Shown one piece after another: positions 1 through 64,000 of a stretch of 64,000 nt of DNA. The notes under the pieces are model-generated. The model saw only the letters and a list, made by a program, of their open reading frames with translations. It searched no databases and was not told where the DNA came from. The stretch spans positions 62,001-126,000 of the forward strand of contig JAOAPI010000045.1 in NCBI GenBank assembly GCA_025462865.1, in the 5' to 3' direction. Within the stretch, counting starts at the first letter, position 1, and every line of letters begins with the position of its first letter. The stretch is from Candidatus Sulfotelmatobacter sp. Its GTDB lineage: Bacteria > Acidobacteriota > Terriglobia > Terriglobales > Acidobacteriaceae. A program made the translations under genes and the position numbers.

Positions 1-3000
1 CACCTGGGCCTGGCCGCCGAGCTTGCCTTCCGTACCCACTTCGCGGGCCACACGAGTTACTTCGGCAGCGAACGCGTTGAGCTGATCCACCATCGTGTTG
101 ATGGTGTTCTTCAGTTCAAGAATTTCGCCTTTCACATCTACCGTGATTTTGCGCGACAAATCGCCGCGGGCCACGGCCGTGGTAACTTCCGCAATGTTTC
201 GTACCTGGCCGGTAAGGTTTCCGGCCATTGCATTCACCGAGTCAGTAAGATCCTTCCACGTTCCAGCCACACCGGAGACGTTAGCCTGCCCGCCGAGCCG
301 CCCTTCACTACCTACCTCACGCGCCACTCGCGTGACTTCAGCAGCGAATGAACGCAACTGCTCGACCATCGTGTTCAACGTTTCTTTCAGCTGCAAGATT
401 TCGCCGCGCACGTCCACTGTAATCTTCTTCGACAAATCGCCGTTCGCAATAGCCGTCGCAACTTCGGCAATGTTACGAACCTGGCCAGTCAAGTTGCTGG
501 CCATGAAGTTGACGTTGTCCGTGAGATCTTTCCACGTGCCCGCGACGCCGGGCACCTGCGCCTGTCCGCCAAGCTTGCCGTCCGTACCGACTTCGCGGGC
601 CACACGCGTTACTTCGCCGGCGAACGCGTTAAGCTGATCCACCATCGTGTTGATGGTGTTTTTGAGTTCAAGAATTTCACCTTTCACGTCCACCGTGATC
701 TTGCGCGACAAATCGCCGCGAGCGACGGCCGTAGTGACTTCAGCGATGTTGCGGACCTGACCGGTGAGGTTTCCGGCCATCGAGTTTACAGAGTCAGTTA
801 AATCCTTCCAGGTTCCGGCGACTCCGGGGACGTTGGCCTGTCCACCAAGCCGCCCTTCGGAACCCACTTCACGGGCTACACGGGTTACTTCACCAGCGAA
901 CGCGTTCAACTGATCCACCATCGTGTTGATGGTTTCCTTCAGCAACAGAATTTCGCCGCTGACGTTGACCGTGATCTTTTTAGAAAGGTCGCCACTCGCG
1001 ATGGCCGTGGCAACTTCGGCGATGTTACGCACTTGGCCCGTCAGGTTGCTGGCCATGGAGTTGACGGAATCCGTGAGATCCTTCCACGTTCCGGCGACGC
1101 CCGGGACTTGCGCCTGTCCGCCAAGTTTTCCGTCAGTGCCGACTTCGCGAGCCACGCGCGTCACTTCGGAAGCGAACGAGCGCAACTGGTCCACCATTGT
1201 ATTCAGCGTGTCTTTGAGTTCGAGAATTTCTCCCTTCACATCGACCGTGATCTTGCGCGACAAGTCACCGCGGGCCACGGCGGTCGCAACTTCCGCAATA
1301 TTTCGAACTTGACCCGTGAGGTTGCTGGCCATGAAGTTGACGTTATCGGTGAGATCCTTCCACGTGCCGGCTACACCGGGCACCTGCGCCTGGCCACCCA
1401 GCTTGCCTTCCGTACCCACTTCGCGGGCCACACGCGTTACTTCGCCAGCGAATCCGTTGAGCTGATCCACCATCGTGTTGATAGTGTTTTTGAGTTCGAG
1501 AATTTCTCCCTTCACATCGACGGTGATCTTGCGGGATAAATCGCCACGAGCCACAGCGGTAGTAACTTCAGCGATGTTTCGCACCTGACCGGTGAGGTTT
1601 CCGCCCATGGAGTTCACGGAATCGGTTAGATCTTTCCACGTGCCAGCGACGCCAGGGACGTTGGCTTGTCCCCCGAGTCGACCTTCAGTGCCCACTTCGC
1701 GCGCCACGCGGGTGACTTCGCCGGCGAAACGGTTGAGCTGATCGACCATCGTGTTCAGCGTTTCTTTCAGTTGCAAAATTTCGCCGCGCACATCGACCGT
1801 GATCTTGCGCGACAAATCGCCGTTAGCAATAGCGGTCGCCACCTCGGCAATATTTCGAACCTGGCCGGTGAGGTTGCTGGCCATGAAATTGACGTTGTCG
1901 GTGAGATCCTTCCAGGTGCCGCCGACACCGGGCACTTGCGCTTGTCCGCCGAGCTTGCCTTCGGTTCCTACTTCGCGGGCCACACGCGTAACTTCGCCAG
2001 CGAAGGCGTTAAGCTGATCCACCATCGTGTTGATGGTGTCTTTGAGTTCGAGAATTTCACCTTTCACATCCACCGTGATCTTGCGGGACAAATCGCCACG
2101 CGCCACTGCCGTAGTAACTTCAGCGATGTTTCGTACCTGAGCCGTGAGGTTACCGGCCATAGCGTTGACGGAATCCGTAAGATCTTTCCACGTACCGGCC
2201 ACGCCAACGACGACGGCCTGGCCGCCCAACTTTCCGTCCGTACCCACTTCACGAGCCACACGGGTTACTTCCGAGGCGAACGAGCGAAGCTGGTCCACCA
2301 TGGTGTTGATCGCTTCTTTGAGTTGAAGAATTTCGCCGCGGACATCGACCGTAATCTTGCGGGAAAGATCGCCGCTGGCGACGGCCGTCGCGACTTCAGC
2401 GATATTGCGAACCTGGCCAGTAAGATTGCTGGCCATTGAGTTGACGGAATCGGTTAAATCTTTCCACGTTCCAGCGACACCGGGCACTTGCGCCTGGCCG
2501 CCCAGCTTTCCATCGGTACCTACTTCGCGCGCCACACGCGTCACTTCGGCCGTGAAGACGCCGAGCTGCTGAATCATGGTGTTTACGATGTCGGCGGAGC
2601 GCAAGAACTCGCCCTCCAGCGGACGACCGTCCACGTCCAAGCGCACGGTTTGCGTCAGATTTCCTTGGGCCACAGCGGCGATCGCGCGGGTTACACCTTC
2701 CGTTGGCCGAAGCAGATCCTCGACCAAGGTATTGATCGAGACTTCCATCTCGCCCCACGCGCCTCTCGATTCCTGAAAACGCGTTCGTTCGCGAGTTCTT
2801 CCTTCCTTGCCTACAACTTGTCCAACGCGCTTCAATTCCTGGGCCATTTGCTGGTTGGCGGCAGCAATGTAATTGAAGGTATCCGCGATCTTTCCCGGCA
2901 GTCCTGTCCACGAGCCCGGCAGGCGCACGGAAAAATCGCCGTTCCGCATGGTCTGCAGACCGGCTAGAATTGCCCCAAGGTCCCCCGAGGCTTGCTCGGC

Positions 3001-3108
3001 GCCCGGTTCCTCTACCGCAACAGAATTTCCGTTTCGCCCATTCTTCGAGTTTTCATCGGGCGAATCGGTGGCAACGGTAGCCGTCGCTACCCGGTTGCTT
3101 TTCTTCAT
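1..3108 (-). CDS. Poly-HAMP sensor histidine kinase (N-terminal part, runs off window)
   Basis: This is the first 1036 codons of a very large soluble sensor protein. The start is the ATG at 3108, with AGGAGA a few bases upstream. No signal peptide or membrane segment is visible. After a low-complexity N-terminus (about residues 1-40) come HAMP-type helices, and then a tandem array with an exact 276-bp (92-residue) period. The motif [10 protein letters not shown] recurs nine times, near 2411, 2135, 1859, 1583, 1307, 1031, 755, 479 and 203. This arrangement is known from group III (Nik1-like) hybrid kinases and their bacterial relatives, in which stacked HAMPs precede GAF, HisKA, HATPase and receiver domains. 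Those downstream domains lie outside the window, so kinase identity is inferred from the array. The gene diverges from another kinase gene. Confidence 0.88.
203..2420 (-). repeat. Tandem 276-bp coding repeats (92-residue HAMP units)
   Basis: At least nine in-frame tandem units with a 276-bp period lie inside the poly-HAMP gene. Units tend to alternate between MASN and MAGN before the [10 protein letters not shown] motif, which gives a partial 552-bp higher-order period. Neighbouring units are very similar in DNA as well as protein. This suggests recent unequal recombination or gene conversion, and a risk of assembly collapse. Confidence 0.9.
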
Positions 3109-3541
3109 ACTTGTCTCCTGAAATAAGGAAAGGTCTCGCAATAGGACAAAGCTGGAAGCCAGTTGGCTTTCGAGCGCCCGGAATTCACCTTTGCCGAAAG
3201 GAATATAACTGTTTGCGAATAAAGACAGTGGCGCACACTTCGAGGCAGGTTACTGCAAGGGAATGCGCTACCGAAATCTGGGTATACTCGGCACATTTCT
3301 GGTGGATTCTTTTGAGAAAAACACAAGACCGAACTCTCGATAGTTAACACGGGAAACTGTAGTCTGACTCTAGGGTCTTTACTGTAGGCGGGCTCCCAAA
3401 CGCGGGCTTCGGAGTAATACCTGGTTTGCTCCCTTTGCCCAAGAATCTGTTCGTAACCATTGATAACCCGAAGCAGCGTGTAAATAAATTACGGCGACCC
3501 CCTTGAGTTTTAGTATCGTTAGGATCTCGCTCGCTCCCAAA
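3109..3541. other. Divergent intergenic region between two kinase genes
   Basis: About 430 bases with no supportable gene. The region must hold the promoters of the poly-HAMP gene (leftward) and of the membrane histidine kinase (rightward). A weak TTGATA at 3460 is followed by an AT-rich TAAATAAATT stretch at 3481, but the spacing is poor. I do not call a promoter here. Confidence 0.5.
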
Positions 3542-4696
3542 ATGCACCGCCTTGGCCAGATTGCAGATTCTAGTAATAGGCCAAGTAAAGCGCTCCGTTA
3601 TGGATTAGCGATTCTCATCGCACTCCTTGCTTTGGTGCTTCGCGAACTGCTCACTCCCTTCGTCGGAAAGAGCAATCCTTATCTCACTGTCTGGACGGCC
3701 GTGGTCTTCTCCGGATGGTTCTGCGGCCTGGGGCCGTCCATCCTCACAGCTTTGCTCGGGGTCACCGGCGTCTGGTACTGGTTCTTGCCCCCGTTCCACT
3801 CTTTTGCTCTGCAAGAACCCAAGACTTCCATTGCTGGGATAATTGGATTTCTGTTCTTCTCCGGCCTGATTATTGTTCTTGGTGAATCGCAGCGCCGTTC
3901 CCTAGCGGATAGGCTGATGGCAGAAGAACAACTGAGAAATGCTCACGACGAATTGGAACGAAAGGTAGTAGAACGGACAGCGGATCTGAACACGGCCAAC
4001 GAGAGCCTTCGCGAACTTAGCGGCCGGCTCCAACAACTGCGTGACGAGGAGCGGCGGGAAATCGCGCGCGATTTACATGACAGCGTAGGGCAGTTGCTTG
4101 CCGCAGTTGGTATGAACTTGGCAGCGGTCCAGAATCAGGCCGATAAGCTCGATTCTGCGGGAATCAGAGCGGCAACCGAAAGCGTCACACTCGTGGAACA
4201 AATCTCCAGGGAAATCCGCACCATCTCACACCTGCTTCATCCCCCTTTGCTTGACGTCGCGGGTCTAGCTTCCGCGCTTCGATGGTACGTAGACGGCTTT
4301 TCGGAGCGCAGTAAGATCAAGGTTGAGATGGACATTCCAACCGAGTTCGGCCGACTTTCCGACGAGATGGAAATTGCAATTTTTCGCATGGTGCAGGAGT
4401 GCATAACGAATATTCACCGTCATTCCGGCGGTACTGCAGCATTGATTCGCGTGGTTGAGGCGGATCATGCGCTTGTAGTTGAGGTTCAGGATTACGGCAA
4501 AGGCATCCCTATCCAGAAACAACTGGAACTCACTTCGTCCGGCCGAACCGGAGTGGGATTTCGAGGCATGCGCGAACGAATGCGGCAATTGGGCGGGACT
4601 TTGGAAATTCGATCCGACGGCACAGGAACAATTGTGAGAGCGAGATTGCCTTTGGGACTTTCCGCAACCGACAGCGCCAATCCAACCGTCGGCTAA
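3542..4696 (+). CDS. NarL-type membrane sensor histidine kinase
   Basis: A 384-residue sensor kinase that would autophosphorylate and pass phosphate to a LuxR/NarL-family regulator. The N-terminal ~110 residues hold three to four hydrophobic segments resembling the KdpD-type four-helix membrane domain (DUF4118-like). A coiled coil follows, then a HisKA_3 box (EIARDLHDSVGQ). The C-terminal ATPase has the N box (QECITNIHRH) and the glycine-rich motifs DYGKGIP and GVGFRGMRER. I chose the ATG at 3542; an in-frame TTG at 3503 would add 13 residues. No response regulator gene is adjacent, so it is an orphan kinase here. It resembles the kinase at 61534-62820 in its helical linker and catalytic core. 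Confidence 0.88.
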   Translation: MHRLGQIADSSNRPSKALRYGLAILIALLALVLRELLTPFVGKSNPYLTVWTAVVFSGWFCGLGPSILTALLGVTGVWYWFLPPFHSFALQEPKTSIAGIIGFLFFSGLIIVLGESQRRSLADRLMAEEQLRNAHDELERKVVERTADLNTANESLRELSGRLQQLRDEERREIARDLHDSVGQLLAAVGMNLAAVQNQADKLDSAGIRAATESVTLVEQISREIRTISHLLHPPLLDVAGLASALRWYVDGFSERSKIKVEMDIPTEFGRLSDEMEIAIFRMVQECITNIHRHSGGTAALIRVVEADHALVVEVQDYGKGIPIQKQLELTSSGRTGVGFRGMRERMRQLGGTLEIRSDGTGTIVRARLPLGLSATDSANPTVG

Positions 4697-5015
4697 AGTT
4701 CGCGGCAGCGAAGTTCCTAGTTTTCCATCCCAAATTTGTTTTCTTCAAGCGCATTTCAGGACTTGAGACGGCGTGACGCATCACGGGTTTTTTCTCCAAC
4801 AGTAGGGTGATCCCCGTATGTTCCGTACATCTTCGAACTTATTACGATGGGAGATTACCGAAGCGGACGATTAAGACCACGATGAGGACTCACGAAAGCC
4901 TACCGATAATCGCGAGTCGAGGGAAATTCGCGCGGCCAAAAGGGAATCTTGTAACGCGCAGAGGACACGAGTATAACGCCTCCTACGCGTGTGCGAGTCG
5001 CCACCTGGAGGTCCT
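4697..5015. other. Intergenic leader of the trehalose operon
   Basis: About 320 bases without a supportable gene between the histidine kinase and otsA. The region probably contains the operon promoter; a TATAAC at about 4973 could be a -10 element, but no good -35 partner is visible. A GGAGG Shine-Dalgarno at 5007-5011 fixes the otsA start at 5016. Confidence 0.45.
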
Positions 5016-7307
5016 ATGCGCCTGTTAAGCGTCCGCCTAATCGTCTCTTTAATCGTCGGTATCACCTTGGTATCACTCGGGTTTTCCTATTATCAGGTGG
5101 TGGGGGAGAAGCGGGTCTTGCGTAGCGACCTGGAACGCCGCGCCGAGGTGCTGGCTGAAAGCGTTGCGGGCAACGTGGAGAAATCGTGGGAGTCTGGATC
5201 GGAACGTGGATTACAGCGCCTGGTGCAGCGGTTCGGTAACCGGGAGCACCTTTTGGGAGTTGCAGTCTACGATCGTCAGGGAAGAGCGGTGGCGATCACC
5301 ACCGAGCTGGCACAGGTTCTAAAAGCGATGCCGCCCGAGGTCACTCAGGCCATGGCGGAGCATCACGGAAAAAGTTCCTTCGTTCGCTTGGGAAAAGAAC
5401 CCGTGAACATCTTTGCCTTGCCGTTGCGCCGGCAGGACGAGATCGCAGGTGGATTGGCTGTGGTCCACGATGCAGGGTACATCCGGGCACAGAGTCTTCG
5501 CACGTGGCGGGAAACTTTTCTAAGAGTGCTCATCCAAGTCTTTCTGATCGTTTTCATTACAGTGTTGATTGTCCGCTGGAGCATTGCCGGACCGATTGCC
5601 CGGGCAGCGCAATGGATGCGCGCCCTTCGCATGGGCAGAATTTCCTCGCGCCAGCAAATGCCAGATCTGGATCTGTTTAGACCCTTAGCTTGGGAAGTAG
5701 TGACGCTGGCGGAGAGCCTGAGTCAGGCGCGGAACGCTGCCGAGAATGAGGCGCGATTACGGGAAGCCTCTCAATCCCGCTGGACGGCGGATAGCCTCGC
5801 CATCCAACTTCAGGCACGTTTGGACGGCGGCCGTCTTTTTGTTGTGTCCAATCGCGAGCCGTACATGCATCGCCACAACGGCAAATCACTCGAAGTGATT
5901 GTGCCACCGAGCGGTCTTGTTACCGCTTTAGAGCCGGTGCTCAACGCTTGCGACGGAACCTGGATAGCGCACGGCAGCGGTCCTGCTGACGCAGAGGTTG
6001 TCGATGCCCAGGATCGATTACGCGTCCCTCCGGACGATCCGCGCTACACGCTGCGCCGCGTATGGCTGACCAAGGAAGAAGAGGAAGGCTACTACTACGG
6101 GTTCGCTAATGAAGGTCTGTGGCCGCTTTGTCACATTGCGCACACGCGGCCCATCTTTCGCGCCCAGGACTGGGAACACTATCAAGAGGTGAATCGCAAA
6201 TTCACCGCGGCAGTCCTCGAAGAAATCAAGGACATTCCAAAGCCTGTCGTACTGGTACAGGATTACCACTTTGCCTTGATGCCGAGGATGATCAAAGAGA
6301 AAAGGCCAGACGCGCGCGTGGCTATTTTCTGGCATATTCCGTGGCCGAATCCCGAAGCCTTTGGCATCTGCCCCTGGCAGCGGCAGTTGGTAGACGGTTT
6401 GCTCGGCGCGGACCTGATTGGGTTTCACATTCAATCGCACTGCAATAACTTTCTGCAGACGGTTGATCGGGTTGTCGAATCCCGAGTCGACTGGGAACAC
6501 TTTTCCGTCTCGCGGCAAAATCACAGGACCATCGTTCATCCTTTCCCCATCAGCGTGGACCTTACGGATGATGACGCCGTGGGCATTGACCGATACGGAG
6601 CAAATTACGTCGACCGCTCGGCGCTCCTGCACGACATTGGAGTGGACACGCCTTTTGTAGGAGTCGGTGTGGACCGCGTGGATTATACGAAGGGAATTCA
6701 GGAACGCTTTCAGTCGGTCGAACGCTTCCTGGAAAAATATCCCAAGTACCGGCAGCAATTCACGTTCGTGCAAATTGGCGCACCGAGCCGCACTCACATC
6801 AAGCGTTATCACGACCTGATGGCCGAACTGGAAGCCGAAGCGGAGCGAATCAACTGGCGGTTTCAAACCGGTAAGTGGAGGCCCATCGTCTTTCTAAATC
6901 GCCAGCATAGCCATGAAGAAATCGAACGCTATTATCGTGCTGCCGACCTCTGCATGGTTACGTCCCTGCACGACGGCATGAACCTGGTGGCAAAAGAATT
7001 TCTGGCCTCTCGGCACGACGACCGTGGCGTATTGATCCTGAGTCAGTTCACTGGAGCCGCACGCGAACTACGCGATGCATTGCTGGTGAATCCTTACGAC
7101 ATCGATCAGACTGCCGAAGCCATTCGGGTGGCTCTTGAGATGGAACCGGAAGAGAAACAGATGCGGGTGCACCGCATGCGCAGGGTTATCAAAGAGCAGA
7201 ACATTTATCACTGGGCCGGAAGTTTGATCACGGAACTCTGCGAGGTAAGACTCGACGCGGTGGATCCCGCGCCGCCAAAATTCCGCGGGAACGTAACCGC
7301 TGCTTGA
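5016..7307 (+). CDS. otsA: Trehalose-6-phosphate synthase with N-terminal membrane sensor domain
   Basis: Makes trehalose 6-phosphate from a nucleotide-glucose and glucose 6-phosphate. The protein is 763 residues, far longer than a typical OtsA (~470). The extra N-terminus has a membrane segment at about residues 5-25, a periplasmic loop of ~140 residues, a second membrane segment at about 170-195 and a HAMP-like stretch. This resembles a chemoreceptor or kinase sensor module. The GT20 domain starts near residue 270 with [11 protein letters not shown] and contains [31 protein letters not shown] and [17 protein letters not shown] at 5007-5011 supports the ATG at 5016 over the GTG at 4989. It heads an operon with otsB, a DUF5752 gene and a TreT-like gene. 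The fused sensor suggests direct control of synthesis by an envelope signal; that is inference. Confidence 0.92.
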
Positions 7308-7338
7308 CGAATCACCGTCCCAGGATAAGGAGAAAGGG

Positions 7339-8166
7339 TTGAATCCGGAGTCGAAGTCCCTGGTCGAATCTTTTTTGGAAACGCTTAGTCGGGCACGTCA
7401 ATCGCTGTTGATGCTTGATTACGATGGAACGATCGCGCCATTCCGCAAAAATCGCGATCAGGCTTTTCCCTATCCTGGGTTTTCCCTGCTATTGCAGGAA
7501 ATTGTCTGCACCGGCCGCACACGAGTCGTCATTATCTCCGGTAGAGATGCGCACGAACTGGTGCCTCTTCTGGAGGTCGAACCACGTCCTGAAATTTGGG
7601 GGCTGCATGGGTTACAACGGCTGAATCGTGACGGCAGCGTCGACCTTGCTCCATTGGACCCGGCCACGATTGAGGCTTTGGCCGCTGCGGAGAGCTGGTT
7701 GATTTATCAAGATCTGCAACAGACGGCCGAGTTCAAGACCGGCAGCATTGCAGTGCACTGGCGAGGACTAGGTGAATGTGATGCGGAAGCGCTTCGGGGA
7801 AGAGTGCTACTCGGCTGGAAGCCGATAGCAAAGACTACCCACCTGCACTTGATGGAGTTTGATGGAGGTATCGAGATTCGAGCACGAGACGCAGATAAGG
7901 GGGATGCGGTCCGCACGATCATGAGCGAAATGCCCCCGGGCACGCCCGCTGCTTTTTTTGGAGACGATACTACGGACGAGCACGCGTTCGAAGCGATGAA
8001 TGGCCGGGGGCTGAGTGTTCTTGTACGTCACCGGTATCGCGCCACCGCGGCGCAGGTTTGGATTAAACCGCCTTTCGAAGCTTTCGATCTGCTGGCGCAG
8101 TGGCTGCATGCTTGCCAGGGGCATAACGAATCGAGCAACGAGACCAGTTTGGAGGTGAACGTTTGA
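7339..8166 (+). CDS. otsB: Trehalose-6-phosphate phosphatase
   Basis: Removes phosphate from trehalose 6-phosphate to give trehalose, completing the OtsAB route. It is a HAD-superfamily protein of 275 residues. The nucleophile motif is LDYDGTIAPF near residue 26, and the acidic motif FGDDTTDEHAF lies near residue 213. The start is a TTG at 7339, preceded by AAGGAG at 7327-7332 with ideal spacing. Its stop overlaps the start of the next gene by four bases (8163-8166), which suggests translational coupling in the operon. Confidence 0.93.
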   Translation: MNPESKSLVESFLETLSRARQSLLMLDYDGTIAPFRKNRDQAFPYPGFSLLLQEIVCTGRTRVVIISGRDAHELVPLLEVEPRPEIWGLHGLQRLNRDGSVDLAPLDPATIEALAAAESWLIYQDLQQTAEFKTGSIAVHWRGLGECDAEALRGRVLLGWKPIAKTTHLHLMEFDGGIEIRARDADKGDAVRTIMSEMPPGTPAAFFGDDTTDEHAFEAMNGRGLSVLVRHRYRATAAQVWIKPPFEAFDLLAQWLHACQGHNESSNETSLEVNV

Positions 8167-8849
8167 CGACCGCAACAGCAACAGTTCCAGCTCCGACTCG
8201 AAGCCCGGTGAAGCCCTTCTACTTCAACACTTCTGCGCACCTGTTGCGTATCACGCCCCAGAAAGCGACCACGCTGTCTGAGTTTCTGGACGCGTTGCGG
8301 GAGTGCCCCGAGGGTTCAATTTTCCAGCACACGTTCCGAACGCTGCAGGAGCATCACTTCATTCGAGAAGGATTTTCAAACGACTTCGCGCACTGGGCAG
8401 TTTCGGCGTGCAATGAGCCCAGTTTGGCGGAGGGACTCGCTAGTGTAGACGTGCGCGAGTTTACCTCGGTCGCCCAGATACGTGAGCGATTTATTCAAAT
8501 CGTAGAGAGCTTCCTTCAACGCACTCCTGCGGCCGCCAACCGAGCAGCCCGCGAGACGTTTTATTTCTGCTCCTCGGAATCCGTAGTCATTCCCACCAGC
8601 TTTATTGCCCGCTCCATGCAAGATTTCGCGGAGGGCCTGCGCAGAGTGACAGTGCACTGCATTCATCATCATTTCATCGAAGCGCGGTTAAGATTGAAAC
8701 TGATGTCCAACGATTTTTCGCAGTGGTTGTATGAAGATATGGGCCTCACCGACGCTGCCCGCCAACTGAACCGGATCGACATCTACACCGTGACACTGGA
8801 AGACGTCCGCAACCAAATTGTTCGAATCGTGGAGCGAGCGCTCACTTAA
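8163..8849 (+). CDS. DUF5752 family protein in trehalose operon
   Basis: A 228-residue soluble protein of unknown function. From memory it matches the DUF5752 family, which is often found beside trehalose or glycosyltransferase genes. It appears to contain two related helical halves: a copy near residues 17-110 with FYFNTSAHLL, and a second near 125-228 with FYFCSSESVV. Each carries a histidine-rich helix (LQEHHFIREGFSNDFAHW and VHCIHHHFIEARL). The start is a TTG at 8163 that overlaps the otsB stop and is preceded by GGAGGTGA. Its place between OtsAB and TreT suggests an accessory or regulatory role in disaccharide synthesis, but no activity can be read from the sequence. Confidence 0.75.
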   Translation: MTTATATVPAPTRSPVKPFYFNTSAHLLRITPQKATTLSEFLDALRECPEGSIFQHTFRTLQEHHFIREGFSNDFAHWAVSACNEPSLAEGLASVDVREFTSVAQIRERFIQIVESFLQRTPAAANRAARETFYFCSSESVVIPTSFIARSMQDFAEGLRRVTVHCIHHHFIEARLRLKLMSNDFSQWLYEDMGLTDAARQLNRIDIYTVTLEDVRNQIVRIVERALT

Positions 8850-8864
8850 GCAGCGCGTACATTT

Positions 8865-10241
8865 ATGGAACCAGTGGAACAGCAAGTCCATTCTGAGTTA
8901 GTTCATTCTGACTCTACCGCAAAGGACGAATCGTCAAACCCGTCCACCGCCTCGGCCGCTGTCGCGCCCGCGCGTCCTGAGCGACGCAGTAAAGCTCGGA
9001 CATGGGACACGCCTCCCGCTCCGGTTCCTCCTCCCCACCTGGATGACTACAAGAGCATTGTGGGCGAGGCGGAGATCGACGAATTGAAGTTTCTCGCGCG
9101 CGAATTGAAGGGTAAGAAAGTAAAAATGGTCAACTCCACCGCAGTGGGTGGAGGAGTGGCCGAAATGCTGAATCAACTGGTTCCCTTGCTTAGAGAGCTT
9201 GAGGTGCAAACCCATTGGGACGTTATTACCGGGGGCAACGACTTTTTTGAAGTGACCAAGGCTTTCCACAACGCTCTGCAAGGCAGCGATTACGACCTGA
9301 CCCAGCACGCTCGTGACATCTTCCTGATGCACAATGAGCAAAACCGCGAGCGCATTGAATTCTCAGAAGATTTTATTGTCATTCACGATCCGCAGCCGGC
9401 GGCTCTGATTCGCGCCGAACGACGACAGTCACAGCGGTGGGTTTGGCGCTGCCATATTGACCTATCCAGTCCCAATCCGTCAGTGTGGGGCTTCCTGCGG
9501 CCATTCATCGAGCGATACGACGCTGCGATCTTTTCTTCGCAATCATTTGCGCGCCAGTTGCCGATTCCTCAATATTTGTTTTATCCCTGCATCGATCCGT
9601 TATCAGAAAAAAACAAGGACGTCGAGGAAAGTTTCATTCAACAAGTTTGTGACGAATTCGGAATTGATCGCTCGCGTCCCATTGTCACGCAAGTATCCCG
9701 CTTCGACCGTGCGAAGGATCCGGTAGGCGTGGTCCAGGCTTTTAAGCAGGCCCGCAAGTATGTGGATTGCCAACTCGTGTTGGCCGGTGGCGGAGCCAGC
9801 GACGATCCCGAGGGTGCCGCAGTTCTCGCGGAAGTGAAGGAGGCTGTCGGCGACGATCCAGACATCATTATTCTTGACCTGCCTCCGTGGTGCGCTTTGC
9901 AAATCAATGCGCTGCAGCGAGCTTCCACGATTGTCGTTCAGAAATCGATTCGAGAAGGTTTCGGGCTGACCGTGACCGAGGCCTTGTGGAAAGGGAAACC
10001 GACCATTGCCGGCGCGGTGGGTGGTATTCCGAACCAGATCATCCACAAGTTGACCGGAGCGTTAGTGCATTCGGTGGATGGTTGTGCGTATCAGATACGG
10101 TATCTGTTAACCCACCCTGATTTTGCCAGGCAGCTCGGTCAGAATGGACACGAACACGTTAAAGAAAACTTCCTGATGAGCACGAATGTGCGGCGATGGT
10201 TGTTGCTGCTGCGGATTTTGCAAGCCGGCGGGGCGAAGTAA
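8865..10241 (+). CDS. treT: TreT-like trehalose glycosyltransferring synthase (GT4)
   Basis: A 458-residue GT4 glycosyltransferase closely resembling archaeal/bacterial trehalose synthase TreT, which joins glucose from a nucleotide-glucose directly to glucose. After a disordered Pro/Ser-rich N-terminus (about 1-65) comes the hallmark VNSTAVGGGVAEML near residue 88. It is followed by KAFHNALQG, VIHDPQP, the sugar-nucleotide region VSRFDRAKDP near 270, and the E-x7-E type motif REGFGLTVTEALW near 365. The gene is the fourth of the trehalose operon, 15 bp after the DUF5752 gene. An alternative is another GT4 acting on a related disaccharide, but the GGGVAEML and HNALQG signatures favour TreT. 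Confidence 0.85.
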   Translation: MEPVEQQVHSELVHSDSTAKDESSNPSTASAAVAPARPERRSKARTWDTPPAPVPPPHLDDYKSIVGEAEIDELKFLARELKGKKVKMVNSTAVGGGVAEMLNQLVPLLRELEVQTHWDVITGGNDFFEVTKAFHNALQGSDYDLTQHARDIFLMHNEQNRERIEFSEDFIVIHDPQPAALIRAERRQSQRWVWRCHIDLSSPNPSVWGFLRPFIERYDAAIFSSQSFARQLPIPQYLFYPCIDPLSEKNKDVEESFIQQVCDEFGIDRSRPIVTQVSRFDRAKDPVGVVQAFKQARKYVDCQLVLAGGGASDDPEGAAVLAEVKEAVGDDPDIIILDLPPWCALQINALQRASTIVVQKSIREGFGLTVTEALWKGKPTIAGAVGGIPNQIIHKLTGALVHSVDGCAYQIRYLLTHPDFARQLGQNGHEHVKENFLMSTNVRRWLLLLRILQAGGAK

Positions 10242-10320
10242 TTCTCCGAAAAAGAATTAAAACGGACCATCGGTATTCCGTTTACAGAGGCAGGTCAGCC
10301 GTTACCAGACTGAAATCGCG

Positions 10321-10557
10321 TTATGCCTGAGGAGTGGTCCCTTCGGGCTCTGCTTCGATGGTGACTTCCACTTCTGCGCCTTGTTTGAGGCTCACCTTTT
10401 CGCCATTTTCGTCGATAAGAGTGTTCTCGATGCGAAGTTCCCGATACAGATGATCAGCCCCCTCGACGCTGATCTGCGCTTTTTCCGGCTCGCCGGCGGA
10501 CGGGGACTTGATGATCTTTTCGACAGTGGCAGGCAGAGTGGTGCTGGGTTTGTCCAT
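10321..10557 (-). CDS. Small hypothetical protein
   Basis: A 78-residue acidic soluble protein whose family I do not recognise. It reads like a small beta-rich domain with alternating hydrophobic and charged residues (KAQISVEGADHLYRELRIEN, then VSLKQGAEVEVTIEAEPEG). The ATG at 10557 is chosen because AGGAAA lies about 9 bases upstream; an upstream in-frame start at 10608 would add 17 basic residues without a better ribosome site. It is convergent with the treT end and downstream of the AsmA-like gene on the same strand, 107 bases away. Confidence 0.6.
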   Translation of the reverse strand: MDKPSTTLPATVEKIIKSPSAGEPEKAQISVEGADHLYRELRIENTLIDENGEKVSLKQGAEVEVTIEAEPEGTTPQA

Positions 10558-10663
10558 AATGTTCTTTTTCCTACTCGCAACCAGAATTTCGCGTCGCCCC
10601 ACGCGCATTGGTTGGGATCATAACGTTTCCGCTCCGACCTTTGCAACAGAAGCCGTACCTTTA

Positions 10664-12292
10664 CTAGTGCTGCGACAAGGTGTCCGTTTTCTTGCCGCTG
10701 TTTTCAGGTTCCTCTTTGTGGTGAAAGTCCAAGCCAAAATGGGGCTCCGATTGCGTGCTGGTGACCTTGATTGGAATCTCTGTCCCCGCTCCATTCTTGC
10801 TGAAGAACGGGTCGACCGGCTTAAGAAGAATTGACTTCCACCCCTTCGTCATTTGAGACAGCTTTGCATTCATCCGGGCCTTGCCGTGAAAATCGAATTC
10901 TCGTCCGTCCAGACTGTAGTTCCCGGTCATATCGACCTGCGTCCCGGGAATCAAGAAATGCAGGAATGAAAATGACAATAGGCCTTCCCGCAGGGTAAAC
11001 ATTCCCTGCAGTTCGACGGGCACATCTGGCTGGTTTCCCTCCCGGACCTGCTTCGAGCCCAGGCTCCGCAGGCTCAACGAGTCGACTTTGCCCTGCACTT
11101 TTTCGTTCGTAAAGTGAGCACTAAGCACATGAAAATCGCCTGCCAACTTTAATCGGTTCGCTATAGTAGCGTCGCCCGGAGAAAGGTTCAGTCGCGTCTT
11201 CATCTCCACCGGCCCGCTCATGATTGGAGGATCGGTGCGCACGCCCAGTTTGAGCAAGTCTTCGATTCGTGCGTGATCCAATAAAACGTCAAGGTCGATG
11301 TGGTGGCCAGGCGCTCGACTCAGGCGAACCACAGAACCGCTCGCCGTGAAGGAAGAATGAAGAAAGGATGCCTTAACCGGTTTGAGATAAGTATCGCCAG
11401 AAGTGCCATCCACTACCGCATGAAAGTCAGTATGCAGCGCCACCGGATGCCCGCTGATTGCAATTCGGAAGTCTGGCGTGTCCGTGGTTCCGTGCACGAC
11501 GATATTGTTGAGAGTTCCCGAGTACTGGCCAACAGAGGAAAGCATCCCCGCGATGCCTTTGATAGTTCCCAAGTCCGCGTGGTTGAAGGAATACTGCCCT
11601 TGCACCGGAGTGTCACGAGGACTTTCTTGTTGCCACGGTCCGAATAGACCAGTCGATTGAATGTCGCCGACGGGTTTCGGATTGACTAAAGTGGCGTCGA
11701 ATTGAAAGGGCAGACCGCGCCCAATATCTTTCATTTTCAATTCGCTAATGGCAAACTCGAGCGGCGGCTTCCCCGGATTAATAGTGTTGATCAACAGCCT
11801 CGTGTTCTCACAGACGAACTGATCCACGAAAATTGTCATGCGTCCCGCTCTTGATCCCATTTTCGTCATTTCCTGACGATTTTTCTTCGGCGGGATATTT
11901 AGAACCATGCCCTGCACATACACGGTCTCGATGTGCATGGGGGAATGGAACAGGCTTCGTAATGCGGTTTGAAAACGAAACTCCTCGATCCCGATGAGAG
12001 CTTGAACCCCGGGTTCGTAGGCATTGGGATCTTTCGAGCCGTAAACTTTGAGGCCAGTTCCAGAAACTTCAATACCGTGAAGCAGAGAAACCTGGAATCC
12101 AGACAATTCCACTTTGCTGTTAAACCGGTCGGACAGAGTTTGAATGACCCGAGCTCGCAAGATGGGTTCGGCGTGCGCGATCACATATCGAATGGCGACG
12201 GTGGTAGTAATTACAAAAATGAGAGCCAGAATACCGACCCACCTCCACAGGCGGTGGCTTTTCTTCCGATGGGGTGCGGCGGAGACTTGCAT
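10664..12292 (-). CDS. AsmA-like membrane-anchored protein
   Basis: A 542-residue protein with a cytoplasmic basic N-terminus, one membrane anchor at about residues 17-38 (GILALIFVITTTVAIRYVI) and a long periplasmic region. The sequence just after the anchor (RARVIQTLSDRFNSKVELSGFQVSLL) is typical of AsmA/TamB-type proteins, which form long beta-grooves thought to move phospholipid or support outer-membrane assembly. The late region (FHFLIPGTQVDMTGNYSLDG, about 460-500) matches the AsmA_2 type C-terminus seen in Acidobacteria. It stands alone on its strand, 139 bp downstream of the permease gene. The precise substrate cannot be inferred. Confidence 0.8.
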   Translation of the reverse strand: MQVSAAPHRKKSHRLWRWVGILALIFVITTTVAIRYVIAHAEPILRARVIQTLSDRFNSKVELSGFQVSLLHGIEVSGTGLKVYGSKDPNAYEPGVQALIGIEEFRFQTALRSLFHSPMHIETVYVQGMVLNIPPKKNRQEMTKMGSRAGRMTIFVDQFVCENTRLLINTINPGKPPLEFAISELKMKDIGRGLPFQFDATLVNPKPVGDIQSTGLFGPWQQESPRDTPVQGQYSFNHADLGTIKGIAGMLSSVGQYSGTLNNIVVHGTTDTPDFRIAISGHPVALHTDFHAVVDGTSGDTYLKPVKASFLHSSFTASGSVVRLSRAPGHHIDLDVLLDHARIEDLLKLGVRTDPPIMSGPVEMKTRLNLSPGDATIANRLKLAGDFHVLSAHFTNEKVQGKVDSLSLRSLGSKQVREGNQPDVPVELQGMFTLREGLLSFSFLHFLIPGTQVDMTGNYSLDGREFDFHGKARMNAKLSQMTKGWKSILLKPVDPFFSKNGAGTEIPIKVTSTQSEPHFGLDFHHKEEPENSGKKTDTLSQH

Positions 12293-12431
12293 AATCGGCG
12301 CTTCACACTATTAGATGTGGGTACCTGCACTAGGCACATACAGTCTTTCCTGCAGATGCCCCGGCATTCGCAGCTTACGGTCCATTGTTTTTGCTCAGGC
12401 CACCCGTGATATGCGCTCAAAGAGAAGCGGA

Positions 12432-14360
12432 CTAGATTCTTTGATGCTGCGCGACTTCTCCCGTCGCGATTTCAGAATTCGCGATCTGACGAATTTGTTC
12501 GAGGGCATCCGACAGCGTGGCAGTGGCTACCCCAGGGCAGCTTGCACCTAGCCGTTCTTTCGCCTTGTCCGTGCCACCTTCAAAATCCCACAAACCAACG
12601 ATGATTTTTATTCCTGGGTTATTCGCCTGCAGTCTCCGACAGAGCGTGCGAGTCTGCCCCACCGCAGAAGGAAGGAGTGACGAGACGCAGATTATGTCGT
12701 ACTCGTGGTGCGATCCGGCCGCGAGCATTTCTTCCACCGCTCCGGCTTTCAGTTGGCGTGCCTCATACCCTGCATGCTGAAGTAATTGAGTGAGCATCAG
12801 CGCAATCAAGTCATCCGCACCCTTGCGGGATGGCATGCAAGCAATACTTTCGTTCATTTGCGCGGACGGGCGCGTCCCCCGTTTATGAGTCGCTTCCTCC
12901 GGCGCCTGTCCTTCCCCCATCTGATCGGCAAGATCTTCAATCAGTTCTTTTGTACTGCGAAGCACGAACCTTCGAGTGTCGTCGTCGAGATCGTTCATGT
13001 GATGATCTTGCTCTGCTAATCGAAGTGCGGGGATGATGATGGATTCATACAGACTTTCGAGGGAGTGATCTTTAAGATGGCCAACTGCTATCTCTCTTGC
13101 CTCTTCCTGATCGGCAGCGAGCAGGCGCTGGTAGAAGCGCTGGCCAGGCGTAAGCACCGGTTCGTCGCCGAGCGCCACCTCAAGGAAATGTAATTGCGGT
13201 ACGTAACGTCCCAGTACTACAAGGCAGACGGTGAGTGGGGTCGACAGGATTAATCCTACGGGGCCCCACAAAACTGTCCAAAAAATTGCCGCAACCAGGA
13301 TGGCCAAAGATGAAATGCCGGTGTGCACACCGTACAACGTGGGCTCAACGAAGTTGGAAATCACCAACTCGAGGACAACAAACAAACCGAAAGCCAAGCT
13401 AGCGTGCCGCCAGCCGGGAAAGACAGCAATCGACATCAGGATGGGAAATGCCGCAGCGGCCATTGTTCCGATGTAGGGCACAAAGCGCAGCAGAGCCGCC
13501 AGGAATCCCCAGAGAAACGCATGCGGGACACCGATAAAATAGAGACCGCCGCCGAACAATAAGCCATACGCTGCATTCACCAAAAATTGGAGCAAGAGAT
13601 AGCGGCTAAGCCGCTGTCCGGCATCGTCTAACGCCTGAGTCATTACGGTTAGCCGGCCCCTGCCCGCCAAACGAATCGCTCGATCCCGCAAGTCTTCCCG
13701 GTTGAGCAGCATGAAGACGGTGAAAATAATTACGATCACCGCAGTTTCGAGAACTCCTGCGAGCGGTCCCAGCAGCTGCCGAAGATTCTGAATGAGATTC
13801 GACGGAGGCGTGGCTACCTGCACCGCAATCGGACGAGCAGGACGGGAAGACCCCGGCTCTCTGTTTTGGTTTTGCGCCTGATTGGCGGCAATCTGTCCGG
13901 GGACCGCACTCAGCTCCTTGTTCAGTTCTTTTACGGTCGCAGTGGCCTTACTTAGGTTTCCGTTTTTCTGGGCGTGAAGCGCTTGGATTTTGGCGTCAAG
14001 GTTGTACTTGTAATCGGAAACGTGCCCCATCACTTCGACTAGTTGCCCTGCAACTCCCCAACTTAAGGTCCCCGCCAGCGCAAAGGCAAAGGCCAGCACA
14101 ATGAATACTGACGGACCCCGGCCCAGGCGCAATTTTTCCAATTGAGTGACAAAAGGAGTGAGGAGAAAACTAAACACCAGGCCCAAGGCTAAAGGGATAA
14201 GAACCTGGCGGCCAAAATATAAGGCTGCTATCGCCAGCACGAAGGCGATAAACATCAGCGATCTGGACGAATCCCTGGAGCGAACCACTGCTGGCCCCCG
14301 GTCAATCTTCGCCGGATTCGCCGTTTGAGTCGCGGGTTCGAGCGATCGGAAGAGCCTCAT
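12432..14360 (-). CDS. AI-2E-type permease with C-terminal B12-fold-like domain
   Basis: A 642-residue protein. Residues ~35-400 form an AI-2E/PerM family transporter with about eight membrane segments. A soluble Gln/Asn-rich insert lies after the second pair (~120-190), and the conserved region LLRFVPYIGTMAAAAFP and the NFVEPTLYG motif follow. The C-terminal ~240 residues are not part of that family: a helical stretch (ESLYESIIIPALRLAEQ) is followed by an alpha/beta region. The latter (MPSRKGADDLIALMLTQLLQHAGYEARQL, broken here at ADDL, then IICVSSLLPSAV) looks like the fold of cobalamin-binding or MerR-B12 domains but without the DxHxxG cobalamin motif. Transported substrate and ligand are unknown. 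Confidence 0.8.
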   Translation of the reverse strand: MRLFRSLEPATQTANPAKIDRGPAVVRSRDSSRSLMFIAFVLAIAALYFGRQVLIPLALGLVFSFLLTPFVTQLEKLRLGRGPSVFIVLAFAFALAGTLSWGVAGQLVEVMGHVSDYKYNLDAKIQALHAQKNGNLSKATATVKELNKELSAVPGQIAANQAQNQNREPGSSRPARPIAVQVATPPSNLIQNLRQLLGPLAGVLETAVIVIIFTVFMLLNREDLRDRAIRLAGRGRLTVMTQALDDAGQRLSRYLLLQFLVNAAYGLLFGGGLYFIGVPHAFLWGFLAALLRFVPYIGTMAAAAFPILMSIAVFPGWRHASLAFGLFVVLELVISNFVEPTLYGVHTGISSLAILVAAIFWTVLWGPVGLILSTPLTVCLVVLGRYVPQLHFLEVALGDEPVLTPGQRFYQRLLAADQEEAREIAVGHLKDHSLESLYESIIIPALRLAEQDHHMNDLDDDTRRFVLRSTKELIEDLADQMGEGQAPEEATHKRGTRPSAQMNESIACMPSRKGADDLIALMLTQLLQHAGYEARQLKAGAVEEMLAAGSHHEYDIICVSSLLPSAVGQTRTLCRRLQANNPGIKIIVGLWDFEGGTDKAKERLGASCPGVATATLSDALEQIRQIANSEIATGEVAQHQRI

Positions 14361-14463
14361 TTGGCAAGACCAAACTCAGGGTGCTGTCACTAAGATGCAC
14401 CTGAGCTCGGAAGCTGCCGTACAGTGGTGTCCCCTCGGCTCCAATGCTCGCCCCCAAACCTCA

Positions 14464-16881
14464 TCATGGCCCGAGCAGGCCGTAGACGTCGAGCTCAGTG
14501 GCGGTGGGAACAAAAACTCTGCCACCGCTGATGGTTGGCGAGGTGAATTTCAGAGCCTTACCCGCCGTATCACGCGAGCTCGCCTGGGAACTGTTGTAAA
14601 GTTCCGTGGCCACATTCGTGGCATCGGAGGCGTGCAGTACTGCAGGCCCACTGGAAGAAGGATCGGTCCCGTTATAGTTTGTGTTGTCGATTTCCCAAAT
14701 GATGCCGTCAACCGTGCCATTGGCTGAGAGTGAAGCAGTTGAGCCGTGGGCATCCCACGCCAAGGTTCCGGAAGACACGGGATTGGTCGAAAGCATTCCG
14801 TTGCTCCAGGTAAAAGCGTGCAGCACGTCGCCTTCGGGATGGAAATATACGAAGCCGTTCCAGTAAACAGGCGTCGAAAAGATGTTGTCGAATTGTTTGG
14901 TCCCGGTATGGACGGTCTGGATGACACTATTTTTCGATGAATTAAAGCCACCCATGTTATCGCGATCAACGACGAAGATGTTCCCGTCTTTTCCTCCTCC
15001 GACGGTCTCGTGAGGATAGGTAGACGATCCGGGCAGCAGAATATTTCCACCGCTTCCCAAGTCAGCGTCATTCTGCGCCAAAAAGTTATTGTTATCTGGA
15101 GCAAAGAAATCAAGCACCGATAAATCTGTCGGAGCTAGACGCAGGAAGGAATCGTTATACAGCAACGTGCTGTAATTTTCGTCGCCGGCATCTACTCCGC
15201 TCAACAAGTAAAGATCGCCAGTCGCATCGTCAATTGCCGGGGCGCCTCCACCATTCCAGAGGCCGCCGCCGGCTCCATCCGGCGTGACGTTGAAAATGGC
15301 TGTTTGCTTGAGGCTAGTCTTGTTGTAAGCCAGCACCCACCCATGCGGGCAATTCCCAAATCCTACGTAGATTGCGTTTGTGACTGGATTGAGAGCCAAG
15401 CCTGGGCGCTGATAGCAGGAAGTTTCGAGAGTTATCGTTCCACCAGAGCTGTCCGCGCCGGTGCCGGCTACGCTGCCCGTGACTGCGACAGGCCCTCCGA
15501 ATTTGTCGGCTCCGGTAGCTACATCGAGCGCATGTAGCCAGAATGGAGTGGTTTGCCCTGCCACTTCGGCGACGACATATATCGTGTTCGTGCTGGAATC
15601 GATCACCGGGGTCGACAGAATTCCGACGTACGGATTTACGCCTTCCGCGGAATTCTTGCTCACGTGTGGGCCCAGATTGACCTTCCAGAAGGTTTGCGCC
15701 GTCTGCGCGGTTGCGCCCGCATCGAAGGCATAAACACTATTGTTCTGAGTCGCCACGAAAACTACAGAGTGCGTCCCGCCGCCGATGCTGACCTGGGGCA
15801 TATATAAAGGCTGGGCGTAAATCTGGCCATCCACAGGATAGGAAAACAGCTTGCCGAACTGCGATGAATTGACGTTTAAAGGCGTCAGGTTTACTTCCTG
15901 AAGGAACGCACCATCGCGCGCGTCGTCATTGTGATAGGTGAGCACCGCCGCACCCGAACCCGGTTTCATTACCGTGACGGTAGCCGAGCCGCTAGCGGTC
16001 GGATCCGCCGAACTGGTCGCCACCACAGTGTGAGCGCCCACGGCAGATGGAGCAGTGTACGAGCCACCGGAAGTGATGATCCCGGTTGTGCTGTTGCCTC
16101 CGGCAACCCCATCAACTGACCACGTTACGGCCGTATTTGTTGACCCTTTAACTGTTGCGGTAAACGGTTGAGTACCAGATGGCGCAAGGACAGTCGAGGA
16201 CGGCGAGACTACAACGCTGATACCGTTTGTCACGGTTAATGTCGCTGTTCCGTTGATCCCGCTCAGGGTCGCCGTTATGATGCTCGATCCTGATGCCACT
16301 CCAGTTGCCAGGCCGCTGGAATTTATGGTCGCAGTCGCTGGAGTCCCAGAGGTCCACGTGACCGATGAGGTCACAGTTGCAGTTGTGCTGTCGGTGTATG
16401 TCGCGGTCGCACTAAACTGCTGCGTGGCGCCGACCGAAATACTTGGACTGCCCGGTGAGACCGCAATCGATTGGACAGTCTTTGCCACAGCGCCAACGTT
16501 GAGCGTTGCAGTCCCACTAACGCCGGTTAGGGAAGCGGTCATTGTGCTCGATCCAGAACTGACGCCCGTCGCCACTCCACTGGAATTGATGGTCGCCACA
16601 GAAGGCGTCGCGGATGTCCACGTTGCCGTCGATGTTATGTCGGCGGTGGTGTTGTCGCTATAGTTCGCCGTAGCAGTGAACTGCTGCGTCCCGCCAATGC
16701 TGATGCTTTGACTGGCAGGTGTGACGGCCACCGACGTCAGAGACTTGGTTGGAGGCGGACCTCCGGTAGAGGTAGACCGAAAGCCTTGGCAGCCCAACCC
16801 CGAAATTGTGAGAGCGAGGCCAAGACTAAGACAGGATGCTGGAATTGCTAACGGCGAAGAGAAGCGACGAATGGCAGGCAT
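14464..16881 (-). CDS. Lipoprotein with Big-2 repeats and PQQ-like beta-propeller
   Basis: An 805-residue exported protein. The ATG at 16881 is chosen because GGGAG precedes it and because it gives a clean lipoprotein signal peptide ending in the lipobox SGLGC. Two bacterial Ig-like (Big_2) repeats follow, each with an SVAVTP or SIAVSP start and a TATINSSGVATG-type core. A third Ig-like domain comes next, and then a ~480-residue region with AQPLYMPQVSI, FVATQNNSVYAFDA and GNIFVVDRDN, typical of PQQ-like or quinoprotein-type propellers. It is probably tethered to the envelope and displayed. There is no evidence for bound PQQ or enzyme activity. Confidence 0.82.
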   Translation of the reverse strand: MPAIRRFSSPLAIPASCLSLGLALTISGLGCQGFRSTSTGGPPPTKSLTSVAVTPASQSISIGGTQQFTATANYSDNTTADITSTATWTSATPSVATINSSGVATGVSSGSSTMTASLTGVSGTATLNVGAVAKTVQSIAVSPGSPSISVGATQQFSATATYTDSTTATVTSSVTWTSGTPATATINSSGLATGVASGSSIITATLSGINGTATLTVTNGISVVVSPSSTVLAPSGTQPFTATVKGSTNTAVTWSVDGVAGGNSTTGIITSGGSYTAPSAVGAHTVVATSSADPTASGSATVTVMKPGSGAAVLTYHNDDARDGAFLQEVNLTPLNVNSSQFGKLFSYPVDGQIYAQPLYMPQVSIGGGTHSVVFVATQNNSVYAFDAGATAQTAQTFWKVNLGPHVSKNSAEGVNPYVGILSTPVIDSSTNTIYVVAEVAGQTTPFWLHALDVATGADKFGGPVAVTGSVAGTGADSSGGTITLETSCYQRPGLALNPVTNAIYVGFGNCPHGWVLAYNKTSLKQTAIFNVTPDGAGGGLWNGGGAPAIDDATGDLYLLSGVDAGDENYSTLLYNDSFLRLAPTDLSVLDFFAPDNNNFLAQNDADLGSGGNILLPGSSTYPHETVGGGKDGNIFVVDRDNMGGFNSSKNSVIQTVHTGTKQFDNIFSTPVYWNGFVYFHPEGDVLHAFTWSNGMLSTNPVSSGTLAWDAHGSTASLSANGTVDGIIWEIDNTNYNGTDPSSSGPAVLHASDATNVATELYNSSQASSRDTAGKALKFTSPTISGGRVFVPTATELDVYGLLGP

Positions 16882-17259
16882 AATACTCCCGGGTCTTTCC
16901 GCAGGGGGCATACTCGACGGGAACTTAGTGGCTAAATACGCCTCAGGGGTTGCTGCCACCCGACTCACCGGGAAGGGCTAGGGAGGGGTAGTACTTCCGA
17001 GTAAAAAAAGGGCATTTAAGGTTTGACGGATACAGGATCTCTGGTAGTCTTACTACACTGTTTCACTGAGTGGTTCCAGGTTTGGGCCGTAGTTCCTAGC
17101 GGTAATGAGCCCAAGTATCGCCTGAAACCCATAGCAACAACGCCACTTAAAGCCACTTCTTCTGAAACCCAGCCGCGCCCGCTCGCGCAAAATGGGTAGC
17201 TTCATACGTTTGCAGTTCTGCTGGTCGGAAGCTAAATCCACCTCATTGGAGAAGTTTGC
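16882..17259. other. Divergent intergenic region, lipoprotein / Ig-like secreted protein
   Basis: About 378 bases without a supportable gene. A possible rightward promoter is TTGACG at 17023-17028 with TAGTCT at 17045-17050 (16-base spacer). The -10 overlaps a small inverted repeat, GTAGT-CTT-ACTAC at 17044-17056. The rest shows no clear structure. Confidence 0.4.
17023..17050 (+). promoter_or_regulatory. Candidate promoter upstream of the Ig-like secreted protein
   Basis: TTGACG and TAGTCT are separated by 16 bases. A 5-bp inverted repeat (GTAGT/ACTAC) overlaps the -10 and could be an operator. The -35 is good and the -10 is poor. The start codon is 210 bases downstream, so the leader would be long. 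Confidence 0.3.
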
Positions 17260-18579
17260 ATGACAAAGTCTTTATCGCTGATCGTGTGCCTGCTCGTAAT
17301 TTGTTCGTCGGCGGCATTCGCTGGGGTTACGGTCACCTCGCCCGCTAATGGCGCTACCCTCTCCGGTCCCATTCCTTATGCGGCAACGGCCACGACGTCC
17401 TCTTGTTCTAAGGGTGTCGGATCAATGGGAATTTACACGGCTCCTGGAGTCTTGGCCTATTCGTCGAGTGGGTCGACTCTGAATACGAGTTTGAACCTCA
17501 GCCCAGGAACCTATAACACCGTCGTCGAAGAGTGGGACAATTGCGGTGGAGCAGCCACCACACCCATAAAAATTACCGTCAGCACAGGTGGCGGGCAAAA
17601 CGGTGTTTATGTGACTTCGCCGGCGAATAACAGCACTGTCGGTTCTCCGGTCAAATTTGTCGCAACAGCGACGACTTCTTGTTCGAAGGGCGTTTCCTCC
17701 ATGGGAATCTACACCGCCCCGGGCGTTTTGGCCTACACGGTTCAGGGAGCGAGCATGAACTACAGCTTGCCGCTTAATGCCGGGAAATATAACACTGTGG
17801 TTCAAGAATGGGATGGATGCGGCGGAGCTAGCACCACTCCGGTCACCATCACTGTCAGCGGCGGCTCCGGCGGTGGCGGGAACACATTCACAAACCTGCA
17901 AAAGACCGGCGGTTGGGGACAGTACGGTCAGAGAGCCCCGACCTTCATCGACTGCTCGCCTTCGCCCTGCGACAACATCACGTTCTCGATGACCCAGAAT
18001 GTTAAGTCTCCCTCCATGAGTGGAGCGTCGACCGCGATGTATCTGGCAGGAACCCAGGGTTACGGAGACGGTCTCTGGAATAATCACCTGATCGGCGACG
18101 GCACTTCCCAGGGATTGCCCGACTCGAATCACACGCTTGTGCCTCAGTATCACAACTTCACCTATGACGTGTACTTCTGGGTCAGCAGTCTGACTGCTCC
18201 TCAGGCGGTGGAGTTCGATCTGAACCAGTTCTTCAACGGCATGGGCTTCATTTGGGGCCACGAATGCCGCATGGCCGGAGGCAACCAATGGGATATCTGG
18301 GATAACATCAATCAGCATTGGGTTCCCACCGGTATCTCTTGCTACCCGAATGCCAACGCGTGGAACCACTTGGTCCTTCAGGTTCAGCGCACTTCCAACA
18401 ACGAGTTGCTGTATCAGTCAATCACCCTGAACGGCGTGGTCCATACGCTGAATCAGTACTACAACCACGGGTCCGCTCCCGGATGGTGGGGGATTACCGT
18501 CAACTACCAAGAGGACGGGAACGTTAGCCAATCACCGTTCACTGTGTATTTGGACGAGTTCAACTTCACCTACCAGTGA
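17260..18579 (+). CDS. Secreted protein with two Ig-like repeats and lectin-like C-terminus
   Basis: A 439-residue exported protein with signal peptide at residues 1-21 (cleavage after AFA). Two near-identical Ig-like repeats follow, about 22-112 and 117-203. Each begins V-x-VTSPAN and carries a conserved Cys (SCSKGV), GIYTAPGVLAY and a second Cys (WDNCGG or WDGCGG), so each repeat probably has an internal disulfide. A Gly-rich linker leads to a C-terminal ~230-residue domain rich in Trp, Asn and aromatic residues (NQFFNGMGFIWGHEC; VYLDEFNFTYQ), which resembles ConA-like lectin/glucanase folds. GGAGAA precedes the ATG. The function may be carbohydrate or surface binding; this is a guess from fold. 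Confidence 0.75.
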   Translation: MTKSLSLIVCLLVICSSAAFAGVTVTSPANGATLSGPIPYAATATTSSCSKGVGSMGIYTAPGVLAYSSSGSTLNTSLNLSPGTYNTVVEEWDNCGGAATTPIKITVSTGGGQNGVYVTSPANNSTVGSPVKFVATATTSCSKGVSSMGIYTAPGVLAYTVQGASMNYSLPLNAGKYNTVVQEWDGCGGASTTPVTITVSGGSGGGGNTFTNLQKTGGWGQYGQRAPTFIDCSPSPCDNITFSMTQNVKSPSMSGASTAMYLAGTQGYGDGLWNNHLIGDGTSQGLPDSNHTLVPQYHNFTYDVYFWVSSLTAPQAVEFDLNQFFNGMGFIWGHECRMAGGNQWDIWDNINQHWVPTGISCYPNANAWNHLVLQVQRTSNNELLYQSITLNGVVHTLNQYYNHGSAPGWWGITVNYQEDGNVSQSPFTVYLDEFNFTYQ

Positions 18580-18610
18580 AGATGAAGCAATAAGGAACTG
18601 GCCGACAGAG

Positions 18611-18634
18611 GGGGCACATCGAAAGATGTGCCCC
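18611..18634 (+). terminator. Hairpin after Ig-like secreted protein gene
   Basis: Perfect 10-bp stem GGGGCACATC/GATGTGCCCC closed by a GAAA (GNRA) tetraloop, 31 bases after the stop at 18579. The downstream tract is only TTCTGC, so it is a weak intrinsic terminator or an RNA 3'-end stabiliser. Confidence 0.6.
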
Positions 18635-18681
18635 TTCTGCATGCCCGAAACATTCAGAGAAAAGGTAGCCTACAGCCAACC

Positions 18682-18714
18682 AAAAAAATGCGGATCCGGA
18701 AGAACCGGATCCGC
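18682..18714 (-). terminator. Rho-independent terminator of the Pro/Ser-rich protein gene
   Basis: On the minus strand, a perfect 10-bp stem (GCGGATCCGG/CCGGATCCGC, loop of five) is followed by A and seven T residues (18682-18688 on the plus strand are seven A). It lies 27 bases after the stop at 18741. Confidence 0.8.
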
Positions 18715-18740
18715 TTGGGGAAACAGGGAAACTTGATAGT

Positions 18741-19322
18741 TTATTTAGGGCTACTTGGGGAAGCCGTCGGCGGGCATGGCGTACCGTTGGGCGAAACTCC
18801 AGCAGAATTTCCTTGCGTGTTGCCCGACGTTGAGGGCGACGCAGCGGAATTTGATGAACCAGAATTTGAGCCAGAACCAGACGAGCCCGTATTTGGCGCC
18901 GAAGAGCCTGAAGTCCCGGCCGTACTGGGCAACGTTCCGCATGGAGAACCGCTAGGGCTGGTTCCCGGGGTGTTCGAAGTGTTCGGATTTACCGTTGAAG
19001 GCTGTGTGTTGTTGCCAGGAGTTGCAGGATTCGTTGAGTTGGATCCCGGAACACCAGAAGGTGAATTAGGGGTGGCCGACCCATTAGGCGGGGTCGCGGT
19101 ACTAGCTGGTGGAGTGGCCGTACTCGCAGGCGGACTCGCTGGACTGGCCGGAGGCGTCGCCGAGTGCGGAGGCGGTGTTGCCGTTCCCGGCGCCTGTGAT
19201 TGTCCTGCCGCTGAACCGCCAGCCGGTGCCGCACCGCCAGCGCCGCCAGCGCCACTTTGCGCCACCACCCAGGTAGCGCACAAAAGAAGAACGGATAAGA
19301 AAGCAAGTTTTTTTGCTGACAT
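18741..19322 (-). CDS. Secreted low-complexity Pro/Ser/Thr/Gly-rich protein
   Basis: A 193-residue exported protein. The ATG at 19322 is chosen because GAGGG lies 7 bases upstream and the product then begins with a clean signal peptide (MSAKKLAFLSVLLLCATWVVAQ). The mature part is almost entirely Pro, Ser, Thr, Gly, Ala and Asn, including imperfect ATPPAS repeats near residues 50-75 and two Cys in similar SPCG/TPCP contexts. It is probably disordered and could be wall- or matrix-associated. No enzymatic domain. The terminator at 18682-18714 on the same strand supports the gene. The antisense open frame over the same bases lacks such signals. Confidence 0.75.
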   Translation of the reverse strand: MSAKKLAFLSVLLLCATWVVAQSGAGGAGGAAPAGGSAAGQSQAPGTATPPPHSATPPASPASPPASTATPPASTATPPNGSATPNSPSGVPGSNSTNPATPGNNTQPSTVNPNTSNTPGTSPSGSPCGTLPSTAGTSGSSAPNTGSSGSGSNSGSSNSAASPSTSGNTQGNSAGVSPNGTPCPPTASPSSPK

Positions 19323-19681
19323 GGGAAGCCCTCGTTGAATTTTCTGATCCCTTTCACGCGAGCGGACGCTGCTTCGGGAATCTGTTCTCAAATTCAGTTT
19401 GTTCGAAGAGCCCCATCGAACCCATCGGGCGGATGCCGTAGCTAGCTGCGAGTGATCCGGTACGGGACCATTCACAGTTTGAACGTGGTGACACTCTGCC
19501 AATTCCCTGGAAAGGTCCTCGATCCGCTCGTAATTGAACACGTTGGTAACGTCAGTAACTTGGAGCCTTTGGCTTCTGCGGTGAAAATGTCCTTAGACGG
19601 TGCCACGATCCCCTCCCGCCCGGGGGGGACGTGAAGGTATGCCTCACAGTTCAGTGCAGGCAAGAACTACGGATCGCAGCT
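19323..19681. other. Divergent intergenic region
   Basis: About 359 bases between the secreted Pro/Ser-rich protein (leftward) and the Ser/Thr kinase (rightward). I see no supportable gene. A G-run of seven at 19621-19628 precedes the alternative GTG start at 19631 for the kinase. Confidence 0.45.
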
Positions 19682-21268
19682 ATGGATGATCGCAAAAACG
19701 AACGTTTTGGGCGATACGAGATCCTGACCGAGTTGGGGCGGGGCGCCATGGGCATCGTCTACAAAGCCCGTGATCCCAAGATCAATCGCGTGGTCGCGGT
19801 AAAGACCTTTTCGCTCGTGAATCAACCTCCCGAAGAGGAACATGAATATCGGGAGCGTTTCTTTCGGGAAGCGGAAGCTGCAGGCCGTCTGTCCCATCCC
19901 GGAATCGTTACCGTCTTTGACGTAGGCGAGGAACCTGAAACCCGCGCTCCTTATATCGTGATGGAATTTGTTGCGGGACAGTCTCTCGACAAGCTGCTGC
20001 TGTCGCGAGAGGATCGGAAGTTGCCGGCAGATGCCGCACTTCAAATCACTTTGGAATTGGCGGAAGCTCTGGATTGCGCACATGGGCAAGGCGTGGTCCA
20101 TCGCGATCTCAAGCCTGCGAACATCCTGCTTACTGAGGATGGCCATGCCAAGATTGCCGACTTCGGCGTGGCTAAACTGAACCTTTCGACTTCCACTCTT
20201 GCGGGGCGCACACTGGGCACGCCGGCTTACATGTCGCCGGAACAGTTGAACGACGAACCGGTCGATGGCCGCTCCGATCTATTCTCGCTGGGCGTGATTC
20301 TGTACACTCTGTTGACCGGCTACAGGCCATTTCAGGGCAATAGCGCCCTTACTGTCGCGTTCAAAGTAGTGCATCGCGACCCGATCCCAGCCACAATTCT
20401 CGACACAGGGTTGCCACCCGGACTCGACTACATTATTTCGCGGGCCATCGCGAAAGATCCTTCCCAGCGCTATCAGCGCGGCATGGAAATAGTGCTGGAC
20501 ATTCAGGATTTAAGAGAAGGACGTGAGCCCTGGAGCAAGGCAAAACATCCTGATTCGACTTCAGGCGCAGCTCAAACACAAAATCAAAAGCCCACACCTT
20601 CGGCCCTCATCACGCAACTGACCGGCGGAACAAAACAGCAATTAAAGTCGCGTGCTTTATCTTCGGACCGGGAAGCAGCACGACACGTGCTGGACGCCAT
20701 GCGGAAAAAATCTTTCGCAGGCGCGCTGCTGCTTTTGGTCGGCCTTGTTATCTTTGCGATGCGCACGGGTCAATTTGTCTGGCCCCGGCAAGAGCTATCC
20801 CAGACCACGGCACTCACTCAGGGTCCCGCTCCGCCTCTTATTGCTGCGGACACGTCTCTCAAGGCGGCAGCTCCGCTCACCCCTAAGCGCAAGAAACGCA
20901 TCGTGCGAAGCAATCCCCCTTCGGCGACAGTGGCCGCCCTGAGCGCGCCCGCGATGCTGGAAATTGAGGTAGACCACAAATTCGCAGAGGCCCGAATGTC
21001 AATCTGGGTCGACGAGGAACTCACTTACACCCACCCTCTGCAAGGAACCGCCAAGAAACATCTGGTGGTGTTTCATCGCATTCAAGGACACGAATTTCAT
21101 GCCGTGCAGATTTCCCCGGGAAAGCATCTTCTGCGGGTTCAGGTGAGAGTTGGCGCGGGTGCCGACGAACAGTCTGGCACGGTGGAGGGAGAGTTTATCG
21201 GTGGGGCAGAGAAAATGTTGCTAATCCAGTTCAGCAAAATGGGCGAGATGAACTTGAGCCTTCAGTAG
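19682..21268 (+). CDS. Membrane-anchored Ser/Thr protein kinase (PknB type)
   Basis: A 528-residue Hanks-type kinase. The catalytic domain (about 9-270) has the Gly loop GRGAMGIVYKA, the VAVK lysine, HRDLKPANIL, DFGVAKL and GTPAYMSPEQ, so it should be active. A variable linker leads to one membrane segment at about residues 345-365 (GALLLLVGLVIFAM), and a ~160-residue extracytoplasmic C-terminus without PASTA repeats. I prefer the ATG at 19682, directly before the kinase fold, although its ribosome site is weak; GTG at 19631 would add 17 residues. The substrate is unknown and no cognate phosphatase lies next to it. Confidence 0.88.
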   Translation: MDDRKNERFGRYEILTELGRGAMGIVYKARDPKINRVVAVKTFSLVNQPPEEEHEYRERFFREAEAAGRLSHPGIVTVFDVGEEPETRAPYIVMEFVAGQSLDKLLLSREDRKLPADAALQITLELAEALDCAHGQGVVHRDLKPANILLTEDGHAKIADFGVAKLNLSTSTLAGRTLGTPAYMSPEQLNDEPVDGRSDLFSLGVILYTLLTGYRPFQGNSALTVAFKVVHRDPIPATILDTGLPPGLDYIISRAIAKDPSQRYQRGMEIVLDIQDLREGREPWSKAKHPDSTSGAAQTQNQKPTPSALITQLTGGTKQQLKSRALSSDREAARHVLDAMRKKSFAGALLLLVGLVIFAMRTGQFVWPRQELSQTTALTQGPAPPLIAADTSLKAAAPLTPKRKKRIVRSNPPSATVAALSAPAMLEIEVDHKFAEARMSIWVDEELTYTHPLQGTAKKHLVVFHRIQGHEFHAVQISPGKHLLRVQVRVGAGADEQSGTVEGEFIGGAEKMLLIQFSKMGEMNLSLQ

Positions 21269-21438
21269 CTCGATCCTACCGCATGGAACTCGCTTTTTGA
21301 TCTTTAACCTGCAACTCGTTCACTACCTGCTGCACGTTCGGAACAGTCGATACAATTTTGCCAACCTGGGAGCGCTTGGATTGCGAGTTAACTTCGCACG
21401 TCTCGATCCAATGTTGTATCTTCGTTTAGCCGGCCGGC

Positions 21439-22257
21439 TTATGCGGCTCGCCGATTGTCGTCCTTGCTTTGAAGCGCCTGCGCAATTGCGCTTAGGACTT
21501 TATCGTAGGAGGCAAGCATCTCATGTTGGCGGGGAGATTTGGTCCACCACAAGACCCGCAGCTTAAGAGCACCGGCTTCAACATCGGGCAGGTCGGTGAT
21601 GAGAGCTTCGGGGCCTGGATCCGCAAGTACTCCTTGCGCTTTTTTCACGGTCTCAACAATTCGAGATTTAGTTTCTTCCGAGTTCGCAATGCCTTTCAGG
21701 TTGAGCTCATATTCCCATCTACGGGTAGGGAGCGCTGTGTTGATGGTCACCGAGTGGGTGAATAAATCAGCATTTGGAATCACGATCCGTCTTCCGTCAT
21801 AAGTGTTGATCATGGTGGCTCGCGGTTGAATCTCTTCGACGACGCCTTCGAAATTGTCGAGCTTGATTTCATCACCGATGCGGAATGGCTCTGCCCAAAG
21901 CAGCAACAAGCCGGCGAGAAAATTCTGCAAGATATTCTGGAAGGCGAACCCAATGGCGACGCCACTGATTCCCAGGACCTTTATCAAATCTCCGGCTTGA
22001 AAAGAAGGAGCGACCACGGAAAAGGCGACCAGAAAGCCGAGCAGGACCGTTGCCGCCCCTATCAGCCGGGCGAACACCACGCCCAAGTTCGGGCGGTACT
22101 TGCGCGTGGATCTTTGAATCACGCGGCCAATGATGATGCTTAACAAGTAGAAGAGGAAAAATACAAAGACGCCCAAGATCAGCGAGGGCAGCCGCGCAAA
22201 GAAACCATCAACCATTTGGTGGGCGGATTCCCAAAACTTTGCGAAGTTTAGATGCAT
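21439..22257 (-). CDS. mscS: Small-conductance mechanosensitive channel
   Basis: A 272-residue MscS-family channel that opens on membrane stretch during hypo-osmotic shock. Three membrane helices lie in the first ~130 residues. The pore-lining TM3 has the Gly/Ala pattern (LGISGVAIGFAFQNILQNFLAG), followed by the beta domain (GDEIKLDNFEGVVEEIQPRATMI, here split at residue ~155) and PNADLFTHSV. The length is that of E. coli MscS. It stands alone and is convergent with the Ser/Thr kinase gene. Confidence 0.92.
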   Translation of the reverse strand: MHLNFAKFWESAHQMVDGFFARLPSLILGVFVFFLFYLLSIIIGRVIQRSTRKYRPNLGVVFARLIGAATVLLGFLVAFSVVAPSFQAGDLIKVLGISGVAIGFAFQNILQNFLAGLLLLWAEPFRIGDEIKLDNFEGVVEEIQPRATMINTYDGRRIVIPNADLFTHSVTINTALPTRRWEYELNLKGIANSEETKSRIVETVKKAQGVLADPGPEALITDLPDVEAGALKLRVLWWTKSPRQHEMLASYDKVLSAIAQALQSKDDNRRAA

Positions 22258-22338
22258 AAGTTAGCAATTATTAAGGCGGAGCATCGCCGGATCCTCCGCA
22301 CTCAAATTCAGTAAAACAACCGCCGTTTTTCCCGCAAT

Positions 22339-23508
22339 TTATTGTTTGCCTTTTGGTGGCCTGGCTCCGCTCTGACTGGGAGGCTGCTGCCTCTGTTGCA
22401 TTTGTTGTTGTTGGGACTGGTGCCTCTGCTGCAGCTGTTGAGTCTGTTGCTGGTGTCTCTGTTCCAACTGTTGTGTTCTGGCCCCAGCATCTCTTTGCTG
22501 CCTCATGCGCTGGTGGTCCTGCTCCTGCCGCTGCTGCAGCTTCTGCCGTTCCTTGTCCTGCTGCGCGCTCAACTTTTCCTGCTGCCTCTGGTATTTCTGG
22601 TCGAGCCTCGGATTGCCAGTGTTCGGCGCAGACGGACGCCCGGCCGGAGGGAGATCTCTCACATGCACATTATTGGCAGGCCGGGAATTATTATTCCCCG
22701 AAAGATTTGCGGGTTCATTGCGGGGCTGTGCCGCTCTGCCGCGATTGGCCGGCGGGTGATAGGGAGCTCCCGCTTGACGGGCGGGCACTGCAGACCGATC
22801 ATTAAGTGCTCCCGGCTTTGGTGTCGCGGCTATGGGTGGCCGTCCTTGGTTCACGGACGCCCGTAGTTGCGGGTTAGTTCTGGCCACCTGAATATGCTGA
22901 ATTTGAGGCGGCACTGGTGGCAGATGTCGTGCGTGCGCCGCCGCTTCCTCTTGGGGCGTGGGTCGGGCATTGACGCCTCCGTTGCCACCGTTGTAACTGA
23001 CGCGGGTCGTCCGGTTTTCATTGACAACTCTGCTCTCGTAAACATTGTGAACGACGGTGACGTTGACATTATTTACCGCACGGTTATAGAAAAACCGCCC
23101 ATTTTCCCAACGTCCGCCTTCGTAACCTCGGCCGAAATAGCCAAATCCGTAATCGATGCCGCCATAAAAACCTACCGTCGGCCCCCAGAAGCCCTCGTGG
23201 AAAACATATGCTTCACCGCCCCAACCCCACCAGGGCGGGGTCCATAGGAAGCCAACTTCGGGAGCCAGCACCCATGTCCCAGGCACCCAGTAATAATCCT
23301 CGGCATCGTCATCCCAAGCCCAGAAGCCCGGCGTCCAGATGTAGCCCTCGCCTGGGCACAACGGTTGCTCGTACACAGGGAGCGCCGGAGGCTCGAAGGT
23401 AATCGCGACTCTAAACTGCCCCAGCGACGCCGCAGACATCGCAAGAATCAGCAGGGCAAGTGATAGTGAATAACGAACTGCCGAATGGAGGGAGAAAATG
23501 ATAGGCAC
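22339..23508 (-). CDS. Exported YXWXP-repeat protein with Gln-rich coiled-coil tail
   Basis: A 389-residue exported protein. I chose the GTG at 23508, preceded by GAGGAAA, because it places a normal signal peptide at the N-terminus (ending near SLGQ). Residues ~50-130 contain aromatic repeats of the YXWXPG type (GYIWTPGFWAWDDD, DYYWVPGTWVLAP, GFLWTPPWWGW). A Gly/Asn-rich region follows, and the last ~90 residues are dominated by Gln, Arg and Lys (QQRQEQDHQRMRQQ), predicted coiled coil or disordered. YXWXP proteins are common, uncharacterised envelope proteins of Acidobacteria and Proteobacteria. Upstream in-frame codons to 23640 lack a signal-peptide-compatible start. Confidence 0.72.
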   Translation of the reverse strand: MPIIFSLHSAVRYSLSLALLILAMSAASLGQFRVAITFEPPALPVYEQPLCPGEGYIWTPGFWAWDDDAEDYYWVPGTWVLAPEVGFLWTPPWWGWGGEAYVFHEGFWGPTVGFYGGIDYGFGYFGRGYEGGRWENGRFFYNRAVNNVNVTVVHNVYESRVVNENRTTRVSYNGGNGGVNARPTPQEEAAAHARHLPPVPPQIQHIQVARTNPQLRASVNQGRPPIAATPKPGALNDRSAVPARQAGAPYHPPANRGRAAQPRNEPANLSGNNNSRPANNVHVRDLPPAGRPSAPNTGNPRLDQKYQRQQEKLSAQQDKERQKLQQRQEQDHQRMRQQRDAGARTQQLEQRHQQQTQQLQQRHQSQQQQMQQRQQPPSQSGARPPKGKQ

Positions 23509-23924
23509 GTCGTTTCCTCGTTCCCCCTGACTTACATTGCCCAAGAGGGCTCTGGTACGTCCGGGTTGGGATCGAAATAAGCGGTAACTGACGCGATCGA
23601 CTTCACTGCATTCAAAATGAGCCGCAAATAACGAAGACACATTCCTGACTGACGCTTCTTCAGGAGCGCATGGTTAGATGTCGTTTAAAGGCGAGAGGTA
23701 GCCTGTCTAGCTACCCGGGACTGCGGCCTGTTACACAGAGACGGGCCCGACTGCGTCGAGTTCTACATACGGTGAGCATCCGAATACAGGTTTTGCCCTA
23801 TTTGCCAAGCGGGGAGATGCAATCAAAATGTGTATTACATCGAACGTAGGCAGAATCGAACGTGATTTGCGAACTTGCTCGCTTCCCGGGTGCGAGAGTC
23901 CACTAAGAAAGAAATCTGGCCAGA
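23509..23924. other. Intergenic region with a candidate structured RNA leader
   Basis: About 416 bases between the YXWXP gene (leftward) and the small PEP-CTERM-like gene (rightward). There is no supportable gene. It contains two strong hairpins at 23697-23747, described separately. Confidence 0.4.
23697..23747 (+). ncRNA. Candidate structured RNA element (two adjacent hairpins)
   Basis: Two adjacent stems: GGTAGC/GCTACC with a 7-base loop (23697-23715), and GGCCTG/CGGGCC with an 11-base loop (23725-23747, one G-U pair). They lie ~180 bases before the PEP-CTERM-like gene. I could not match them to a known riboswitch; the c-di-GMP-I conserved core is absent. They could be a leader element, part of a small RNA, or chance. 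Confidence 0.3.
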
Positions 23925-24272
23925 ATGCACGTCAAGAAGTGGATTGCCCCTGCAATAATGTTATTGGCTGCAAGTCTCCCATCTCCTGGAAACAGCGACA
24001 CCTCGATACCGCAAGGTAATGCATTCATCGCCCGCCAGTCAGCGGCGAAACTGGGAGAATGCTTACTATTCCGAAGCACGCTGCAGGATGGGCGGCGAAA
24101 CAGCACGGGCTCGCTGCTGGCGCAGCGGGACACATCTCGCGCTGCTGAAATCCCCTTGGAGCAGGATCGACCGTCACCATTGCCCGAGCCCGGCAGTGGA
24201 GTCTTGATGAGTATGGGTCTGTTTGCGCTAATTTACCTGGGCCGCGCCCGGATTCTTATCCGCCAAAATTAA
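23925..24272 (+). CDS. Small exported protein with PEP-CTERM-like sorting tail
   Basis: A 115-residue protein. The N-terminus is a signal peptide (KK, then a hydrophobic stretch to about residue 20). The C-terminus has Pro87-Glu88-Pro89, then a hydrophobic segment and a basic end (GRAR...R), the layout of a PEP-CTERM signal recognised by exosortase. In between is a polar region with a single Cys46. The ribosome site is weak. No exosortase gene is in the window. It is convergent with the next gene, 20 bases away. The identification rests on the tail pattern only. Confidence 0.55.
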   Translation: MHVKKWIAPAIMLLAASLPSPGNSDTSIPQGNAFIARQSAAKLGECLLFRSTLQDGRRNSTGSLLAQRDTSRAAEIPLEQDRPSPLPEPGSGVLMSMGLFALIYLGRARILIRQN

Positions 24273-24292
24273 TCGAAGTCTGCAACACACCT

Positions 24293-24820
24293 CTAAGCTG
24301 CGGCTGCGGCATTCATTATTGTTTCTTCCACAGTGTTTGTTTCGCGGGCTCCAGTATGGCGCAACACCTCGCGGGCCCAGAGCGTCTTGGCGCTCTCTGC
24401 GCATGACACATAAACCAGAACTCCGAGCTGACCCAATTGGTCCTCGAACCGTGTGGCTTCTTGTTCTGAAAAACCAAGCCCTACCAGAGTCCTCGCATTG
24501 CCGCACAGAGCGGGAGCTTCGCGAGCCACCATCAGAGCGTGCAGGAATACGCGCGACCGAATAAAGAAGCCAACCGTAGGAATCAAAACCGCCCCGAAGG
24601 CTGAAAGCCAGCCAATCATTCCGGCGCTGGCCGCGGTATCTTCCCGGTCAGTACTGAATAGGCTGGCGTCGCGAATGATCGAAGCAATGGGATGTGTAGG
24701 GGACAGCATCATACAAATATCTTCGTTCTCAAAGCCAGCTTGGTTTAGATTGCGAACGATGTCGGTTAGAACAACTTCTTGGGGATAGATCCCGTAGGCG
24801 GCTGCTGTGGTTACTGCCAT
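24293..24820 (-). CDS. Hypothetical protein with central hydrophobic segment
   Basis: A 175-residue protein whose exact family I do not recognise. The N-terminal half (VVLTDIVRNLNQAGFENEDICMMLS, here split near residue 30) reads like the alpha/beta start of YflT or DUF1269-type general stress proteins. The middle has one or two hydrophobic segments (GMIGWLSAFGAVLIPTVGFFI, about 68-88). The C-terminal half (GFSEQEATRFEDQLGQLGVLVYVSC) again resembles an alpha/beta sensor-like element. GGAG lies upstream of the ATG at 24820. A stress-related membrane-associated role is possible but unproven. Confidence 0.6.
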   Translation of the reverse strand: MAVTTAAAYGIYPQEVVLTDIVRNLNQAGFENEDICMMLSPTHPIASIIRDASLFSTDREDTAASAGMIGWLSAFGAVLIPTVGFFIRSRVFLHALMVAREAPALCGNARTLVGLGFSEQEATRFEDQLGQLGVLVYVSCAESAKTLWAREVLRHTGARETNTVEETIMNAAAAA

Positions 24821-25185
24821 GGCGCTTACTCCGATTTTAATGATTTAGTGCTCGGGTTGCGTGGGATTAATGAGCGAGGGCTCCCCCTCGAATACTCACA
24901 GTTGGGCTCGGTTCAGGGCACCGGGCGGTTGGCTATTACTCGGGAACAATAGAACGCTACACACTTACGCCGCAAATAAAACTCGGGTAAACAATGTAGT
25001 TTGAAAGTTATTTCTTGAGATTGTCACAGGGAGGTAACAGGCAAGAGTTTCCTGGTTACCGGCGTAAAGTTCTTGGCTGGCACCCAAGCCTCCGCTCAAA
25101 AGGATTGTTTGCAAGCCTCTCCTGCCCAGACGTTTGGCAGGGTTGTTGCAACTGAACCTTAGTACCAAATCGGACAGGAGAATTT
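24821..25185. other. Divergent intergenic region
   Basis: About 365 bases without a supportable gene. There is an imperfect hairpin near 25032-25061 (GGTAAC ... GGTTACC with one bulge). Otherwise I see nothing. Confidence 0.4.
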
Positions 25186-25221
25186 TCGGAGGTGCCGTAT
25201 GAATCGGAGGTGCCGTATGAA
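25186..25221 (+). repeat. Tandem 18-bp duplication of ribosome site plus start codon
   Basis: The 18-mer TCGGAGGTGCCGTATGAA occurs twice back to back (25186-25203 and 25204-25221). Each copy has a GGAGGTG Shine-Dalgarno and an ATG (25199 and 25217). Because 18 is a multiple of three, both ATGs are in the same frame. Confidence 0.97.
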
Positions 25222-25615
25222 ACAGGTTCTTCAACATTTCTCTTTGGCCGCAGCTGTGACGCTTCTGGTTGTGGTTATAGGGCCCTCAATCCAGGCTCAA
25301 CAAGCGGATCAAGACCCTTCTCCCAATGCTACGGAGAAGACGAACCCCGCCGTTCCGCAGGCGCAACAGCAACCGAATGAAGCCCAAATGCCAGCCTCTG
25401 GCGAGGCCACCACACGCGACGCCAAGGTGTTCACCGGCCGCGTTGTCCAAGAGGATGGCCAAATCGTTCTGAAAGATCCGGTCACGAAAGTCAGCTACAA
25501 ACTCGATGACCCGGCAAAAGCCAAACAGTATATGGGCAAACAAGTGAAGGCGACCGGCAAATTGGATCTGAACACCAACACGATCCAGCTAGACCATATC
25601 GAACCAGTTTCGTAG
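25199..25615 (+). CDS. Exported small beta-domain protein (DUF5818-like)
   Basis: An exported protein of 138 residues from the first ATG (25199) or 132 from the second (25217). Both starts carry an identical ribosome site because of an 18-bp tandem duplication. The shorter form begins with a conventional signal peptide (MKQVLQHFSLAAAV... ending near IQAQ). After a Gln/Pro/Asn-rich linker (~35-75), residues ~78-138 form a small beta domain (FTGRVVQEDGQIVLKDP; GKQVKATGKLDLNTNTIQLD) that resembles DUF5818/OB-like domains common in Acidobacteria. The function is unknown. Confidence 0.7.
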   Translation: MNRRCRMKQVLQHFSLAAAVTLLVVVIGPSIQAQQADQDPSPNATEKTNPAVPQAQQQPNEAQMPASGEATTRDAKVFTGRVVQEDGQIVLKDPVTKVSYKLDDPAKAKQYMGKQVKATGKLDLNTNTIQLDHIEPVS

Positions 25616-25852
25616 TGTAGTCCCGCTTTTTGCCAGTCGGCCAATCCAGGTCGCAAAGCACGTCCGATCCAGTCCTTCGCCCATTCTTGAATCCCTCTTT
25701 CCTTTGAGCGGTGCAGCCTCAATCCAGATATCCTTGGCATGTTTGCCTGGGGCCTTGTACCATCCTTCAGGCTCGTCGCGTCAATTCGTGAAAGGCGGAC
25801 GTGTTTGTATTCGCCACAACGTGGCTAACTGGGGAAAAAAGAGAAGAGGAAC

Positions 25853-26977
25853 ATGGTTTCGAAAACAGCTAAACGGTTATTTGCAATTATCGTCGTTCTG
25901 ATGATGCTTACCGCAACTCTATCGGCGAAGACTCGGATCGAAAAGAGAGCCTTCGGGCACGCGCCTGAGGGAACGGCCGTCGAACTCTATTCACTGAAGG
26001 ACGGCAAGATTGAAGTCGGCATCATGACCTACGGTGGAATAGTTGTATCGCTGCGGGTACCGGATCGAAACGGAAAGCTCGACGATGTGGTTCTTGGTTG
26101 CGACTCGGTTGAGAAATATGTGGCGCAGACAGCACATTTCGGAGGCATCATCGGCCGCTATGCGAACCGCATCGCTCACGGCACCTTCCAGCTCGACGGA
26201 CACACGTATCACATCCCTAAAAATGATGGCGATAATGCTCTTCACGGTGGCCTCGTCGGTTTCGACAAGGTAGTCTGGCGGGCAAAAGAGATTCCGGACG
26301 GAGTGGAACTCACCCATTTGAGCAAGGATGGAGACCAAGGTTTCCCGGGAACGCTCACGACACAGGTGCGGTACACCGTGAACGGCGGTGCTTTGCGCAT
26401 CGATTATTCCGCGACCACCGACAAGCACACGGTGCTGAACCTGACCAACCATTCCTACTTCAATCTGGCTGGGCAGGGGAATGGCGAGATTCTCGGCACA
26501 ATGCTAAAGATTGACGCGTCCCGCATGACTCCCGTGGATGCGACGCTGATTCCAACTGGCGAACTCAAATCAGTGGAAGGAACGCCCTTCGATTTTCAGA
26601 AGCAGCATGCGATTGGAGAGCGCATCAATGCGGACGATCCACAATTGCGCCTCGGGCACGGCTACGACCACAATTTTGTCCTGGATCATTCCGAAGGCCA
26701 GTTGTCTGAAGCGGCCGAAGCGTATGAGCCGACTACCGGCCGGATTCTCCACGTGCTAACTACCGAACCTGGTGTGCAGCTCTACACCGGAAATTTTCTC
26801 GACGGCTCAATCACCGGAAAAGAAGGGCGCGTTTATAAGGCGCGCTACGCATTTTGTCTCGAGACTCAGCACTTTCCCGATTCTCCAAACCATCCCCAGT
26901 TTCCTTCGACGGAGTTGAAGCCGGGGCAGAAATTTCACAGCGTGACTGTGTACGAGTTCAGTACCAGGTCGCGCTAA
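25853..26977 (+). CDS. galM: Aldose 1-epimerase, exported
   Basis: Interconverts alpha and beta anomers of aldoses such as galactose and glucose. A 374-residue GalM-family protein. Recognisable elements are GGIIGRYANRIAHG, the substrate region NALHGG, catalytic His in NHSYFNL, GYDHNFVL and the C-terminal TTEPGVQLYTGNF. It has an N-terminal signal peptide (hydrophobic stretch about 8-25), so it probably works in the periplasm, unlike cytosolic E. coli GalM; this is common in Acidobacteria and Bacteroidetes. Its stop codon overlaps the stop of the convergent peptidase gene by four bases (26974-26977). Confidence 0.93.
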   Translation: MVSKTAKRLFAIIVVLMMLTATLSAKTRIEKRAFGHAPEGTAVELYSLKDGKIEVGIMTYGGIVVSLRVPDRNGKLDDVVLGCDSVEKYVAQTAHFGGIIGRYANRIAHGTFQLDGHTYHIPKNDGDNALHGGLVGFDKVVWRAKEIPDGVELTHLSKDGDQGFPGTLTTQVRYTVNGGALRIDYSATTDKHTVLNLTNHSYFNLAGQGNGEILGTMLKIDASRMTPVDATLIPTGELKSVEGTPFDFQKQHAIGERINADDPQLRLGHGYDHNFVLDHSEGQLSEAAEAYEPTTGRILHVLTTEPGVQLYTGNFLDGSITGKEGRVYKARYAFCLETQHFPDSPNHPQFPSTELKPGQKFHSVTVYEFSTRSR

Positions 26978-28974
26978 CGCGCTTTAGCGAACCATTCTTC
27001 GAACCACTCCAGAGAGCGCAGGGTATAGTCCCGAGCGTCGGCGGGCTTCATGATTGCGTGGCCTTCGTTGGGATAGACCACCAACTTGGTCGCAACATGG
27101 AGAGCTTTGAGAGCATGCCACCACTCCACTGACTGCTCCATCGGAACCTCGCCATCGCGGTCGCCCACCAGGAGCAGGGTGGGCGTCTTCACTGCTTTCA
27201 CAAAATGGATTGGATCGCTTTTGGCATAGACCGCCGGATCGTCATACACGGACGCGCCGAAAAACGGGATCATCCATTCATCGATATCGTTGAGGCCGTA
27301 GTAGCTCACCCAATTGGAAAGGCCTGCGCCTGCAACCGCAGCCGCGAAGCGCTGGGTCTGAGTTTCCGCCCACATGGTCATATACCCACCATAGCTATGT
27401 CCGCGGATGCCAATCCGCTTGCTGTCGATCGCATACTGCTTTGAAAGCGCATCCACTCCGGCCATGATGTCGCGGTAATCCCCGCCGCCGAAATCTTTTA
27501 CATTGCCCTGCGTGAATGCTTCTCCTTGTCCATAACTGCCGCGGGGATTTGGGCAGAGAGCAAAATATCCCATCGCGGATTCCGGACCCATGGTGCGCTC
27601 GTCCCAGCGCGACATGCAGGCAGCGGATGGACCTCCGTGAACATTGACAATGAGAGGATACGTTTTGCCCGGAGCGAAATCTTTGGGCAGCATCAGCCAG
27701 CCTTGCACTCGGGTGGCGCCGTTCATCCAATTCACATTGCGCATCTCGCCCCATGCCGGTTTGATTTCATCATTAAGTCTTGTCACCTGTATCCATTTAC
27801 CGATCGGACCAAACCATACTTCGGGCGGAGCACTAGGCGATTGCCGCACGACCGCAGTAATTAAAGCCTGACCTGCGGGAGACCTCGCGATAGTCCAGGA
27901 ATAGCCTTCTGGAGCGGCCGACTCTTCACCGGTCCACAGAGTCTTGGGATTACCCCCCTTAATATTGACGCTGCCAAAACTGGAATTTCCGTCGCTGTTT
28001 TGAGCGAACGTAATGATGTCCGTAGCGGTCCATGCAAGTGCGGATGGAGATGACTTGATGCCGGGAGTCAGGTTTCGTGCGACGCCCCCAGTCATCGGCA
28101 CAATATGCACGTCACCGCCCGTCGAGCCCTCATCGCTCATCAAACCTTCAATGAATGCGACATTCTTTCCATCCGGGGAGACGCGTGGCTCAGCAATCTG
28201 TAACTTGGGCTTGTAAGTCTCTCGCATCTCTCCAGTTTTTGCAGCGACTGAATAAAGTCGCGCGATGTACCAGTTGGCATCGCCGGCGCCCTGCGCTGCG
28301 GTCGCCGCGAAACCTTGTCCATCAGGGGTCCAACTGTATTCGTAGACATACATGTTGGCGGGAGTGATCTGCGCTAAATGATCCGTCTGCAAATCAATAA
28401 TTCCAATCCGTTGCTCGTACACCTTTTCGTCGATGACTCCGGCAAGTGGCGTCATGGGTTCAAGTGGGCCGGCAATGCGTGGAATGCCCTCAATCGATAG
28501 GATGGCAAGCCTTGTTCCATCAGGAGAGAAGCGCGGCGATTGAACATAGCCTTTCACTTCGGCATGCTTCACAGGAGCGCTGCCGTCGATTGCCGCAATC
28601 CAGATCTGGGCGGCCGGAGCGTCACCCGGAAGGTCGGCAATGAAGGCGATGCGTTTACTGTCCGCTGACCACGCCACATCGCGCAGTTCCAGTTTGCCTT
28701 CTACCGCAATTGCGCGGGGAGAGCCGCCCGCGACGGTCGCCACTGCCAATTCCTCTTTCACGACGTATGCCACCTGAGTTGCATCGGGTGACAGCTCTAC
28801 CTGGCTGATTCTCTTAGCGTGCGGCATGGAGTCAAGCACGGTCGCAGCGCGGGATGGTGCGGCGGTCTGGTCTTGCGCGAACAGTGGAGTACAGATAAGC
28901 AGTAATGGGAGAACAGAGGCGGATACGTAAACCAACGCCGAAAATGCGAAGCCTGAATTCAATCGTGCGTTCAT
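26974..28974 (-). CDS. Exported S9 prolyl-oligopeptidase-family peptidase
   Basis: A 666-residue secreted serine peptidase. It has a signal peptide, then a TolB/WD40-like propeller (about 45-400) with repeated SPDGT/SPDGK turns. A C-terminal alpha/beta-hydrolase has the nucleophile in RGHSYGGYMTMW, the Asp in LLLVGDRDGEVP and the His in PNEGHAIM. It likely cleaves oligopeptides (acylaminoacyl- or dipeptidyl-peptidase type). I chose the ATG at 28974 because it gives a clean signal peptide, but there is no good ribosome site. A GTG at 29058 overlaps the previous gene's stop (GTGA) and could be a coupled start adding 28 residues. Confidence 0.9.
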   Translation of the reverse strand: MNARLNSGFAFSALVYVSASVLPLLLICTPLFAQDQTAAPSRAATVLDSMPHAKRISQVELSPDATQVAYVVKEELAVATVAGGSPRAIAVEGKLELRDVAWSADSKRIAFIADLPGDAPAAQIWIAAIDGSAPVKHAEVKGYVQSPRFSPDGTRLAILSIEGIPRIAGPLEPMTPLAGVIDEKVYEQRIGIIDLQTDHLAQITPANMYVYEYSWTPDGQGFAATAAQGAGDANWYIARLYSVAAKTGEMRETYKPKLQIAEPRVSPDGKNVAFIEGLMSDEGSTGGDVHIVPMTGGVARNLTPGIKSSPSALAWTATDIITFAQNSDGNSSFGSVNIKGGNPKTLWTGEESAAPEGYSWTIARSPAGQALITAVVRQSPSAPPEVWFGPIGKWIQVTRLNDEIKPAWGEMRNVNWMNGATRVQGWLMLPKDFAPGKTYPLIVNVHGGPSAACMSRWDERTMGPESAMGYFALCPNPRGSYGQGEAFTQGNVKDFGGGDYRDIMAGVDALSKQYAIDSKRIGIRGHSYGGYMTMWAETQTQRFAAAVAGAGLSNWVSYYGLNDIDEWMIPFFGASVYDDPAVYAKSDPIHFVKAVKTPTLLLVGDRDGEVPMEQSVEWWHALKALHVATKLVVYPNEGHAIMKPADARDYTLRSLEWFEEWFAKAR

Positions 28975-29054
28975 GGAGGAAGGAGTATAGCTGGTTCTCA
29001 GCCGTATGCCGAGCCGCCCTTGCAACTGGCCAAAAGAATAAAGTCTCTTCTTGC

Positions 29055-30251
29055 TCACTGTCTCTGTTCCGAAGAACTCTGCCGCAATACGATTCGGGCT
29101 CCCTTCAACTCAAAGCGACCGTCGCGCCAGACGTAACGCAGATTCATATAGCTACCTACCCAGACTGCAAAGCCGAGCAGATCGCGCAAGGGATAAAGCC
29201 ATGGAGCGCGCCGCACTTGCGGGTCCCGCACCACCATCCACCCAACCAGCCACGCCTCAAGCAGTCGGTTGAGCACGGCAGTACCGAGTAGAACCAATCC
29301 TATTTCCCAGTGTCCCAATCCTGCGGCTGCGAGAAAACCCAGGATGCCGTACGGCATCGCGAAAATAAGACCGCTGCCAAAGTGTCCCTTGGGCCGCGAA
29401 TAGCGCGTAGTTTGAGCCCAGCGCAGCTGATTCTGCCACATGTGCCGTAACGATTTGTGATTCACAACATGATTGATCACGTGGCCGGATAGCACGACGC
29501 GATAACCCGCTTTTGCAATCAGATTTCCGATGGTGAAATCGTAAGCCATGTAATCTTTCAGCGCAGAGTAGCCGCCGATGCTCGCGAGAGAATCCTTGCG
29601 GACGACAGTCGTTGGCCCCAACCCAAACTTCATTCCCTCCAGCAGATTCGCCACGACCACTCCTGCCGTCATTTCTACCGACATGCCGATTGCCGTAAGT
29701 CCGGAAAAGAAGCCGGCTACATTCTTGCCGCGATACACGCACGTCACCATCCCGACCTGCGGATCGTGCAACGGTGCGGTTACTTCCCGCAAATAGTTCC
29801 TAGAGACTTCGACGTCGCTGTCCGTCGTCACCAGAATTTCGTGAGACGCGGCCTCTGCCATGATGTGAAATGATTGGACGACGGGATTCGGCCAATTTGC
29901 ATTGGTTATCAAGATTTTGGTTTTTATGCCCGGGTAGCGGGCGGATACTTCCCGCGCTACTTCGAGAGCGGGATCATCTGCATGGTCCGCGGCAAATAAA
30001 ATTTCATAGTCGGGATAATCCTGGACGTAGAAACTTTCGATATTTTCTTTGAGCTGCGCTTCCAGACCATGCACCGGTTTGAGTATGGAGACCGGAGGAA
30101 AATGCGCATCGCTGGTTACGGCCGCGATTTGCTTCCGGAGTTCCGAGCGAAACCGAATCATCCCCACCACCACCAGCCCAAGAAACACAGTTGAAGACAA
30201 CATGCCGACCACCGCCACAGCCAAAACGAAATAGAGAATCAGTCCAATCAC
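29055..30251 (-). CDS. hpnI: HpnI-like hopanoid glycosyltransferase (GT2/GT21)
   Basis: A 398-residue membrane glycosyltransferase resembling HpnI and ceramide glucosyltransferase. HpnI adds N-acetylglucosamine to bacteriohopanetetrol. There is an N-terminal membrane helix (residues ~3-32), the catalytic domain with the VSILKPVHG start, TTDSDVEV (DxD-like) and the QNQLRWAQTTR (QxxRW) motif near 275, and then C-terminal membrane helices. The HpnK and HpnJ partners are not in the window, so the assignment to hopanoids rests on similarity; a glucosylceramide-type substrate cannot be excluded. Its stop overlaps a potential GTG start of the downstream peptidase. Confidence 0.8.
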   Translation of the reverse strand: MIGLILYFVLAVAVVGMLSSTVFLGLVVVGMIRFRSELRKQIAAVTSDAHFPPVSILKPVHGLEAQLKENIESFYVQDYPDYEILFAADHADDPALEVAREVSARYPGIKTKILITNANWPNPVVQSFHIMAEAASHEILVTTDSDVEVSRNYLREVTAPLHDPQVGMVTCVYRGKNVAGFFSGLTAIGMSVEMTAGVVVANLLEGMKFGLGPTTVVRKDSLASIGGYSALKDYMAYDFTIGNLIAKAGYRVVLSGHVINHVVNHKSLRHMWQNQLRWAQTTRYSRPKGHFGSGLIFAMPYGILGFLAAAGLGHWEIGLVLLGTAVLNRLLEAWLVGWMVVRDPQVRRAPWLYPLRDLLGFAVWVGSYMNLRYVWRDGRFELKGARIVLRQSSSEQRQ

Positions 30252-30382
30252 TGTGTGTCATCCGACCGGCTTCGGCTTAGGGAATTTAGAAAATCGTCCA
30301 CTCTTACAATCCGCACGATACCCGGCACAAACAGCCAGTCACAATATACATTTTCGGACAAGCCGGGAGTAAGACAGGACGG

Positions 30383-31186
30383 CTAAGGCCGCTTTACATT
30401 TTCGCGCGGGTTGCCCAACCCGTAGAGGGAAGTCGCTTTCGTAATTTTATAATCTCTGTACTGAATCGAAAGAATGGCGCGGCCCCCAAGGCGTATCGCG
30501 CTTTCAGTATGATTCTCCGCTGGCAGCCAGAAATCATTTACTTTGACGTACGTGTGCCTCACTTCAGTCTTTTTGATCCAGAATGAAGGATTCCTGGCGG
30601 GTTCGCCTTCTATGCGGACGACGGCGAAGTCCTTCGCGTCCACCCAGATTTTTCCCCGGTAGAGAAATTTATTCTTGGTCTTCGGAATCAGGTTAAGGAC
30701 ATATTGCGGCCCGTCCGCCGTGATTTCATACCCGGCGGAAGTGAAATCGTAGTTTTCCGTATTCAGCGCCGTGTGTGCACGGTTCTCTTCATTCGCGGCT
30801 TCTTGTTCGCCCTCCAGCAGTTTCCGGAATACATGGTCGATTACAAATTTGGACCCTGTCTGCGACACAACGTGAAACTGCTTGGCATTGGGGGCGCGAT
30901 AGGCCACATTGACCACCATTTCGGCATCGCGGTCATTCGGAAACCCGCGATACTGCATGTGGTACACGCGTGTGCTGGTGAACTGATCCAACGCCGCGGC
31001 TCGCTGCGCATTGCGTTCCTGAAGCTTCCGGGCTACCTGCTCAGCCGGCAGCAGACCATTCGGAGGCGCATACGTGGAACGTCCTGCATCGAATCGCTGC
31101 TGTGGCGTCTGGCCGAAGGCCGCGAAACTGTAACACAGCAGTAACAAACTTCCGACATCCCGACTATTTATTCCGAAGCGCCCCAT
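30383..31186 (-). CDS. Exported LolA-like / outer-membrane lipoprotein-sorting-type protein
   Basis: A 267-residue exported protein with a signal peptide ending near residue 26. The body resembles the LolA/LppX half-barrel fold as found in acidobacterial lipoprotein-sorting-type proteins: YHMQYRGFPNDRDAEMVV, YEITADGPQYVLNLIPK, GKIWVDAKDFAVVRIEG, and the late LPAENHTESAI. GAGGAC lies just upstream of the ATG. It may carry or bind lipid in the periplasm. It lacks a companion LolCDE set, and I would not call it LolA proper. Confidence 0.7.
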   Translation of the reverse strand: MGRFGINSRDVGSLLLLCYSFAAFGQTPQQRFDAGRSTYAPPNGLLPAEQVARKLQERNAQRAAALDQFTSTRVYHMQYRGFPNDRDAEMVVNVAYRAPNAKQFHVVSQTGSKFVIDHVFRKLLEGEQEAANEENRAHTALNTENYDFTSAGYEITADGPQYVLNLIPKTKNKFLYRGKIWVDAKDFAVVRIEGEPARNPSFWIKKTEVRHTYVKVNDFWLPAENHTESAIRLGGRAILSIQYRDYKITKATSLYGLGNPRENVKRP

Positions 31187-31406
31187 GTCCTCTATTTCTC
31201 TTGGATGCAGTCTATCGGAGAAAGGGGGATTACGAACCGCGGAATGCTGAATTCAGATTTCGTTTCCCGTCGTGGGATTCCGATCCAGAACGTTCCGGGC
31301 CGTGCAGCGCGGTTTCTCCTGCCAACCCACTGGAAATTAAGGGTGGTTACCTTCGTGCCTCACTCATTGGAGCCATTCCGATTCTTCCCAATTTCTCGCA
31401 CACTAG

Positions 31407-31793
31407 ATGCAGCTCACTATGCTGGATATTAGCGTCCAAACAGACAGGCGTCGGCAAGATCGCATCCAGGCTGTGCTCCCAGTGCGAGTTCGCGGAGTAG
31501 ATACTGCTGGCACCACATTTGAGGAACTGGCGCATACTCTGGACCTAACGCCAACTGGCGTGCGCCTGGGCGCGATGCGCCATCAAGTAAAAGCGCTTGA
31601 GACATTAACAATTTTTTATCACCAGCGCCGAATGGATTTCAAAGTGGTATGGACAAAGCTGCTGGAGGGAACAAAAGAATATCAGGTTGGCCTCAAGGCC
31701 TTTTCTCAGGAGAAGGAAGCGTGGGGGCTGAGCCTTTTCAATTCGAGCGCACAGCCGCAGGAAAGAGCAGCAACGTCGTCGGCAACAGCCTGA
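31407..31793 (+). CDS. PilZ-domain protein
   Basis: A 128-residue single-domain PilZ protein, the family that binds cyclic di-GMP. The N-terminal arginine motif RRRQDR is followed about 35 residues later by DLTPTGVRL, which fits the D/NxSxxG motif with Thr in place of Ser. The remaining beta-barrel strands (LTIFYHQRRMDFKVVWTK, split at residue ~80) are present. It lies 14 bp before the Flp pilin gene on the same strand and may control pilus or surface behaviour; this link is inferred from position. Confidence 0.78.
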   Translation: MQLTMLDISVQTDRRRQDRIQAVLPVRVRGVDTAGTTFEELAHTLDLTPTGVRLGAMRHQVKALETLTIFYHQRRMDFKVVWTKLLEGTKEYQVGLKAFSQEKEAWGLSLFNSSAQPQERAATSSATA

Positions 31794-31807
31794 CGCGAGA
31801 AAAAACT

Positions 31808-31972
31808 ATGGGATACTTTCTACGCACCCTTTGGTCTGATGAAGATGGACAGGACGTCGCTGAGTATTCGGTGATGCTCGCGGTCATTCTTATCATTGTG
31901 GTGAGCACGATCAGGCTGATTGGATCGAATGCCGGCCACGTGTTCTCTCAGGTCGGCAGCGCAATTCAGTAG
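31808..31972 (+). CDS. Flp/Fap-type pilin subunit
   Basis: A 54-residue class IVb (Flp) prepilin. The short polar leader ends in DEDGQDVAEY, the typical prepilin peptidase site (cleavage after Gly14, with Glu at +5), followed by a hydrophobic helix (SVMLAVILIIVVSTIRLI). The start is ATG 31808; the ribosome site is poor. No TadA, TadV or Cpa assembly genes are in the window, so the machinery must be encoded elsewhere. A small hairpin (GGGTGAA/TTCACCC, 32013-32029) follows the stop. Confidence 0.88.
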   Translation: MGYFLRTLWSDEDGQDVAEYSVMLAVILIIVVSTIRLIGSNAGHVFSQVGSAIQ

Positions 31973-32131
31973 TCCAAGTTAACTCCCCACTTCATCGTCC
32001 CAACTTTCTTCAGGGTGAATTCTTCACCCGCAGAATCCCCCATTTGCAAGGCGGATAAGTGAACGACATTGCCCGCACTGTGCGCTAAGTCGCACATCAG
32101 CAATTACTAGGCCCAGACATTTCAGGGATAA

Positions 32132-33067
32132 TTACGGATTTACTGAATTGCCCATCATGAACGCAAACAGCAGAGGAAGATAGATGACCGTGGCTTGCAA
32201 CACATGACGAGCCAACATTTTGGATCGCGGGCTGTTGATGGGCAGCTTGAGGAAAGCGAGTCGGGCGCCGAAATAGAAAAGGGCAAGACCCAGTACTATC
32301 GCTCCCACCATATAAATCTTGCCCGCCATTCCGAAAACGCTGGGCAAGACGCTAAGAGGAATCAGGATCAGCGAATAAGCCACGATGCGGCGCGCCGTCG
32401 ACCGCCCATCTTCTTCAACGACTGGCAGCATGCGAATTCCACCGCTTGCGTAATCTTCGCGGTACAGCCATGCGATGGAGAAAAAATGCGGGAACTGCCA
32501 CACGAAAAGGATGGCAAACAATATCAGCGCTCCCCATTCCAAATGGCCACGGGCGGCGGTCCAACCCAAAACTCCCGGCATCGCTCCAGGGAACGCGCCA
32601 ACAAAAGTGCAGATCGGAGAAATCCGCTTCAAAGGTGTGTAAGCGGCCAGATATACCACCGAAGTCAGAAGGGTCAATAATCCGGTCAGCGGATTGGTGA
32701 AGATTGCTAAGTATAAGGAGCCGCCAAGGGTGGCCAGCAACCCGGCGGTGGTCGCGTGAAACAGGCTCATCCGTCCTGCAGGCAGTGGCCGTTGCGCCGT
32801 GCGGCGCATGTTTGCGTCCACTTTATGCTCCATGACTTCGTTGAGCGCTGCCGTTCCGCTGGAGACCAGCCCGATTCCCAAAAGCGCGTGGAAAAGGCCC
32901 CACGATAACGAGGAGACACCAGCCTTCTGCGCACCGAAGTAGTAGCCGCACCACGCAGTCATGACGATCAAGGTGGTGACACGCAGCTTCACCAGTTCTG
33001 CATAATCGCGCAATAGGGAAAATGCATGTCTGCGAGTGGGAACCAGCGGCTGGGTCATCGTGCTCAT
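32132..33067 (-). CDS. ctaB: Protoheme IX farnesyltransferase (heme O synthase)
   Basis: Attaches a farnesyl group to heme b to give heme O, the precursor of the heme A used by A-type oxidases. A 311-residue UbiA-family membrane protein with about eight or nine helices. The prenyl-diphosphate binding region NEVMEHKVDANMRRTAQRPL (near residue 78) is a form of the N-D/E-x-x-D/E-x3-D motif. The second loop has YTPLKRISP. It lies about 3 kb from the cytochrome oxidase operon on the opposite strand, which fits a role in building that oxidase. No heme A synthase (CtaA) gene is present in the window. Confidence 0.93.
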   Translation of the reverse strand: MSTMTQPLVPTRRHAFSLLRDYAELVKLRVTTLIVMTAWCGYYFGAQKAGVSSLSWGLFHALLGIGLVSSGTAALNEVMEHKVDANMRRTAQRPLPAGRMSLFHATTAGLLATLGGSLYLAIFTNPLTGLLTLLTSVVYLAAYTPLKRISPICTFVGAFPGAMPGVLGWTAARGHLEWGALILFAILFVWQFPHFFSIAWLYREDYASGGIRMLPVVEEDGRSTARRIVAYSLILIPLSVLPSVFGMAGKIYMVGAIVLGLALFYFGARLAFLKLPINSPRSKMLARHVLQATVIYLPLLFAFMMGNSVNP

Positions 33068-33260
33068 AGGAAATCAGTGGTGTGGTAGTGTTACCGCTTT
33101 GGATGCATCAGGACAGCCAGTCGACCCGAGTAAACGGGGCAAGGCGACAATGCCGCCCAATTCACTCAAGAATTGCATGACTACTCTCCCTGCTTTCGAA
33201 AGTCAAGTCAAAACGCAACCCCAACCAGTAGTGCCTTCGCCACTCTGCGCGAAAATTGCG

Positions 33261-34589
33261 CTACTGGCTTGCCGATGATCCTGCGGTATCGAAGGTTTCC
33301 GGCGGATCAAAAAAACATTGGTGCCATAAAGCCGCATCCGATAATTTGCCCACCTTCCATTGCTGGAGCGTTGGCAGGGTGGCGGCGATCATTCCCCCGT
33401 CAACCGAATCGAAGATCAGCACGATTCCTGCCAGTTCCTCCGGCTTCTGCGATAGTTCCGCATAATTCCTATCCAGCACGGACTTGGCAAATTCCAGTCT
33501 GAGTTGAGGGCCGGAATCTTTCGCTTCGTTGATTTTTTCCACCGAGACAATTTTAACGGTCCTGCCGCGCAAGGGCGCCCAATTTCCAGGGAATGGAGCT
33601 TTTTCTTCCCTGGTCACATGGAAAAGGTCGGCCGCAACGGGAACGGACGCTGCAGGGGTGGGCAAATCGCCCTCGGGAACGCTATCGGGCATTTCGAGAT
33701 TGTTCCGCCAGATCCATCCCCGGGATAAGCCAGAAATTCGCACGTGAACCCAGTCCCGATTGAAATCCAGCATTTCGAACTCGTCGTGCGCGCTGGCCAA
33801 GAACATCGCCTTCGCCGTCAGGCTGGCTGTTCCGACCACTGGTGTTCCCGACTTCTTCACAGCGACTAGATTCTTGGGATGAGCCTGGTTTTTAAGAATC
33901 TCTTCGAGACTTTCTGCCTCAGCCTGCAGACCGTTGGGATCGTTATCCGCCCGGCGTTTCTCGCCGGCATTCGGGGTGCTCTTCTCGCGCCCTGCCAACT
34001 CCTGCTCAGCCAATCCCTGTGACAGCGACGATGAAAAGCCGCCGCCGGTTTGCGGAAGCCTCGGTACTGGCGCCGAGACGCTCGGCTCTGCGGCAGCCGA
34101 GGCCTTTGTAGTTGGAGCGGCCTGAGAAATTGCCGACGAGCCCGAACCAGATTGCTGCGCCTTGCTGGTCAATTGTTCTGCCAACTGATCCAGAAGGTCC
34201 GCTTCCAACCGTCCGTTCGATGTAAGCACTTGGTATCCCGAACGGCCTGCAACCGGATCGGCGTACCAGGCGGTGACTTGCACACTCACCCGCACCACAG
34301 ACCCGCCCTTAGGACTTGCGCTGACGTTAAATTTGGACTGGTAATAACCGCGCTGATAATGATCCAGGGGATGATTGGTCGAGATCGCGAATCCATCGAC
34401 CACGGGGAGCCTTCCCGCTGTCGCGGTCTGCATCGAATTAAGCGCCCTCTCTACCGTGGTCTTGGATTGAGGAAAACTTCGCTCTAACCCACCCGCTTGT
34501 CCTCTGGCCCTATCGCAACCAAAGACTACAACGGTCAGCGCCAAGGCATGACAGAGAGCTTTCCCGCATACGTCCAGCCGACGATTCAT
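33261..34589 (-). CDS. Exported SH3-like domain protein
   Basis: A 442-residue exported protein. The start at 34589 overlaps the stop of the upstream gene (ATGA), which suggests translational coupling. The N-terminus has a signal peptide. Residues ~40-140 form an unrecognised domain with basic and aromatic residues (HYQRGYYQSKFNVSASPKGG). A Ser/Gly/Ala-rich linker follows. An SH3-like domain lies near 255-310 (ASAHDEFEMLDFNRDWVHVRI, split at ~270; then GWIWRNNLEM). The final ~110 residues are of unknown fold. Bacterial SH3 domains often bind peptidoglycan or protein partners. The upstream gene carries a similar SH3-like end, so the two products probably act together. Confidence 0.65.
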   Translation of the reverse strand: MNRRLDVCGKALCHALALTVVVFGCDRARGQAGGLERSFPQSKTTVERALNSMQTATAGRLPVVDGFAISTNHPLDHYQRGYYQSKFNVSASPKGGSVVRVSVQVTAWYADPVAGRSGYQVLTSNGRLEADLLDQLAEQLTSKAQQSGSGSSAISQAAPTTKASAAAEPSVSAPVPRLPQTGGGFSSSLSQGLAEQELAGREKSTPNAGEKRRADNDPNGLQAEAESLEEILKNQAHPKNLVAVKKSGTPVVGTASLTAKAMFLASAHDEFEMLDFNRDWVHVRISGLSRGWIWRNNLEMPDSVPEGDLPTPAASVPVAADLFHVTREEKAPFPGNWAPLRGRTVKIVSVEKINEAKDSGPQLRLEFAKSVLDRNYAELSQKPEELAGIVLIFDSVDGGMIAATLPTLQQWKVGKLSDAALWHQCFFDPPETFDTAGSSASQ

Positions 34590-35596
34590 GGTTGCTCCAA
34601 CTCGTCGCGTTGCATCCATCCGTGTTGCCCGTCGTGGGTCTCAACGCCATACCAATAGGGCGTTGAAATCAAAATCAGCACTTCCGTCCCTGCGGTCAAC
34701 GTTTGCAGCGTGCTCGCAGTGTGGAAGGGAGCGGATTTGAGCGGCGCGCCCGGCGCCTTCACTAAGCGCTCCACCTGTTTTCTTAAATCTTTCACGCGCT
34801 CTTCCAGGGGTTGGCCTGAACGCGTTTCAGCAGGTTGCGTAGCTGCAGCTGGCGCCCCAGACATTGAAGCACCTTCGGCGACCTTCGAGTCGACGGGCGC
34901 CGCAGGGGACGCCTCCGTCAACGAGGAGCTGTCAGTTTGCATCGCGAGGTTCTGTTTCTTCTCCAGCTGTTCCTGCCGCTCCTTCTGAGCTTCCGCGTTC
35001 TGCGTCTTCATTACCTCGATGGCTTCGAGATGGTCATGAATGTCCTTGTACTCCGCGCTTTCAACCGATCCATTGGATTGATGCACAACCCGCCGGAAGT
35101 CTTCCGCAAACAGCGCATTGATGCGCAAGATCGTATTCTTCTCGCCTTGAGGCTGCACCACGTATCGCACTACCAGCGTTCCGACATCACCGCTGTCCTT
35201 GAAGTTGCGGGGATCGATCGCTTGCTCGCGAACCTTGTAGAACACCTTGCCACCCTCGTTCCACGCGGGAAAAAGCCGCGAGGAACTTGCGGCTTTCGCG
35301 CCAGCGACAAACTCGTCCTTGTTGTATTCTTTGGTTCCACGGATCACGCCGTTCTGCGCGATGTCCTCAACAACCGTAGCTACTTCAGTCTCCGGCATAG
35401 GCACGTTGACGATCAGGCCTTCGCCGTAGCTCAATTTATCTTTTGCAAGGCTTGCAACCGGCAGGGCGATCACCCAAACGATAACAATCACTAGGAGAAG
35501 GTGCCAAAGGGTGAAATCCGGTTCGATCACCATAGCGGATGGCCGAGGTTGACCAAGTCCGCCGGTCGCGTTATTAGCCTTGCTCGGGAAATCCAT
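34586..35596 (-). CDS. Membrane-anchored protein with C-terminal SH3-like domain
   Basis: A 336-residue protein. One membrane segment (WHLLLVIVIVWVIALPVASL) lies near residues 30-50. A periplasmic domain of ~130 residues follows (GEGLIVNVPMPETEVATVVEDI; FYKVREQAIDPRNFKDSGDVG). Then come a charged coiled coil (AQKERQEQLEKKQ) and an SH3-like end (LTAGTEVLILISTPYWYGVE, then GQHGWMQRDEL). The start codon is uncertain: I use ATG 35596; GTG 35629 and ATG 35533 are possible. It is the first gene of a minus-strand pair that diverges from the cytochrome operon and shares its promoter region. The function is unknown. Confidence 0.62.
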   Translation of the reverse strand: MDFPSKANNATGGLGQPRPSAMVIEPDFTLWHLLLVIVIVWVIALPVASLAKDKLSYGEGLIVNVPMPETEVATVVEDIAQNGVIRGTKEYNKDEFVAGAKAASSSRLFPAWNEGGKVFYKVREQAIDPRNFKDSGDVGTLVVRYVVQPQGEKNTILRINALFAEDFRRVVHQSNGSVESAEYKDIHDHLEAIEVMKTQNAEAQKERQEQLEKKQNLAMQTDSSSLTEASPAAPVDSKVAEGASMSGAPAAATQPAETRSGQPLEERVKDLRKQVERLVKAPGAPLKSAPFHTASTLQTLTAGTEVLILISTPYWYGVETHDGQHGWMQRDELEQP

Positions 35597-35953
35597 GTTG
35601 CGACCCCAAAAACCGATCCACGAATCCACTGTAAAGCTCCGCTGCTCTGCTTCACGAGTCTCGTACTACGGGCAGGAAGCTGTCAACTCCGCTACACAAC
35701 TCCACCTGCAAACCTCGACATGTAAAGATTTATGTCACCCAGATGTAAAAAAAATGTCAAAACTACTTGCACTTCGTCTTTCGCCCGTAGTACGATTTCG
35801 CGCGGTAGGGTGGTAGAACCTTTGTGACTTTTCTTTATGGGCAAGAAATGCGAGGGGTTCGCATTTCGAGCCTTTCTCCGCAAGTATCTGCTTATGTGTT
35901 AACTCATTTTTCAAAAACAGATCGTGATTTGATCTTTGCCGAGGAGTCCGGCC
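35597..35953. promoter_or_regulatory. Divergent control region of the cytochrome operon
   Basis: About 357 bases between the SH3-like gene pair and the respiratory operon. It holds a perfect 13-bp inverted repeat (arms 35661-35673 and 35783-35795) and, between the arms, two direct copies of ATGTAAA-N4/5-ATGTCA (35720-35737 and 35743-35759). The rightward gene has GAGGAG at 35941-35946. No protein gene is evident. Confidence 0.6.
35661..35795. promoter_or_regulatory. 13-bp inverted repeat with arms 109 bp apart
   Basis: TCGTACTACGGGC at 35661-35673 is the exact reverse complement of GCCCGTAGTACGA at 35783-35795. A chance perfect 13-bp match at this distance is unlikely. The arms could be paired operators for a looping regulator controlling both divergent operons, or could form a long-range hairpin. 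Confidence 0.6.
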
Positions 35954-37381
35954 ATGCGCCTTTCGAGTCATTCGCGTCTTCGCGATGTTTCCTACTTTGG
36001 TTCGTTGGTACTGATCGCCGTATTCGTGATGCTTGCCTGCAGCCCGCGCGCGAATGCCTTGCCGGCCTTCGCCAGAAAATACGGGTTGCGCTGTTCGGCC
36101 TGCCACGAGTCTTGGCCAATGCTGAATTACTTCGGCCAAAAATTCAAAGATAACGGCTACCAACTCATGAACGACCGCGATGCCCCGATCTGGCAGAGTC
36201 CGGGCTACTGGCCGGTCACCTTCCGCATGGTTTCCATGTGGCACCGGGTCAGCACCGGTAAAGTCTTGGTAGATACTTATTCACCGGGACTCACCGATCC
36301 AACCGGGGTAGCGATTCAGCGGATCACGACTTCTGGCTTTGATTTGAGCGGCCTCGATCTTCACACTGGCGGCACCCTGGACAAGAATATTTCGTTCTTC
36401 CTGCTTCCCTCTTCCGATCCGGCTGGTTCCTTTCACTTTGAAACAGTCATGGCGCGCCTCGACAATCTGTTTGGCAGCCCTTGGCTGAACATTAAGCTCG
36501 GAAAATTTGAACTCGACAACCTTCTTTCGGAGAAGCGTCCGCTCACCCTTACCGGCAACGGCGGTATTTACCAGCTCTACCACTTCATTCCGGTTGGCGA
36601 TGGAAACATTTTCGGCCAGATCGGTGACAACCAGCTGGGCGCCGAACTAATGGGCCACTCCTGGAATGACCGCACCCGTTATTCCGCAGCTCTCCTCAGC
36701 TCGAATGATGGCACCACCCAGCTTCCGTACGGCAATGCTTACAGCGGATTCTTTACCGCCAGCCAGGCTTTCGATACCGGAAAAGCTGGCGTGCAGCGCA
36801 TTGGGTTCTATGCCATGATCGGCCAGGCGCCAACCACTTGGCGCACCAGCGGCGGAGCAACCGGCTTTCTGCCCGGCGCCGCAATTGGCAACAAGTCCTT
36901 TAGCCGCGAGGGCTTCGTTGGACAGTTTTACTTCGGTCAGCATGTGGATCTTCAGGTCGTCACGCAGCATGGGCAGGATAGCGCGTGGTTTGGACAAGGT
37001 TACGGCGACTTGATTGACGGAGTTGCCACCCTGAACAACACTACCGGAACTGTGTTGCCCGCGGGGTCACGGTCTCCCAGTTGGAACGGCGTTCTGTTTG
37101 AGCCTCACTACATCTACAGCCCTCAGCTCATATTCATTGGGCGCTATGAGACGATCCGCATGTCGCAGCAGTCGACTCCGGGTACACCCTCGAACTTGGG
37201 CAATATCTCGAGCTATACCCTTGCCTTCCGTTACAACCCGTTTATGACCAGCCGGGCAGGTTTTGCCTGGCACAACGAATACAACTGGCTGCACCAGGAT
37301 GGCACGGGGCCGAGTCTAGGCCTGACGAGCACCAACGTAAACACCAGCGAAGTGATGACAGGATTCGACTTTGATTTCTAA
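35954..37381 (+). CDS. Cyc2-like monoheme cytochrome-porin fusion
   Basis: A 475-residue exported outer-membrane protein. GAGGAG seven bases upstream supports ATG 35954. After the signal peptide (to about Ala36) comes a short cytochrome segment: LPAFARKYGLRCSACHESW with a CxxCH heme site (C47, C50, H51), then YFGQKFKDNGYQL. This matches the signature around the heme of Cyc2-type fused cytochrome-porins (PxFARxxG-xx-CxxCH ... FG-x-x-FK-x-x-GY). The remaining ~400 residues have the alternating pattern and terminal Phe (FDFDF) of an outer-membrane beta-barrel. Cyc2 proteins oxidise Fe(II) at the cell surface in iron oxidisers; here the substrate is unknown. It is the first gene of a respiratory operon, which fits electron import toward the oxidase. 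Confidence 0.75.
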   Translation: MRLSSHSRLRDVSYFGSLVLIAVFVMLACSPRANALPAFARKYGLRCSACHESWPMLNYFGQKFKDNGYQLMNDRDAPIWQSPGYWPVTFRMVSMWHRVSTGKVLVDTYSPGLTDPTGVAIQRITTSGFDLSGLDLHTGGTLDKNISFFLLPSSDPAGSFHFETVMARLDNLFGSPWLNIKLGKFELDNLLSEKRPLTLTGNGGIYQLYHFIPVGDGNIFGQIGDNQLGAELMGHSWNDRTRYSAALLSSNDGTTQLPYGNAYSGFFTASQAFDTGKAGVQRIGFYAMIGQAPTTWRTSGGATGFLPGAAIGNKSFSREGFVGQFYFGQHVDLQVVTQHGQDSAWFGQGYGDLIDGVATLNNTTGTVLPAGSRSPSWNGVLFEPHYIYSPQLIFIGRYETIRMSQQSTPGTPSNLGNISSYTLAFRYNPFMTSRAGFAWHNEYNWLHQDGTGPSLGLTSTNVNTSEVMTGFDFDF

Positions 37382-37406
37382 GCTTCGGTTTTCGGAGAGG
37401 GACAGC

Positions 37407-38276
37407 ATGCAACGGAATAACTTGCGGAAGTGGTCGCTTCTACTGGGTGCAGTTGCGATTGTTGCGCTCCCAATGCCTTCCTGGGCGCAGCTCACGAAAT
37501 ACGATCTGGAATCGCGCATGGGCGTGGAAAGCCACGTTGGAAACATCACCGGCCACGCCAAGGCCGCCAAGGCGGACTACAGGCGATACTGCGTCGTCTG
37601 CCATGGTGAGTTGGGGGATGGAAATGGCGAAAGCTTCCCTTGGATTGACCCCAAGCCCCGCGACTTCCAGTTAGGTGTGTTTAAGTGTCGTTCCACGCCG
37701 ACCGGAACGTTGCCTACCGACCAGGATCTGTTCGATACCCTGGCCCGCGGCCTCGACCGATCCAACATGCCGCAATGGAGCACCTTCACCAAGCAGCAGC
37801 GCGCCGACCTGGTGGCATGGGTTAAGCATTTCTCGCCACGTTGGACAAACGAAAAGCCGGGAACGCCGATCACCATTCCTCCGGAACCGGAAGTCACCCC
37901 GGAGCGCATCAAGGCCGGCCGCGATGTATTTGCCCGGGTGCAGTGCTGGAAGTGTCACGGCGTACTCGGTCAAGCCAACGGTCCTTCTGCCGCAACGCTT
38001 ACCGACGACCTCGGCCGTCCGATCGCGGCCTACAACTTTACCGAGGGCGCTCGTCCTAAGTGCGGTGATACCGATCGCGACATTTACAGAATCTTCATGA
38101 CCGGCTTGGACGGCACTCCAATGCCTTCATTCGCCGACAACATTAAGCCCGACGAGGCCTGGGATCTGGTCTTCTATTTGCGAACGCTTATGTCCCAAAA
38201 TAGCAAGGAAAAAGCCATGGCTAAACAACTTGGCTTGAAGCCAGTTGACCCGAATGCCCCGGCGGGACAACAGTAG
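37407..38276 (+). CDS. Periplasmic diheme cytochrome c
   Basis: A 289-residue exported protein with two class I cytochrome c domains. GGAGAGG upstream supports ATG 37407, and the signal peptide ends near PSWAQ. The first heme site is CVVCH (C62, C65, H66) with a likely Met ligand in SNMPQW (M121). The second is CWKCH (C180, C183, H184) with a likely Met ligand in GTPMPSF. It probably carries electrons in the periplasm between the outer-membrane cytochrome-porin and the oxidase. It lies 25 bp after that gene. The C-terminal tail is Pro/Lys-rich. Confidence 0.88.
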   Translation: MQRNNLRKWSLLLGAVAIVALPMPSWAQLTKYDLESRMGVESHVGNITGHAKAAKADYRRYCVVCHGELGDGNGESFPWIDPKPRDFQLGVFKCRSTPTGTLPTDQDLFDTLARGLDRSNMPQWSTFTKQQRADLVAWVKHFSPRWTNEKPGTPITIPPEPEVTPERIKAGRDVFARVQCWKCHGVLGQANGPSAATLTDDLGRPIAAYNFTEGARPKCGDTDRDIYRIFMTGLDGTPMPSFADNIKPDEAWDLVFYLRTLMSQNSKEKAMAKQLGLKPVDPNAPAGQQ

Positions 38277-38336
38277 GCTCAGAATGGCATCAAACATTCA
38301 CCTACGTAGTTCTTAACGGTAAGGTAAGGAGAGTTT

Positions 38337-39080
38337 ATGAGCAAGAGATACAATTTTGCGGCTGTACTATCAGCGGTAGTTCTAATCTGCTGCGGTGCAC
38401 TGATTCTGAATCAAAACGTCAACGCTGCGGGAGAAGGCAAAATTACCGGAACGGTCAAACTCGATGGCCCTGCTCCACATATGAAGGGCATTGACATGGG
38501 TAAGGATCCTTATTGCGCAAAGGCCCATGCCAATGACCCCGCACACCTGGAAACCTATGTGGTCGGCGCAGACGGGGGATTGGCGAATGTAGTTGTGTAC
38601 ATCTCGGAAGGGTTGAGCGGGAGTGCGGCGGCCGAGAGTTCCGCGACAGAACCAGTTTTCGATCAGAAGAACTGCATGTACACTCCGCACGTCTTGGGGC
38701 TGACGGTCGAGCAAAAATTTAAGGTGACCACCAGCGATCAGACCACTCACAACATTCACCCACTGCCGAATCCGATGACTGGCAATATCCCGTGGAACCA
38801 GTCTCAACCCCCGGGAGCGGCGCCGGTCGAAAAGAGCTGGAAAGCTCCAGAAATGATTCCGGTGCAGTGCAACATCCATCCTTGGATGCACGGCTGGTTT
38901 GCCGTGGTTAAAGGGCCTCACGCGACCAGTGACACCAAAGGTACTTACACGATTAGCAACGTGCCTGCGGGAAATTACACGGTCACAGCCTGGCAGGAGG
39001 CAGCCGGAACCCAGACTCAAAAAGTCACGGTTGCGGCCGGCGGCGCTGGCTCTGCCAACTTCACCTTCAAGCCGAAATAG
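38337..39080 (+). CDS. Periplasmic blue-copper (cupredoxin) protein
   Basis: A 247-residue exported protein. It has a signal peptide, then a beta-rich domain. The type 1 copper ligand set is visible: His138 (TTHNIH), then Cys178, His181 and Met184 in VQCNIHPWMHGW, which fits the C-x2-H-x2-M pattern of plastocyanin-like proteins. The last ~55 residues (GTYTISNVPAGNYTVTAWQ) form a carboxypeptidase-regulatory-like beta sandwich. AAGGTAAGGAG precedes the ATG. Sitting between the diheme cytochrome and oxidase subunit II, it is probably an electron carrier or a copper donor to the oxidase. Confidence 0.8.
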   Translation: MSKRYNFAAVLSAVVLICCGALILNQNVNAAGEGKITGTVKLDGPAPHMKGIDMGKDPYCAKAHANDPAHLETYVVGADGGLANVVVYISEGLSGSAAAESSATEPVFDQKNCMYTPHVLGLTVEQKFKVTTSDQTTHNIHPLPNPMTGNIPWNQSQPPGAAPVEKSWKAPEMIPVQCNIHPWMHGWFAVVKGPHATSDTKGTYTISNVPAGNYTVTAWQEAAGTQTQKVTVAAGGAGSANFTFKPK

Positions 39081-39198
39081 CTGCAAGGGATACTGCAACA
39101 CAATTGAATCTCCGAATCGCCGCGGTTAAGAGCTGCGGCGATTCCAGCACAATACGACAAGAAAGAACGGCCTTGATGTTGGCCAAAGGCGGGACGAT

Positions 39199-40002
39199 AT
39201 GGCGAAGATATTCGCGGTAACGATCATCCTGATTGCGATTGCTTCGGCGGTTCCCATCGTGATGCACATGTGGCCAATGCCACAGGATATCTCCACCCAT
39301 GGCGCCTTGATTGACGAGCAGTACGCGGACACGATGCTGGAAGCCGGTATTTCTTTTCTCGCCTCTCAATTTCTTCTGGCATTCTTCATTTGGAAGTTTT
39401 CTGCTCCACGTCCGGGGGAGAGAGTTAAGAATTTTCCTGGTGGGGCCACTGGATTAGTAGCTGCCGCCTTCTTGTTGGTCGGTACAGAAGTCCTGGCTCT
39501 AGGCGTGTTCGGCACGAAGGCTTGGGCGAGCGTATATCTCACTCCTCCGGCTGCCAATGCGGTTCCGGTACAGGTACAGGCCGGACAGTTCGCTTTTTAC
39601 TTTCGCTACCCTGGTCCCGACGGAACATTCGGGCCGATACATCCCGAACAAATCAGTGAAGCCAATGCGAACTTCTTCGGTTTGGATACAACCCATGATC
39701 AGGATTCGAAAGACGATATCGTAGCCGCCGAGATGGCGATTCCCGTGAACCGCGAGATTCACCTGCTGATGCATTCCAAGGACGTTGGGCACTCTTTCTT
39801 CGTCCCGGAACTACGCATTCAACAGGATTTTGTCCCGGGGCTGGATGTTTCGGTCCATTTCACCGCAACAAAAGTTGGCAGATACGAAATTGTATGTACT
39901 CAGCTTTGTGGCCTCGGACATTACAACATGAAGGCGTATCTCGAGGTGAAGTCCCAGGAAGATTACGACGCATGGATCAAACAGCAATCAGCATTGCAAT
40001 AA
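39199..40002 (+). CDS. coxB: Cytochrome c oxidase subunit II
   Basis: Carries the CuA centre that receives electrons and passes them to subunit I. 267 residues: two or three membrane helices (about 4-25, 50-70, 85-110), then the cupredoxin-fold domain. CuA ligands are present: His in DVGHSFFVP, and Cys, Cys, His and Met in CTQLCGLGHYNM, with Gln where Glu is usual (that residue binds through its backbone). The aromatic electron-entry patch is FAFYFRYPG rather than the usual Trp-rich stretch. There is no fused cytochrome c domain, so a separate donor such as the upstream diheme cytochrome is needed. Confidence 0.92.
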   Translation: MAKIFAVTIILIAIASAVPIVMHMWPMPQDISTHGALIDEQYADTMLEAGISFLASQFLLAFFIWKFSAPRPGERVKNFPGGATGLVAAAFLLVGTEVLALGVFGTKAWASVYLTPPAANAVPVQVQAGQFAFYFRYPGPDGTFGPIHPEQISEANANFFGLDTTHDQDSKDDIVAAEMAIPVNREIHLLMHSKDVGHSFFVPELRIQQDFVPGLDVSVHFTATKVGRYEIVCTQLCGLGHYNMKAYLEVKSQEDYDAWIKQQSALQ

Positions 40003-40134
40003 ACGCTGGAATTTGGTGTAAGTCGTTGCGGAAGGGCACGGTTTTGGCCGAGCTGTTCGGTGCGATCAAAAAACAATGCAGGCTTTAGTCCTGAGATTCA
40101 GACCCAACATCTCTTTTGAGGTGAGGTGACCACA

Positions 40135-41916
40135 ATGCACGACATGTCCGCACCTGCGGCGCATCACGGAGCACCAACCAGCTTTATTCGAAAGCACGTC
40201 TTCAGCCTTGATCATAAAGTCATTGGGAAGCAGTATTACGCGCTGGCATTGTTGGCGGCTTTGATCGGTATGGCGCTTTCCTGGATCATGCGCATCCACC
40301 TTGGATGGGGCAACTTCGCCATTCCTGGTCTGCATTTGCTCTCCAGTACGGGCGCACCGGGTAACGTGCTGACCCCTGAGTACTATCTGCAATTGATGAC
40401 CATGCACGGGACGATCATGGTCTTTTTCGTGCTTACGACTGCCCCATTTGCCGCGTTCGGCAATTTCTTCTTGCCTATCCAGACCGGCGCGGAAGACATG
40501 CCGTTTCCGCATTTCAACATGATGTCGTTCTGGGTGACATTTGTGGGCTTTTGGGTGCTGATCGCATCATTTTTTGTGGGTGACGGGCCGACTCTCGGAG
40601 GCTGGACGCAATACGCTCCGCTGAGTGCCATCGGTTCAGTTGGCGGCCCGGGCCAAGGCCTTGGCGTAGTCCTTTGGGCCACTTCGATTGCCATTTTCTG
40701 CATTGGTCAATTGCTCGGTTCCTTGAACTTCATCACCACAACGCTCGACATGCGCTGTAAAGGAATGTCGCTGATGCGGCTTCCGCTCACTGCCTGGGCA
40801 TGGTTCATCACCTCGGTGATGGGATTGACCGCATTCGCGGTCCTCATGCCCGCCTGCATCCTTCTAATTCTCGATCACGTGGCGGGAACCAGTTTTTTCG
40901 TGGCTTCCAACCTTGTGATCAACGATCAGGTCTTGCCGCACTCCGGCGGATCAACCCTGCTCTGGCAGCACTTATTCTGGTTCTTCGGACATCCCGAGGT
41001 TTACATCGCAATCGTGCCGGGCATGGGGATCGTTTCTCACGTGCTGATCACGAATATGCGCAAGCCGATGCTCAGTCACCGCGTGCTTATTTACTCGATG
41101 GCCGCGCTCGCCGTTCTCAGTTACATGGTTTACGGCCACCATATGTTCGTCAGCGGGATGAATCCTGTTTCCTCGCTGGCCTTCTCGTTTCCTACGCTCG
41201 TAATCACAATTCCTTCAACCATCGTAGTCTTGATGTGGCTGGGAAGTCTGTATGGCTCGAAGCTGCAAATCAATTCGGCATCGTTGTTCTCGCTGGGTTT
41301 CATTTCGATGTTTATCAGCGGCGGCGTCAGTGGCTTCTTCCTGGCACAACCCTCGATCGACATCATGTTGCACGCCACCTATTTTGTGGTCGGCCACTTC
41401 CACCTGGTGATGGGCGTCGCGGCCATGTTTGGGATCTTCGCGGGAACTTACTTCTGGTTCCCCAAGATGACGGGCCGCATGATGAGCGAACCCTTGGGCA
41501 AAGCGCATTTCTGGCTAAGCTTCGTGGGCGCCTACTGTATCTTTATGCCATTCCACTACCTTGGCATTGCCGGAAACGTGCGGCGCTACCAGGCCTTCAC
41601 GGACGATTACCTGATCCCGCTGATTCCCGTGCACAAGTTCATCACGATCGCGGCGCTCATCACGGGTTTCGCCCAGTTGATCTTTGTCTACAATCTGATT
41701 TACAGCCGGTTCAAAGGGCCAGTGGAAACAGACAACCCGTGGCAGGGCACGTCGCTGGAATGGAGCACGGCCACGCCCCCGCCCCACAATAATTTTGGAG
41801 CCACTATGCCCGTGGTCTACCACGATCCCTATCAGTACAGCGTCGAGGGAGCAAGCAGCGACTTCGTAATGCAGACCTCGCCGGAAAAAATTAACAATCC
41901 GAACGAAGAAAAGTAA
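40135..41916 (+). CDS. coxA: Cytochrome c oxidase subunit I, K-channel lysine replaced
   Basis: The catalytic subunit: reduces O2 to water at the heme a3-CuB centre. 593 residues with about 12 membrane helices. ATG 40135 is chosen for its GAGGTGAGGTGA site. Conserved residues: CuB ligands in GHPEVY (H286 with E288 and cross-link Tyr290) and H335-H336, heme ligands H421 and H423, and D-channel Asp in AEDMPFP. The helix that normally reads VPTGIKVF reads IPSTIVVL here, so the K-channel Lys position is Val364. HDTYYVVAHFH reads HATYFVVGHFH, so an Asp is also lost. Subunit II precedes it and two subunit III genes follow. Confidence 0.94.
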   Translation: MHDMSAPAAHHGAPTSFIRKHVFSLDHKVIGKQYYALALLAALIGMALSWIMRIHLGWGNFAIPGLHLLSSTGAPGNVLTPEYYLQLMTMHGTIMVFFVLTTAPFAAFGNFFLPIQTGAEDMPFPHFNMMSFWVTFVGFWVLIASFFVGDGPTLGGWTQYAPLSAIGSVGGPGQGLGVVLWATSIAIFCIGQLLGSLNFITTTLDMRCKGMSLMRLPLTAWAWFITSVMGLTAFAVLMPACILLILDHVAGTSFFVASNLVINDQVLPHSGGSTLLWQHLFWFFGHPEVYIAIVPGMGIVSHVLITNMRKPMLSHRVLIYSMAALAVLSYMVYGHHMFVSGMNPVSSLAFSFPTLVITIPSTIVVLMWLGSLYGSKLQINSASLFSLGFISMFISGGVSGFFLAQPSIDIMLHATYFVVGHFHLVMGVAAMFGIFAGTYFWFPKMTGRMMSEPLGKAHFWLSFVGAYCIFMPFHYLGIAGNVRRYQAFTDDYLIPLIPVHKFITIAALITGFAQLIFVYNLIYSRFKGPVETDNPWQGTSLEWSTATPPPHNNFGATMPVVYHDPYQYSVEGASSDFVMQTSPEKINNPNEEK

Positions 41917-41960
41917 TCCTTCTATCGGGTACTAAGTTTTTAGTAAGGGGAATTAGCAGT

Positions 41961-42635
41961 ATGGCAACAACGCTGCCTGAACCGCCAAAAATCGAGCGTG
42001 ACCGTTTACCGAGTCAGGGCTCCGGAAATGGGGGCTGGCGGAATCTCGTTCCGGCTAGTGCGGATCCTAGGCAGGTCAAGGACTATTCTCCTCCGCCGGC
42101 GAGTACTGGCATTTGGGTAGGCCTCGCGGCCATTACGATGACCTTTGCCGCCTTTACCAGCGCATTGGTCGTCCGTCAGGGTGGCGCGCCAGATTGGCGC
42201 CACATCACTTTGCCTCCCGTGCTTTACCTGAATACCCTGTTGATTGTTGCCAGCAGCGTCACCCTTGAAATCGCGCGCCGCCGTGTGGCGGCTTTCATGG
42301 GCGGCCTGAAGGATCCTGCCGCGAACCCGGCCCGCTGGCTCTTTGTCACGCTGTTCCTCGGTCTCTCCTTCGTTGCTGGCCAGACCTATGCCTGGCTGCA
42401 ACTCAAAGCTCAGGGATTCGGGCTGGCAACCAACGTAAGTTATTCCTTCTTCTATGTTCTGACCGTAGCCCACGCCGTGCATCTGGTTGGAGGGATTGGT
42501 GGTCTAGTGCGCGTCGTTGGAAAGTTGAATAAATCTGTGCTGAGACGAAGCACTCTGGACGCCACTTCGCGCTATTGGCATTTCATGGGTGTCCTCTGGG
42601 TGTACCTGCTTTTTCTGCTGTGGATGAAGCTCTAA
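41961..42635 (+). CDS. coxC: Cytochrome c oxidase subunit III
   Basis: A 224-residue subunit III-type membrane protein with five helices after a ~45-residue polar Pro-rich N-terminus. Typical elements: the first helix TGIWVGLAAITMTFAAFTSALVV (split at about residue 60), GQTYAWLQLKAQGFG, the THAVHLVGG-like AHAVHLVGGIGG, and SRYWHFMGVLWVYLLFLLW at the end. It supports stability and proton uptake of the oxidase. ATG 41961 lies 45 bp after coxA. A second, shorter subunit III-like gene follows. Confidence 0.88.
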   Translation: MATTLPEPPKIERDRLPSQGSGNGGWRNLVPASADPRQVKDYSPPPASTGIWVGLAAITMTFAAFTSALVVRQGGAPDWRHITLPPVLYLNTLLIVASSVTLEIARRRVAAFMGGLKDPAANPARWLFVTLFLGLSFVAGQTYAWLQLKAQGFGLATNVSYSFFYVLTVAHAVHLVGGIGGLVRVVGKLNKSVLRRSTLDATSRYWHFMGVLWVYLLFLLWMKL

Positions 42636-42656
42636 TAGTCAAGGGTAGGAGGCAAC

Positions 42657-43280
42657 GTGAGCCAAGCCGATTTGACGTTACACGGACACTCAACCGCGGG
42701 GGCGATGGCAGAACCCACGTTCTCGGTCCCCGCAAAGAAGATGGCGATGTGGCTGTTCATCATCGCAGACACAGCCACCTTTGCCGGGTGTCTCTTCGCG
42801 TATGGTTTTATTCGTAACGCCTCCCAAAATTGGCCCAGACCGTTTCACAGCATCACCAACGTCGCGGTCATGACCCTTATTCTGCTGACCAGCAGTTTAA
42901 CCATGCTTGTGGGGGTTAAAGCCGCGCAGGCGGGCGACAAGCCTAAGGCCTTCCGTTGGATCATGATTACAGCTGTGGCCGGAGTCCTGTTCGCCGCTCT
43001 TCACCTGCGGGAATGGATGGGGATGATCGCGGAGGGCGCAACGCTGTTTCACAATCCCTGGGGCACGCCCCTGTTCAGTTCGCTGTTCTTCAGTATTACG
43101 GGCTTGCACCTGCTGCACGTGACCGGCGGCGTGGTCGCATTGATCGTGGTAGGAGTTCGCTATCAGGGCGGACGATACAAAGCCGATGATATTGAAATCA
43201 CCGGACTGTACTGGCACTTCGTGGATCTAGTGTGGATGTTCGTAGTGCCCCTGGTCTATCTGTTGAATCTGTCTCACTAA
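42657..43280 (+). CDS. Second cytochrome c oxidase subunit III-like protein
   Basis: A 207-residue five-helix subunit III homologue. It starts with GTG 42657, after GGTAGGAGG. Its first helix (KKMAMWLFIIADTATFAGC), the HLREWMGM motif, the central SITGLHLLHVTGG and the late GLYWHFVDLVWMFVVPLVYL are typical. The two subunit III genes differ in length and sequence. One may be the canonical partner of CoxA while the other acts as an assembly or extra structural subunit; which is which cannot be decided from sequence. Confidence 0.85.
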   Translation: MSQADLTLHGHSTAGAMAEPTFSVPAKKMAMWLFIIADTATFAGCLFAYGFIRNASQNWPRPFHSITNVAVMTLILLTSSLTMLVGVKAAQAGDKPKAFRWIMITAVAGVLFAALHLREWMGMIAEGATLFHNPWGTPLFSSLFFSITGLHLLHVTGGVVALIVVGVRYQGGRYKADDIEITGLYWHFVDLVWMFVVPLVYLLNLSH

Positions 43281-43298
43281 AAAAGCAGGAGCCAAATT

Positions 43299-43610
43299 AT
43301 GACTACCGCTGAAACACACAAGAGCAGTGGGATGGGGAAGGATCTTGCGATCTACCTTTGTATGCTGGTGCTGGCGGGGATACAGTTCGTAATCGCCTTC
43401 CAAAATATCAGCGCGCAGCAGATGTTGGAGCGCATGCTGATTGTGGCCATCCTCGAGGCTGGGCTGGCACTGCTGTTTTTCATGCATCTGGCAGACAATC
43501 GGGGCCTGCGATGGTTCGTCATTATTTTCACCGTCGCTGTTATTCTGGGGATGCAGTACGGATGGACTGACAGCTTCCGGATTGCCAACGGCGTGACTTG
43601 GGCAAAGTAG
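43299..43610 (+). CDS. Cytochrome c oxidase subunit IV (CyoD/CtaF type)
   Basis: A 103-residue membrane protein with three helices: LAIYLCMLVLAGIQFVIAF, ERMLIVAILEAGLALLFFMHL (split near residue 55) and WFVIIFTVAVILGMQYG. The pattern with FFMHL in the second helix is that of bacterial oxidase subunit IV. It lies 19 bp after the second subunit III gene, within the operon. It is needed for assembly rather than catalysis in related oxidases. Confidence 0.85.
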   Translation: MTTAETHKSSGMGKDLAIYLCMLVLAGIQFVIAFQNISAQQMLERMLIVAILEAGLALLFFMHLADNRGLRWFVIIFTVAVILGMQYGWTDSFRIANGVTWAK

Positions 43611-43639
43611 TTTTAGGCAGCAAAGCGGATCAGAAATTT

Positions 43640-43942
43640 ATGAAGCATTCGCGAGCAATCTGGACTTTGGCAATTGCCGTGGTCGGAATTATCCTCCTGC
43701 TGGCGCCGGTCCCGGCATTTGCTCAGAGTTGCGCGCTCTGCTACACGCAGGCCGCATCCTCAGGCGCTCGCATGATTCAGGCTCTGAAGAGTGGGATTAT
43801 CATCCTGATCGCTCCGCCGACCTTCATGAGCCTGGGAGTAATTGTCGTTTGCTACCGCCGGCGCAACAAAACTCGTGACGGTGTCGATGAATCCGACCGC
43901 GAGTGGAAGAACGACGACTTCCCTCGCGACCTTCAAGATTGA
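43640..43942 (+). CDS. Small exported CxxC protein at end of oxidase operon
   Basis: A 100-residue protein. ATG 43640 gives a signal-peptide-like N-terminus ending in APVPAFAQ. Then comes SCALCYTQA, which has a CxxC pair, followed by one membrane helix (GIIILIAPPTFMSLGVIVVCY) and a charged cytoplasmic tail. It is the last gene of the plus-strand respiratory operon, 30 bp after subunit IV. The periplasmic CxxC just before the membrane could bind copper or heme or act in oxidase assembly, but CALCY is not a heme c motif. I do not recognise a named family. Confidence 0.65.
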   Translation: MKHSRAIWTLAIAVVGIILLLAPVPAFAQSCALCYTQAASSGARMIQALKSGIIILIAPPTFMSLGVIVVCYRRRNKTRDGVDESDREWKNDDFPRDLQD

Positions 43943-44003
43943 TTTTTACGGGGCTTCGTATTAGGTCGCCTCTTCAGGCGCTGCGGTTCGATCCTTCCCA
44001 CGC

Positions 44004-45302
44004 TCACTTCTTATAAACTACTCCGCCCTTCATCACGAATGACACGTTCTGCAGCACACTGATATCCTGCAGCGGATCCCCCGCAACCGCGATGACATCG
44101 GCCAGATAACCCTTCTCCAACGCTCCAATCTGGCCATCCCAACCCAACAGCTTCGCGCCATTGAGTAAGTCCGCCTGCATGACTGCCAGCGGCGACATGC
44201 CGTATTTCACCATCAGCACGAACTCCCGCGCCTGCGTCCCGTGGGGAAATGGCCCGACGTCGGAACCAACCGCCATCGGCACTCCCGCTGCGATCTGCTT
44301 GCGAAATTCCTTCTCGTGCAGATCCAACATGGTGCGTTCCCGCTCGGACTGCTCCGGACTAGCGGCATGATCCGCAAAGTAGTCGAAAATGGTAAAGGTC
44401 GGTACCGCAAAGATTTGCTTTTCGCGCATCAATCGCATGGTCTCATCGCCGAGCTGATTCGCGTGATCGATGGACGCAACCCCAGCCCGCGCGGCAAACA
44501 GTGTGCCAGGTTCGCCGGTGGCGTGCACCGCGACCCGCTTCCCGGTTCGCGCGGCCTCCTCGACCGCAACCCTGAGTTCAGCCTCCGTATATTGATAGAT
44601 AGTAGAAAGCTGCCCATTGCGCACGGTGTCCGGCCCAGTCTCATAAATCTTGATGAAGTCCGCGCCCTCTTTCAGTTCCTGGCGAATCGCTGCTACTAAT
44701 TCATCTTTGTTGTTCGCGTAAGTCGCGTTCGATAGCACATGCTGAGCGGGGTTGTATTTGATCGCATCTTCATGTCCGCCCAATATATCGATTGCATTGC
44801 CGCTGATCCGCAATCGTGGGCCCGGGAACAGTCCTTCGTCAATCGCGTTGCGAACCGCGGTATCGGCGGATCCTGCGCCCTCAGTCCCCATGTCACGCTC
44901 GGCCGTAAAGCCTGCCATCAAGTCGTCGTGAGCCGCGGCCAGCGCGATGATCGTGCGCTGCGGCACAGATTCCTGCACCGTCTGTAAGTCCTCAGCTCCG
45001 GGATGCAGAAACAGATGCACGTGCGCGTCAATCAGTCCGGGCAATAACGTCCGGTCTCCGAGATCAATAACCTCTACCCCCGCAGGATGCTTGACCAACG
45101 TTCCCGCTTCGACGATTCTTTCCCCTAGCACAAGAAGCTCGCCAGGTGTCAGCAAGCGTCCGCTCCTTATATCCAGGAGATGAGCCGCGTGCAGCACGGT
45201 CGTACGTGGAGGCAGGGGTCGTGATTGCGTCTGCGGCGCTGAGACGCCGCACAGGGCCGGAACCAACAAAAGCGTATGGCAAAGCCAACGAAATTTGGTC
45301 AT
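44004..45302 (-). CDS. Exported metal-dependent amidohydrolase
   Basis: A 432-residue amidohydrolase-superfamily enzyme (imidazolonepropionase/prolidase-like group). Metal ligands: HVH in LIDAHVHLFLH, a metal-bridging Lys candidate in ADFIKIYETG, His in AVHATGE and SIDHANQ, and the catalytic Asp in AVGSDVGPFPHGT. It has an N-terminal signal peptide (residues 1-25), so it probably acts in the periplasm on peptides or cyclic amides. ATG 45302 is chosen; GTG 45323 is possible. It diverges from thiE with ~52 bp between starts, so their promoters overlap. Confidence 0.88.
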   Translation of the reverse strand: MTKFRWLCHTLLLVPALCGVSAPQTQSRPLPPRTTVLHAAHLLDIRSGRLLTPGELLVLGERIVEAGTLVKHPAGVEVIDLGDRTLLPGLIDAHVHLFLHPGAEDLQTVQESVPQRTIIALAAAHDDLMAGFTAERDMGTEGAGSADTAVRNAIDEGLFPGPRLRISGNAIDILGGHEDAIKYNPAQHVLSNATYANNKDELVAAIRQELKEGADFIKIYETGPDTVRNGQLSTIYQYTEAELRVAVEEAARTGKRVAVHATGEPGTLFAARAGVASIDHANQLGDETMRLMREKQIFAVPTFTIFDYFADHAASPEQSERERTMLDLHEKEFRKQIAAGVPMAVGSDVGPFPHGTQAREFVLMVKYGMSPLAVMQADLLNGAKLLGWDGQIGALEKGYLADVIAVAGDPLQDISVLQNVSFVMKGGVVYKK

Positions 45303-45354
45303 GTCAGTACGGGATGGTACCACTTCGGCTGTCCCAAACTGTTAACTTAAGCTG

Positions 45355-46032
45355 ATGCGCGAAGGGCCGCTCTTCTACTACATTACGGACCGCCTCGCCT
45401 TCCCCGGCGACGACCGCACTCGCCGCTTTCACCTGCTAGACAAAATTACCGAAGCCGTAAGTCATAGCGTGGACTATATCCAACTCCGCGAGAAAGACCT
45501 CTCCTCGCACGAACTCGAAGGTCTAGCCAGGGAAGCAGTGCATATCATCCGCGAAATGAAGTCACAGAACCGAGCACTGAGGACCGCACTTCTGATCAAC
45601 TCGCGAGCCGACGTCGCTCTCGTCACTGGCGCCGATGTTCATCTTCGGTCCGACGATATCTCGCCGGAGGATGTTAGAACTGCGTGGAAGCTGGGATCAA
45701 GTCACGAAGGCGATTTCGCCCGCGAAAACCCAGATCCGATTATTGCTGTCTCCTGTCACTCCGCAGGAGAGGTGGCCCAAGCTGCCGCCACGCAAGCCAC
45801 CTTCGCAGTTTTCGCCCCTGTCTTTGAAAAAAAAACTGCACCTAACAATGCTCCCAGTGGTCTCGAAGCCCTTCGCCAAGCCTGCGGCGCCGAAATTCCA
45901 GTGCTCGCACTCGGAGGACTGACGATAGAGAATGCTGCTTCCTGTCTACAAGCTGGCGCGGCGGGCATCGCCGCCATCCGGCTTTTTCAGGAGAACGATA
46001 TCGCCACCGTTGTGCAAGCATTGCGCAGATAA
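45355..46032 (+). CDS. thiE: Thiamine phosphate synthase
   Basis: Joins the pyrimidine pyrophosphate and the thiazole phosphate to form thiamine phosphate. A 225-residue TIM barrel with the family motifs: YYITDR near the N-terminus, the pyrophosphate-binding VDYIQLREKDL, LLINSRADVAL, VSCHSAGEVAQA, the VFAPVFEKKT loop (in place of GPxFxTxTK), PVLALGGLT and AGAAGIAAIRLF. It is divergent from the amidohydrolase and convergent with a lipoprotein gene. No other thiamine gene and no TPP riboswitch is visible; only ~52 bp separate it from its neighbour. Confidence 0.92.
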   Translation: MREGPLFYYITDRLAFPGDDRTRRFHLLDKITEAVSHSVDYIQLREKDLSSHELEGLAREAVHIIREMKSQNRALRTALLINSRADVALVTGADVHLRSDDISPEDVRTAWKLGSSHEGDFARENPDPIIAVSCHSAGEVAQAAATQATFAVFAPVFEKKTAPNNAPSGLEALRQACGAEIPVLALGGLTIENAASCLQAGAAGIAAIRLFQENDIATVVQALRR

Positions 46033-46050
46033 TTCTTAATCGGCGCCACC

Positions 46051-46083
46051 AAACGAAAAGGCCACGCCCAAAAGGGCGTGGCC
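46051..46083 (-). terminator. Terminator between thiE and lipoprotein gene
   Basis: Perfect 10-bp stem GGCCACGCCC/GGGCGTGGCC with a four-base loop (46060-46083). On the minus strand it is followed by TTTTCGTTT, so it mainly ends the leftward lipoprotein transcript. It may also stop thiE transcripts. Confidence 0.75.
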
Positions 46084-46097
46084 TCGGCAAACTCGAT

Positions 46098-46988
46098 TTA
46101 CTGAGCTGGACTCACCGGAGCAACCGCCGGTGCACTGGCTGTCACTTCCGGAACAGATACGGGATTGATCTTTACCGTAGCTAGAATCTTCTCCAGCCGC
46201 TTGAAGACGTCCTCACGATCCACATGCTTGCCACCTTCGTCGGTCTCGAGTTCTGTCGCAACCTTTAGTGCGAACTCGTAGCAAGCCCCATTTTCGAACA
46301 CGTGATAATACTTCGATGCTTCCTCCCGCCCTCCTTTGCTCGCAAGCATTTCGGTGGATTGCAATTCCATGTCACCGATCATCACCTTTGACATGGGCAG
46401 TGGGGTGGACGCTGGCGTGGCTGTGGTCGCCGCCGCCTCCACAGTCGCAGCCTTCGCTTGCGAACCGGAGAATTCGCGGCACTGTTCCGCCGTTAGCGCC
46501 TTGTTCACGCTAACGTTGAAGAAAGCCGAGGCTAAATCGCTTTTAGGGTAGGCTGACTCAGGTACCTCCACCGCTGCAAGGGCAACTCCGCCGGACTGCA
46601 CGAAGTTCATCGGGACCGGTTCGGATGAGACAAGCTTATCCGCATCTTCGCCGGTCTTGAGCGCAAACCTGCGTGGATATTGGAACGAAACGCCAGAAGT
46701 CTCATCTGCATACGTCACGGTCGTTGGTGCTTTGCGGACAACTTTCTTATGTATGGGCTTGGCCGCAGCCTGCGCAACGGGCGTAGGTGCGCTGGCCACG
46801 ACGCTTGTTGGCGGCGGGGTTGGCTGCGCCATCGCAGGCCGGTTGATAGAGCTTTGGGTTGCAGGTTTCTCGCTGGAACATCCGACGGCTACCGAACAAA
46901 CGATTAGGATCCCGGCGAATACCAGCGTGCTAACGGTTCTCTCGAAACTGCTTGTACCACTTGCTGAGCTGAAATTGATGCGTGTCAT
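46098..46988 (-). CDS. Hypothetical lipoprotein
   Basis: A 296-residue lipoprotein. The signal peptide ends in a lipobox-like SVAVGC, placing the modified Cys at about residue 37. A Pro/Ala/Thr-rich linker (~45-85) follows, then a globular domain (ETSGVSFQYPRRFALKTGEDA; GVALAAVEVPESAYPKSDLA; FENGACYEFALKVATE). The globular part resembles PsbP/DUF1795-like domains with FQYPRRFAL at the start, but this is a tentative match. A strong terminator follows. The function is unknown. Confidence 0.7.
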   Translation of the reverse strand: MTRINFSSASGTSSFERTVSTLVFAGILIVCSVAVGCSSEKPATQSSINRPAMAQPTPPPTSVVASAPTPVAQAAAKPIHKKVVRKAPTTVTYADETSGVSFQYPRRFALKTGEDADKLVSSEPVPMNFVQSGGVALAAVEVPESAYPKSDLASAFFNVSVNKALTAEQCREFSGSQAKAATVEAAATTATPASTPLPMSKVMIGDMELQSTEMLASKGGREEASKYYHVFENGACYEFALKVATELETDEGGKHVDREDVFKRLEKILATVKINPVSVPEVTASAPAVAPVSPAQ

Positions 46989-47194
46989 GGTTGGTCACCT
47001 CCTGCTGCCAGGCAGCACACAGGAAAGAGCACGGCACGCACCATGGTCGAGAAGGCTGATTTCGTTGGGGTTACGGCTCGATTCTGCTAGAGCGCTTGAC
47101 GCCGCCTGAACACAATGTGTATCCCCCTAGACAGATCAAGCCCGAACGCAGTCATAGCTTGAACCTAGGGCGCGAGGAAAGAGTAAGGAGAGCT

Positions 47195-47857
47195 TCACTC
47201 AAACTGCTTACGAAATTCCCCTAACTGTCTTTGCACTTCCGTCAATTCCTTGCGCAGCGCCAGCACCTCATCTTCAAGCCGGCCAATCCGGTCGGGCTCC
47301 CCTGAAGGAGACTCCGCCGCTCGGGTATAAGGTACCGGGGCCTCCAATCCCGCGGACCCCGACAGCAAATGCATAAACCGCGATTCTTTCGTCCCCGGTT
47401 GCCGCGGCAACATCGCCACCAGTGATGGCTCCCGCTGGCTGAGGCGTTCCAGTGTGGCATGCACGTCCGCAAGCTCTTCGAATCGATACATGCGTTCCGT
47501 CCGCCCGCGAAGCTCTCCCGGAGTCTGCGCCCCACGCAGTAGCAGCACGCACAGGATCGCAACCTCCCTCCGGTCGAAATTGAAAACTTCCTGCAGCCGA
47601 TGCTCATACTTTGTAACCCGGCTGTCAGCGCCGCTCGAAGGCCCGGCCAGCCGTTGGCCTTGCAGCGACTCCAGCGCCGCTCGTACTGCATCCTCACCGA
47701 GCGCCATCACCGGATCGCGATTATTTTTCTGGTTGCAGGCATTCACCAGCGCATTCAGCGACAGCGGATAGTAATCCGGCGTAGTAATGTCCTTCTCAAT
47801 CAGTGACCCCAATACCCGGACTTCGACATCACTCAGAAAATCCACGCCTGTCCCCAT
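47195..47857 (-). CDS. yceH: YceH family (DUF480) protein
   Basis: A 220-residue winged-helix protein of the YceH/DUF480 family, found widely in bacteria. The N-terminal segment (DVEVRVLGSLIEKDITTPDYYPLS, split at LIEK) and NACNQKNNRDPVM match the family closely. The middle has LAGPSSGADSRVTKYEHRL, and ELRGRTERMYRFEEL follows. The last ~30 residues form a short coiled coil (EVLALRKELTEVQRQLGEF). ATG 47857 fits the family N-terminus; a TTG at 47908 would add 17 residues. The biochemical role is unknown. Confidence 0.9.
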   Translation of the reverse strand: MGTGVDFLSDVEVRVLGSLIEKDITTPDYYPLSLNALVNACNQKNNRDPVMALGEDAVRAALESLQGQRLAGPSSGADSRVTKYEHRLQEVFNFDRREVAILCVLLLRGAQTPGELRGRTERMYRFEELADVHATLERLSQREPSLVAMLPRQPGTKESRFMHLLSGSAGLEAPVPYTRAAESPSGEPDRIGRLEDEVLALRKELTEVQRQLGEFRKQFE

Positions 47858-48058
47858 GTAAGTAAATTCGTCACGAAATTCTAGCAGCCCCGCGCGGCGA
47901 AAGAACAAGCTATACCCATTGTTCGCCGGCAGCCAAAATGATCTGGTTCGGAATGGTCAATCTGGCACATATGGCTGCTTCCGTATGGTCGGAACCACCG
48001 TTCTTGATATAGTTCCCGGGAAGGGTTGTCACCTGATCCGCCTTCGCAAGGAGCTAAA

Positions 48059-48415
48059 ATGCGCCTATTGCTGAATTGGGTTCTCAGTGCCTTGGCCGTT
48101 TGGATTGTGGCTCATGTCATCCCGGGCATCTACGTGAGCGGTCCCTTGGCCGCGCTCATCGCGGCCCTGGCAATCGGTTTCGTCAACGCCACGCTCGGAC
48201 TGTTGCTAAAAATTCTTACCTTCCCGTTGACACTGATCACGCTAGGACTGTTCTGGTTCATCATTAACGCGCTCATGCTGAAGTTTGCGTCGGCACTGGT
48301 CCCGGGATTTGTAGTCCACGGGTTCGGGGCGGCATTCCTGGGCGCGATTTTGCTCAGTCTCGTGAACATGCTGCTGAAGTGGCTGGTTCACCCTTCCGCC
48401 GGGGGCCGCATCTAA
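48059..48415 (+). CDS. Four-TM phage-holin-family membrane protein
   Basis: A 118-residue protein of the PF04020 (four-TM holin-like, YvlD) family. It has four hydrophobic helices with the typical FVNATLGLLLKILTFPLTLITLG core (residues ~39-61, split across two helices) followed by FVVHGFGAAFLGAILLSLVN. AAGGAG at 48048-48053 supports ATG 48059. Despite the family name it is a chromosomal housekeeping membrane protein and not evidence of a prophage. It lies 21 bp before the SUMF1-like gene. Confidence 0.88.
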   Translation: MRLLLNWVLSALAVWIVAHVIPGIYVSGPLAALIAALAIGFVNATLGLLLKILTFPLTLITLGLFWFIINALMLKFASALVPGFVVHGFGAAFLGAILLSLVNMLLKWLVHPSAGGRI

Positions 48416-48435
48416 CAAGAACTTTTTTGAGAATT

Positions 48436-49158
48436 ATGGCGACCGCCCATTCACAATTTCCGCCGGAGTCGCTCGAACCTCTACTCGTCTCTATCCCGTC
48501 AGGATGGTTCCTGATGGGCTCGCCTACCGGGCAAGACTGCGAACGCCCCGTTCATCGTGTGTGGATTGACGCTTTTCTCCTCGGCGCCACGCAAGTCACC
48601 AATGCCGAATACGAACGGTTCGTAAGTGCGAGCTCGTCTGAGCCTCCACCTTTTTTGAATGATGCCAACCTCAACCATCCTCACCAGCCCGTCACCGGCG
48701 TTTCTTGGTTCGATGCCGATCGCTACTGCCAATGGCTCGCCTCGCAGACCAGTCGCGCCTTTCGCCTGCCCACCGAGGCCGAATGGGAGCGGGCCGCGCG
48801 CGGCGATTTCGAACAAAAAGATTTTCCCTGGGGCAACGATCCTCCGCAATCTCTTCCGGACTATGCCACCCGCTGGCAAACCGGCCCCGAACCCGTCGCT
48901 CGTTATGCGCCCAACTCTCTCGGTTTGTACAACATTTGTGAGAACGTTCACGAGTGGTGCAGCGACTGGTACGACGTCAACTACTACGCCACGTCACCCG
49001 AGCGCAATCCACGCGGTCCTGAACAGGGCCGGCGCAAATCCTCTCGCGGCGGATCGTGGCGTCATCACGTCAAAATCGCCCGCTGCTCCGCCCGCTCCAG
49101 TATCCCTCCCGAGTTCCACTATGCAGACTACGGATTCCGCGTGGCGTGCGGAGTATAG
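48436..49158 (+). CDS. SUMF1/FGE-fold protein lacking one catalytic cysteine
   Basis: A 240-residue protein of the formylglycine-generating-enzyme (SUMF1) fold. Family landmarks: IPSGWFLMGS, HRVWIDAFLLGATQVTNAEY (split at about residue 50), PVTGVSWFDADRYCQWL, RLPTEAEWERAARG, NVHEWCSDWY, and GGSWRHHVKIARCSARS. True FGEs use two Cys five residues apart near the C-terminus. Here only the second remains (Cys217), and the first position is Val. It is therefore more likely a non-FGE member than a sulfatase activator, and no sulfatase gene is near. ATG 48436 is chosen over an upstream in-frame start that overlaps the holin-family gene. Confidence 0.85.
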   Translation: MATAHSQFPPESLEPLLVSIPSGWFLMGSPTGQDCERPVHRVWIDAFLLGATQVTNAEYERFVSASSSEPPPFLNDANLNHPHQPVTGVSWFDADRYCQWLASQTSRAFRLPTEAEWERAARGDFEQKDFPWGNDPPQSLPDYATRWQTGPEPVARYAPNSLGLYNICENVHEWCSDWYDVNYYATSPERNPRGPEQGRRKSSRGGSWRHHVKIARCSARSSIPPEFHYADYGFRVACGV

Positions 49159-49196
49159 GCTGGCGATGTCTTAAGCCGAGCAAAAGGGGACGGCCC

Positions 49197-49466
49197 ATGA
49201 AGCGACAAGTCATATACAGAATCTATACGGAGGAAAAGAACAAGAAAACTATCGTCGATCTCGTGGGAGAACAATTCGAGAGTTTCACCCTTCAGCCGAC
49301 TGTTGGGTACTATCGCGGCCAGCCAGAGAAATCAATCGTTATCGAACTCGTGGGAGCCAAGGCGCCTACAATTAAGGCCCTCGCTGACCGCATTCGAAAA
49401 ATGAACGGCCAGGAATCAGTACTGATTCTACGAATTGAAGGCAGTAGTGAAATGCATCGGCAGTAG
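49197..49466 (+). CDS. Small conserved-looking hypothetical protein
   Basis: An 89-residue soluble protein of unknown family. The ATG at 49197 has AAGGGG upstream. The layout is beta-alpha-beta: basic strand (RQVIYRIYTEE), a stretch with GEQFESFTLQPTVGYYRGQ, a strand (KSIVIELVG), a helix (APTIKALADRIRKMNGQ) and a last strand (SVLILRIEG). The shape could suit a small ACT-like or nuclease-inhibitor-like fold; I do not assign one. It follows the SUMF1-like gene by 38 bases on the same strand. Confidence 0.65.
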   Translation: MKRQVIYRIYTEEKNKKTIVDLVGEQFESFTLQPTVGYYRGQPEKSIVIELVGAKAPTIKALADRIRKMNGQESVLILRIEGSSEMHRQ

Positions 49467-49647
49467 TACCTCTTTCAAGCTCTGCGTGTTCAGTAGGCAA
49501 TAAGAAGAATAAGAAGTATGAGAAGCATCGGTCCCAACCTCAGCTTTTTCTTTTGGCGCAACCATAAGCGGGTCCTGCGGCTTTTCCCGACAAACCTAAT
49601 CGCGATTTCCGAATCCAACTGGCAAGCCCGCAACTTTACGGGTGCCT

Positions 49648-50388
49648 ATGTCTGCTAAGGATTCATCTGCGAGGAATTTCAGCGCCGAAACCCGCGCTGC
49701 CTCGCTTGGCCAGCAAGTTCGAGGGTTACGCGCTGTCGATTCGCCGGGGGCGCTGCGATCGCGCCGCAAATTTCTTCGTTTTTTTCCGGGAGGGTTTCAC
49801 GATCCGACTTATTTGGAATGGGAACGCAACTACAAATGGAATGCCCATCTGCAGTGGAATGAAGTTTTGAATTTCACCGCATACCGCGGGCTGCTCGAAA
49901 GGCGCAAATTCTCGGAAATCGCTGCCCATGCCGTAAGGATCGAGTCACGTACCAACCTCCTCTTTTCATTTGAGAAGATGGCCATTCGCGATGCCCTAAA
50001 GTCTTCGGCTGGGGCTCGCGCTTTCTCGACCGGTCTCTTCAACTTCCTTTACAGGAGCGGAACTCTCGATGGCAAGTTTGAGGCCTGGCGCGACGTTGTC
50101 GCTGCGCTTCCACGCAAACAAACCCGCGTCCTCACCTGGCCGGTGTTGACCGTATTTAGTTTTATTGCGCAACCGGAAACGCATATCTTTCTCAAACCAA
50201 ACGTCACCCGTATCGCCGCTCGAGGATACGGCTTCAATTTCGAGTACCAATCCCGGCCTTCCTGGAAAACCTATTCCAGCCTCCTCCAGTTTGCAGGGAC
50301 CGTCCGACGCGATCTTCGTGATCTTCGTCCACGCGACATGATCGACATCCAGTCTTTCATTTGGGTCCTGGGATCTGACGAGTATTAG
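49648..50388 (+). CDS. Conserved hypothetical protein
   Basis: A 246-residue soluble protein. It contains the segment RFFPGGFHDPTYLEWERNYK near residues 45-65, which I have seen in uncharacterised bacterial proteins but cannot tie to a function. It is rich in Arg, Phe and Trp, with predicted helices, and ends IDIQSFIWVLGSDEY. There is no signal peptide and no membrane segment. ATG 49648 is chosen over GTG 49642. It is convergent with the isochorismatase-type hydrolase gene. Confidence 0.7.
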   Translation: MSAKDSSARNFSAETRAASLGQQVRGLRAVDSPGALRSRRKFLRFFPGGFHDPTYLEWERNYKWNAHLQWNEVLNFTAYRGLLERRKFSEIAAHAVRIESRTNLLFSFEKMAIRDALKSSAGARAFSTGLFNFLYRSGTLDGKFEAWRDVVAALPRKQTRVLTWPVLTVFSFIAQPETHIFLKPNVTRIAARGYGFNFEYQSRPSWKTYSSLLQFAGTVRRDLRDLRPRDMIDIQSFIWVLGSDEY

Positions 50389-50415
50389 TATTGAAGAGCC
50401 TTGGTTGAGATCGTT

Positions 50416-51057
50416 TCAAGAATGGCGCTTCCGCAAACCTTCCAAGTCAAGCTTCTCTGACGGTGTGGTGTCTGCTGCAAAATTTGCCTCCATCAACCTT
50501 AAGGCGTTGCGCTGCTCTTCGTCAGTGAGCGCGGCTACGCAATCGGATGGAACAAACAATCTGAAATCCCGGACGTATACATCGCTGGCGGTGATCATTA
50601 CGCATGCATTGGTCGTAATCCCCGCGACTATCACGGTATCTACGCCAATGTATTTGAGCAACACATCCAGTGGCGTCGCATAGAAAGCGGAGTGTTTCGG
50701 TTTCAGCACAACGTAGTCTGAGGTTCCGGGCACCAACTGTTTCACCATGGCGCGTCCCGGAGCCCGAGGGAGCAGGCAGTGCCTCAACACTTCGGAGAAA
50801 TCCGATCGCCACTTCCCACGATTGTCATTCACGTAGATTGTCGGGATACCTGCTTTTTTACAGCGCCGTTTCAACGCAGCAATACGTTTCCCCAGCTTGC
50901 CGCACTCCCGCACGAGCTTTTCGTTTTTTGGAAATCTCAAATCATTGACGACATCTACGAGCAGCAGCGCAACCGACGATCGGTCCGGAGCGTTGCCATG
51001 CAAATCGTCCCTACCGTCATTTCCCGACGAAGCCGGATGCTTACGAGTGCGACCCAT
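50416..51057 (-). CDS. Isochorismatase-family cysteine hydrolase
   Basis: A 213-residue cysteine hydrolase of the isochorismatase fold, a group that includes nicotinamidases and other amidases. The catalytic triad is visible: Asp in LLLVDVVND, Lys in VLKPKHSAF, and Cys in ITTNACVMITA. An ~25-residue polar N-terminus precedes the fold. The substrate cannot be fixed from sequence. The gene diverges from the SDR gene. Confidence 0.87.
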   Translation of the reverse strand: MGRTRKHPASSGNDGRDDLHGNAPDRSSVALLLVDVVNDLRFPKNEKLVRECGKLGKRIAALKRRCKKAGIPTIYVNDNRGKWRSDFSEVLRHCLLPRAPGRAMVKQLVPGTSDYVVLKPKHSAFYATPLDVLLKYIGVDTVIVAGITTNACVMITASDVYVRDFRLFVPSDCVAALTDEEQRNALRLMEANFAADTTPSEKLDLEGLRKRHS

Positions 51058-51182
51058 GTTTGGAGATATCTCGGCCTTTCATTTTGCAAACCACGCATTT
51101 TGCTTCTCTCGTTCTATACAATTTCCTGACGGGATTTACAATCGGTTGTGCACCGGTCCAGCCTGAACGGGGAACCAGCCGA

Positions 51183-52019
51183 ATGTTTCAACCAGACCTT
51201 CTGCGCGACAAGAGAATACTCATAACCGGTGGCGGTACCGGACTCGGCAAAGCCATGGCCAGCCGCTTTCTCAGCCTTGGAGCCATCATCCACATCTGCG
51301 GCCGCCGCGAAGATGTTCTTCAAAAAACCAGTAGCGAATTATCTGCTCAGGGCAACATCCATGCCCATGTCTGCGACGTTCGAAATCTCGATGCCGTCGA
51401 GGCCATGATCGACACCATCTGGAAATCCGGACCGCTCGACATTCTTGTGAACAATGCCGCAGGAAATTTCATCGCCCGCACCGAAGAGCTTTCCCCCCGC
51501 GCCTTTGAATCCGTCATAGGCATCGTGCTTCTCGGCACGCTGCACGCCACCATGGCCTGCGGACGCCGCTGGCTCAAAGCATCTCGCTCCGGAACCGTGC
51601 TCAGCATCTCCGCCACCTACGCGCCAGTCGGCTCGGCTTATGTGGTGCCCTCCGCCGTTTCGAAAGCCGGAGTCGAGGCCCTCACCCGCAGCCTCGCCGT
51701 CGAATGGGGCAATCGCGGAATCCGCATGAACGCCATCGCTCCCGGCCCGATTCCCACCCAAGGCGCTTTTTCGCGAGTCCTCCCGCGTCCCGAACTCGAA
51801 GCCCTTGCCCTAAACCGCATTCCGATGCACCGTTTCGGCACGACGGAAGAATTGGCAAACCTCGCCGCATTTCTCGTCAGCGACGGCGCGAGCTATATCA
51901 ATGGAGAAGTCATTCGCATGGACGGCGGCGAATTTCTGCAAGGCGCGGGAGAATTCAGTAATCTGGGCCGCGTTCTCAGCAACGAAGATTGGGAATCCCT
52001 CAAACCGCGAAAAAAGTAG
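51183..52019 (+). CDS. 2,4-dienoyl-CoA-reductase-like SDR
   Basis: A 278-residue short-chain dehydrogenase. NAD(P) binding: TGGGTGLGKAM near residue 18, then CGRRED. The active-site region reads GSAYVVPSAVSKAGVEAL: the usual YxxxK is SxxxK. This and NNAAGNFIARTEELS are typical of 2,4-dienoyl-CoA reductases, which reduce dienoyl-CoA in unsaturated fatty acid breakdown. The late PGPIPTQGAFSRVLP also fits. ATG 51183 gives the family N-terminus (MFQPDLLRDKRILITGG). No other beta-oxidation gene is adjacent. Confidence 0.88.
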   Translation: MFQPDLLRDKRILITGGGTGLGKAMASRFLSLGAIIHICGRREDVLQKTSSELSAQGNIHAHVCDVRNLDAVEAMIDTIWKSGPLDILVNNAAGNFIARTEELSPRAFESVIGIVLLGTLHATMACGRRWLKASRSGTVLSISATYAPVGSAYVVPSAVSKAGVEALTRSLAVEWGNRGIRMNAIAPGPIPTQGAFSRVLPRPELEALALNRIPMHRFGTTEELANLAAFLVSDGASYINGEVIRMDGGEFLQGAGEFSNLGRVLSNEDWESLKPRKK

Positions 52020-52295
52020 TGTGGAATATGCTTGTGTGGGGCGGACACTCTTGTCTCCGGTTGCATAAGCGGCAACTGATGCTGTGAGGAATCAGTGAGA
52101 CTGCCGGAATCGCATTTTGGGTGGAGCTCAGATCTTGGGCGGAGCAGGACTTCAGGCCTGCATCTTTCCATGGCTTCACCTGACATGCACCAAGAATAAG
52201 GCACACAACTGAGGAAATCCTCCCATTCTTACTGCCCTTCTGAGTGGACCTTTGCCCCACCCGCTTGCATCAAATTTCTAATATTGGAGGTCCCC

Positions 52296-53195
52296 ATGTA
52301 CGTTGTTCTAGGAGCCAGCGGCAACACCGGCCACGTAGTGACAGAGCACCTTCTTGGCAGTGGTAAGAAAGTCCGCGTTGTTGGCAGAAATGCCGACCAC
52401 TTGCAATTTCTCGCAGCCAAGGGCGCAGAAATATTTGTCGGGGATGCCACCGACGCGCAATCCCTGACCAAAGCATTTCACCAGGCCGAGTCTGCTTATG
52501 TGCTGATTCCGCCCAACCCTACCAGCAACGATCCTCTCGCCTTCGCCGAACGAGTCAGCGATGCGATCGCGGCCTCCCTGAAAAATAGCGGGGTTAAGAA
52601 CGTTGTTGCGCTCAGCAGTATTGGAGCCGAGAAACCCAATGGAACCGGGCCGGTGATCGGACTTCACAATCTCGAACAAAAATTAAATCAACTCTCGGTC
52701 GCGAATGTTCTCTACTTGCGAGCCGGCTATTTTATGGAGAATACTCTCGGGCAAGCAGCCATCATCCGCATGATGGGCTCCACCGCCGGCCCGATCCGTC
52801 CAGACCTGAAACTTCCTATGATTGCCTCTTGCGATATCGGAAAAGCAGCCTCCGAAGCTCTGTTGCGTTTGGACTTTCGCGGCAAACAGATCCAGGAATT
52901 GCACGGTCAGCGCGATCTGAACTACATCGAAGTGACAACCATCATCGGAAAGGCAATTGGCAAACCCGACCTGAAATACATTCAGCCTCCCGACGATCAG
53001 GTCCGAGCAGCAATGGTTCGCATGGGAATGTCCGAGAAGATGGTCGAGTTGCTGCTCGAAATGTCGGCCGCACTTAATTCGGGATTCATGCGGCCACTCG
53101 AACCTCGGAACTCGCGCAACACCACGACGACGACATTTGAGAACTTCGTAGCCGGATTTTTCGTCCCAGCCTATCAGCAGCAAGCCGCTGCCTAG
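52296..53195 (+). CDS. NmrA-like NAD(P)-binding protein
   Basis: A 299-residue atypical SDR (NmrA/QOR2-like). The start ATG 52296 follows GGAGG with ideal spacing. The dinucleotide motif is VLGASGNTGHVV at the N-terminus, then VRVVGRN and EIFVGDATDAQSL. A conserved middle (VVALSSIGAEKPNGTGPV; YLRAGYFMENTLGQ) is as in NAD(P)H-sensing or quinone reductase-like members. It lacks an evident Tyr-x3-Lys catalytic pair, so it may be a redox sensor rather than an enzyme. A terminator hairpin follows at 53232-53267. Confidence 0.85.
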   Translation: MYVVLGASGNTGHVVTEHLLGSGKKVRVVGRNADHLQFLAAKGAEIFVGDATDAQSLTKAFHQAESAYVLIPPNPTSNDPLAFAERVSDAIAASLKNSGVKNVVALSSIGAEKPNGTGPVIGLHNLEQKLNQLSVANVLYLRAGYFMENTLGQAAIIRMMGSTAGPIRPDLKLPMIASCDIGKAASEALLRLDFRGKQIQELHGQRDLNYIEVTTIIGKAIGKPDLKYIQPPDDQVRAAMVRMGMSEKMVELLLEMSAALNSGFMRPLEPRNSRNTTTTTFENFVAGFFVPAYQQQAAA

Positions 53196-53231
53196 GACCT
53201 TGCAGAGCGCTTTGACTTTCTGCGAACAAAG

Positions 53232-53270
53232 TAAAGGCCCCGTTCATATCCTCTGAACAGGGCTTTATTT
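53232..53270 (+). terminator. Terminator after the NmrA-like gene
   Basis: Long imperfect stem (53232-53246 with 53254-53267, one bulge and one mismatch) and a seven-base loop. TTTATTT follows at the 3' edge. It begins 37 bases after the stop at 53195. Confidence 0.7.
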
Positions 53271-53437
53271 CGCCTTGTGGCACCACATCTCTTGGACAAC
53301 ACCAGGGAAGCCACGGGCGAATCCAGGCGCAGCAAACCTTCCAATCTTATCGAGAATCAAGCGACTAAATGAGGCCGCGGCCTGCGCCCTGCTATACTTC
53401 CGTCCGACGTTAACTGTCACAGCCGGAGACCCTAGTC

Positions 53438-53824
53438 ATGCCCCCTCCCCCGGAGCGACGAGATCAACCGCGCATCAAGGTAAAGGTGCCGGTCGAACTC
53501 CATTTCGAGGATAACGACACTCCCTACCGCTGTGCGACCTCAGACCTCAGCCTCTTCGGCTGTTACATCGAGAGCCTGTTTCCTTTTCCGGTCGACACGC
53601 CTGTCGAACTCAAACTGCAAGCAAATGCCACACTGCTGATTCTCGGCAAAATTGTTACCTGCGATCCTCAAGTTGGCAACGGGATCCAGTTCGTTAAGAT
53701 GCTGCCGGAAGATCTCGAAGAGTTGCGCACCTTTCTGGACGAAATTCAGAAGGAAGCCGCCGAAAAAGAAGCTGCGGAACAAGAAGCTGCCTGGAAAACA
53801 CTACAAGAGAAAAATAAGAAATAA
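53438..53824 (+). CDS. PilZ-domain protein with Glu/Ala-rich helical tail
   Basis: A 128-residue PilZ protein. The arginine motif (RRDQPR) lies at residues 7-12, and the second motif DLSLFGCYI follows ~30 residues later, matching D/NxSxxG, so cyclic di-GMP binding is likely. The core barrel ends near residue 95. A ~30-residue charged helix (EKEAAEQEAAWKTLQEKNKK) follows and may be a coiled coil. It is convergent with another PilZ-containing gene, 20 bases apart. Confidence 0.85.
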   Translation: MPPPPERRDQPRIKVKVPVELHFEDNDTPYRCATSDLSLFGCYIESLFPFPVDTPVELKLQANATLLILGKIVTCDPQVGNGIQFVKMLPEDLEELRTFLDEIQKEAAEKEAAEQEAAWKTLQEKNKK

Positions 53825-53844
53825 ACCTGCGAGTCGCCGGCGAC

Positions 53845-54822
53845 CTAAGGGACGCGCTGAACGGGTTCCGCCTGCCGCATGCTTCGCACTACCGTGTGAG
53901 CCAGGCTTTCCACCACTGCGACATCGCCCTCATCAAAGTTAAACGGCTCGGGCGCGAACACCATCAGTAAGCCAATCGTATCTCGCTCAAACCGAACCGG
54001 CGCTGCCAGAATCGAGCGCACGCCCAGTTTCCGGCAACTCTCCAAGTCCACGCGCGGATCGATTTCAGCATCATCGCAGCGTAAAGCTTTTCCTTCGCGG
54101 AAGCACTCACCCGACAGCCCGGAGTTCACATCCAGCCGCGTACCTAGCGCCGGTGCGCTGTCCCCCACGCTCGCGCGGCACACGACCGCGGATTTATGAA
54201 CCAGCGCAATCGCCGCGCTGCTTCCTCGCGTAAGCGACCGAGCACGCTCTCCAATCAGCCGCAACGTTGCTCCGAAATCGGTGCCCAGCGAGCTGAATTC
54301 ATATTGCACCGTTGAGGACGCGTGCCGGTTCCCATTGCCTCCGTCAATTTCCTCCGCATCGGTCTCCGCTTCCAGACTGACGGCCATGGGACTACGCTCT
54401 CTACTCGCATCCAGTCTGGTTCCTCCCGGCCAACCCATCGCGCCACCCAGCGTCACTTTAGGAGCCATGGTGCTCGGCGCTCCGGAATTGATCGCCAACC
54501 ATTCGTTCAGCCGCCGCCGAGCCTCTTCCGGCAGGTCTGAGAATCGTACCCCCGCCCGGCCCAGCGCATCCGCCCAAGCGATGTAGCCCGTGGTCTCCAG
54601 ATGCGCAGCCGGTTCTGTTAGGTCCATCTCCAGCCGCACTCGCCGTTCTCTCTCGAGCCATTGCCCGTGGAGCCGGCTACCGGTCTGCATCGATAATCCT
54701 TCCTCGCTCAAATCGAGAATCATGCCGCCGCTCACGCCGTCGAAGCTGGCAAACGCAGGCGCATGCATACTCTGCCGCACGCACCGCCGCCTTTCTGGCG
54801 CGAATTCATGCTTCCCTTCCAT
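53845..54822 (-). CDS. PilZ-GAF two-domain regulatory protein
   Basis: A 325-residue soluble protein. The N-terminal PilZ-like domain (about 8-112) has RRRCVRQSM and LDLSEEGLSM, fitting the arginine and DxSxxG motifs. A linker of ~60 residues follows. A GAF domain (about 175-315) comes next, with RGSSAAIALVHKSAVVCRASVG (split at ~205), LSGECFREGKALRCDD and LGVRSILAAPVRFERDTIG (split at ~280). It therefore couples a c-di-GMP domain to a ligand-sensing domain with no output domain, so it likely acts by protein contact. It is convergent with the single-domain PilZ gene. Confidence 0.82.
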   Translation of the reverse strand: MEGKHEFAPERRRCVRQSMHAPAFASFDGVSGGMILDLSEEGLSMQTGSRLHGQWLERERRVRLEMDLTEPAAHLETTGYIAWADALGRAGVRFSDLPEEARRRLNEWLAINSGAPSTMAPKVTLGGAMGWPGGTRLDASRERSPMAVSLEAETDAEEIDGGNGNRHASSTVQYEFSSLGTDFGATLRLIGERARSLTRGSSAAIALVHKSAVVCRASVGDSAPALGTRLDVNSGLSGECFREGKALRCDDAEIDPRVDLESCRKLGVRSILAAPVRFERDTIGLLMVFAPEPFNFDEGDVAVVESLAHTVVRSMRQAEPVQRVP

Positions 54823-54979
54823 CCCTAGCAGAAGGATGAGATTACAAATCCGCTGGCGAAAGTGCCGCCGGAGGTTCCCCCTGTCTAACGAATGCCCGGG
54901 CGCTGCGAAAATTCCTATTTTCTTATAGCGGAGGCGGCTGTCCGCGAAGAATTGTTTCTGCTACTCTCGACCGCTGCGT

Positions 54980-55867
54980 ATGCGCGCGTCCGCCATCTTC
55001 GGTCTGGGAGCTTCTATGAAAAATCTCAGGCCTTTCCAAATCGATGAGGGTATCGAATGGAGCATCGGCATGCCAGTCGCTGAGGATGGGGCGGAGGTAA
55101 TCCTGCTTTTTGGCGGCGATGGCACTCTTCACCGCTACCTGAGCGAAATCGTGAGTCTCGGACTGCCGCTGTTGGTAGTGCCGGCAGGCAGCGGAAACGA
55201 CTTTGCGCGCGGCGTTGGGCTGCACTCTGTGCGTGATTCACTTACCGCGTGGCGACGACTTTGCGCAGGAGAAAGCAATCTTTTCACAATCGATTTGGGT
55301 GTTCTGACCTCGCTGGAAGTTGCGGACAATGCGCACGCGCCGCAGGGATGCTCCCACTACTTCTGCACCGTGGCCTGCATAGGACTCGATGGCGAGGTTA
55401 GCCGCCGAGCCAACGCACTGCCGCGCTGGCTGCGGGGACACGGCGGCTATGCGCTCAGTCTGGCGCCTGCGATTTTTCACTTTGCTCCATTCCCGGTGAA
55501 GATTTCCGCGCCAGACCAAAGTGGCGAATGGGAAACGCGCAGCGATCAGCACACGCTGCTCGCGGCATTTGCCAACTCCCCGACCTATGGCGGCGGTATG
55601 AAAATCGCTCCCCGCGCGCAAATGGACGATGGGCGACTCGACGTCTGCGTGATCGGCGGCATTAATCCGTTCAAGTTGGTATGCATGTTTCCTACCGTCT
55701 ACTTTGGCCGCCACCAGCACGTTCGTGGCGTTGAGGGTTTCCAGGCAACGCGCCTGCGCGTGGAAACCGAAACCCCGGTTGACGTCTATGCCGATGGCGA
55801 ATTTGTCTGCCGGACTCCGGTTGAGGTCAGCGTTCAACGTGCGGCGCTGCGGGTAGTCACACCTTAG
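54980..55867 (+). CDS. Diacylglycerol/lipid kinase family protein (YegS-like)
   Basis: A 295-residue member of the diacylglycerol kinase-catalytic family, which phosphorylates lipids such as diacylglycerol. FGGDGTLHRYLSE near residue 45 and VPAGSGNDFARG near residue 72 form the nucleotide and substrate sites. The C-terminal beta-sandwich (NSPTYGGGMKIAPRAQMDDG) is complete. The N-terminus is ~20 residues shorter than YegS and lacks the NPxxG motif; IFGLGAS may replace it. An in-frame stop upstream rules out a longer N-terminus. It lies 23 bp before sppA. Confidence 0.82.
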   Translation: MRASAIFGLGASMKNLRPFQIDEGIEWSIGMPVAEDGAEVILLFGGDGTLHRYLSEIVSLGLPLLVVPAGSGNDFARGVGLHSVRDSLTAWRRLCAGESNLFTIDLGVLTSLEVADNAHAPQGCSHYFCTVACIGLDGEVSRRANALPRWLRGHGGYALSLAPAIFHFAPFPVKISAPDQSGEWETRSDQHTLLAAFANSPTYGGGMKIAPRAQMDDGRLDVCVIGGINPFKLVCMFPTVYFGRHQHVRGVEGFQATRLRVETETPVDVYADGEFVCRTPVEVSVQRAALRVVTP

Positions 55868-55890
55868 CCGCGCGGTGCTAAACTTTCTCC

Positions 55891-56802
55891 ATGCCCGAAC
55901 GACGTTCCCGCACCCTGCTCTGGATTCTGATTGGTGGAGGAGCTTTTTTCCTCTTTGTACTGGCCGTGTTTTCGCTGGTTTATCTGACGCTGCATGCCGG
56001 CAGTAACGAAGCCACATTTGGTGGGTTTGGCGATCGCATCGGGGTGGTCGACCTCGACGGCGTGATTCTCTCGCCTCAGCCGGTGGTGGGCCAGCTGAAA
56101 AAATTTGCCGACGACTCGTCCATCAAGGCCATCATCTTGCACGTGAACTCCCCCGGCGGTGGCGTGGCCGCGTCGGAGGAGATTTACCGCGAGGTGAAGC
56201 GGGTTCGGGAGGAAAAAAAGAAGCAGGTCGTGGTATCGATTGAAACTGTGGGAGCAAGCGGTGCGTACTACATTGCGGCGGCGTCGAACAAGATTTATGC
56301 CGACCAGGGCAGCATCGTTGGCTCCATCGGTGTGATTGCCGAGTGGGTGAACTATGGCGACTTGCTCCGGTGGGCAAAGCTGAAAAGTATCGTACTGAAG
56401 ACAGGAGAGTTTAAAGACACCGGCAATCCCACCCGCGATCTCACTCCGGCCGAGCAGGCCTACATGCAGTCGCTGATCGATAACATGTTTGGGCAATTTG
56501 TTCACGCCGTAGCTGACGGGCGTGGCCTGAAGTTCGACGACGTGAAATCAATCGCAAACGGTAAAGTCTGGACCGGCCAACAGGCACTGTCAATGAAACT
56601 GATAGACAATGTGGGCGACTTTGAAGCGGCCGTGAAAGACACGGCCAAGTCGGTCGGCATCTCCGGCGAACCTACGCTGGTGCATCCGGAAAAAGATCGG
56701 CGGACGCTGCTGGATCTGATGCTGGGGGACGTCTCGAAGTATCTTCCTGACCGAGAGAAGATGCTTGAGCAGCAGGTAGGTTTTTATTATTTGTGGAAAT
56801 AG
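55891..56802 (+). CDS. sppA: Signal peptide peptidase SppA (36K type)
   Basis: Degrades cleaved signal peptides in the membrane. 303 residues: one N-terminal membrane helix (about 9-33), then an S49 domain. LHVNSPGGGVAASEE precedes the catalytic Ser in TVGASGAYYIAAASNKI (split at ~130). The partner Lys is in KTGEFKDTGNP near residue 173. The length is that of the short form (SppA36K) that assembles as an octamer. It follows the lipid kinase gene in the same direction. Confidence 0.92.
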   Translation: MPERRSRTLLWILIGGGAFFLFVLAVFSLVYLTLHAGSNEATFGGFGDRIGVVDLDGVILSPQPVVGQLKKFADDSSIKAIILHVNSPGGGVAASEEIYREVKRVREEKKKQVVVSIETVGASGAYYIAAASNKIYADQGSIVGSIGVIAEWVNYGDLLRWAKLKSIVLKTGEFKDTGNPTRDLTPAEQAYMQSLIDNMFGQFVHAVADGRGLKFDDVKSIANGKVWTGQQALSMKLIDNVGDFEAAVKDTAKSVGISGEPTLVHPEKDRRTLLDLMLGDVSKYLPDREKMLEQQVGFYYLWK

Positions 56803-57009
56803 CCGCCAAGTCCCGACGATGTTCAACAGCCCGCCAATTCCAGACGGACTCGAACGCCGGACTCCCCGAGTTCTTCGTCCCAAAACGAAGACTTGCGCAC
56901 AACCCCTGAAATTTGAGAAGGTTATGGGGGATTGCCTTGGTAAAGTCTGGTGACTGCCTAAAGTATGCGATTTTTACGCCGTTAAAGCCCGGCGGAACGA
57001 AGAGGGACT

Positions 57010-57336
57010 ATGACGAAAGCGGATCTAATCGATGAAGTCTCGCGTTTAGCGGAACTTACGCGCAAAGACAGCGAAGTGATCGTGGAAACGATCTTTGACA
57101 GCGTGGTGCGCTCGCTACGCGCTGGAGACAAGATTGAGATACGCGGCTTCGGCAGCTTCCGCACCCGGCAGCGCAAGCCTCGAACCGGACGCAATCCTAA
57201 GACTGGGGAAAAGGTCGAAGTGCCTGCCAAGAAGATTCCTTTCTTCAAGCCCAGCAAGGAATTAAAGGATCTGGTGAATGAGGGAATCGCCGACACGGCG
57301 GCGGCTTCGCAGCCTCCGGCGGCGCCGACTGTGTAA
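57010..57336 (+). CDS. HU/IHF family DNA-binding protein
   Basis: A 108-residue nucleoid protein that bends DNA as a dimer. The helical N-terminal half MTKADLIDEVSRLAEL is followed by IEIRGFGSFRTRQRKPRTGRNPKTGE (split near residue 55), the signature of the flexible DNA-binding arm, and KKIPFFKPSKELKD. The sequence is closer to IHF-alpha/HU hybrids than to a clear IHF subunit. The C-terminal tail (Ala/Pro-rich, ~15 residues) is an addition to the normal ~90-95 residues. GAGGG lies before the ATG. Confidence 0.92.
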   Translation: MTKADLIDEVSRLAELTRKDSEVIVETIFDSVVRSLRAGDKIEIRGFGSFRTRQRKPRTGRNPKTGEKVEVPAKKIPFFKPSKELKDLVNEGIADTAAASQPPAAPTV

Positions 57337-57341
57337 CCCAC

Positions 57342-58463
57342 CTACCTCGGTTTGGACGAGAGGTACAAGTCCGCAACTTTCAACGCAAGCTCTTCGGGAT
57401 TGATGTCAGTGCGGTTGGCCAGCACGACGACAGTCAACTTGTCGTCCGGGAATCGCTGGATGGTGGTGCGAAACCCCATCGTGCCGCCATCGTGAGACAT
57501 GCGCTTGTGGCTGTTATAAGGATCAAGGAACCAACCGAACCCATAGTCGACGGTGGAACCATCCTCGGCCTTCGCGGGCCCATCAGTCGGCTGCACTGGG
57601 GTGAGCGCAGGCTGCATCTCAGCTTCGCTGAATAGCGTGTGCTCGCGAATGGCGCGGTCCCACTTGGCCAGATCGTCTAGCGACGAGTAAATGCCTCCAT
57701 CGCCGAGCACCGCCGAGGTTGGGCTCTGGTCGGTCTCACGCCAGCCATCGTCCATCTTGCTGTTACCGTACGCACGATGCGGCACTTCATTCTTTCCCTT
57801 CTCGAAGGCCAGCGTGTTTTTCATCTTCAAAGGCCGGAAGATTCGTTCCCGCAGGAACTGGCCAAACGGCTTTCCTGAAGCCTTCTCCACGATCATCGCC
57901 AGAACAGCATAGCCCGAGTTGCTGTATTCCCATTTTGTGCCCGCGGGAAATTTGGCGCTGGTTTGCTGCTCGAGCAGCTTCAGGACGCCGGCATCGAGAA
58001 TTTGTGGCACCTTATCGGGCGGAGTGTCGGGGTATTTTTTCATTAACAATTCGCCATAGTCCTGAAGACCAGAGGTGTGGTTGAGCAAATTACGGATCGT
58101 AATCGACTTGCCATAAGCGGGGAACTCGGGGAAGAAGTCAATGAGGTGGTCGTCGTAATGCAGTTTGCCGTCTCGTACCAGCAGCATCACGCACGCCGCC
58201 GTGAACTGTTTGGTGAAAGATGCGAGGCGAAAATTAGTGCGCTGATCGATCTTCCGGAAGGTGCGCAGGTCGGCGACTCCATACCCGCGATGAAACACGA
58301 TGCGATCTTTGTAAACGACGAGGGCCGCCGCGCCCGGAGCGTTATTGGCGCTCAGATTTCCGAACACAGCATCGATCTGGCTGGATGAAACTTGGCTGTA
58401 GGACAGGGCGGTGAAAATAACACAGAGCAGAAAGATGGTGAATGCAATCCTTCGTCGGAGCAT
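57342..58463 (-). CDS. Exported serine hydrolase of the beta-lactamase class C fold
   Basis: A 373-residue exported protein with a signal peptide (residues 1-24). The active-site SxxK is in LASFTKQF and the YxN is in YSNSGYAVL. The third motif is HDGGTMGF, where class C beta-lactamases have KTG. Such H-x-G variants are typical of peptidases and esterases of this fold (D-aminopeptidase, EstB, PBP4*) rather than of resistance enzymes. GGAG lies right before the ATG. It is convergent with the HU gene, only 5 bp apart. The substrate is unknown. Confidence 0.88.
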   Translation of the reverse strand: MLRRRIAFTIFLLCVIFTALSYSQVSSSQIDAVFGNLSANNAPGAAALVVYKDRIVFHRGYGVADLRTFRKIDQRTNFRLASFTKQFTAACVMLLVRDGKLHYDDHLIDFFPEFPAYGKSITIRNLLNHTSGLQDYGELLMKKYPDTPPDKVPQILDAGVLKLLEQQTSAKFPAGTKWEYSNSGYAVLAMIVEKASGKPFGQFLRERIFRPLKMKNTLAFEKGKNEVPHRAYGNSKMDDGWRETDQSPTSAVLGDGGIYSSLDDLAKWDRAIREHTLFSEAEMQPALTPVQPTDGPAKAEDGSTVDYGFGWFLDPYNSHKRMSHDGGTMGFRTTIQRFPDDKLTVVVLANRTDINPEELALKVADLYLSSKPR

Positions 58464-58529
58464 AGTTCTCCAAGAGTCTCGTTTGATTCAGACACCGCGC
58501 CAATCTTTGTAGTGCCAATTGGGCCCAAG

Positions 58530-59501
58530 TCAGGCGCGAATTCCTACCACCCCCATCATCCGCCCGGTTTTGCCTTTCTCGGCGCGGTAAGAAAACAGCA
58601 AGTCCGGGCGGCACTGAGTGCATAACGGCGACGCTTCTATGTTCTTCGCCAGCACACCCACACTCAACAACTGTTGGCGGTTCGCCTCTACCAGATCGAG
58701 AAAGATCTTCTTCGGCAAGACACCATGGCCGGGAGGACGCGCCGTAAGGAATAGCATGGGATACTTGTCGCGCACGGGATCACGATCTTCCACCTCGCGG
58801 AACAGCTTTGCCGCGTATGAAAATTGCGACTCGAACTTCTCGCGAACCTCCCGGCCCACCTCATAGCAGCACCCGTGAACTGCTGGACCGATTGCGGCCT
58901 TCAGATCGCGAGGACGGCTGCGGAACCGGCGATGCATCTCGCCCACTCCTTTCTCGACGATTCGCTTGAGCGTGCCTCGCCAGCCGGCGTGAAACACACC
59001 GATGGCGCGTTGTTTCGCGTCGACGAGCATGATGGGTAAGCAATCCGCCGCCTGGATACCCAGCAGCAAGCCTGGGGTCGCTGTAATCAGGCCGTCGCCA
59101 GCGAGTTGTGATTCCGGCGGCGAGTCGACGAAGTGAATGATGTCTGAATGGATCTGGCGCAGAGTGATCAATGGGGATAACCCGGGACTCTTTGTCGACG
59201 CGGAACTCCGCGCAGTTCTACCGTGATCGCTGGCACTTTCCAGTTCGGCCAAAAATACAGCGCGATTGCGCTCGACCGCGGCCTTCGAATCCTCTTTGGT
59301 AAATCCGAGATTGAGAGCGTTGCCGCCATAGGCCCGCGAAAACCCGTTGGAGCGAGTGGAAAATCCGTGGACGAGCCACGGATATTCGCTCAGATGTCGG
59401 CCGCGTAGAATGTTGAGTTTAGAATCGGCTTTCGGACGGGGCCTTGAAAGAACATTGTTTTCAGTGGCGCTGGAATTTTGTTTTCGAACTCGATTCGGCA
59501 C
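58530..59501 (-). CDS. pgeF: Peptidoglycan editing factor PgeF (YfiH/laccase-domain)
   Basis: Removes misincorporated L-Ser (as UDP-MurNAc-L-Ser) before peptidoglycan synthesis, according to work on the E. coli enzyme; older annotation calls it a polyphenol oxidase. 323 residues. Metal and active-site elements: TLRQIHSDIIH, ADCLPIMLVD, GVFHAGWRGTLKRI, and the Cys pair in AVHGCCYEVG. An unstructured N-terminus of ~35 residues precedes the fold. The start is a GTG at 59501 with no clear ribosome site, so the start codon is uncertain. Confidence 0.9.
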   Translation of the reverse strand: MPNRVRKQNSSATENNVLSRPRPKADSKLNILRGRHLSEYPWLVHGFSTRSNGFSRAYGGNALNLGFTKEDSKAAVERNRAVFLAELESASDHGRTARSSASTKSPGLSPLITLRQIHSDIIHFVDSPPESQLAGDGLITATPGLLLGIQAADCLPIMLVDAKQRAIGVFHAGWRGTLKRIVEKGVGEMHRRFRSRPRDLKAAIGPAVHGCCYEVGREVREKFESQFSYAAKLFREVEDRDPVRDKYPMLFLTARPPGHGVLPKKIFLDLVEANRQQLLSVGVLAKNIEASPLCTQCRPDLLFSYRAEKGKTGRMMGVVGIRA

Positions 59502-59523
59502 TTAATCATGTTACCCGAAGCAA

Positions 59524-59946
59524 TCATCCGCGGTCGCGGAGGGCACACTGTTGCCGCACCCCATCCAGAAACTTTCGCTTGTCTGATTTCATCTGCCGGA
59601 CGAGTGCCTGATTGCCGGTCTTTTCGTGCGCCGCTGCCCAAAGGACCATTTCGGTGAGCACGGGCACCAGATCGATCCCCTTCGCAGTTAGCGAATAAAT
59701 GAGCTTGCGCCGGTCCGACAAATCGGGTTTGGAGGCGATGATTCCGTACGCCACCAGCTTATGCAGACGATCGGCGAGAATATTCGTCGCAATGCCTTCG
59801 TAACATTCCATGAATTCTTTGTAGGTATGAAATCCGCGCAGCATCATGTCGCGAATAATCAGCAGCGACCAGCGATCGCCGAGCATTTCCACCGAAGCAT
59901 TCAGTGGACACTCCGACCGGCGTTTGATTTTGCGTGTGCCCGGCAC
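59524..59946 (-). CDS. HxlR-family transcriptional regulator
   Basis: A 140-residue winged-helix regulator. The HxlR signature is visible: ECPLNASVEMLGDRWSLLIIRDMM (split at MLGD), GIATNILADRLHKLVAYGII (split at LADR) and RKLIYSLTAKG. The N-terminal Cys in SECPL is the usual redox-sensing position in some members. The start is GTG 59946. A perfect 10-bp palindrome lies 19-45 bases upstream (59965-59991), very likely its autoregulatory operator, between it and a divergent gene remnant. Confidence 0.9.
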   Translation of the reverse strand: MPGTRKIKRRSECPLNASVEMLGDRWSLLIIRDMMLRGFHTYKEFMECYEGIATNILADRLHKLVAYGIIASKPDLSDRRKLIYSLTAKGIDLVPVLTEMVLWAAAHEKTGNQALVRQMKSDKRKFLDGVRQQCALRDRG

Positions 59947-59964
59947 GATCTCAACGATAGCACA

Positions 59965-59991
59965 ATATCACTTGCAATTAACAAGTGATAT
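59965..59991. promoter_or_regulatory. Palindromic operator of the HxlR regulator
   Basis: Inverted repeat ATATCACTTG (59965-59974) / CAAGTGATAT (59982-59991) with a 7-base AT-rich centre. Its place just upstream of the hxlR-type gene, on the divergent side, fits a dimeric winged-helix binding site. Confidence 0.8.
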
Positions 59992-60041
59992 ATTGTAGCC
60001 TTTCAGGCGTACGCATTAACGCTCCAGTTCGAGACAACGTT

Positions 60042-60234
60042 GTGCAACTGAATCCCCACCTTCATTTCAAAGGCGAATGCGAGGCAGCATTCAAGTTCTA
60101 TGAAGAGCCTGAACGGTACTGTACAACTTCAGCTCCAGGATACATTTTGGGCCACCGGATTTGGTGTGCTCGTCGATCGGTTCGGGATTCCGTGGATTAT
60201 TAATTGCGGGAAGTCGGCTAAGCCTGACCTGTAA
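60042..60234 (+). pseudogene. Remnant of a PhnB-type VOC protein (internal deletion)
   Basis: The GTG at 60042 begins VQLNPHLHFKGECEAAFKFYE, the typical N-terminus of PhnB/3-demethylubiquinone-methyltransferase-like VOC proteins (here split at ECEA). After about 22 residues the frame changes. The typical C-terminus is then read in a different frame: TFWATGFGVLVDRFGIPWII and NCGKSAKPDL, ending at the TAA 60232-60234. About 75 central residues are missing. The gene would have been the divergent target of the HxlR regulator; it is now broken. Frame and motif order were checked by hand. Confidence 0.75.
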
Positions 60235-60357
60235 GTCCAATCCGCATGGTTGGCTAACGAACCTATTGAGCACGGCTGTTGTCCATTGGGTAAGTTCATC
60301 GTCTAAGTCGCAAGTGATCAGAAATAATCGAACAGATTACAGATTAAGGAGTGGGAA

Positions 60358-61542
60358 ATGAGCAAGGTACGTGTTCTGGTTGGCACTCGCAAGGGCGCAT
60401 TCATTCTTACATCGGACGGCAAGCGCGAAAAATGGGACGTGAGCGGCCCGCACTTTGCGGGCTGGGAGATGTATCACATCAAAGGGTCTCCTGCGGACCC
60501 GAATCGCCTGTATGCATCACAGACCAGCGGTTGGTTTGGGCAAATCATTCAGCGCTCCGATGATGGCGGCAAGACCTGGCACCAGCCGGGAACGCCCGCG
60601 GGCGAAGCTCCAACAGCGGGCGGCGTGCCCAAGGCCGAGAGTAACAAGTTCGCTTACGACACTTCGGACGAACACGGGAAGCCTCTCACCACGCACCAGT
60701 GGTATGACGGCACGCAGCATCCCTGGGAGTTTAAGCGCGTCTGGCATCTCGAACCATCGCTAAAGGATCCCGATACGGTTTATGCCGGAGTCGAAGACGC
60801 TGCTATTTTCAAATCGACCGATGGCGCAGAGAACTGGAAGGAACTTCCCGGATTACGCGGCCATGGCACGGGCCCGAAATGGCAGCCCGGCGCCGGCGGA
60901 ATGTGCTTGCACACCATCATTCTCGACCCGAGCGATCCGCAACGGATGTACATCGCAATTTCCGCCGCGGGAGCATTCCGCACAGATGACGGCGGCAAGA
61001 GTTGGAAGCCGATCAATCGCGGGCTCCGCTCGCAATACATTCCCGACCCCAACGCTGAGATCGGCCACTGCGTGCACCACGTCGCGATGAATCCCTCGCG
61101 CCCGGGTGTCCTGTTCATGCAGAAACACTGGGACGTAATGCGCAGCGACAATGCGGGCGACTCGTGGACAGAGATCAGTGGGAACCTGCCGACCGATTTC
61201 GGGTTCGTGATTGACGTCCACGCCCACGAGCCGGAGACCATCTATGTGGTTCCGATCAAGAGCGACTCGGAGCATTATGTGCACGAAGGCAAACTGCGAG
61301 TCTACCGTAGCCGCACCGGCGGGAACGAGTGGGAGGCCCTAACGAAGGGACTGCCGCAAAAAGACTGCTACGTGAATGTGTTGCGCGACGCCATGGCGAT
61401 CGATTCCCTCGATAAGTGCGGCGTGTATTTCGGAACTACTGGCGGGCAGGTTTACGCGTCGGCCGATGCGGGCGATAGCTGGGCTCCCATTGTGCGGGAT
61501 CTTCCCGCGGTGCTTTCGGTCGAGGTTCAGACGCTACTGTGA
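60358..61542 (+). CDS. BNR/sortilin-type beta-propeller protein
   Basis: A 394-residue protein with repeated Asp-box (BNR) motifs: [36 protein letters not shown] and ASADAGDSW. These are spread along a six- or seven-bladed propeller. No signal peptide is visible, so it may be cytosolic, unlike secreted sialidases. AAGGAG lies before the ATG. The family is often annotated as an exo-sialidase- or VPS10-like glycosyl hydrolase, but the catalytic Arg triad of sialidases cannot be identified. Its 3' end overlaps the convergent kinase gene by nine bases. Confidence 0.82.
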
Positions 61543-62820
61543 TCGCAATGCCGTCTTGGTCACTAGATTATTTGCAGGCGCTTTGGAAGCAGGAGTTTCC
61601 CGGATAGCGACAGGTTGAGCTCGCATCTTGTCGCGGGAAAGCGGCACGCGTGATCGGAGAGTTGTGCCGCTACTGCTGGTGCAGATTGTGAAATCGCCGC
61701 CCAACTCCTTGATCCGTTCGCGGATGCCGGCCAAGCCGACGCCGGAACCAGTTCCGGTGCGCTGGAAACGGTCCATAACAGCTTGAGGCAATCCACGCCC
61801 AAAATCCTGAATTTCCAGCAGTGCGGAATCGGGAAGCCGCTCGAATTTCACTTCGACGTTCGGACTGGCAGAGTGCCGGTGCGCGTTGGTCAGACCCTCC
61901 TGCAGCGCACGGAACAGCGCCAGTTCTACAACCTCGGGCATGCGGGCAGCTTTCGATTTTTCCACGGGATGATAATCGGGATGCCGAAAATTCGTTTTGA
62001 CCGCTAGCGCGCTGCGCTTGCTGAAGCCATCGATAAACCAGTGGGCGGCTGCTTCGAAACCAGCCTCATCCAGCAATGGCGGATGGAGAAGGTAAGACAT
62101 CGTACGAATGCTTGAAACAGCGTGGTCGATAAGGTTGCGGGTTTCCTGCAGCATGGGGGACGGCCTTGGGCCGCTATGAATCAAAGCCATGTCAAGGTTG
62201 ATCTGAGCCGCCGCCAGCCATTGCCCAAGGCCATCGTGAAGTTCGCGAGCTATGCGACGGCGTTCTTCGTCCTGCACACGCATCAGCCGGGCGGAGAGCT
62301 TACGCAAAGCCAAGGTTCGCTTTTCGACCAGAGACTCCAACTCATCGTGAGCGCGGCGTAATTCATCTTCCACTTGTTCGCGCTCTTCCAGATGGTTTCG
62401 TATTTCGTACTGCCGGAGTCGCGAGCGGATCGCGGTGCGAACGCTGCTGATAAGCGTAGCGGGACGCAATGGCCGCTCAATCAGAGCGATATTGCCCATG
62501 GGCGTACGCGAGCGCACCATTTGCTCCGTATAGGGGGTAGTAGCGCCGCCTCCGGTAAGAACAATAATAGGAAAGTCCGACCAGGCAGGCTGGGCGGCGA
62601 CGCTTTGACCGAGCAGTTCGATACCTTCCTCGTCAAGCGCTTCCTCGGCGACGATTGCGGCGCCAGCGCCGCCAGACACACATCTGCAAATTGCGCCGGC
62701 GTTCGCTACCACACCCACCGGAATTCCGGACCGCTCAAGCACTTCGCGAACCAGAATGGCGTCTTTGCCAAAGGGCGCCAGCACCAGCACCCGGTAATCG
62801 CTTTGGAGCGAGGTTGGCAT
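61534..62820 (-). CDS. Pseudo-receiver histidine kinase (NarL type)
   Basis: A 428-residue soluble kinase. The N-terminal ~125 residues have a receiver-like fold ([29 protein letters not shown]), but the phosphoacceptor region reads [11 protein letters not shown], with Glu where Asp is expected, and the acidic pair after the first strand is missing. This is probably a non-phosphorylatable pseudo-receiver. A coiled coil leads to the HisKA_3 box ([12 protein letters not shown]) and a HATPase ([31 protein letters not shown]). ATG 62820 starts five bases before the upstream KaiC gene's stop at 62825. Both may share a signalling pathway. Confidence 0.86.
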
Positions 62821-62824
62821 CAAC

Positions 62825-64000
62825 TTAATTTTCTTTCGATCCTCCAAGGAAGGTTGGGGTGCCGGTGAGGACGCCCTGAAAATCGCGCAGAGGCCGTCCG
62901 ATACAAATGCGATCCGGCCCGAGCCTCAACTCCCTGATTGTGTGCTCGTGGGCTCCACTGCGCCGCTTGATGGTGGAGATAGCCTGGCAGACTTCTCCAT
63001 GACTCTCGAAGTAGCGGAGCAGAAGAATATTGTCGGCGAGATAGCTGACGTCGACCGCACTCTGTAGCGGAGAGCCGATCGTTCCGGCCTGCGCGAGGAT
63101 CATAAGTGTTAGAACGCCACGATTGTTTAGATAGGCCAGCAGTTCATGCAGGTGAACCGCGAGAAACTTCTCGCCCGGCATCGATTGCAGATAGCCATTC
63201 AAGCTGTCGATGATAATCACACGGACATTCTCTTGCTCGACCTGCTGTTGAACGCTGGCCACTAGTTGCCCCGGCGACATTTCCGCAGGATCCACGCGCT
63301 GGATGACAATCTTGCCGCTCGCAATATGTGGTCTGAGATCAATCCCCAGACCTGCGGCGCGGGTCATCATGGTGTGCGGACCTTCTTCGAAGGAGAAGAT
63401 GACGGAAGACTCTCCACGTCGAGCCGCCGTTGCCGCCCACTGCATAGCGATGCTGGTCTTGCCGCAACCTGCGGGACCAATTAATAGAGTGCTGGTGCCG
63501 CGGTCAAGCCCGCCACCAGTCAGGGTATCGAGCTCGGAAATTCCACTGGAGACTGGTTCCGGGGATTGCCCGGAGCGAGAGTCGGCGGCGATCAGGCGCG
63601 GGAAAACTACCACGCCGCCGGTTGCAATTGTGTAATCGTGAAGACCTTCGCGATAAGGAGTGCCACGCAGTTTCAGGATCTCGATTTGGCGCCGTGTCTT
63701 GCCATATTCGCGCGGCACCCTATCCATGCTTACTACGCCGTGCACAACGCTGTGCAGTTGCAGGTCCGGTTCGCGGGAACTGCGATCATCAAGTAGCAGC
63801 ACGGTGCATTCCTGACTGGCCATGAAGTCTTTCAACGACAAGATCTGGCGCCGGTAGCGCAGTGGATCCTTCGCCAGCATGCGTAGTTCGCTGAGCGCAT
63901 CTATCACCAGCCGCTCCGGGCGCACGCGCTGCACTTCTTTGACGATACGCTGCATGCGATCGTTGAGTTCAACTTCCGCGGGATGGAAGACCGTGTACTG
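62825..64000 (-). CDS. KaiC-like ATPase (C-terminal part, 5' end outside window)
   Basis: The last 391 residues of a KaiC-family RecA-type ATPase; the gene starts beyond 64000. Part of the first ATPase domain is present (LVIDALSELRMLAKDP; TVLLLDDRSS), and the complete second domain follows. That domain has GPAGCGKTSIAMQW (Walker A), FSFEEGP with the catalytic Glu pair, and IIIDSLNGYLQSM. Two-domain KaiC-like proteins outside cyanobacteria act in stress or signalling rather than proven circadian timing. It is followed at once by a pseudo-receiver histidine kinase, a pairing that suggests a KaiC-controlled two-component pathway. Confidence 0.85.
   Translation of the reverse strand, partial: QYTVFHPAEVELNDRMQRIVKEVQRVRPERLVIDALSELRMLAKDPLRYRRQILSLKDFMASQECTVLLLDDRSSREPDLQLHSVVHGVVSMDRVPREYGKTRRQIEILKLRGTPYREGLHDYTIATGGVVVFPRLIAADSRSGQSPEPVSSGISELDTLTGGGLDRGTSTLLIGPAGCGKTSIAMQWAATAARRGESSVIFSFEEGPHTMMTRAAGLGIDLRPHIASGKIVIQRVDPAEMSPGQLVASVQQQVEQENVRVIIIDSLNGYLQSMPGEKFLAVHLHELLAYLNNRGVLTLMILAQAGTIGSPLQSAVDVSYLADNILLLRYFESHGEVCQAISTIKRRSGAHEHTIRELRLGPDRICIGRPLRDFQGVLTGTPTFLGGSKEN

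Follow-up and report, generated by a model that had tools for sequence, protein, structure and literature searches.

A conserved Terriglobia operon headed by a Cyc2-like cytochrome-porin probably encodes an electron-input respiratory chain

The closest described systems are the rus operon of Acidithiobacillus, the Cyc2 family and the Cyc572-Cyc579 system of Leptospirillum. The rus operon has the order cyc2-cyc1-cup-coxBACD, as given in a section of PMC10654088. Cyc2 proteins are defined by AXPXFAR[Q/K][T/Y] before the heme motif, followed by CXXCH and PXL (PMC8406198). The tested members of the family, one in each of three clusters, oxidize Fe(II), and it is argued that, because the donor has to pass into a narrow pore, small soluble molecules are favoured (PMC8406198). 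A section of PMC10654088 connects Acidobacterial homologues with Leptospirillum Cyc572.

Here we describe an operon of Candidatus Sulfotelmatobacter sp. within a stretch of 64,000 nucleotides that was analysed as a whole (the window). Nine co-directional genes were found on the + strand in the order that a first-pass annotation had given, with the domains COX2, COX1, COX3, COX3, COX4_pro and cytochrome c. The annotated span (35597-43942) ends correctly, but 35597 falls in the upstream gap and the first gene begins at 35954. This gene (35954..37381) encodes a fused cytochrome-porin of 475 aa with a signal peptide, a heme segment and a beta barrel ending in FDFDF. It is followed by genes for a diheme cytochrome c (37407..38276) and a secreted type-1 copper protein, Cup (38337..39080). 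The annotated heme motifs, one CxxCH in gene 1 and two in gene 2, were found as well. The oxidase genes encode subunit II (39199..40002; CuA motif CTQLCGLGHYNM; COX2, E 3.8e-11), an A-type subunit I (40126..41916; COX1, E 7.3e-123; aligned to PDB 7rh6 chain R), two subunits III (41961..42635, COX3, E 1.3e-8; 42657..43280, COX3, E 1.7e-11) and subunit IV (43299..43610; COX4_pro, E 5.4e-8). Subunit II also matched TIGR02866 of NCBIfam with E 2.7e-33, which is below the model cut-off. The last gene (43640..43942) encodes a small membrane protein in which, read by eye, the motif CALCY adjoins a membrane-like stretch. It had no match in Pfam and NCBIfam and is perhaps a candidate assembly factor. 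No curated Pfam or NCBIfam model covers gene 1, gene 9 or the copper site of gene 3. The intergenic gaps measure 18-123 bases, with 25 bases between the cytochrome-porin and the diheme ATG (37407). Scans for promoters (5 found, 5.7 expected) and terminators (14 found, 10.1 expected, sd 3.4) gave no signal.

We consider that this operon probably encodes an electron-input respiratory chain leading from an external donor, most likely Fe(II), to O2. An extracellular donor in reduced, soluble form, for which Fe(II) is the likeliest candidate, would enter the pore of the cytochrome-porin, presumably in the outer membrane, and reduce its single c-heme. The electron would then pass to the periplasmic diheme cytochrome and on to the type-1 copper protein, from there to CuA of subunit II and finally to subunit I, whose heme-copper centre would reduce O2. 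Energy would be gained as protons are drawn from inside via the D pathway, the steps of the K pathway being altered or absent. The first-pass annotation had stated that every step is present. This holds for the parts list, which is complete; electron transfer between the parts, and its order among the operon proteins, is what we infer. In this genome the chain likely supplies supplementary energy to a heterotroph rather than supporting autotrophy. RuBisCO (PF00016) was not found in the genome and occurred in 4 of 41 genomes in all, so autotrophy is unsupported here, and Calvin-cycle autotrophy in this genome was rejected.

The heme segment of the cytochrome-porin reads ALPAFARKY-GLR-CSACH-ESW-PML, with a single CXXCH and PML right behind. 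Residues 35-43 (ALPAFARKY) match the published motif in its KY variant (PMC8406198), confirming the annotated Cyc2-like signature. R41 and C47 are separated by five residues. FARKY, CxxCH, P55 and L57 did not vary in alignments of 20 and of 56 homologues. The predicted barrel was likewise recovered: an AF2 model (mean pLDDT 76.8) is OprP/OprO-like, its best Foldseek match being OprP (PDB 2o4v, E 1.2e-12), and structural comparison gave Z 24 against OprO/OprP and Z 25 against PorB. With 475 aa the protein also exceeds the 365 aa expected of Cyc2 proteins with an OprO/OprP-like barrel. DSSP assigned 19 strand pieces, a count that does not fix the exact strand number (16 in Cyc2). Since residues 31-83 have pLDDT <50, the heme cannot be placed in the model. 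The structure matches span mainly residues 78-475, and the heme segment, at this pLDDT, uninformatively gave no cytochrome fold.

Sequence searches of Pfam, NCBIfam and PHROGs with the cytochrome-porin returned no match, and a Proteobacterial-type Cyc2 homologue in the same genome likewise had no match in Pfam. A PDB sequence search gave three weak matches, all to viral proteases. Profile comparison with Cyc2-like proteins (six from Proteobacterial plasmids and one own-genome copy) yielded a 59-column match at the cytochrome end (46% identity, E 1e-15); the cytochrome end alone aligns, and no sequence alignment of the barrel part to Proteobacterial Cyc2-like proteins was obtained. In a tree, from which L195, L196 and L202 were left out, the window family stood on a branch apart from the Proteobacterial plasmid Cyc2-like proteins (100/100 split). 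Perhaps the protein belongs to Cluster 3 of PMC8406198 and PMC7029218, the cluster whose function is ranked most uncertain (PMC8406198). The same chain might run in the same direction on another donor, be it Mn(II), humic or phenolic compounds in reduced form, conductive minerals or other cells. A passage of PMC9040806 proposes Cyc2 in Mn(II) oxidation by Ca. Manganitrophaceae, and the titles of many host MAGs call them palsa, bog or fen isolates, which places them in organic-rich peat. We regard a donor other than Fe(II) as rather unlikely, given the Fe(II) oxidation by the tested member of each of three clusters and the argued preference of the narrow pore for small soluble donors (PMC8406198).

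The diheme cytochrome (Cytochrom_C of Pfam, E 9.4e-18) falls into the family of PDB chain 6h5l_B, which it matched with E 1.7e-54 by phmmer and E 6.7e-67 with a profile of 24 diheme proteins. The c4-family Cyc1 (PDB 1h1o) was absent among the 19 matches of this profile up to E 0.01. As a positive control, the cytochrome beside an Ideonella Cyc2-like gene matched 1h1o (E 1.5e-35); the window cytochrome shares 20% identity with this control cytochrome (E 0.001). Judged by sequence, this carrier lies outside the c4 family to which the diheme cytochrome of the rus operon belongs. In the copper protein, a cupredoxin domain is fused to a CarboxypepD_reg-like domain (E 4.4e-9). Its ligands H138 and C178-x2-H181-x2-M184 were invariant in 20/20 aligned homologues. 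A profile search found the blue-copper protein 5fc9 (E 0.0017) and, more weakly, amicyanin; the model shows a cupredoxin fold, again with 5fc9 as best match (E 1.2e-4). Rusticyanin (TIGR03095) had no match in the genome, which is 98.45% complete. Among 14 control genomes, none of which has a full rusticyanin, the model matched in Sulfolobus acidocaldarius only and under the cut-off. The NCBIfam model for cytochrome 579 (NF033864, cut-off 280 bits) gave a score of 40.9 bits, reflecting general cytochrome c similarity.

Conservation was followed in overlapping sets of named Acidobacteriota loci, class-wide loci and same-genus loci. For the named set, 80 of 168 matching stretches were kept; because its search patterns came from Acidobacterial proteins, it is no evidence of absence elsewhere. 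The hosts of L070 and L083 have genomes that are close to complete, in 1 and about 30 contigs, and may be isolates. The class-wide set (35 loci) holds the full-length matches listed outside the genus, minus the fragments G336 and G126, and also takes in two same-genus paralogues (L094 and L096). The exact nine-gene order was present in 51 of the 80 named loci and, with an extra copy at the end, in 3 more, which rules out chance grouping. Among the remaining 26 loci, 22 run into a contig end and two (L118, L121) have a rearranged oxidase. No oxidase was found within 8 kb past the copper gene in L110 or in the 1.2 kb left on the contig in L120. The annotated oxidase linkage was borne out where at least 7 kb of downstream DNA was available (56/57 named, 18/30 class-wide and 18/19 same-genus loci); L060 is a further locus without adjacent oxidase. 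A homologue of the CALCY protein was found in 56 of these 57 named loci. The 12 class-wide loci without adjacent oxidase all keep the cytochrome-porin and diheme genes, and 9 of them also the copper gene. Such front ends without oxidase (12/30) would fit ordinary quinol-derived respiration by the oxidase, Cup and diheme cytochrome, with the cytochrome-porin acting as a redox-gated porin, a sensor or a metal-handling protein. We hold this to be improbable; a diheme gene lies downstream of the cytochrome-porin in all loci with room for it (57/57 named, 30/30 class-wide).

Three genes on the - strand lie upstream. The nearest (34586..35629), a conserved neighbour, is divergent and encodes a secreted protein whose C-terminus is weakly SH3-like (SH3_3, E 1e-4, under the cut-off). 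The next (33261..34619) encodes a second divergent secreted protein, a conserved neighbour of no family and without a match in a Pfam search. Homologues of either protein occurred somewhere in 51/53 named and 20/31 class-wide loci with 6 kb of upstream DNA. A UbiA-family protein (32132..33067; UbiA, E 1.7e-49), a probable heme O synthase CtaB, has a homologue in 38/53 named yet only 1/31 class-wide loci of this kind.

Subunit I was compared in 64 aligned sequences (63 of 75 different CoxA sequences passed the length and no-X filter). The D-channel Asp and Asn and the HPEVY glutamate, whose positions we assigned on the assumption of Paracoccus numbering, were present in 64/64. The K-channel lysine was found in none of the 64 linked subunits, where V (22), I (22), L (11), M (8) or A (1) stands instead; in the window subunit it is replaced by Val367. 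Complete loss of this lysine could mean weak or no pumping, as would be expected if Fe(II) were oxidized for cell protection without useful energy gain. Protection as the sole role is nevertheless very improbable, as the D-channel residues and the HPEVY glutamate are kept throughout and a full oxidase would be a costly detoxifier.

Five other COX1-like genes exist in the genome, and four of them keep the K-channel lysine. Among 20 oxidase loci away from the operon, hand-picked from a longer list, 14 have it. The other six are Cup-headed and K-less, with no match to the window cytochrome-porin nearby. K-channel loss is thus not specific to the operon, and its use as a mark of Cyc2 linkage alone was ruled out. 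The lysine is kept in L258, with Cup directly upstream, and in L262, L268 and L269, where a Cup-like gene lies 2-3 kb upstream. The six loci also speak for ordinary quinol-derived respiration; for that role, however, the genome has its five other COX1-like genes.

A different oxidase was found in G592, a genome of another class. There, Cup, Cyc2-like and diheme genes (35%, 31% and 51% identity to the window proteins, respectively) are followed by the cbb3 genes CcoN, CcoO/P and CcoS. This context is the best sign that the three front-end genes feed a terminal oxidase, and re-use of the front end on a cbb3 oxidase again argues against ordinary respiration. The swap was seen in one genome; for the four other matches outside the class, the DNA covered contains no oxidase.

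Cyc2-like barrels also head a second module (Cup-FAD/FeS-Rieske-cytochrome b-octaheme). It is whole in 8 of 20 loci with a Proteobacterial-type barrel, with 1 more cut by a contig end, and was present in 7 of 12 loci of the wider Acidobacterial barrel family, in one of them with Cup on the other side. Since both barrels head the same module, they look interchangeable. Operons in which a related cytochrome-porin gene precedes those for a Rieske protein and cytochrome b might suggest electron export, with quinol-derived electrons leaving through the cytochrome-porin. For the window operon this is scarcely credible, because the partner there is a terminal oxidase, whose oxidizing power exceeds that of any competing external acceptor. 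Within the genus, 20 of 33 genomes with the window family also match the octaheme protein or the Proteobacterial-type Cyc2. In the same genus, the window operon was not associated with the other operons headed by Cyc2 (Fisher p 0.6 and 1.0), which rules out obligate pairing, and the octaheme protein and Proteobacterial-type Cyc2 co-occur (p 0.0009).

We return to electron input as the preferred reading. Electrons could be driven uphill by a second operon, likewise headed by Cyc2, that carries either a bc-type complex or an octaheme/NAD(P)-linked module. Tentatively, Terriglobia may hold a separately assembled counterpart of Acidithiobacillus iron oxidation, with a downhill and, in part of the lineage, an uphill Cyc2-headed operon. 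Acidobacteriota of this class are abundant in acid soils and peat. If both operons work in this way, these bacteria, seen as polymer degraders, would be facultative users of external electrons, and the K-channel-less oxidase would be suited to a high-potential donor. As the cytochrome-porin has no Pfam or NCBIfam model, the hosts are not counted as iron oxidizers. Should the chain operate in the way proposed, some of the aerobic Fe(II) oxidation in these soils, or of another electron uptake there, would be due to bacteria outside such counts. For bioenergetics, the K-less oxidase poses a testable question. Collinearity with the rus operon, a non-orthologous diheme cytochrome and the aa3-to-cbb3 swap together amount to a natural experiment that asks which parts are required for electron input.

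Overall, the signature, barrel and oxidase linkage of the first-pass interpretation stand, refined by the barrel sequence, the non-c4 diheme cytochrome and the loss of the K-channel lysine. Two of its three refuting conditions, a non-barrel model and homologues mainly lacking oxidase genes, did not materialize. The Leptospirillum Cyc572-Cyc579 system uses a cbb3 oxidase, and the cbb3-type oxidase of G592 resembles it. As far as described in a section of PMC10654088, that system also shares with the window a cytochrome-porin, a soluble cytochrome c and a terminal oxidase; unlike it, the window has an aa3-type oxidase and a copper protein, and no Cyt579 match above the cut-off. With the Cyc2 family (PMC8406198, PMC7029218) the window protein shares the N-terminal monoheme segment, CXXCH, PXL and the OprP/OprO-like barrel, but it carries the KY variant and branches apart from the Proteobacterial plasmid proteins. 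The Acidithiobacillus rus operon has the same functions in matching order, namely cytochrome-porin, diheme cytochrome c, copper protein and oxidase subunits II-I-III-IV. Its diheme Cyc1 is a c4 cytochrome, whereas that of the window is of the 6h5l_B family, and the window has two subunits III and the extra small CALCY protein. Sequence comparison with chromosomal A. ferrooxidans proteins covered Cyc1, via PDB 1h1o. The A. ferrooxidans Cup presumably does not have the added CarboxypepD_reg-like domain. With a diheme cytochrome that is not c4 and no rusticyanin found in the window genome, filing the locus as a rus operon was ruled out. In our reading, the locus encodes a chain for electron input that is rus-like and separately built.

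Gene calling with Pfam and NCBIfam searches bore out the nine plus-strand genes in the order given by the first-pass annotation, from 35954 to 43942: a Cyc2-like cytochrome-porin (gene 1), a diheme cytochrome c, a type 1 copper protein (Cup), oxidase subunits II-I-III-III'-IV and a small CALCY protein. They lie on contig C13 (window, 62001-126000) of a genome of 6.08 Mb in 189 contigs. NCBI taxonomy places Ca. Sulfotelmatobacter under Terriglobia, Terriglobales, and MAGs of the genus are titled Candidatus Sulfotelmatobacter or Acidobacteriaceae (palsa and bog isolates, which we take to be from Stordalen Mire). Two divergent secreted proteins precede the operon on the minus strand (33261-35629), with homologues in 51 of 53 named-genome loci and in 20 of 31 class-wide ones, and are possible further parts of the system.

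Behind its signal peptide, the gene 1 product reads ALPAFARKY-GLR-CSACH-ESW-PML. According to the available sections of PMC8406198, Cyc2-like proteins are marked by AXPXFAR[Q/K][T/Y] ahead of CXXCH and PXL behind it, and gene 1 agrees exactly with this consensus. In alignments of 20 and of 56 homologues, no substitution occurs in FARKY, at the heme cysteines and histidine, or at P55 and L57. An AlphaFold2 model from the 56-row alignment (mean pLDDT 76.8, pTM 0.76) has strands spanning residues 88-474; the heme segment (31-83) has pLDDT <50. Foldseek against the PDB returned OprP as top hit (E 1.2e-12) and OprO as third, and VIA-align gave Z scores of 25 to PorB and 24 to OprO/OprP. The same sections of PMC8406198 liken Cyc2 to the porins OprO and OprP. 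Compared with a profile of seven Cyc2-like proteins, of which six came from named Proteobacterial plasmids and the seventh from the window's own genome (contig C50), the gene 1 family aligned over 59 columns only (E 1e-15), namely the signal peptide end and the heme segment. With another Acidobacterial cytochrome-porin group it aligned over 419 columns (E 2e-42). A 44-row tree separated Proteobacterial from Acidobacterial types at 100/100 and recovered the window family, including two out-of-class rows, at 100/97. We assign gene 1 to an Acidobacterial branch of Cyc2-like cytochrome-porins.

The diheme protein matched PDB chain 6h5l_B, which we take to be a Kuenenia protein, at E 1.7e-54 by sequence search and 6.7e-67 by profile. 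Its assignment as a cytochrome c4 was rejected: it has only 20% identity (E 0.001) to a positive control, the cytochrome encoded next to the Ideonella Cyc2-like gene, and that control matches 1h1o, presumably A. ferrooxidans Cyc1, at E 1.5e-35. The copper protein is a cupredoxin by profile and structure comparison (5fc9, amicyanin, plastocyanin), fused to a CarboxypepD_reg-like domain; H138, C178, H181 and M184 are invariant among aligned homologues.

A gene-order survey was carried out on three partly overlapping locus sets. Cytochrome-porin homologues occurred mainly with oxidase genes, in support of the electron chain proposed at first pass. Subunit I was present in 56 of the 57 named loci with at least 7 kb downstream, in 18 of the 30 class-wide loci with room (of 35) and in 18 of the 19 same-genus loci with room (of 23). 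The diheme and Cup genes were found in all 57 named loci, and in 30 and 27 of the class-wide ones, respectively. The named set comprised the best 80 of 168 matching stretches, all titled Acidobacteriota MAGs; 51 of the 80 had the exact nine-gene order and 3 more an extra copy. Among 299 class genomes, 118 had some gene 1 match at E 1e-5 and 37 matched below 1e-80, the remainder being in most cases short and centred on the heme segment.

At E 1e-40 the family profile matched 9 of 347 phylum genomes, of which five fall outside the class. One of these (G592; L200:6072-13055, minus strand) encodes, in this order, Cup, Cyc2-like and diheme proteins (35%, 31% and 51% identity to those of the window), CcoN, CcoO fused to a cytochrome, and a CcoS-like protein. 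NCBIfam gave clear E-values for ccoN (1.6e-77) and ccoO (7.9e-35), although both scored below their curated cut-offs, and placed ccoS just above its own. Pairing of the same three front-end genes with two oxidase types, the second type in one genome, is the strongest indication that this front end feeds electrons into O2 reduction. For the four other out-of-class matches, no oxidase was found in the locus DNA examined. In genome G549 (L203:20-1754) a Cyc2-like gene lies directly behind a short ORF that by eye looks like the tail of a cytochrome c peroxidase; the locus may be a peroxide-linked variant.

The window's subunit I is A-type. All 64 operon-linked subunits I that were aligned, the window's own and 63 distinct ones from the loci, retain the D-channel Asp and Asn and the HPEVY glutamate. 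The K-channel lysine, located by alignment to PDB 7rh6, is replaced in all 64 (V 22, I 22, L 11, M 8, A 1). We presume these positions to have their usual proton-channel roles. Five other COX1-like genes of the genome carry lysine (four) or Gln (one). In relatives, 20 subunits I encoded outside the operon were hand-picked; 14 carry Lys and 6 lack it. Because a Cup gene lies directly upstream of all six, lysine loss tracks Cup-fed oxidases and not the cytochrome-porin itself. L258, which has Cup directly upstream, departs from this in retaining Lys; in three further loci that retain it, a Cup-like gene lies 2-3 kb upstream. Loci L252-L257 are Cup-headed, K-channel-less oxidase operons without a window-type cytochrome-porin; in L252, L253, L255 and L256 the last gene is, by eye, a probable heme O synthase. 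PMC8239418 treats K-channel variants and iron oxidisers; its accessible part does not name the window-type operon.

Other Cyc2-headed modules were also found. Contig C50 of the same genome (L042:5096-9111, minus strand) encodes a Proteobacterial-type Cyc2-like protein, a monoheme cytochrome c, a Rieske protein and a cytochrome b with fused cytochrome c domain. In relatives, a Cup-FAD/4Fe-4S-Rieske-cytochrome b-octaheme module (L208:7902-16241, L218, L214, L217, L207, L216, L215; L237-L242, L246, L250) is headed by the Proteobacterial type in 8 of 20 loci, with 1 more incomplete, and by the Acidobacterial type in 7 of 12; in L215 Cup lies on the opposite side. Two cytochrome-porin types, alike in the heme segment only, head this one module, a naturally occurring exchange of its outer-membrane component. 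In L210, L211 and L212, Cup and a multiheme cytochrome accompany an Acidobacterial-type cytochrome-porin, and genes for a Rieske protein and cytochrome b are absent. Across 37 genomes of the genus, the window family occurs in 33, the octaheme protein in 19 and Proteobacterial-type Cyc2 in 19; 20 of the 33 also have one of the latter two, an association that is not significant. We infer an uphill electron role for such a second module. The window's genome gave no octaheme match, and no match to the RuBisCO large-subunit family was found there; G009, G012 and G014 of the genus have full-length matches to that family. A plasmid of Acidithiobacillus ferrooxidans YQ-N3 carries a Cyc2-like and a c-type cytochrome gene (L219:6860-9156), and two Acidiphilium plasmids gave similar matches.

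PMC10654088, in its available part, places homologues from Acidobacteria close to Leptospirillum Cyc572 and notes that Acidobacteriia have PioA/MtoA homologues; a Cyc2-oxidase operon of Acidobacteria is not mentioned there. Among the matches listed (titles and abstract openings, with subscription journals mostly outside), no published account of the window-type operon was found. The first-pass reading was right in outline, borne out by the Cyc2 signature, the OprP/OprO-like barrel and the conserved oxidase. The operon shares its order of functions with the Acidithiobacillus iron-oxidation (rus) operon, but its diheme protein is not of the c4 family and no rusticyanin was found in the genome by family-model search, and for these reasons it is not classed as rus. 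Fe(II) is the likeliest putative donor, and we regard the operon as a further version of the Cyc2-to-oxidase chain, distinct from rus and functionally like it.
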